From a virus: a stretch of DNA of 21,863 nt. The DNA is taken from positions 1 through 21,863 of IMG/VR virus record IMGVR_UViG_3300028557_002815; one strand, given 5' to 3'. This document shows, in pieces, positions 1-21,863 of the stretch. Both the position numbers and the translations under genes were made by a program. Within the stretch, counting starts at the first letter, position 1, and every line of letters starts with the position of its first letter. The notes below the pieces were generated by a model, which saw only the letters and a program-made list of their open reading frames with translations, had not been told where the DNA came from and made no database searches.

Positions 1-59
1 GGGCGTCTCCTTTCTAGAGAAACTATATGACATGAAACTTCCTAAAGAAAGGGAAATCC

Positions 60-374
60 GTGGAGGCCTTTCGTGCTGCGCTCGAAGTCCTGTTCGCGGA
101 ACCGAACCTTGGCGAGACCGCGCTCTGGCAGGCGAGCGGCGTCGGCCCGGGGGTCACCGTCCGCGTCATCCGCCGCCGCCCGGACGCCGTGGTCGAGTTC
201 GGGGCGTCCCGCGCCTTGATGGCGACCGTTCTGCTCGACCTGCGCAGGACCGAAGCTTCGGCAATCGATGAGGGCGATCTCGTCGTGATCGGGACGGACA
301 CATTCAAAGTCATCGGGACGCCCTTATCCGATTCCATGGGGCTCGTCCTGACCTGCGAGGCCGTCAAGGTCTGA
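60..374 (+). CDS. Head-tail joining (stopper/FII-like) protein
   Basis: Small 104-residue protein, probably one of the neck proteins that close the head-tail connector before the tail docks. The start is GTG at 60, the first start after an in-frame TGA at 33-35, with a purine-rich ribosome site (GAAAGGG, 47-53) six bases upstream. The sequence is a short beta-rich protein: an N-terminal helix (residues 1-12, containing FRAALEVLF) followed by alternating strands (VTVRVIRRRPD, DLVVIGTDTFKVIG). That fits the lambda FII/ATP-binding-sugar-transporter-like joining family in size and in position immediately before a gp10-like gene. The stop is four bases before the next ATG, so the two genes are translationally close. 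The family assignment rests on size, predicted fold and position, not on a catalytic motif. The 59 bases to the left hold no gene I can identify, only possible 3' ends of an unseen upstream gene. Confidence 0.6.
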   Translation: MEAFRAALEVLFAEPNLGETALWQASGVGPGVTVRVIRRRPDAVVEFGASRALMATVLLDLRRTEASAIDEGDLVVIGTDTFKVIGTPLSDSMGLVLTCEAVKV

Positions 375-378
375 TCCC

Positions 379-1011
379 ATGCGCTTCAACCTTGAACGTC
401 CCGACATGCGCAAGGTGCTGGCGGGCACCCAGCTGGGCATCGAGCGCGCGGTTACGTCGGGCATGCGCGATGCGGCCGACGGCCTTAAGCAGGATTTGCG
501 CGATGACGTCGTCGCCTCCGGACTTGGCGAACGCCTCTCGCGGACATGGAGGGGCAAGGTATTCCCCGAGGTCGGCGAGAGCGTCGAAGCCGCAGCCTTC
601 GTCTGGTCGAAGGCCCCGAAGCTCATCGACGCCTTCGATCGTGGCGTCACCATCCGCTCGGCGCGAGGGTTCTGGCTGGCGATACCGACACCCGCCGCAG
701 GAGCGCGTGGGCGCGGGCCGAACGGGCGTGCGTCACGCATCACGCCCGGCGGCTGGGAGCGGCGCACCGGCATGCGGCTGCGCTTCGTCTATCGCAAGCG
801 CGGCCCTTCGCTACTTGTCGCCGATAGCGCTCGCCTCAATACGCGAGGGCTTACAGCGGCGAACAGGCGCAAGACCGGCCATTCAACGGTGATCGTGTTC
901 CTGCTCGTACCCCAGGTCACGCTCCGCAAGCGGCTCAACATCGATGCGATCGCCAAGCGGCAAGCCGCGCGCGTGCCAACCCTGATCGCGCGGCACTGGC
1001 CGCGTTCCTGA
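379..1011 (+). CDS. DUF6441-type phage tail completion protein (HK97 gp10-like)
   Basis: A 210-residue protein placed where siphophages encode the gp10-like tail-completion or neck protein. Features I recognise from the DUF6441 family are an N-terminal helix with AVTSGMRDAADGLKQDLRDDV (two overlapping parts, residues about 25-45), the GLGERLSRTWRG segment, the SKAPKLIDAFDRG segment, and GFWLAIPTPAA. A basic, Arg-rich C-terminal half follows. ATG at 379 lies four bases after the upstream stop; no strong Shine-Dalgarno is visible, so translational coupling to the previous gene is likely. Its role is presumably structural, at the junction between the tail tube and the head connector. No enzymatic motif is seen. 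The family call is from memory of the consensus. The location between a joining protein and a tail terminator supports it. Confidence 0.7.
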   Translation: MRFNLERPDMRKVLAGTQLGIERAVTSGMRDAADGLKQDLRDDVVASGLGERLSRTWRGKVFPEVGESVEAAAFVWSKAPKLIDAFDRGVTIRSARGFWLAIPTPAAGARGRGPNGRASRITPGGWERRTGMRLRFVYRKRGPSLLVADSARLNTRGLTAANRRKTGHSTVIVFLLVPQVTLRKRLNIDAIAKRQAARVPTLIARHWPRS

Positions 1012-1024
1012 AGGCTCGTCCTCC

Positions 1025-1459
1025 ATGCCATCGAAACGCGAAACCGTCCTCGGCGCGGTGAAGGCGCTGGTCGCTTCCGCCTTGCCGGGCGCGGAGGTGA
1101 AGCGCAACCTTGCCAAGCCGGAGCGCATTCCGCCGGGAGGACTGGTCGTGATCCGCGATGGCGATCCTGGAGAGCCCGACGTCACGCTCTCGCCGGTATC
1201 CTACCTCTACACCCATCGCATTCCCGTCGAGATCGCCGCCTTCGAAAGCGCCACGCTCACGCGTGAGCAGGTGGTCGACGACATGCTTGCCGCCATCGGC
1301 GCGGCGATCATCGCCAATCGCAGGCTCGGCGGGCTTGTCGACTGGATCGAGGCGGAAGCCCCGACCTCCGAGGACATCGAGACCACGGGCAGTCAGGCAG
1401 GCCGCTTCGCCGATGTCGTGATCGTCGCGACCTACGCCACCGCCGATCCGCTGAACTGA
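1025..1459 (+). CDS. Tail terminator / minor tail completion protein
   Basis: A 144-residue protein of the size and position of tail terminators (lambda gpU / DUF3168-like), which cap the tail tube at the head-proximal end and stop polymerisation. It has an N-terminal helix (ETVLGAVKALVASALPGAEV), a strand-rich middle (GGLVVIRDGDPGEPDV, YLYTHRIPVEIAAFES), and a C-terminal strand that ends in DVVIVATYATADPL, as in this group. In related Rhizobiales prophages such proteins are often mislabelled acyl-CoA transferase; I see no acyltransferase motif. ATG at 1025 lies 13 bases after the upstream stop and has only a weak ribosome site. The gene ends just before a short degenerate tandem repeat that precedes the tail tube gene. 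Confidence 0.65.
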   Translation: MPSKRETVLGAVKALVASALPGAEVKRNLAKPERIPPGGLVVIRDGDPGEPDVTLSPVSYLYTHRIPVEIAAFESATLTREQVVDDMLAAIGAAIIANRRLGGLVDWIEAEAPTSEDIETTGSQAGRFADVVIVATYATADPLN

Positions 1460-1469
1460 ATGACGGTCC

Positions 1470-1547
1470 TTCGACGGCGCTCGGACCTTTGGAACTGAAC
1501 GGCGGCGTTTCGACCCCGCTCGGCCCTCTGCAACTGCACCACATGGA
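1470..1547 (+). repeat. Degenerate 39-base tandem repeat before the tail tube gene
   Basis: Two copies start at 1470 and 1509, each opening with TTCGAC and sharing CGCTCGG, then CCT, TTG or CTG, and AACTG. By eye about 25 of the first 31 positions agree. A weaker trace (GAACTGAA) sits at the end of the tail terminator gene, as if a third unit ran into it. The unit length is a multiple of three, so the spacer may once have been coding. The ribosome site of the tail tube gene (GGAG, 1545-1548) lies at the end of the second copy. Confidence 0.5.
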
Positions 1548-1556
1548 GAACGACCC

Positions 1557-2804
1557 ATGCCTCGCGCACGCGGCGTGAACGCGGCTCTCGCCGCCGTGTT
1601 CGAAAGCACCTACGGCACCCCGCCCGGCACCGGCTTTCGCCGCATGCCGTTCGCCTCGGTCAACATCGGCGAGGAACAGGGCCTGATCGCGAGCGAGCTT
1701 CTCGGCTTCGGCCGCGAGCCGCTGGCGCCGGTCTATGACGTGATCACCAACACGGGCGATCTCGTCGTTCCCGTGGATACCCGCAACATCGGCGTCTGGC
1801 TGCGCGGCCTGATGGGCGCGCCGACGACCGTCGCCGCGAACGCCGCCACCGGAACGATCACGCTGACCGCGAACCTTCTGGTCAACGACACGGTGACGGT
1901 CGATGGCACGGTCTATACCGCCGTCGCCTCCGGCGCGACGGGCCAGCAGTTCAACCTCGGCGGCACGGCGGCGCTGACCGCCACGGCGCTCGCCGCGATC
2001 ATCAATCCGAGCGCGAACGTCGCGGCCGCGGCGGTTGGCGCGGTCGTCACCCTGACCGCCAAGGCGCTGGGACCGGGCGGCAATGCGCGGACGCTGGCGA
2101 CCAACGCGCCGACGCGCGCCACACTGTCGGGGGCGACGCTGTCGGGCGGCGCCAACAGCCACACCTGGTTCTCGGGCGCGCAGGCTCTGCCCTCGATGTC
2201 GATCGAGGTCCAGCTTCCCGACGTGCCCTTCTTCGGCATGAACTACGGCGCGCGCATCAACAGCTTCCAGGTTCAGGCGCAGCGATCCGGGCTGCTCACC
2301 GCCTCGCTCAACATCATGGCGCAGGGCGAGACCATCGCCGCCACGGCGCAGTCCGGCACGCTGTCGGAGTTCGTGCTGGAGCGCTTCGGCCAGTTCCAGG
2401 GCGAGGTCCGGCGAAACAACGTGGCGCTCGGCAACGTCATCTCGGCGGAGCTCACCTATTCGAACAACCTCGAAGCGGTCGAGGTGATCCGCAGCGACGG
2501 GCGCATCGCTGATGCCGATCCGGGCATCATTGCGCTCACTGGCAACATCACCACCCGCTTCGAGGACCGAGTCCTTCTGGATCAGGCAACCAACCGCCTG
2601 CCGTGCGAGCTTCAATTTCGCTGGGCGGCCGGCGCGGCCGCATCGCTGGTCTGGACCGCACACCGGGTCTTCCTGCCGCGTGGCGACCGCCAGATCCAGG
2701 GGCCGGGCGGCGTGCAGGCCCCGTTTGCATTCCAGGCCGCGATCGATCCGGTGCTGAACCGCGCCGCGACCTGCCTGCTCACCAACGACGTCGCGTCCTA
2801 CTGA
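1557..2804 (+). CDS. Major tail tube protein with inserted beta domain
   Basis: The 415-residue subunit that should polymerise into the hollow tail tube. It begins MPRARGVNAALAAVFESTYG, typical of the Rhizobiales/GTA-like 'phage tail tube protein' family, and ends in a conserved half (from about residue 205: SMSIEVQLPD, then NSFQVQ, GLLTASLNI and SNNLEAVEVI) that matches the polymerising core. Between residues about 97 and 202 lies a Thr/Ala/Gly-rich segment (NDTVTVDGTVYTAV, a GGTAALTATALAAII stretch, VVTLTAKALGPGGNA, SGATLSGG). I recognise it as a module that recurs in unrelated phage structural proteins; it probably decorates the outside of the tube. GGAG at 1545-1548 lies eight bases before ATG 1557. 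Without the insert the protein would be about 310 residues. Confidence 0.8.
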   Translation: MPRARGVNAALAAVFESTYGTPPGTGFRRMPFASVNIGEEQGLIASELLGFGREPLAPVYDVITNTGDLVVPVDTRNIGVWLRGLMGAPTTVAANAATGTITLTANLLVNDTVTVDGTVYTAVASGATGQQFNLGGTAALTATALAAIINPSANVAAAAVGAVVTLTAKALGPGGNARTLATNAPTRATLSGATLSGGANSHTWFSGAQALPSMSIEVQLPDVPFFGMNYGARINSFQVQAQRSGLLTASLNIMAQGETIAATAQSGTLSEFVLERFGQFQGEVRRNNVALGNVISAELTYSNNLEAVEVIRSDGRIADADPGIIALTGNITTRFEDRVLLDQATNRLPCELQFRWAAGAAASLVWTAHRVFLPRGDRQIQGPGGVQAPFAFQAAIDPVLNRAATCLLTNDVASY

Positions 2805-2826
2805 CCCGATCCGACAGGAGGCTCCC

Positions 2827-3204
2827 TTGCTCAAGCTCTCGACACCATCCCGCGATCCGTTCTGGCTCGACATCCTGCCGGGCGTGCGCATCCAGTTCCG
2901 GCCGATCTCCGTCGCCGACATGCTCGTCGCCCGCGCCGCCGCCGCCGAGTCTCTCGGCACGAAGGTCGAGAGCGACTTGGCCCTCGACCGGAGCACCACC
3001 GTCGCGGCCGGCGCGGCCTTCACGCGTTCGCTCGCGCTGAGCGGCATCGTGGCGTGGGAGGGCATTGGCGACGCTGGCGGCAAGCCGATCGATCCGAGCC
3101 CGGTCGCCATCAATCAGCTGCTCGAGGTCTGGCCCGCCTTTGACGCCATCGACCGGCTCTATGTCGGCCCGGCCCTGACGAGGTTTGAGGAAAAAAACGT
3201 CTGA
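2827..3204 (+). CDS. Tail assembly chaperone, short form (G)
   Basis: Zero-frame product of 125 residues, the functional equivalent of lambda gpG. These chaperones bind the tape measure and recruit tail tube subunits during assembly and are absent from the finished virion. The start is TTG at 2827, supported by a strong ribosome site (AGGAGG, 2816-2821) five bases upstream. The protein opens with FWLDILPGVRIQFRPISVADM and carries AWEGIGDAGGKPIDPSPVAINQ-type wording (residues about 77-98), as in other chaperones of this position. It ends EEKNV followed by TGA at 3202. The slippery sequence for making the long form overlaps the last codons. It lies between the tail tube and tape measure genes, the invariant place for this gene pair. 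Confidence 0.8.
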   Translation: MLKLSTPSRDPFWLDILPGVRIQFRPISVADMLVARAAAAESLGTKVESDLALDRSTTVAAGAAFTRSLALSGIVAWEGIGDAGGKPIDPSPVAINQLLEVWPAFDAIDRLYVGPALTRFEEKNV

Positions 3205-3521
3205 TCGCCCTCGCGCGCTGGCACTTCGAGGGCGGCGATGGCTACTGCGCCGCTTGCCCATCGCGGTGCGGGGCTTGCGCCTATGTCGAGCACGCGCCCG
3301 TCACGGCCGAGGGGCTTCTCGCATGGGAGGTCATCCGCCGGTGCGCGGGACAGGTGCGCGCCGTGATGGGCGGCGTCTACGCCATCGACTTCGGCGCGGT
3401 GCTCGCTTTGGCTGAGGCCATGGATGCGTCCTCGCCGCTGCTGGCCGACATCCTCCCCGAGATTGAGCCGATCATCGTGGCCGCCTATGGCCGCGACGCC
3501 GGCCGTCCCAATCGCGATTGA
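2827..3521 (+). CDS. Tail assembly chaperone, frameshifted long form (G-T)
   Basis: Predicted 231-residue fusion made when ribosomes slip back one base at 3192-3198, missing the TGA at 3202 and continuing to TGA at 3519-3521. In the -1 frame the extension reads ...LIALARWHFEGGDGYC... and ends ...AAYGRDAGRPNRD, about 107 residues. It cannot easily be a separate gene: in its own frame a TGA (3186-3188) lies just upstream, and no ATG or GTG start with a ribosome site follows nearby. In lambda and most siphophages the long form (gpGT) is made in a minority of rounds, and the G:GT ratio matters for assembly. The extension carries an unusual cysteine cluster, C-x2-C-x3-C-x2-C. The tape measure gene starts 12 bases after the stop, so translation of the two may be linked. 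Confidence 0.8.
3192..3234 (+). promoter_or_regulatory. Programmed -1 frameshift site: slippery heptamer plus stem-loop
   Basis: The heptamer A_AAA_AAC occupies 3192-3198 in the correct X_XXY_YYZ phase relative to the G frame (codons GAA AAA AAC GTC TGA). Seven bases later comes a perfect 8-base inverted repeat, CGCCCTCG (3206-3213) and CGAGGGCG (3227-3234), with a 13-base loop; a U-G pair (3205/3235) could extend it. The spacing is in the range usual for stimulatory structures. The zero-frame stop lies between the two elements. I found no convincing pseudoknot partner for the loop. Confidence 0.8.
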
Positions 3522-3533
3522 GCAAACCCGTCC

Positions 3534-6500
3534 ATGTCGACCACCAATGTCTCGATCCGCCTCGGCGTCGAAGGCAAGGCGGAGGTCAAACGCGCCTTCG
3601 AGGAGGTGGGTCAGGCGGGCACGCAGGCCTTCGGGCAGGTCGACCGGGCGCTTGAGAAGACGGGAGCCGCGACGGATCGGGAAACCGCCCGGTTCAAGCG
3701 TCTGGCTGAAGCCGCCCGCATGGCGGCGCAGGCCGATGCCGCGCAGGGGCGGTTCAATCAGGTTCTGGGCGTCGATCGCCAGACGGCGGGTTCGGCGCGC
3801 GCGTCGGCCGAGGTTTTCGAACAGGCCGCGAGGGAAGCCGAACGCTACGAGGCCCGCACGAAAGCCTTGCGCGCTGCCATTGATCCGCTCGCCGCCGCGC
3901 AGGACCGGCTCAATGCAGAACTCGCCGAGCATGCCGCGCTCGCCAGCCGGGGCGCGATCACCACCGCCGAGCAGGCGGCGGCGAATGCGCTGGCGAAATC
4001 GCGTTTCGATCAGACCGCTCAGGCGATCAGGCAAGTCGGCACCAACTCGAAGCTCACGACCCAGCAGGTCATGACGCTTCAGTACACGGTGAACGACGTG
4101 ATCGCGTCGATGTCTACGGGCATGTCGCCGATGACGATCCTGATGCAGCAGGGCGGACAGGTGACGCAGGCCTTCGGCGGCTTGCGCGGCACGATCATGA
4201 CGCTCGGCTCCGCCATCGGCGTTGTCGGCGGCGTCATTGCGGGCGTCGCCGTCTCGGTTGGCGTTCTCACGGCGGCATGGTTCGCCAATGATGCCTCGAC
4301 ACGGGCGGTCGCCACCGCGCTCGCAGGCGTTGGCCGCGCATCCGGCGCGACCGCCGCGCAGCTGGAACAGGTCGCGCAGTCCTCCGCCGAGGCCGGCAAG
4401 GTCTCGGTGTCGTCGGCGCGTGACATACAGGTCGCGTTCCTGCGCACCGGCAAGATCGGCGCGGAAGAAATGGGTCGCGCTATTGCGGTCTCGCGCAATC
4501 TTGGCGTCACGCTCGGCGTCGACACGAAGCAGGGCGCGGAGGAACTCGCCCGCGCGCTGGCCGATCCGTTGCGCGGCGCGGATGAACTCAACGACCGCAT
4601 CCGGTTCCTGGACGATCGCACCCGCGCCTATGTCCGTACGCTGGTCGACCAGAACAACCGGGCTGAGGCGCAGCGCGTAATCTTGAATGCGCTCGCGCCC
4701 TCGCTGGCCGACGCCGAACAGGCGGTCAATGCGCTCGGGCGCGCCTGGCAGTTCGTCGGACGCTCGGCCTCGACCGCCTTCGACGCGCTCGGCAAGGCCG
4801 TCGACCGGGCGGTGGATGGCCGCACGCCGACGGAGGAGCTGGAGCTGCTGCGCTGGCAGCAGGAGCGCCTCAGGGCGAACGTGCGCGGCAATGTCGTGCC
4901 GCTCTTGCTGCCTCAGGTCGAGCGGCGCATCACTGAGCTCGAACGGCAGCTCAACGACCAGCAGGAACGCGCCCGGCGGATCGCGGCAGAGGCCCGCGCC
5001 AACGAGCAATCGGTGCGCGCAGGCGATATCGCCCGTGACACCAACCCCGGCGCACGCGAGATCGAGCGGCTGCGGACGCAGGAAGGCGTGCTCCGCGCCG
5101 CGCTCGCCGATCCGCTGGTCCGCTCGAAACTGGCCGACGTTGCGGAGGTCGAAGCGGCCTACCGGCGTGTCATCACGGAACTCGCCCGCTACCGACCCTC
5201 GGTGGATGCGGCGACGCAGGCCGTGATGGAGCAGACCTCCGCCACGGAAATCTCGATCCGCGCGACGCTTTCACTGGCCGAGGCCTACCTCGAAAGCACT
5301 GAAGCCGCCGCACGCGCGGAGGCTCGCCGGCAAGGGCTCGTCGATCAGGCCCGTGAAGGCGTCAACGCGGAAACCCGCGCCCGGCAGGCCTTGCGGGAAC
5401 GGATTGCCGAACAGGCGGTCGAGGCCGCCCGGCAGGTGTCGGAACTCGGCCGGCAGATCGACGGCCAGCGTCGTCTGAACGAGGCGATTTCCTCGGGCGC
5501 GCTCTCGTCCCAGCGCGCCCAGCAGATCATGCAGGTCGAGCAGGCGCTGCGCCCGCTGATCACGGCGCAGACGCTGGCCGAGGGCGAGGCCAAGGAGAAG
5601 CTCGGACGCATCATCGACAGCACCCGCGAAGCCTACGAGCAGCTTCACCGCGAGCAGAACCGGACAGACCTGCTTCAGGGGATCGAGCGCCGCCGCGATG
5701 AGATCGCGCTCCGTGAGCGGGAACTGTCGCTGGTCAGGCGCGGTCCGACCGCGCGGCGTGAGGGCGTCGATCAGCTGCGCTTCGAGCAGGAACTGAAGCG
5801 GATGGGGATCGATCCGAACGATCCTGAGGCCAGCTATTCCCGCGAGCAGATCAGGCGGCTCAACCAGCTTGGACGCCAGACGACCGGCCGCGAGGCGGCC
5901 TTCGACTACGAGCAGCAGAATACTGGCCTTGCCCGCGAGGTCGAGCTCCTGAAGCAGGGAGCCTCGGCCCGCTCGGAAGCCATCGCCATGATCCGCGCCG
6001 AGCAGCAGCTTCGGCGGCAAGGGATCGATCCGGCGGGAGCCGAGGGACAGGCAGCACTCGCCGCGGCCCGCCGCCAGTTAGCGCTTGAGCGTCAGGCGGA
6101 AGCGCAGGTTGCCTTGCAGGATCAGCGCGCCGAGATCGGCTTGATCGAAACCCAGATCGGCCTGATCGGCGCGTCCGCCCAGCAGCGCGAGACAGTGCTG
6201 GCGACCATTCGCGCCGAACAGGATCTGCGCCGACGCGGCATCGACCTCGCCAGCGAGGAAGGCCAGGCCATCGTCGCCAACGCCGTCCGGGTGCAGCAGC
6301 TCACGACGGAACTTCAACGACAGGAAGCGACCCAGCGAGCCTTGCAGGGCGCGATCGGCAACGCGCTGGACCGGTTCGGAACGCTGCTGGCACAGGGCAA
6401 GACCGACTGGAAGTCGTGGAGAGATGCTGGCCAGTCGGCCATCAACGACATCATGAACGAGCTGATCAAGCTCGCGGTGATGAACCCGCTCAAGAACTTC

Positions 6501-6890
6501 CTGTTCGGCGGCAACGCGCCGACGCTGGCGACCGGCGGCGGCATCTTTGGAGAACTCGGGAAGATATTCGCCGGTCTGTTCCATGAGGGCGGGCTGGTCG
6601 GCGCGGGCGGGCCCGGACGACACATCCCCGCGATGCTGTTCGCGGGTGCGCCGCGCCTTCATGGCGGCGGCTACATCCGGCCAGGCGAGGTGCCGGCCAT
6701 CCTTCAGACCGGCGAGCGCGTGCTGAACCGCAAGGAAACCGCCGCCTACGATCAGCGGGGTGAGCAGGCCGCGCCGATGATGGTGACGTTCAATATCACG
6801 ACGCCGGATGCGGGCTCGTTCCGCCGCGCGCAGGGTCAGATCACCGCCGAGATGGCCTCGGCGCTTGAGAGGGCGAGGCGCAACCTTTGA
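3534..6890 (+). CDS. Tail tape measure protein
   Basis: An 1118-residue tape measure, which sets tail length and is later ejected towards the host envelope. The hallmark of the TMP_2 (lambda gpH-like) family is at residues about 180-215: LQYTVNDVIASMSTGMSP, followed by an MQQGGQVTQAFGG stretch. A hydrophobic glycine-rich segment (about 220-250) is the likely membrane-inserting part. Long Arg/Glu/Gln-rich coiled coil follows, with three related units of about 70 residues (roughly 726-784, 798-853, 868-930). The C-terminus has the conserved WKSWRDAGQSAINDIMNE, FHEGGLVG and PGEVPAILQTGERVLNRKE motifs. At about 0.15 nm per residue this predicts a tail of some 165 nm (inference). ATG at 3534 lies 12 bases after the chaperone stop with only a weak ribosome site. 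Confidence 0.9.
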   Translation: MSTTNVSIRLGVEGKAEVKRAFEEVGQAGTQAFGQVDRALEKTGAATDRETARFKRLAEAARMAAQADAAQGRFNQVLGVDRQTAGSARASAEVFEQAAREAERYEARTKALRAAIDPLAAAQDRLNAELAEHAALASRGAITTAEQAAANALAKSRFDQTAQAIRQVGTNSKLTTQQVMTLQYTVNDVIASMSTGMSPMTILMQQGGQVTQAFGGLRGTIMTLGSAIGVVGGVIAGVAVSVGVLTAAWFANDASTRAVATALAGVGRASGATAAQLEQVAQSSAEAGKVSVSSARDIQVAFLRTGKIGAEEMGRAIAVSRNLGVTLGVDTKQGAEELARALADPLRGADELNDRIRFLDDRTRAYVRTLVDQNNRAEAQRVILNALAPSLADAEQAVNALGRAWQFVGRSASTAFDALGKAVDRAVDGRTPTEELELLRWQQERLRANVRGNVVPLLLPQVERRITELERQLNDQQERARRIAAEARANEQSVRAGDIARDTNPGAREIERLRTQEGVLRAALADPLVRSKLADVAEVEAAYRRVITELARYRPSVDAATQAVMEQTSATEISIRATLSLAEAYLESTEAAARAEARRQGLVDQAREGVNAETRARQALRERIAEQAVEAARQVSELGRQIDGQRRLNEAISSGALSSQRAQQIMQVEQALRPLITAQTLAEGEAKEKLGRIIDSTREAYEQLHREQNRTDLLQGIERRRDEIALRERELSLVRRGPTARREGVDQLRFEQELKRMGIDPNDPEASYSREQIRRLNQLGRQTTGREAAFDYEQQNTGLAREVELLKQGASARSEAIAMIRAEQQLRRQGIDPAGAEGQAALAAARRQLALERQAEAQVALQDQRAEIGLIETQIGLIGASAQQRETVLATIRAEQDLRRRGIDLASEEGQAIVANAVRVQQLTTELQRQEATQRALQGAIGNALDRFGTLLAQGKTDWKSWRDAGQSAINDIMNELIKLAVMNPLKNFLFGGNAPTLATGGGIFGELGKIFAGLFHEGGLVGAGGPGRHIPAMLFAGAPRLHGGGYIRPGEVPAILQTGERVLNRKETAAYDQRGEQAAPMMVTFNITTPDAGSFRRAQGQITAEMASALERARRNL

Positions 6891-6900
6891 GGACCAACCT

Positions 6901-7482
6901 GTGAGCTTTCATGACGTGTCCTTCCCGGACGCCATCGCGCGCGGCGCGACCGGCGGCCCGGAATACTCGACCGACGTGGTGATGGTCGCGTCCGGCTTCG
7001 AGCAGCGCAACCAGAACTGGTCGGCCTCGCGCGCGCGCTACGACATCTCGACCGGCATCCGCACCCGCGAGCAGATGGCCGAGGTGATCGCCTTCTTCCG
7101 CGCCCGCAAGGGCCGCGCCTTCGGCTTCCGCTTCCGGGATTGGGGCGACTTCGAAGCCACAGACCAGCAGTGCCAGGCGATCACGGCCACGGTGTTCCAA
7201 CTGGTGAAGCGCTATCCGTCCGGCCCCGTCGTCGAGATCCGCACCATCACCCGGCCGGTCGTGGGTTCGGTGGTGGTGCGCGTCAACGGGAACGTCGTCA
7301 CCCCGGCAATAGATCACGCGACGGGGCGGCTCACTTTCGGCTCGGCTCCGGCGGCGACGCCGGTCGCCACCTTCCGCTTCGACGTTCCCGTGCGCTTCGA
7401 TACCGACCATCTTCAGGTGATCAGCCGCGCCTACAACCTGCAAAACGTCCAATCGATCCCGATCGTCGAAATCAGGACATAA
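6901..7482 (+). CDS. DUF2460 distal tail protein (GTA gp12-like)
   Basis: A 193-residue protein of the DUF2460/TIGR02217 family, equivalent to the distal tail protein of the Rhodobacter GTA, which forms the ring linking tail tube to baseplate hub. The N-terminus SFHDVSFPDAIARGATGGPEY is diagnostic (written here as SFHDVSFPDAIARG then ATGGPEY). The family pattern continues through GFEQRNQNWSASRARYDI, an AFFRARKGRAFGFRFRDWGD region at about residues 60-80, and a C-terminal strand repeat. I chose GTG at 6901 rather than in-frame starts further upstream because the family begins exactly there and GAGGA (6889-6893) is correctly spaced; the earlier starts lie inside the tape measure gene. The next gene begins five bases after the stop. 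Confidence 0.88.
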   Translation: MSFHDVSFPDAIARGATGGPEYSTDVVMVASGFEQRNQNWSASRARYDISTGIRTREQMAEVIAFFRARKGRAFGFRFRDWGDFEATDQQCQAITATVFQLVKRYPSGPVVEIRTITRPVVGSVVVRVNGNVVTPAIDHATGRLTFGSAPAATPVATFRFDVPVRFDTDHLQVISRAYNLQNVQSIPIVEIRT

Positions 7483-7486
7483 GCCC

Positions 7487-8326
7487 ATGAAACCCGCTTC
7501 CCCTGCACTTGCCGCGCATCTTGCCGGCGAGGTGACCACGCTTGCGACCTGCTGGCGGCTTGAACGGGCCGATGGCTGGGTTCGCGGGTTCACCGACCAT
7601 GACCGCGAGCTTGTGGTCGATGGGCTGACCTATGTGGCGTCCACCGGCTTCCTGCCTTCCGCGATCAAGACCGCTTCCGATCTCTCCGTCGACAACCTCG
7701 ATGTCGACGGCTTCCTGGATGATGCGGCGCTCCGCGCCGAGGACCTGATCGCCGGGCTGTTCGATGGCGCGCGGATCGAGGTCTTCATCGTCAACTGGGC
7801 AGACCTTGGCCAGGGGCGGCTCCTGCTGCGCGAGGGCTTTCTCGGCGAGATCAAGCGCGCCGATCAGCGCTTCTCCGCCGAGATCAGGGGATTGTCGAAC
7901 CGGCTGCAGCAGACCGCGGGCAAACTCTACTCGCGGCTGTGCCGCGTCGATCTCGGATCGAGCGAATGCGGCGTCGCGCTCGGACCGCGCACCGACACTT
8001 ATTCCGTCACGCAGGTGATCGCCGCCGACACGGTGCGGATCGTCACGGCGCGTGCAACCGGCTACTTCACCTTCGGCAAGGCGACCTTCACGACCGGCGC
8101 CAATGCGGGCGCGGTCAACGAGGTGCTGCTGCATGACGGCCAGACCATCCGGCTGTTCGTGCCGATGCCGCGCCCCATCGTGGTCGGCGACCAAATCGTG
8201 CTCGTCGCCGGATGCGACAAGACGCCGGAGACCTGCAACGCCAAGTTCGCCAACATCCTGAACTTCCGGGGCGAGCCGCACATTCCGGGGAACGACAAGG
8301 TATTTTCCTACCCGGTGCGAGCCTGA
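7487..8326 (+). CDS. DUF2163 baseplate hub protein, probable [4Fe-4S] carrier
   Basis: A 279-residue hub protein (DUF2163; GTA gp13, related to lambda gpL in its C-terminal half). It would form the trimeric hub under the distal tail ring. Family wording includes an early HLAGEVTTLATCWRLER segment, FTDHDRELVVDGLTY and RGLSNRLQQTAGKLYSRLC. Four cysteines at residues 152, 161, 243 and 250 have pair spacings of 9 and 7, the same as the lambda gpL cysteines that bind an iron-sulfur cluster as I remember them; the last pair sits in the GCDKTPETCNAKFANILNFRG motif, split here as GCDKTPETC and NAKFANILNFRG. A free Cys also occurs near residue 22. ATG 7487 has AGGA at 7474-7477. Stop at 8324-8326 is followed by a palindromic spacer. 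Confidence 0.88.
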   Translation: MKPASPALAAHLAGEVTTLATCWRLERADGWVRGFTDHDRELVVDGLTYVASTGFLPSAIKTASDLSVDNLDVDGFLDDAALRAEDLIAGLFDGARIEVFIVNWADLGQGRLLLREGFLGEIKRADQRFSAEIRGLSNRLQQTAGKLYSRLCRVDLGSSECGVALGPRTDTYSVTQVIAADTVRIVTARATGYFTFGKATFTTGANAGAVNEVLLHDGQTIRLFVPMPRPIVVGDQIVLVAGCDKTPETCNAKFANILNFRGEPHIPGNDKVFSYPVRA

Positions 8327-8335
8327 ATTCTGGTC

Positions 8336-8379
8336 GCAACTCCGGACGGCAAACCGGTTCCCACTTTGCCTGGAGCTGC
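8336..8379. repeat. REP-like palindromic element resembling a dispersed Rhizobiales repeat
   Basis: The spacer between hub and peptidase genes folds as an imperfect hairpin: GGCAAA (8348-8353) pairs with TTTGCC (8365-8370) around an 11-base loop, and GCAACTCC (8336-8343) pairs with GGAGCTGC (8372-8379) at seven of eight positions. The wording (CAACTCCGGACGG, AACCG, CACTTT, CCTGGA, TGCTC) closely resembles a short intergenic repeat I remember from many Rhizobium, Sinorhizobium and Mesorhizobium genomes. The only ribosome-site candidate for the next gene, GGAG at 8372-8375, lies in the right arm of the hairpin. Confidence 0.55.
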
Positions 8380-8382
8380 TCC

Positions 8383-8817
8383 ATGACCGCCTTCACGCGT
8401 GACGCCCTCATCGCCGAGGCGCGGACGTGGCTCGGCACGCCCTGGCATCACCAGGCGGCGGTCAAGGGCGCGGGCTGCGACTGCATCGGCTTCGTGCGCG
8501 GCGCGGCCGAGCCGTTCATCGGGGCGATCACCCAGCCGATGAACTATGCCGCGACCTGGCCGCTCTACCGGGCCGAAGAGCGCCTGCGCGACGAGATGGC
8601 GGCGCATGCAGCCGAGATCGACATCGCCGATGCCTTGCCCGGCGACATCCTGCTGTTCGGCGTCGGCAAGGGCCCGGCGCATCACTGCGGGTTCCTCAGT
8701 GAGGAGAACCGCCTGCTGCATTGCTATCGCGAGGCGGGCGCGGTCGTCGAACAGGACCTGACCGGATTCTGGATCGAGAAGACGCGCGCCGCTTTCCGCC
8801 TGCCGGGGATCGCCTGA
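8383..8817 (+). CDS. NlpC/P60 phage cell-wall peptidase (GTA gp14-like)
   Basis: A 144-residue cysteine peptidase of the NlpC/P60 phage family (TIGR02219), the equivalent of the GTA tail-tip peptidase that cuts peptide cross-links so the tail can cross the wall. The start helix (REDALIAEARTWLGTPWHHQ-like; actual residues begin TRDALIAEARTWLG) leads to the catalytic motif GCDCIGFVRG with nucleophile Cys34. The second motif, AHHCGFLS, supplies His101, and LLHCYREAG supplies the third polar residue, His113. PGDILLF between them is the usual LxPGDxLlF box. ATG 8383 is chosen because family members begin here; an in-frame start upstream would run through the hub gene's 3' end. Its stop overlaps the next gene's ATG (TGATG). 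It sits with hub and megatron genes, so it is a virion peptidase rather than the endolysin. Confidence 0.9.
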   Translation: MTAFTRDALIAEARTWLGTPWHHQAAVKGAGCDCIGFVRGAAEPFIGAITQPMNYAATWPLYRAEERLRDEMAAHAAEIDIADALPGDILLFGVGKGPAHHCGFLSEENRLLHCYREAGAVVEQDLTGFWIEKTRAAFRLPGIA

Positions 8818-9449
8818 TGGCGCGCATCGTTCTGACCGTCGGCGGCGCAGTGCTTGGCAACCTGCTGCTGCCTGGGCTCGGGCAAGCCATCGGCGGGGCC
8901 ATCGGCTCCTATGTCGGCGGCATCATCGATCAGCAGTTGTTCGGCGAAGGCGCGCGCAACAACGTCGTCACCGGCCCGCGCCTGCAAGACCTTCGCGTGC
9001 AATCATCGGGCTATGGCTCGGTGATCCCGCGCGTCTATGGCAAGGCACGACTGTCGGGCAACGTGATCTGGATGCGCGGCTTCGACGAGGAGACGCGCAC
9101 CGAGACGCAAACGGTCGGCGGCGGCGGCAAGGGCGGCGGTGGCGGCGGCCGGCAGACCACCACGACCGTGACTTACGTCTATTTCTGCGATGTCGCGGTG
9201 GCGCTCTGCGAAGGGCCGATCACCAGTATCGGAAAGATGTTCGCCGACGGCAACGCCATCGGCTCCGAGCACTATGCCGCGCGACGCGTCTATCTCGGCG
9301 ACGCCACACAATCGGCTGACCCGCTGATCGCGGCGACCGAAGGCCTCGCGCCCGCCTATCGCGGCCTTGCCTATGTGGTGCTGGAACGCTTCGCGATCAC
9401 GCCCTTCGGCAACCGCCTGCCGAACTTCTCGTTCGAACTCACCGCCTGA
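8817..9449 (+). CDS. Glycine-zipper tail protein, stand-alone copy of the megatron N-terminus
   Basis: A 210-residue protein that aligns end to end with the first roughly 213 residues of the following gene product, with about half the positions identical in the first 43 residues (24/43 by eye). Shared landmarks are VLTV at the start, a GLGQA-x-G...GSY-x-G...I-x-Q-x-LFG glycine zipper (residues about 20-43), IPRV(Y/W)G, NVIWMRG/NIIWVRG, a TVGGGGKGGGGGG linker, CEGPIT, and ITPFGNRLPNF before it stops. The glycine zipper could insert in or span a membrane, or pack helices in the tip. ATG 8817 overlaps the peptidase stop, so translation is coupled. I know no experimentally defined role. It may be a tip subunit that packs beside the larger homologue. 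Confidence 0.75.
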   Translation: MARIVLTVGGAVLGNLLLPGLGQAIGGAIGSYVGGIIDQQLFGEGARNNVVTGPRLQDLRVQSSGYGSVIPRVYGKARLSGNVIWMRGFDEETRTETQTVGGGGKGGGGGGRQTTTTVTYVYFCDVAVALCEGPITSIGKMFADGNAIGSEHYAARRVYLGDATQSADPLIAATEGLAPAYRGLAYVVLERFAITPFGNRLPNFSFELTA

Positions 9450-9461
9450 AGGGTCTGATCC

Positions 9462-12400
9462 GTGGCGCAACTCGTCCTGACCGTCGCAGGCAGCTGGGCG
9501 GGCAACGCCATCGGCGGCGGGCTTGGCCAGGCGGCGGGCGCGATGCTGGGGTCCTATCTCGGCGCGGCCATCGAGCAGGATTTGTTCGGCCCAGGCCCCG
9601 CGGCCGTCAACAGGAGCGAGGGCGCGCGCGTCACCGATCTGCAGGTCTCGGGTTCCGCCTATGGCCAGCCGATCCCGAGGGTCTGGGGACGCGGGCGGAT
9701 CGCGGCCAACATCATCTGGGTGCGCGGCATCAGGGAGACTGCGATCACCGAAACCGAGACCACGGGTGGCGGCGGCAAGGGCAGCGCGAGCCGTGGCGGT
9801 CGTCGCCAAACCACGGTTCGCACGCGCTACGAGTACTCGGCCGACATCCTGCTCGGCGTCTGCGAGGGCCCGGTCACGGCGGTCTACCGGATCTGGGTCA
9901 ACAACACGATGCTCGATCCCGAGCATGTCGGCGCGATCCGGGTCCAATACGGCGAGGAAGGCCAAGTGGCCGATCCGCTGGTGGCAGCGGTCGAGGGCGC
10001 AGGCCGGACGCCCGCCCATCGCGGCCTCGTCACGGTCATGCTGGAGGACTTCAAGCTCACGCCGTTCGGGAACCGCTTTCCGAACTTCGAAATCGAGGTT
10101 TACCGGGGCTCGGACGATCCGGGCAATGCGCGCAACCTTGTGCAAGGCGTTTGCCTGATTCCGGCCTCCGGCGAGTTCGTCACCGACACGGACATCGTGC
10201 GCAAGGTTGGCCACGGCTCGGCGACGTCGCAAGCCGCGATCAACGCCAACACCGGCACGAAGCGCTCGGACTTCCTTGTCTCGATCGACAACCTCAAGCG
10301 CGAACTGCCGAACGTCGAATGGATCAACTTCGTCTACGCCTGGTTCGGCACGTCCATCGATGTGGCCACCTGCGATCTCGTGCCCAAATGCGAATACTCG
10401 CAGGCGCAATCCGGCGCGGTAGGGGCCGAGACATCGCCGCACCTCTGGTCGGTCGCGGGCGGCGGGCGTTCCGTCTGGCCGGTCGTCACCTCCTACACCC
10501 TGCCGAACGGGCAATCGGCGCTCTCCTATGGCGGCACGATCAGCGACGGATCGGTGATCCGGGCGGTTCAGGAACTGAAGGTGCAGGGCTACAAGGTCCT
10601 GTTCTACCCGTTCATCATGATGGACATTCCGCCGCCCGATCCGGCGCCGTTCCCCTGGCGCGGCAGGATCACGGGAGCGGCGGCGGACGTGCCCGGGTTC
10701 TTCACCCATCCTGCGGGGTATGTGCGCTTCATCCGCCACTGCATGACGCTATGCGAGCAGGCCGGCGGCGTCGATGCCTTTGCCATCGGTTCGGAAATGG
10801 TTGGCCTCAACCGCATCCGGGATGGAGGTGGAGCCTATCCCGCCGTGCCATTCTGGCGACAGATCGCGGCGGAAGCGAAGACACGGCTCGGGGCGGCTTG
10901 CACGGTCACCTATGCCGCCGACTGGTCGGAATACCGCTACAACGACCGGGGCGGCGCAAACGTGGACTTCCCGCTCGACGCCCTCTGGGCGGACAGCAAC
11001 ATCGATGCCGTCGGCATCGACGCCTACTTCCCCATCACCGACGCCGACCGCTCCCTGACCGACCCTGCCGCGATCGGCGCAGGCTGGGGTTCAGGCGAAC
11101 TGATCAGCTACTTCTATGCCAGCGAGGCCGACCGCGATCTCGCCGGGCGCGGCGCCAACCGCATCCAGTCGCCGATCAGCGAGCCGTTCTGGGCGCTCAA
11201 GGACCTGCGCTGGTGGTGGGACAACGCCCACACGCCGCGCGTCAATGGCGTGCCAACGGGATCGCCGACGGCGTGGACGCCGCGGATGAAGCCGATATGG
11301 CTCACCGAATACGGCTTTCCGTCGGTCCATTGCTCGCCGAACCGCCCGAACGTCTTCGTCGATCCGAAGTCGGCGGAAAGCTTCTACCCCTGGTACTCGA
11401 ACCGATCCGTGGACCGCGTAGTCCAGCGCGTCGCGATCAAGGGCACCGAGGATTGGTGGCGGGACCTCGCGAACAATCCGCTCGATGGCCAGGGACGGCG
11501 GATGATCGGGCCGCGCTTCCTGTGGTGCTGGGATGCGCGGCCTTACCCGTTCTTCCCGTCGCTGAAACGAGTCTGGCAGGACGGCGACAACTACCGCCTC
11601 GGCCATTGGGTTCAGGGAAAGATCGGCAACATGCAGCTCTCCGAGATCGTGCGCGATCTGTGCCTTCGCGCCGGGCTTTCCAATGCCGACATCGATGTGA
11701 CGAGCCTCACCGACGAGGTCTCGGGATATGTGGTCAGTGAGCGCAAGTCGCTGCGCGAGATGATCGCCGTCTTGCAGACCGCGTTCTTCTTCGACGCAGT
11801 GGAGAGCGGCGGGGTGTTGCGCTTCGTCAGGCGCGGCGGCGGAACCATTGTCGCTGTCGACGCCAATGATCTCGGCGCGGCGGAAGGCGACGGCGACCGG
11901 GCGCGCATCCGCATCGAGCGTGCGCAGGATGTCGAACTGCCGATCTCGATCGACGTGGTGCATCTCGACGAGGCCCGCGATTATCAGAGTTCAACCGTCA
12001 CGGGCCGCAGGCAGCTCGGCACCTCGCACAGCGTGACCACGTTCTCGCTGCCGCTGATCCTCTCGGTCGAGGAAGCCCAAACCATCGCCCAGCGCGCGCT
12101 CCGCGAAATCTGGCAGGGCCGCGTGACGTTGGAGGCCAAGCTGCCGACCCGCGCGATCCGCATCGATCCGACCGATGTGATCGAGGTTCCGGTCGATGGC
12201 GTGGTCCAGCGCTTCCGGGTCACCTCCGTGACCTATGGCAAGCCAGGGCTCGTACTGGTGCGTGGCGTCGCAACCGACGGCGACCTGCCGCAGTTCGTCA
12301 CCGTTCCGACCGGATCAGGCGATCTGCAGCCAAACGTGCCGGAGACCGCCTCGCCGACGCGGGTCGAACTCATGGACCTGCCGCTTCTGTCGGAAGCCGA

Positions 12401-13283
12401 TGCTGGCGAGGCGACCTCGTTCTACATGGCCGCATGCTCGCTCGGTGGCGCGCCGTTCCGGGGCGTCTCGCTGTTCCGGCCGACAGCGGACGGGCTCGAC
12501 TACACCGTCTCCGGCGTCGCCGACGTCGCTTCCGTGATCGGCGACACCGTGACTGCACTCGGATCGGGACCGGCGCATATCTGGGACAACGGCAACACCG
12601 TCGAGGTGCAACTCGCCTTCGGCTCGCTCGAAAGCCTTCCCGATACGCGGATCCTCGATGGCGCGAACGGCGCGCTGATCAATGGCGAGATCGTCCAGTT
12701 CGCCAACGCGGTGCTGATCGGACCGGGACGCTATCGGCTCTCGCGCCTGCTGCGCGGGCGGCTCGGGACCGAGCACCGGATCACGACGCACGCCATCGGC
12801 TCGCGCTTCGTTCTGCTCGATCCCGGCCGGCTTGAGCGGCCGACCTTCTCGGCCTCCAGGATTGGCCTCACCATCGCCTGGCGGTTCGCGCCGGTACCGC
12901 AGGGGCCGACCGGGGACCAGTCCGGGCAGATCAGCTTCGCGAATGGCGGCGAGGCCCTGAAGCCATGGTCGCCGGCGCATGTGCGGGGCACGCGCAATGG
13001 CGCGGGCGATATCACGATCAGCTGGGTCCGCCGCACCCGCTACGGCGGCTGGTGGCGCGATCTGACGGACGTTCCGCTGAATGAAGAAGTCGAGCGCTAC
13101 GAGGTCGACGTGATGAACGGCTCGACGGTCCTGCGCACGCTTCCCGCATTTGCGCCCACTGCCATCTACACCGCCGCCCAGCAGGTCGCCGATTTCGGAT
13201 CGGCGCAGGCGAGCGTCACCGTCCGCGTCGTCCAGCTTTCGACCGCGATCGGGCGCGGCACGCCAGCCGTGGCGACGATCTGA
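9462..13283 (+). CDS. GTA-type tail-tip 'megatron' protein with TIM-barrel-like domain
   Basis: A 1273-residue baseplate/tip protein, close in length to GTA gp15 (about 1300). Order of parts: N-terminal glycine-zipper and GGGGKGS linker (1-110); hub-type beta region with CEGPVTAVYRIWVN (about 130-215); GTA TIM-barrel-like domain (about 290-720), with GSEMVGLNRI (Glu445) and WLTEYGFP (Glu616), the two places where clan GH-A glycosidases keep their acid/base and nucleophile; phage-tail_3-like region (about 726-935; starts LSEIVRDLCLRAGL); and a C-terminal beta-rich region with a fibronectin-like end. It would bind or degrade surface polysaccharide and close the tail. GTG at 9462 follows the upstream stop by 12 bases, with AAGGG at 9449-9453. 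It belongs to the same tip operon as the hub and peptidase genes. Confidence 0.88.
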   Translation: MAQLVLTVAGSWAGNAIGGGLGQAAGAMLGSYLGAAIEQDLFGPGPAAVNRSEGARVTDLQVSGSAYGQPIPRVWGRGRIAANIIWVRGIRETAITETETTGGGGKGSASRGGRRQTTVRTRYEYSADILLGVCEGPVTAVYRIWVNNTMLDPEHVGAIRVQYGEEGQVADPLVAAVEGAGRTPAHRGLVTVMLEDFKLTPFGNRFPNFEIEVYRGSDDPGNARNLVQGVCLIPASGEFVTDTDIVRKVGHGSATSQAAINANTGTKRSDFLVSIDNLKRELPNVEWINFVYAWFGTSIDVATCDLVPKCEYSQAQSGAVGAETSPHLWSVAGGGRSVWPVVTSYTLPNGQSALSYGGTISDGSVIRAVQELKVQGYKVLFYPFIMMDIPPPDPAPFPWRGRITGAAADVPGFFTHPAGYVRFIRHCMTLCEQAGGVDAFAIGSEMVGLNRIRDGGGAYPAVPFWRQIAAEAKTRLGAACTVTYAADWSEYRYNDRGGANVDFPLDALWADSNIDAVGIDAYFPITDADRSLTDPAAIGAGWGSGELISYFYASEADRDLAGRGANRIQSPISEPFWALKDLRWWWDNAHTPRVNGVPTGSPTAWTPRMKPIWLTEYGFPSVHCSPNRPNVFVDPKSAESFYPWYSNRSVDRVVQRVAIKGTEDWWRDLANNPLDGQGRRMIGPRFLWCWDARPYPFFPSLKRVWQDGDNYRLGHWVQGKIGNMQLSEIVRDLCLRAGLSNADIDVTSLTDEVSGYVVSERKSLREMIAVLQTAFFFDAVESGGVLRFVRRGGGTIVAVDANDLGAAEGDGDRARIRIERAQDVELPISIDVVHLDEARDYQSSTVTGRRQLGTSHSVTTFSLPLILSVEEAQTIAQRALREIWQGRVTLEAKLPTRAIRIDPTDVIEVPVDGVVQRFRVTSVTYGKPGLVLVRGVATDGDLPQFVTVPTGSGDLQPNVPETASPTRVELMDLPLLSEADAGEATSFYMAACSLGGAPFRGVSLFRPTADGLDYTVSGVADVASVIGDTVTALGSGPAHIWDNGNTVEVQLAFGSLESLPDTRILDGANGALINGEIVQFANAVLIGPGRYRLSRLLRGRLGTEHRITTHAIGSRFVLLDPGRLERPTFSASRIGLTIAWRFAPVPQGPTGDQSGQISFANGGEALKPWSPAHVRGTRNGAGDITISWVRRTRYGGWWRDLTDVPLNEEVERYEVDVMNGSTVLRTLPAFAPTAIYTAAQQVADFGSAQASVTVRVVQLSTAIGRGTPAVATI

Positions 13284-13348
13284 TCCCGAACACCCGATCC
13301 CGAAACCTGACCAAGGCGGTCTGACCGAAACGCCTTGAAGGAGCCGTC

Positions 13349-14047
13349 ATGACCACACCGAACCTTGGCCTTCCCTTCATCCTGCAGGGGCAGGCGCAGA
13401 AGGAGGTCACCCACAACGAGGCGCTGATCCGGCTCGACGCGCTTGTGCACGGCAACGTGCGCAGCCGGACGCTGACAACCCCGCCCGGATCACCCGTCAA
13501 CGGCGAGCGCTGGATCGTGCCTTCCGGCGCGACCGGCGCATGGGCAGGACAAGCGGGCCGGATCGCTCACTGGAACGTCAACGCCTGGGCGTTCTACGTC
13601 CCCATCAATGGCTGGCGCTACCATGTCGAGGATGAGCGGCTCACGGTCGTCTGGACCGACGCCGATTGGCGCGACCGCATCGTCGGCACGCCCAATGGCG
13701 GCGCGCTCCGGCTCGTGGCGCTGGAGCAGGAACTAACGCTGACCGGCGCCTTCGTCGATGCCACCACCGCCGCGATCGCCGACCGCATGATCGTGCTCGC
13801 GGTCGCCTCGCGCACGACCTTGGCCATCACCGGCGCGACCTCCTACGGCGTCGGCGTGGCCGGCAACACCAACCAATTCGGCGGTTCGCTCGGCATCGCG
13901 CTCGGATCGAACAACATCGGCGTGATCGGACCGACCGCCTTCTACGCCAACACGCCGATCCGCGTCACCGCGGCTGGCGGGAATTTCACGGCAGGTCGTG
14001 TGCGGGTCGTGCTCTACGCGCTCGCCTTCACCGCGCCGACCTCGTGA
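13349..14047 (+). CDS. DUF2793 tail/spike protein
   Basis: A 232-residue protein whose first 110 residues carry the DUF2793 pattern: TPNLGLPFILQGQAQKEVTH, NEALIRLDALVH, GSPVNGERWIVPSGATGAW, and WNVNAWAFYVP-x-GWRYHVEDE. DUF2793 occurs in GTA spike proteins and in tail-associated proteins of alphaproteobacterial prophages. The C-terminal half (about 130-232) is beta-rich and small-residue-rich (RTTLAITGATSYGVG, then GSNNIGVIGPTAFYAN), consistent with a trimeric receptor-binding or carbohydrate-binding head. ATG at 13349 has AAGGAG (13338-13343) at good spacing. It follows the megatron gene by 65 bases and precedes a second fibre-like gene, so the two probably form the host-recognition structure together. 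Substrate is unknown. Confidence 0.8.
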   Translation: MTTPNLGLPFILQGQAQKEVTHNEALIRLDALVHGNVRSRTLTTPPGSPVNGERWIVPSGATGAWAGQAGRIAHWNVNAWAFYVPINGWRYHVEDERLTVVWTDADWRDRIVGTPNGGALRLVALEQELTLTGAFVDATTAAIADRMIVLAVASRTTLAITGATSYGVGVAGNTNQFGGSLGIALGSNNIGVIGPTAFYANTPIRVTAAGGNFTAGRVRVVLYALAFTAPTS

Positions 14048-14076
14048 TCTGAAACCCGAACATCCAGGAGAATGCG

Positions 14077-16287
14077 ATGAAGAAGGATCTGCTCTGGCCG
14101 AGCGCGCCAGGCGGCAACGCTGACGTGCCCGGAGGAATCGCGGGCCATGTGCGCGGCGCTGCCCTGCAGGACCAGGATGGACGCGTCGCGCCGATGGTCA
14201 GCATCCTCGGCGCGCCGACCAAGTTCCGCGACGCCTTCGAGGCCTTCGACACGACCACGCGCTGGAACGCCGTCCAGATCGCATCCGGAGACATCGTACA
14301 GGTCGACGGCAATGTCGCGGGCGCGAGCTATCTCGTGATCTCGAAGGATCCGCTCAGCGAGGCGACCGAAACCGTCATCGAAACGCTCGACAGCTTCAAT
14401 ATGCCCGTGCGCGTCGCCGCCGGCATCTCGCTGTCGCAGCGGATCAACGGGCAGGAGTTCTCGCTGGAGCTCGTCTCGACCGATGACTGGCCAGGCGTGG
14501 TGCCGCTCGTTCCGGCAGGCCCGGTCACCATCGCCTCGATCTCCCAGGCGACCACGACGCTCAGTGTCACGACCGCCGCGCCGCATGGGCTCAGGATCGG
14601 TGAGCGCGTCTCGATCTTCGGCGTCCCCGACAGCCGCCTCAACTATTCCTGCGTCACGGTCGCGACAACGCCGACGCCGACGAGCTTCACCGCCACGGCC
14701 GGGTCGCAAGGCGCCATCCCCTCGGTGACGGCCGGGCCATTCACCAGCGGCTCGATCATTAAGGCCGATCCCTTGGGCTATGCGCGCAACGGATCGAGCC
14801 TCGTCTTCGAGGGCACGACCGCGACGAACGAGAGCTACTACGTCCGCTCCGAGGGCGGCGACGCGCTGCCCTCCGGCACGATCGCAGGCAACCAAGCGGC
14901 TGCCTTCTCGGTCTCGACGGCCGCCACCCAGCTGGTCGCGGCAGCGGGCGCTTATGCCTTCGCGCCTGCCGCCCTGTTCGAGATCCTGCCCCAGCTCGAA
15001 AAGGTGACGTTCAGCGGCTCGCCCATCGACAGCGCCGGCGCGATCTCGGCCATGTTCAAGCGCACGCAGGTCGTGCCCAATCCGGCCCGCGACTACAAGC
15101 TTCGCCTGCGCGCCAAGAACCACCGGTCTCTGTCACGCCCCGTCGGCAGGATCGTCTCCGCGGCCAAGGCTGGTTCAGCGACGGTGACCATCACCTTCGA
15201 CCAGCCGCACGGATTGACGGTCGCCGATCTCGTGACGGTCCATGGCATCCGCGATCAGGTGAACTTCGCCAATCTGGCGACCCCGACCGCCGTCGCGAGC
15301 GTGCCGAACGCCACGACGATCACGATCCCCATCGGCGCGTCGGCGACCGCCACGTCCTTTGGTGGCGTCGTCATCCGGGTGAATGGCGGCGTGTTCGGCG
15401 CCCCCATCGGCCAGGTCGCGCAATCGGTCGCCCGCACCACCAATGTGCTGACGGTCACCGGTTCGGCTGCCTGGTCGGGACTGCAGATCGGCCAGTACAT
15501 CAATCTGCACGGCGTGCGCGATGCCGTGTCCGGGGCCGATCTCGGGCTCGACGGCTCCTATCGCGTGCGCGACCTAGCAACGACCACGCTCATCCTCGAA
15601 CCCATCGGAGCAGCACCGACCGGCGCCGATATCGTCACGACGAACTGCGGTGGCGCGGTGCTGCCTCGCACAGATTTCCGGGTGCACTTCATCCGCGTGA
15701 TGGAGTTCACGCGCCTCATCACCGAGTCCATCGGCGGCTTCGGACGGGCCGACCAGATGGATGCCGCCCCGGTCCTGGTCACCAATGCGGTATCGGCGGT
15801 CACCGTCACCGGCGGCGTGGCGCAGGACGCTGTCGCGGGCAACCCGGTCGGGATCGGCGCGCGCGCCGCCAACGTCAACCAGGCGGCGATGTCCGCGACC
15901 GGCGATCTCGTGCACCTCATGGCGACGATGATCGGCGCGCTCGTCAACAAGCCGTTCTCGATCCCTGAAGCCGATTGGACCTATGCGCCAGCCGGCGTGA
16001 TCGCCAATACCGCGGACGTGGTGATCGCAGCTGCCGCCGGCGCCGGCATCCGCCGCTATGTCACTGCGATCCAGGTCATCAACACCAACGCGGTCGCGAC
16101 CGAGTTCGTGGTCAAGGATGGCGCCACGGTGATCTGGCGCATCTGGCTGCCCGCCAGCATGACGTCACTGTGGGACATCGACTTCCCCACGCCGCTTCGC
16201 TCCAGCGCCAATGCGGCGCTCAACGCCGCCGCCATCACCACCGGCGCCAGCATCTATCTCGACGCGCAGGGCTACACCGCGCCATGA
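14077..16287 (+). CDS. Large beta-repeat tail fibre-like structural protein
   Basis: A 736-residue protein that I cannot assign to a named family but which looks like a tail fibre or baseplate appendage. It starts KKDLLWPSAPGGNADVPGG. Three related beta modules are visible at about residues 150-208, 357-435 and 445-510, each with strand-T-strand then (H)GL-x-IG-x-x-V-x-I-x-GV-x-D, a turn and a closing T-x-T strand. The C-terminal 130 residues (from about 605, MSATGDLVHLMATMIGALVN) end in a sandwich-like segment with VTAIQVINTNAVATEFVV, typical of tail-protein C-termini in this group. ATG 14077 follows AGGAG (14066-14070). It lies directly after the DUF2793 gene and before the lysis region. 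No enzymatic motif is seen. Confidence 0.6.
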   Translation: MKKDLLWPSAPGGNADVPGGIAGHVRGAALQDQDGRVAPMVSILGAPTKFRDAFEAFDTTTRWNAVQIASGDIVQVDGNVAGASYLVISKDPLSEATETVIETLDSFNMPVRVAAGISLSQRINGQEFSLELVSTDDWPGVVPLVPAGPVTIASISQATTTLSVTTAAPHGLRIGERVSIFGVPDSRLNYSCVTVATTPTPTSFTATAGSQGAIPSVTAGPFTSGSIIKADPLGYARNGSSLVFEGTTATNESYYVRSEGGDALPSGTIAGNQAAAFSVSTAATQLVAAAGAYAFAPAALFEILPQLEKVTFSGSPIDSAGAISAMFKRTQVVPNPARDYKLRLRAKNHRSLSRPVGRIVSAAKAGSATVTITFDQPHGLTVADLVTVHGIRDQVNFANLATPTAVASVPNATTITIPIGASATATSFGGVVIRVNGGVFGAPIGQVAQSVARTTNVLTVTGSAAWSGLQIGQYINLHGVRDAVSGADLGLDGSYRVRDLATTTLILEPIGAAPTGADIVTTNCGGAVLPRTDFRVHFIRVMEFTRLITESIGGFGRADQMDAAPVLVTNAVSAVTVTGGVAQDAVAGNPVGIGARAANVNQAAMSATGDLVHLMATMIGALVNKPFSIPEADWTYAPAGVIANTADVVIAAAAGAGIRRYVTAIQVINTNAVATEFVVKDGATVIWRIWLPASMTSLWDIDFPTPLRSSANAALNAAAITTGASIYLDAQGYTAP

Positions 16288-16373
16288 ACCGCCCGTGACT
16301 TGGGCTTTGGCCACAGGCGCGCACACGGCGCGATAGTCCCACGCCCGCATGGTTGGCGCAGCCGCATTCGCAT

Positions 16374-16410
16374 TGGCCCCACGGCGCGCCCGGTGCGCCA
16401 CCAGGGGCCA
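16374..16410 (+). other. GC-rich hairpin between fibre and lysis regions
   Basis: TGGCCCC (16374-16380) and GGGGCCA (16404-16410) are perfect complements, enclosing a second stem GGCGC (16383-16387) with GCGCC (16395-16399). A short run of A follows in the plus strand (CCCCAAAAACC) rather than the U run of a classic terminator. It lies in the 147-base spacer 16288-16434, ten bases before the purine-rich ribosome site of the next gene. It could be an attenuator, an RNA-processing site or an mRNA-stability element. Nothing else recognisable is in this spacer. Confidence 0.5.
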
Positions 16411-16434
16411 CCCCAAAAACCAGAGGAAGAAACC

Positions 16435-16776
16435 ATGCCCGCAACAGCAGCGGCGGCGGTCACTGTCGCCCCTGAAACCCTGACGATCACCTGGCTGGTC
16501 GCTGGCGGGATCATCGCCCAGCTCCTGATCCTGATCGTCTTTCTGGTCCGCGTGGCGTGGTGGCTGTCGCACCGCTTCACGCTGATCGATGCCACGCTTG
16601 CCGGCAACTCCAAGGAGATCGTCGCTCTCAGGGCCGATGTCTCGAACGACATCGCTGGCCGCAAGGTCGTGGCCGATGCCCGCACCGACATCGCCCAGAT
16701 CAAGGCGACAATGGGCGAGTTCCGAGAACGCATCGACCGCTTGGAAAGCAATGAGGACGGCCGCAAGCACGCCTGA
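16435..16776 (+). CDS. Membrane protein with coiled coil, lysis-region (DUF2730-like?)
   Basis: A 113-residue protein with one clear membrane segment (residues about 18-43: TWLVAGGIIAQLLILIVFLV, then RVAWWL), followed by a helical, charged tail (about 48-113) with heptad character: EIVALRADVSND, then TDIAQIKATMGEFRERIDRL. I chose ATG 16435 because AGAGGAAG (16422-16429) precedes it; in-frame codons further upstream read through a Pro/Arg-rich non-protein-like spacer. The architecture recalls DUF2730-type and XhlA-type phage membrane proteins that sit next to lysis genes. It may assist the holin or anchor the endolysin, but that is inference. It is followed by a terminator-like hairpin. Confidence 0.6.
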   Translation: MPATAAAAVTVAPETLTITWLVAGGIIAQLLILIVFLVRVAWWLSHRFTLIDATLAGNSKEIVALRADVSNDIAGRKVVADARTDIAQIKATMGEFRERIDRLESNEDGRKHA

Positions 16777-16811
16777 TCCGCCGAGATCAATCCCAACCGC
16801 AACCCGACGCA

Positions 16812-16834
16812 AAGCCCGCCCCTCCGGCGGGCTT
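16812..16834 (+). terminator. Strong terminator-like hairpin
   Basis: AAGCCCGCC (16812-16820) pairs perfectly with GGCGGGCTT (16826-16834) around a five-base loop. The following bases are CGTCGTTT, so the U run is imperfect. It lies inside the late operon, between the membrane-protein gene and the endolysin gene, ending ten bases before the endolysin's ribosome site (AGGAGG, 16844-16849). It could act as a partial terminator or attenuator. By symmetry it would also form in antisense transcripts. Confidence 0.7.
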
Positions 16835-16854
16835 CGTCGTTTCAGGAGGTCGCC

Positions 16855-17424
16855 ATGTTGCCTGCCCAATACCGATGGCTCGAAGCCGAGCCCGGACCGC
16901 GCATGATCGCCGAAGCGCTGAAGCAATACGGCACGCTCGAAGCACCGGGCGAAGCCGACAATCCGAAGATCATCGGCTGGCAAGACGAACTCGAAGCCGC
17001 CGGTCTTGGCCGCGTCTATGCCGGCGTCTACCGCCACGACGCGATCCCGTGGTGCGGCCTGTTCATGGCGATCGTCGCCCATCGCGCCAACATCGAACGC
17101 CGCCCCGAGCGGAATCCGCCACGCCTCTATCTCTCGGCGCTCGAATGGGCGGCGTTCGGCACGTCGGTTCCGAAAGGCGCTGCGGCGCTTGGCGACGTGC
17201 TCGTCTTCAAGCGCAAGGGCGGCGGGCATGTCGGCCTCTATGTCGGCCACGACGCCTCGGCCTTCCACGTTCTCGGCGGCAATCAACAGAACCGCGTCTC
17301 GATCACGCGGCTGTCGCGCAACCGGCTCGTGGCGGTGCGCCGTCCGGCCTATCGCGCCCAGCCCTCCAACGTTCGACCCATCGCCCTCGCTGCGAGCGGA
17401 AACCTCTCCGTCAATGAGGCCTGA
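16855..17424 (+). CDS. Endolysin candidate, TIGR02594-type cysteine peptidoglycan hydrolase
   Basis: A 189-residue protein of the TIGR02594 family (NlpC/CHAP-like papain fold). The catalytic triad is visible: Cys67 in DAIPWCGLF, His125 in GGGHVGLYVG and Asn143 in VLGGNQQN, with the usual GDVLVF strand between. It starts LPAQYRWLEAEPGPRM, the family's substrate-side helix. It has no signal peptide or membrane anchor, so it would need a holin to reach the wall, matching the holin-like gene 24 bases downstream. The basic C-terminal tail (about 155-189) could bind the envelope. A strong AGGAGG lies five bases before ATG 16855, suggesting higher expression than its neighbours. It is distinct from the tail-tip peptidase at 8383, with which it shares only the fold. 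Confidence 0.82.
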   Translation: MLPAQYRWLEAEPGPRMIAEALKQYGTLEAPGEADNPKIIGWQDELEAAGLGRVYAGVYRHDAIPWCGLFMAIVAHRANIERRPERNPPRLYLSALEWAAFGTSVPKGAAALGDVLVFKRKGGGHVGLYVGHDASAFHVLGGNQQNRVSITRLSRNRLVAVRRPAYRAQPSNVRPIALAASGNLSVNEA

Positions 17425-17448
17425 TCCAACCCAACCAAGGAGATTTCC

Positions 17449-17646
17449 ATGAACGCCGTTCTTCAGTTCGGTGCGGGCTACCGCACCTACATCATCGCCG
17501 CCGTGCTCGTGCTGGTTGTCGTCGTCGAGAAGGGCCTCGGCATCGATGTGCCGGGCGTCGATGTCGGTTCCGACTGGCTTACCCAGATCCTCGCCGCGTT
17601 CGGCCTCGGCACCCTGCGGGCCGGGATCACCGGGGCGAACAAGTGA
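17449..17646 (+). CDS. Small holin-like membrane protein
   Basis: A 65-residue protein with a strong membrane segment (residues about 11-27: YRTYIIAAVLVLVVVVEKG, then L) and a second weakly hydrophobic helix (DWLTQILAAFGLGTLRAGI, about 43-61) ending in a charged GANK tail. Size, topology and position between an endolysin and spanin genes fit a holin, which would form lesions in the inner membrane at lysis time. AAGGAG precedes ATG 17449 by eight bases. The stop overlaps the GTG of the next gene. Related short proteins in Rhizobiales prophages are usually left as hypothetical, so holin function is inferred from context. No dual-start motif is evident. Confidence 0.6.
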   Translation: MNAVLQFGAGYRTYIIAAVLVLVVVVEKGLGIDVPGVDVGSDWLTQILAAFGLGTLRAGITGANK

Positions 17647-17876
17647 CCGGCTGGTTCGCCCTGGCCCTTATCGTCGCGGTGGTCCTCGCCACCGCGGCGA
17701 TCTTCGCCGCTGGCCGCAAGGCGGGCGCAGCCACTGAGGCCGCGAAAGCCCGCGAGGCCGAACTCAAATCCCAGAAGGAGGCCTCCGATGCAAAGGACCG
17801 CATGCTCGAAGCGGGCGCTGCCGCTCCTCGTGATCGCGACGCTCTCGCTGACCGCCTGCGCGACGGCACCTTCTAG
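17643..17876 (+). CDS. Rz-like inner-membrane spanin
   Basis: A 77-residue protein with an N-terminal signal-anchor (residues 3-24: GWFALALIVAVVLATAAIFA) and an Ala/Glu/Lys-rich helix after it (AATEAAKAREAELKSQKEA), as in i-spanins, whose periplasmic coiled coil joins the o-spanin to fuse inner and outer membranes in the last step of lysis. GTG at 17643 overlaps the previous stop (GTGA), indicating translational coupling. It is shorter than lambda Rz (153 residues). The last 89 bases overlap the o-spanin gene in another frame. I inferred function from architecture and the overlapping lipoprotein gene, not from sequence identity. Confidence 0.72.
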   Translation: MTGWFALALIVAVVLATAAIFAAGRKAGAATEAAKAREAELKSQKEASDAKDRMLEAGAAAPRDRDALADRLRDGTF

Positions 17877-18033
17877 GCCGTCCGTCGTCTGCCCGCCGGT
17901 CGCGGCCTACGATCGCGCCTTCCAGGCGCGGCTTGCCGACGAAATCCTGCGCCTGCCACCCGGCGCAGCGCTGGAACGGGCGATGCTGGACTACGCCCGG
18001 CTGCGCGATCAGGCGCGGGCTTGCAGGCAATAG
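17788..18033 (+). CDS. Rz1-like outer-membrane spanin lipoprotein
   Basis: An 81-residue lipoprotein read in the +1 frame relative to the Rz-like gene, starting inside it. A basic N-terminus (QRTACSKR) precedes a hydrophobic stretch (ALPLLVIATLSLTA) and a lipobox L-T-A-C, with the lipid-bearing Cys24; the mature part would be 58 residues, beginning with a Pro/Ser-rich stretch (ATAPSRPSVVCPP) as in many o-spanins. AAGGAGG (17775-17781), itself within the Rz-like coding region, lies six bases before ATG 17788. It would sit in the inner leaflet of the outer membrane and pair with the i-spanin. It is the last phage-direction gene, ending eight bases before the converging helicase gene's stop. Confidence 0.82.
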   Translation: MQRTACSKRALPLLVIATLSLTACATAPSRPSVVCPPVAAYDRAFQARLADEILRLPPGAALERAMLDYARLRDQARACRQ

Positions 18034-18041
18034 TCCCGTTT

Positions 18042-21000
18042 CTATAACCCTAACAGCGCGCGTAGCTTCTGCTCTATACCGGCAGAGTCGATGCCTTGAT
18101 CTTCGGTGGTCGTCACGAGGATTCCTGCGTCTCCTTCACCCTCGTCTTCCGGCAACACGCCCTGAGAGCGATACCAATCCAGCTTCGCTAGCCAGCGGCG
18201 TCGATATGCCGGTTCAGACAGCAGCCCAAGGTGCTCCAGAAAGACGCGCCGACCAGTCTCTGCATCTTCAATCGTGAAGTCAGGATATCGAACGCTGCCG
18301 TCCTGCCCGGTGAAGGGTTGTTCGTAGGCGTAGGTGATGCCAAGGGCCTGAAGCAGATTGGCAATGATCACCTCCGATTTGGAGCGGACTAGCTCGCCGC
18401 GGGTGGTGCGGTGAATGAGGCCTTCTTCGAGGAATGCCCCGACATGCTCGACAGGCTTGGGATCGGAAAACAGATTTGTCAGCCGACGGGCGGTCTCGGA
18501 ATGCTCGGATAAAGACAGCTTCAGGAGGGCCCGAAGGTCGCCCTGGTGAAAGAGGACCACTTGTTCACGTTGGCGCGTCAGTGCGGTGTAGAGCAGTTCA
18601 CGTGACAGAAGGCGGCAAGGATTCGGGATCACAATGAAGGTCATGCCGAATTCGCTGCCTTGGGCTTTGTGAATGGTCAACGCATAGGCGAGCTCCAAAG
18701 GCGCTTCGCCTTCATCGCCGAAATCATTCCCTCCAAAACCAAACTTGAAGCCCAGCTGCGAAGAGAATTCGACCTCGAGCTTCCAGGGGAGCCCCTTTGG
18801 CTTCCAACTGCTCCCTTTGAACTGGCCCACAACGATCCCGATCTCACCATTGGCGAGATAACCCTTCTCCATTTTTGGATAGACGTCGTACCGCCTCGCA
18901 TTGGCGACATTGATCACTTTGTCGCCGTACAGCACGCCTTGTGCGCCCAACGGCTTGCAGGTTTTGCGCTCCCAGTATTTTTCAGGCTCGGCCCAAGCAC
19001 GTGCTTGCCGTCGGAAGGACTTCTGAAGCCATCGATTCAAGCCGTCTACGCCGGTCTCGCCAGCGCGCACCGGTGACAGTATCTGCCATGCTTCAGCGTC
19101 GGCGCCTCCTCCGCGACGGCTTTCGACGCCCGAGGCATCTTTCTCTGGGCGAGAGGGGTTGAAGTACACGATCTCATTGAACGGACGTCCGCCAAGGCTG
19201 ATTTCGAAGGTGGCCTCGTCCCGCTCGTCGTCGAAGCCTTGCTTTTGCGAAATGCTCCGAGTCGCCGCCTTGATCTCGGCAAGAAGCTTTGTCTGGAGGT
19301 CGGTGTCGCCTTCCCAGCGAACAGCTCGAATGCCGATCGACTTGCCGCTGGCTAGACGATCCCAGGCTTCATCAGCGCCGGGATCGGTAGCCTCTCCCCC
19401 GAACCATCTCGACAAGATGATGTCGTCGCGGGCCCCTGGCGGCTGTCCGGCCGCGACTGACTGCTCGGTCTGCCGGCGCACGATCTTGAGTTCCGCATAC
19501 CCGAGTGGTGCCGTGCTGGCTGCCGTGGCAGCGGCGTCGTTCAAATAGCGGACGATGTCGACAAATGGGCGACCCGCGCCAATCGGCGGGAGCTGCCTCG
19601 GATCGCCCACCAATATCAATCGTTCGACGGCTGTTGTTTCGATAGCATCAAGGGTGGCCGCCAATTGGTCCTCGGTCAGCATCGAGCACTCGTCGATGAC
19701 GACAGTCTTGAAGCCGCGCTCGCGGTTAGCATCATCGGTAACGCGATAGGCCCCGGTCAGTGGGTCATAACGTTCGAGTGCCAACAAGAACTGCGCGAGT
19801 GTGTAGGCTTGCGCATTGTTGGCCCGCTTCTGCATCTGAACCCGCGCTTTGCCGGTCGGGGCCAGGAGGAGGACACCCCCGGCGGCGACAGACGGCAACG
19901 ACAGCAGGGCCGTCAAAAGGCTCGTCTTGCCCGTACCGGCAGGCCCGATCAGAACCGAAAAGCGAGACCGATAAATTTCCTCCAGCGCTTTGGCTTTCTC
20001 GAGACGGGCAAGCTCCTCCGTCTCTGGGTCGCTCGCCGCCTCGAACGGCGGAAGTTGTCGGTCAATAAGGGCTCGCCAATCGTGCTCGCCGGCATGCCGT
20101 TTGCCCGCGAGGCGCCGTTTCACACGAGCCGAGATGAGGTCGCGTGACTCTGCATACTCCTGGAGCTGCCATGCGGGGGTACCATCCGCCATACGGGCGA
20201 CTGCGATCCTTGCCTTCAAGAATGTGCCAAATGCCTCGATCCAATCGGCGCCGATTGCGCATTGGGGCGAGATGTCGAGGTCGCGGACGCGTTGCACGAG
20301 CCAAGATTGGGGAAGCAAGGTATGCCCTTCACCCGCTGCGCGATCGAGCGTGGTGATCACCAAGGCGCGGCCGCGACGGGGATCAATCGCCTCCGCACAG
20401 CGGGAGGGATCAGGTACGGGCGCCGCTGTCGCAACCGTCGCGTCGGGGAACAGTCCACGATCGATCACTGCTGCTGAAATCGGGTCGATGCGTCCGCGGT
20501 CGTCTTCGAAGCAAAGATAAGGGTTCGCTAGAATTTCTGCGTCGGAAGCAGTGATGGCTGCCCGCTTGCGTTCCTCGGTTACAAACCATCGGGTCGCCTG
20601 ATCGGCAGTGATCTCGAATCTGGCAAGCAGCTTCAGCAGCGCCCGCCGTTCTGGCTTCAGGCTGCCCCAGAGTTTTGCCGCCGTCGAACCAATTGTCGCT
20701 GCCAAATCGGGAGCGAGCAGGGTCGGCTCGTGAAGCACCTTTTCGACGAGCGGCCAAGGATCGCGCACCTCCTGAGATCCGTCGGCGTGCAGCTGTTGAC
20801 CAATGGCGTGGGCGACCAGGGTACCGTGAGTCAATCCGAACGCTGTCAGCGCTGAGCCAAGGCCGGGAAAGGCACCCCGAAGCCGCCAGATCCGGTTGAG
20901 CTGAGTGTCGACCCAGCCCCGAGCGGCGGACCAGTTGCCAGGCACTACCTTTTCGAGCCGCTCCAGCAGCGACGCGCAGGCGAGCAGAACCGTGATCGCC

Positions 21001-21863
21001 TGGTCATGTGTCACATGCTCAGTGCCCATCGAGAACGCGTCCCAGTGTTCCTCGGGCGCGTGGAGCACAAGACTCGACAAATCAATGCTCGGGTCTTTTG
21101 CGGCAAGGTCAATCAGGTCGTGGTAGGGAAGGAGAAAGCCGTCCTTGATCTCTGGCCGGATCGAGTGATGTAGATTGCGCTCCCACAGGACGCAGCGCAT
21201 GGCATCCGACGGCGCGCCCTTCTCGTAGATGTATTCGACGGAAGGGTCGACCTTGAGAACTCGACCTACGCCGACGATGACTCGCCGTCCGTCATCCGTC
21301 AGCGGAGTGCGCTTGGCGTAGAAGAAGACAAGAGACTCCTCGGGTGTGATGGCGCCGAAGAACGTGTCGAGCATCGCGAGCTGGTTCCGGCGTTCCTGAA
21401 CCCAGAGCTTATCGAATTCGAGATCGGGCTCGAGTTCGGGTCGGAAGTCAATCTTGTAGGCCTTGGCCCGGTCAGGGATGCCGTCGTCCGAATTCTTCAT
21501 CATCCAGGCGAAAGGAACAGCCGCAGCCGAAAAGGCCACATGGTGGAAGTAGCCTTCCTGGAAATGTTTGTATCTGGGGTCGTGGCTATACGGGTGGCGG
21601 ACCCTTCTGGCATAACCGAAGGGCGCCATGAATGCTCCGCGTTCTGCGGCGCATGCCGGTAGCCGAGCGCCGTCGGGATCCCAAGCGGCCCCAGCGACGC
21701 TCGTCTCGAAATCGTCGTCCTTGGTTTCCGCCACTCTCGGCAGGATCAAGCAGGATGTGTTTCCCCGCGGATTGGCGCAGATCGTCCCGGCCCAACGGCT
21801 GTCGTGCCATGGCACTCGGATGGAAACGTGCATGGTCGGAAGCTGTCTCGCGCCTCTGATCAT
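18042..21863 (-). CDS. RecD-like SF1 helicase with C-terminal PD-(D/E)XK-type nuclease domain
   Basis: A protein of up to 1273 residues. ATG at the window edge (21863) may not be the true start; ATG 21833 (residue 11, MHVSIRVPW) looks more natural, and the frame could also extend past the edge. Parts: N-terminal segment with WHD (19-21), Cys29 and N-x-x-C (35-38); a long conserved region without recognised domain (about 75-580); helicase core with Walker A GPAGTGKT (640-647), Walker B DECSM (724-728), GDPRQLPP (753-760), IHKAQGSEF (1064-1072) and YTALTRQR (1092-1099); then a nuclease-like end with Glu1164 (SKSE), PDF (Asp1195), Glu1210 (LEHLG) and Lys1227. Such SF1B enzymes move 5' to 3' on DNA. 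It converges on the spanin genes with an 8-base gap and no visible terminator. It may be prophage cargo with a defence or recombination role, or a flanking host gene. Confidence 0.8.
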   Translation of the reverse strand: MIRGARQLPTMHVSIRVPWHDSRWAGTICANPRGNTSCLILPRVAETKDDDFETSVAGAAWDPDGARLPACAAERGAFMAPFGYARRVRHPYSHDPRYKHFQEGYFHHVAFSAAAVPFAWMMKNSDDGIPDRAKAYKIDFRPELEPDLEFDKLWVQERRNQLAMLDTFFGAITPEESLVFFYAKRTPLTDDGRRVIVGVGRVLKVDPSVEYIYEKGAPSDAMRCVLWERNLHHSIRPEIKDGFLLPYHDLIDLAAKDPSIDLSSLVLHAPEEHWDAFSMGTEHVTHDQAITVLLACASLLERLEKVVPGNWSAARGWVDTQLNRIWRLRGAFPGLGSALTAFGLTHGTLVAHAIGQQLHADGSQEVRDPWPLVEKVLHEPTLLAPDLAATIGSTAAKLWGSLKPERRALLKLLARFEITADQATRWFVTEERKRAAITASDAEILANPYLCFEDDRGRIDPISAAVIDRGLFPDATVATAAPVPDPSRCAEAIDPRRGRALVITTLDRAAGEGHTLLPQSWLVQRVRDLDISPQCAIGADWIEAFGTFLKARIAVARMADGTPAWQLQEYAESRDLISARVKRRLAGKRHAGEHDWRALIDRQLPPFEAASDPETEELARLEKAKALEEIYRSRFSVLIGPAGTGKTSLLTALLSLPSVAAGGVLLLAPTGKARVQMQKRANNAQAYTLAQFLLALERYDPLTGAYRVTDDANRERGFKTVVIDECSMLTEDQLAATLDAIETTAVERLILVGDPRQLPPIGAGRPFVDIVRYLNDAAATAASTAPLGYAELKIVRRQTEQSVAAGQPPGARDDIILSRWFGGEATDPGADEAWDRLASGKSIGIRAVRWEGDTDLQTKLLAEIKAATRSISQKQGFDDERDEATFEISLGGRPFNEIVYFNPSRPEKDASGVESRRGGGADAEAWQILSPVRAGETGVDGLNRWLQKSFRRQARAWAEPEKYWERKTCKPLGAQGVLYGDKVINVANARRYDVYPKMEKGYLANGEIGIVVGQFKGSSWKPKGLPWKLEVEFSSQLGFKFGFGGNDFGDEGEAPLELAYALTIHKAQGSEFGMTFIVIPNPCRLLSRELLYTALTRQREQVVLFHQGDLRALLKLSLSEHSETARRLTNLFSDPKPVEHVGAFLEEGLIHRTTRGELVRSKSEVIIANLLQALGITYAYEQPFTGQDGSVRYPDFTIEDAETGRRVFLEHLGLLSEPAYRRRWLAKLDWYRSQGVLPEDEGEGDAGILVTTTEDQGIDSAGIEQKLRALLGL

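Follow-up and report, generated by a model that had tools for sequence, protein, structure and literature searches.

Evidence for -1 ribosomal frameshifting in a lambda-type tail assembly chaperone gene whose extension carries DUF7697

Introduction

How is an open reading frame expressed that has no start codon of its own? The question is raised by a tail gene in the IMG/VR virus record IMGVR_UViG_3300028557_002815, of which we analysed positions 1 to 21,863 (the whole stretch of 21,863 nucleotides, hereafter the window). A short zero-frame gene, G, is overlapped and extended by an open -1 frame, T, and the original prediction, made from the letters of the DNA, was that the two encode a tail chaperone pair joined by a -1 frameshift. 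Support for this reading comes from the protein families, from the order of the genes, from 159 homologous loci and from the annotation of related phages, and the locus is almost certainly a lambda-type G/GT tail-assembly-chaperone gene with -1 ribosomal frameshifting. A gene of this kind gives both a short and a long tail-assembly helper, and its long half is often overlooked or cut short in annotation.

Results and discussion

The slip site and its reading frames

The features discussed below are collected in Table 1. Read from its TTG codon, the zero frame ends in GAG GAA AAA AAC GTC TGA, which places AAAAAAC in the X_XXY_YYZ phase, as originally claimed. A run of seven A residues occupies positions 3191-3197 and is followed by C3198 and G3199. 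Three bases separate the heptamer from the zero-frame stop codon, and not the four that had been counted. The -1 frame has a TGA codon at 3186-3188 and is open from 3189 to 3518; its predicted length of about 107 codons agrees with our count. The earliest ATG, GTG or TTG codon of this frame lies approximately 54 codons in, and no start codon covers the whole extension, so the absence of an ordinary start was correctly noted. The predicted fusion comprises 124 + 107 = 231 residues. Many homologues of G begin with ATG where G of the window has TTG.

Table 1. Positions of the chaperone gene, its recoding elements and the flanking genes in the window.
Feature	Position	Strand	Remarks
Tail tube protein (gene before G)	1557-2804	+	Pfam Phage_tube_2, E = 5.8e-51
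Gene G, zero-frame tail assembly chaperone	2827-3204	+	125 aa; TTG start, TGA stop 3202-3204; phrog_313
Slippery heptamer A_AAA_AAC	3192-3198	+	read from sequence; in-phase heptamer in 158/159 distinct loci
T extension, -1 frame	3192-3521	+	107 residues after the slip (3198-3518), TGA stop 3519-3521; DUF7697
Hairpin, proposed frameshift stimulator	3206-3234	+	8-bp stem 3206-3213/3227-3234; 7-nt spacer; 13-nt loop
CxxCxxxCxxC motif of the T extension	3246-3278	+	C19, C22, C26 and C29 counted from 3192; candidate metal site
Tape measure protein (gene after T)	3534-6890	+	Pfam TMP_2, E = 5.6e-43; phrog_24, E = 6.2e-49

AAAAAAC occurs only once in the window (both strands), but 0.36 copies are expected and 32 of 100 shuffled sequences contained at least one. 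The heptamer alone is thus within chance, and a 115-nt fold of the window did not favour the hairpin (z = -0.02), so that the case for frameshifting rests on comparison with relatives. The phase, position and conservation of AAAAAAC, unlike its mere occurrence, exceed chance.

Protein families and gene neighbourhood

The zero frame of the window matches the tail assembly chaperone family phrog_313 with an E-value of 3.7e-6, as do all 44 aligned G homologues (best E-value, 2e-20); no Pfam family was found for G. In Pfam, the -1 frame scores 49.5 bits against DUF7697 (E = 3.9e-13; curated cut-off, 27), a family matched by 45/45 aligned T homologues; the frame also matches phrog_11212. Pfam DUF1799 scored 13.6 bits against T of the window, below its cut-off of 26; it matches 11 of the 45 T homologues at E < 0.01 and, judging from these scores, is perhaps a distant relative. 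The gene order is tail tube, G, T and tape measure, the chaperone pair coming immediately before the tape measure gene. Farther along the window lie DUF2460, baseplate hub and 'megatron' genes, as in alphaproteobacterial phages and gene transfer agents.

Homologous proteins are encoded by the RcC-cluster phages of Rhodobacter capsulatus (RcKemmy, RcFrancesLouise, RcKai and RcKvothe), with approximately 29-38% identity for G and 38-39% for T. These phages share with the window the location of the chaperone genes between tail tube and tape measure and the presence of a hairpin after the site, and their genes are annotated as one short CDS and one two-piece joined CDS. They differ from it in their heptamer (G_GGA_AAC), in the position of the zero-frame stop, which lies 97 bases beyond the first base of the site, and in a 10-bp stem in another register. 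According to the paper on the R. capsulatus phage collection, its phages usually have a tail-chaperone frameshift, with RcZahn as an exception (PMC8601537). G/GT frameshifting of the lambda type is well documented, as the original prediction had stated for siphophages (PMC5009743); Levin 1993 and Xu 2004 and 2013 are the lambda studies cited there. Given this precedent and the deposition of the RcC homologues as two-piece joins, the frameshifting proposed for the window is of a known kind.

The window resembles lambda in the position of the gene, in the two products predicted from one -1 slip and in the extension borne by the long form. We found no sequence relation between DUF7697 and lambda T in this analysis. 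The lambda heptamer is G_GGA_AAG, unlike the A_AAA_AAC of the window. The dnaX gene of E. coli is similar to the window in having an A-run heptamer with a stop codon very close behind and a downstream hairpin; it differs in using A_AAA_AAG and an upstream Shine-Dalgarno sequence, an element not clearly supported here, and in that its frameshift product is the shorter one. Haloarchaeal viruses offer a likeness by heptamer: of the g-t sites of HCTV-1, -2 and -5, those of HCTV-1 (G_GGA_AAC) and HCTV-2 (A_AAA_AAC) have the two main heptamers seen among the relatives studied here, the hosts being archaeal (PMC5009743). In E. coli, A_AAA_AAC is much less prone to shifting than A_AAA_AAG, which counts against the frameshift reading (PMC5009743).

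Conservation of the heptamer

Homologues were drawn from phage records, viral contigs and genome contigs, giving 159 distinct loci; the closer alignment set, A2, seeded the collection scan, the full alignment A1 being too diverse. An in-phase X_XXY_YYZ heptamer is present at the aligned position in 157 of these loci, and in one further, distant locus (L202) it lies one codon later. The site reads AAAAAAC in 142 loci (including L202), GGGAAAC in 12, AAAAAAA in four and ACAAAAC in one. One of the viral-contig scans used a peptide pattern that includes KKR and was therefore biased towards the slip site. The scan of genome contigs used only WHF and the Cys motif, leaving the site outside its patterns, and here the heptamer was kept in 75/76 distinct loci. 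Elsewhere in the same genes, heptamers occupy only 8 of 13,326 in-phase positions (0.06%). Lysine codons elsewhere in these genes are AAG rather than AAA in a ratio of about 140:41, whereas nearly all slip sites have AAA AAA. In the 12 G_GGA_AAC loci lysine is replaced by glycine in both frames. As both peptides are changed and the slip rule is nevertheless obeyed, the sequences point to selection on slippage itself and not merely on the peptides.

Of 68 loci, 27 have a zero-frame stop that starts ten bases beyond the first heptamer base, and in the rest this distance is 61-166 bases; given this variation, closeness of the stop is not a constant element of the mechanism.

Several loci depart from the common arrangement. 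A relative in Methylobacterium goesingense (L060:2498) has ACAAAAC in place of the heptamer, with both frames open. Three loci (L017:2170, L036:2501 and L104:2501) have eight A residues at the slip site, which puts G and T into one frame; this may reflect a sequencing error, decay of the prophage or a genuine switch to an in-frame fusion, to which polymerase slippage perhaps contributes. The assembly containing L036 had, according to its record title, been polished with a PacBio tool. In IMGVR_UViG_3300049811_000652 (L009:3001-3400) T has no stop codon of its own any more and continues in frame as the tape measure protein; going by the reading frames, the slippage product would be a G-T-tape-measure fusion. 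The genome that holds L031 has a second G/GT locus (L206), in which an apparent AbrB-like/PIN-domain toxin-antitoxin pair, recognised by eye, occupies the opposite strand in the interval (approximately 1672-2320) that separates T from the tape measure gene.

The downstream hairpin

The stem proposed in the original prediction, CGCCCTCG (3206-3213) with CGAGGGCG (3227-3234), pairs perfectly at the claimed distance of seven bases. A local 48-nt segment of the window that contains this stem folds with -21.0 kcal/mol, and among 200 synonymous recodings 10 folded as stably; taken by itself, the window gives a modest result (z = -1.68). The signal is clearer among the relatives. In a 45-nt sliding fold averaged over 68 non-redundant loci, the energy dropped sharply to a minimum in the segment that begins 6 nt past the first base of the heptamer, with a mean of -25.2 kcal/mol for the peak segment (+6 to +51), -22.0 for the neighbouring step and about -10 to -18 elsewhere. 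When the hairpin segment was compared with recodings that keep the peptide, the mean z was -1.96, with 72% of loci below -1.65, compared with -0.12 for same-frame control segments. Because of the relatedness of the loci, this mean should not be taken as a tally of independent events. Seven loci (L028, L039, L051, L060, L126, L127 and L196) have no hairpin clearly beyond the synonymous-codon null.

The majority of relatives have a stem of approximately 13-14 bp with a 6-nt loop. In the window and a few others, which have Glu instead of Gly after WHF, the stem is 8-9 bp, closes a 13-nt loop and is displaced by one codon. From this difference in register, the hairpin appears to have been maintained through a register change. 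Conservation of the peptide leaves only weak covariation in the majority register: 89% of its cells are paired, and changes on both sides were found in only two cells, no better than in shuffles. We used the synonymous-codon test in place of covariation. By this measure of codon choice, the hairpin at the slip site is under selection. Homologues that keep both frames without the heptamer and stem had been named as the observation that would count against frameshifting. The heptamer was found in 158/159 loci; the stem was found in most, was missing from some, and is in a non-majority register in the group of the window.

An internal Shine-Dalgarno sequence upstream of the slip site was not clearly supported by comparison with synonymous recodings (mean z = -0.64; mean duplex energy, -4.5 compared with -3.5); z was about -2.3 in the LTRLD subgroup and only -1.1 in the window. 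A search of Rfam gave no match.

Proposed mechanism and alternatives

We infer the following sequence of events. Most ribosomes would read G and terminate at the TGA at 3202. In a minority, the tRNA-Lys on AAA (3193-3195) and the tRNA-Asn on AAC (3196-3198) would slip back by one base on A_AAA_AAC, probably helped by the hairpin that starts seven bases past the heptamer, and these ribosomes would read 107 further codons to produce GT. By analogy with lambda, G may coat the tape measure protein and the T part of GT may recruit tail tube subunits, with both G and GT presumably absent from the virion.

The frames could also be joined at the level of RNA. RNA polymerase slipping on the seven A residues might add one A to some transcripts, and the altered mRNA would then fuse G and T. 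An A7 run is indeed present at the site in 137/159 distinct loci, and the three loci with eight A residues in the DNA have G and T in frame. Against this, the 12 G_GGA_AAC loci, with only three A residues, retain both frames, and what is conserved is the phase and the heptamer rule, which is more than an A run; the selected downstream hairpin, moreover, suits a ribosome better than a polymerase. The GGGAAAC loci and the hairpin favour ribosomal slippage, and we consider polymerase slippage very unlikely.

T as a separate protein, made by stop-restart at the CTGA overlap (3201-3204) or from an internal start, is more improbable still. The CTG at 3201 does overlap the TGA, and gene callers use an internal ATG start in cyanophage relatives, but relatives do not preserve a start at the overlapping codon (they have CTG, CTC, ATC, ATT, CTA or CTT), and with the zero-frame stop anywhere from 10 to 166 bases past the site the stop-start geometry is unconserved while the heptamer is conserved. 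A canonical start is present among the first 30 T codons in hardly any locus, and an internal start would drop the conserved Cys motif. As the window may derive from a prophage, and as A-runs attract indel errors, we also considered that the frame break marks a pseudogene in a decayed prophage or a sequencing error. The same break, in the same phase and with both frames intact, is present in 156/159 loci from isolate phages, genomes and metagenomes; this conservation already refutes the idea, and we regard its probability as negligible. Ribosomal frameshifting thus remains the preferred reading of the locus.

The T extension

The four cysteines of the T motif are invariant in 41 aligned relatives (genome and viral contigs). 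Among a wider set of 45 relatives, C19 and C29 are invariant, and C22 and C26 are conserved in at least 90%. The T domain may bind a metal (zinc or an iron-sulphur cluster) through this motif, a proposal to which we give somewhat less than even chances; only the minority product GT would then carry the metal, and tail assembly in this group of alphaproteobacterial phages would depend on it. One relative (L021:3001-3381) has an insertion of about 18 residues within the Cys-motif region.

The AlphaFold models of both proteins are good (pLDDT 90 for G and 87 for T). Searches of the PDB by sequence and by fold gave nothing significant for G or T. In a viral library, the T model was closest to the 'Tape measure chaperone' of Serratia phage Scapp and others (probability 0.99, E approximately 0.05), a predicted likeness of fold that is suggestive only.

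The DUF7697 and phrog_11212 families leave out approximately the first 55-58 residues of the extension and start close to its earliest internal GTG/ATG codons; in two cyanophage records, the gene call covers the extension only from an internal ATG onward. These boundaries fit the claim that gene callers miss the second half of the gene, and together they suggest that DUF7697 and phrog_11212 were built from truncated gene calls. The analysis gives a role to a family whose function was unknown: DUF7697, like phrog_11212, is the C-terminal half of the tail-chaperone frameshift extension. Our literature search found no paper naming DUF7697. The heptamer and hairpin together provide a rule for annotating a gene that is often truncated or missed in many alphaproteobacterial phages and prophages.

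Other features of the window

Two further observations concern other parts of the window. A 212-aa protein (8811-9449) shares 49% identity with the first 213 residues of the 1273-aa megatron directly behind it (9462-13283), and by this similarity the pair is a tandem partial duplication. On the minus strand, opposite in orientation to the tail genes, an open frame of 1273 aa (18042-21863) with AAA_30/AAA_19 and UvrD_C_2 helicase domains reaches the edge of the window.
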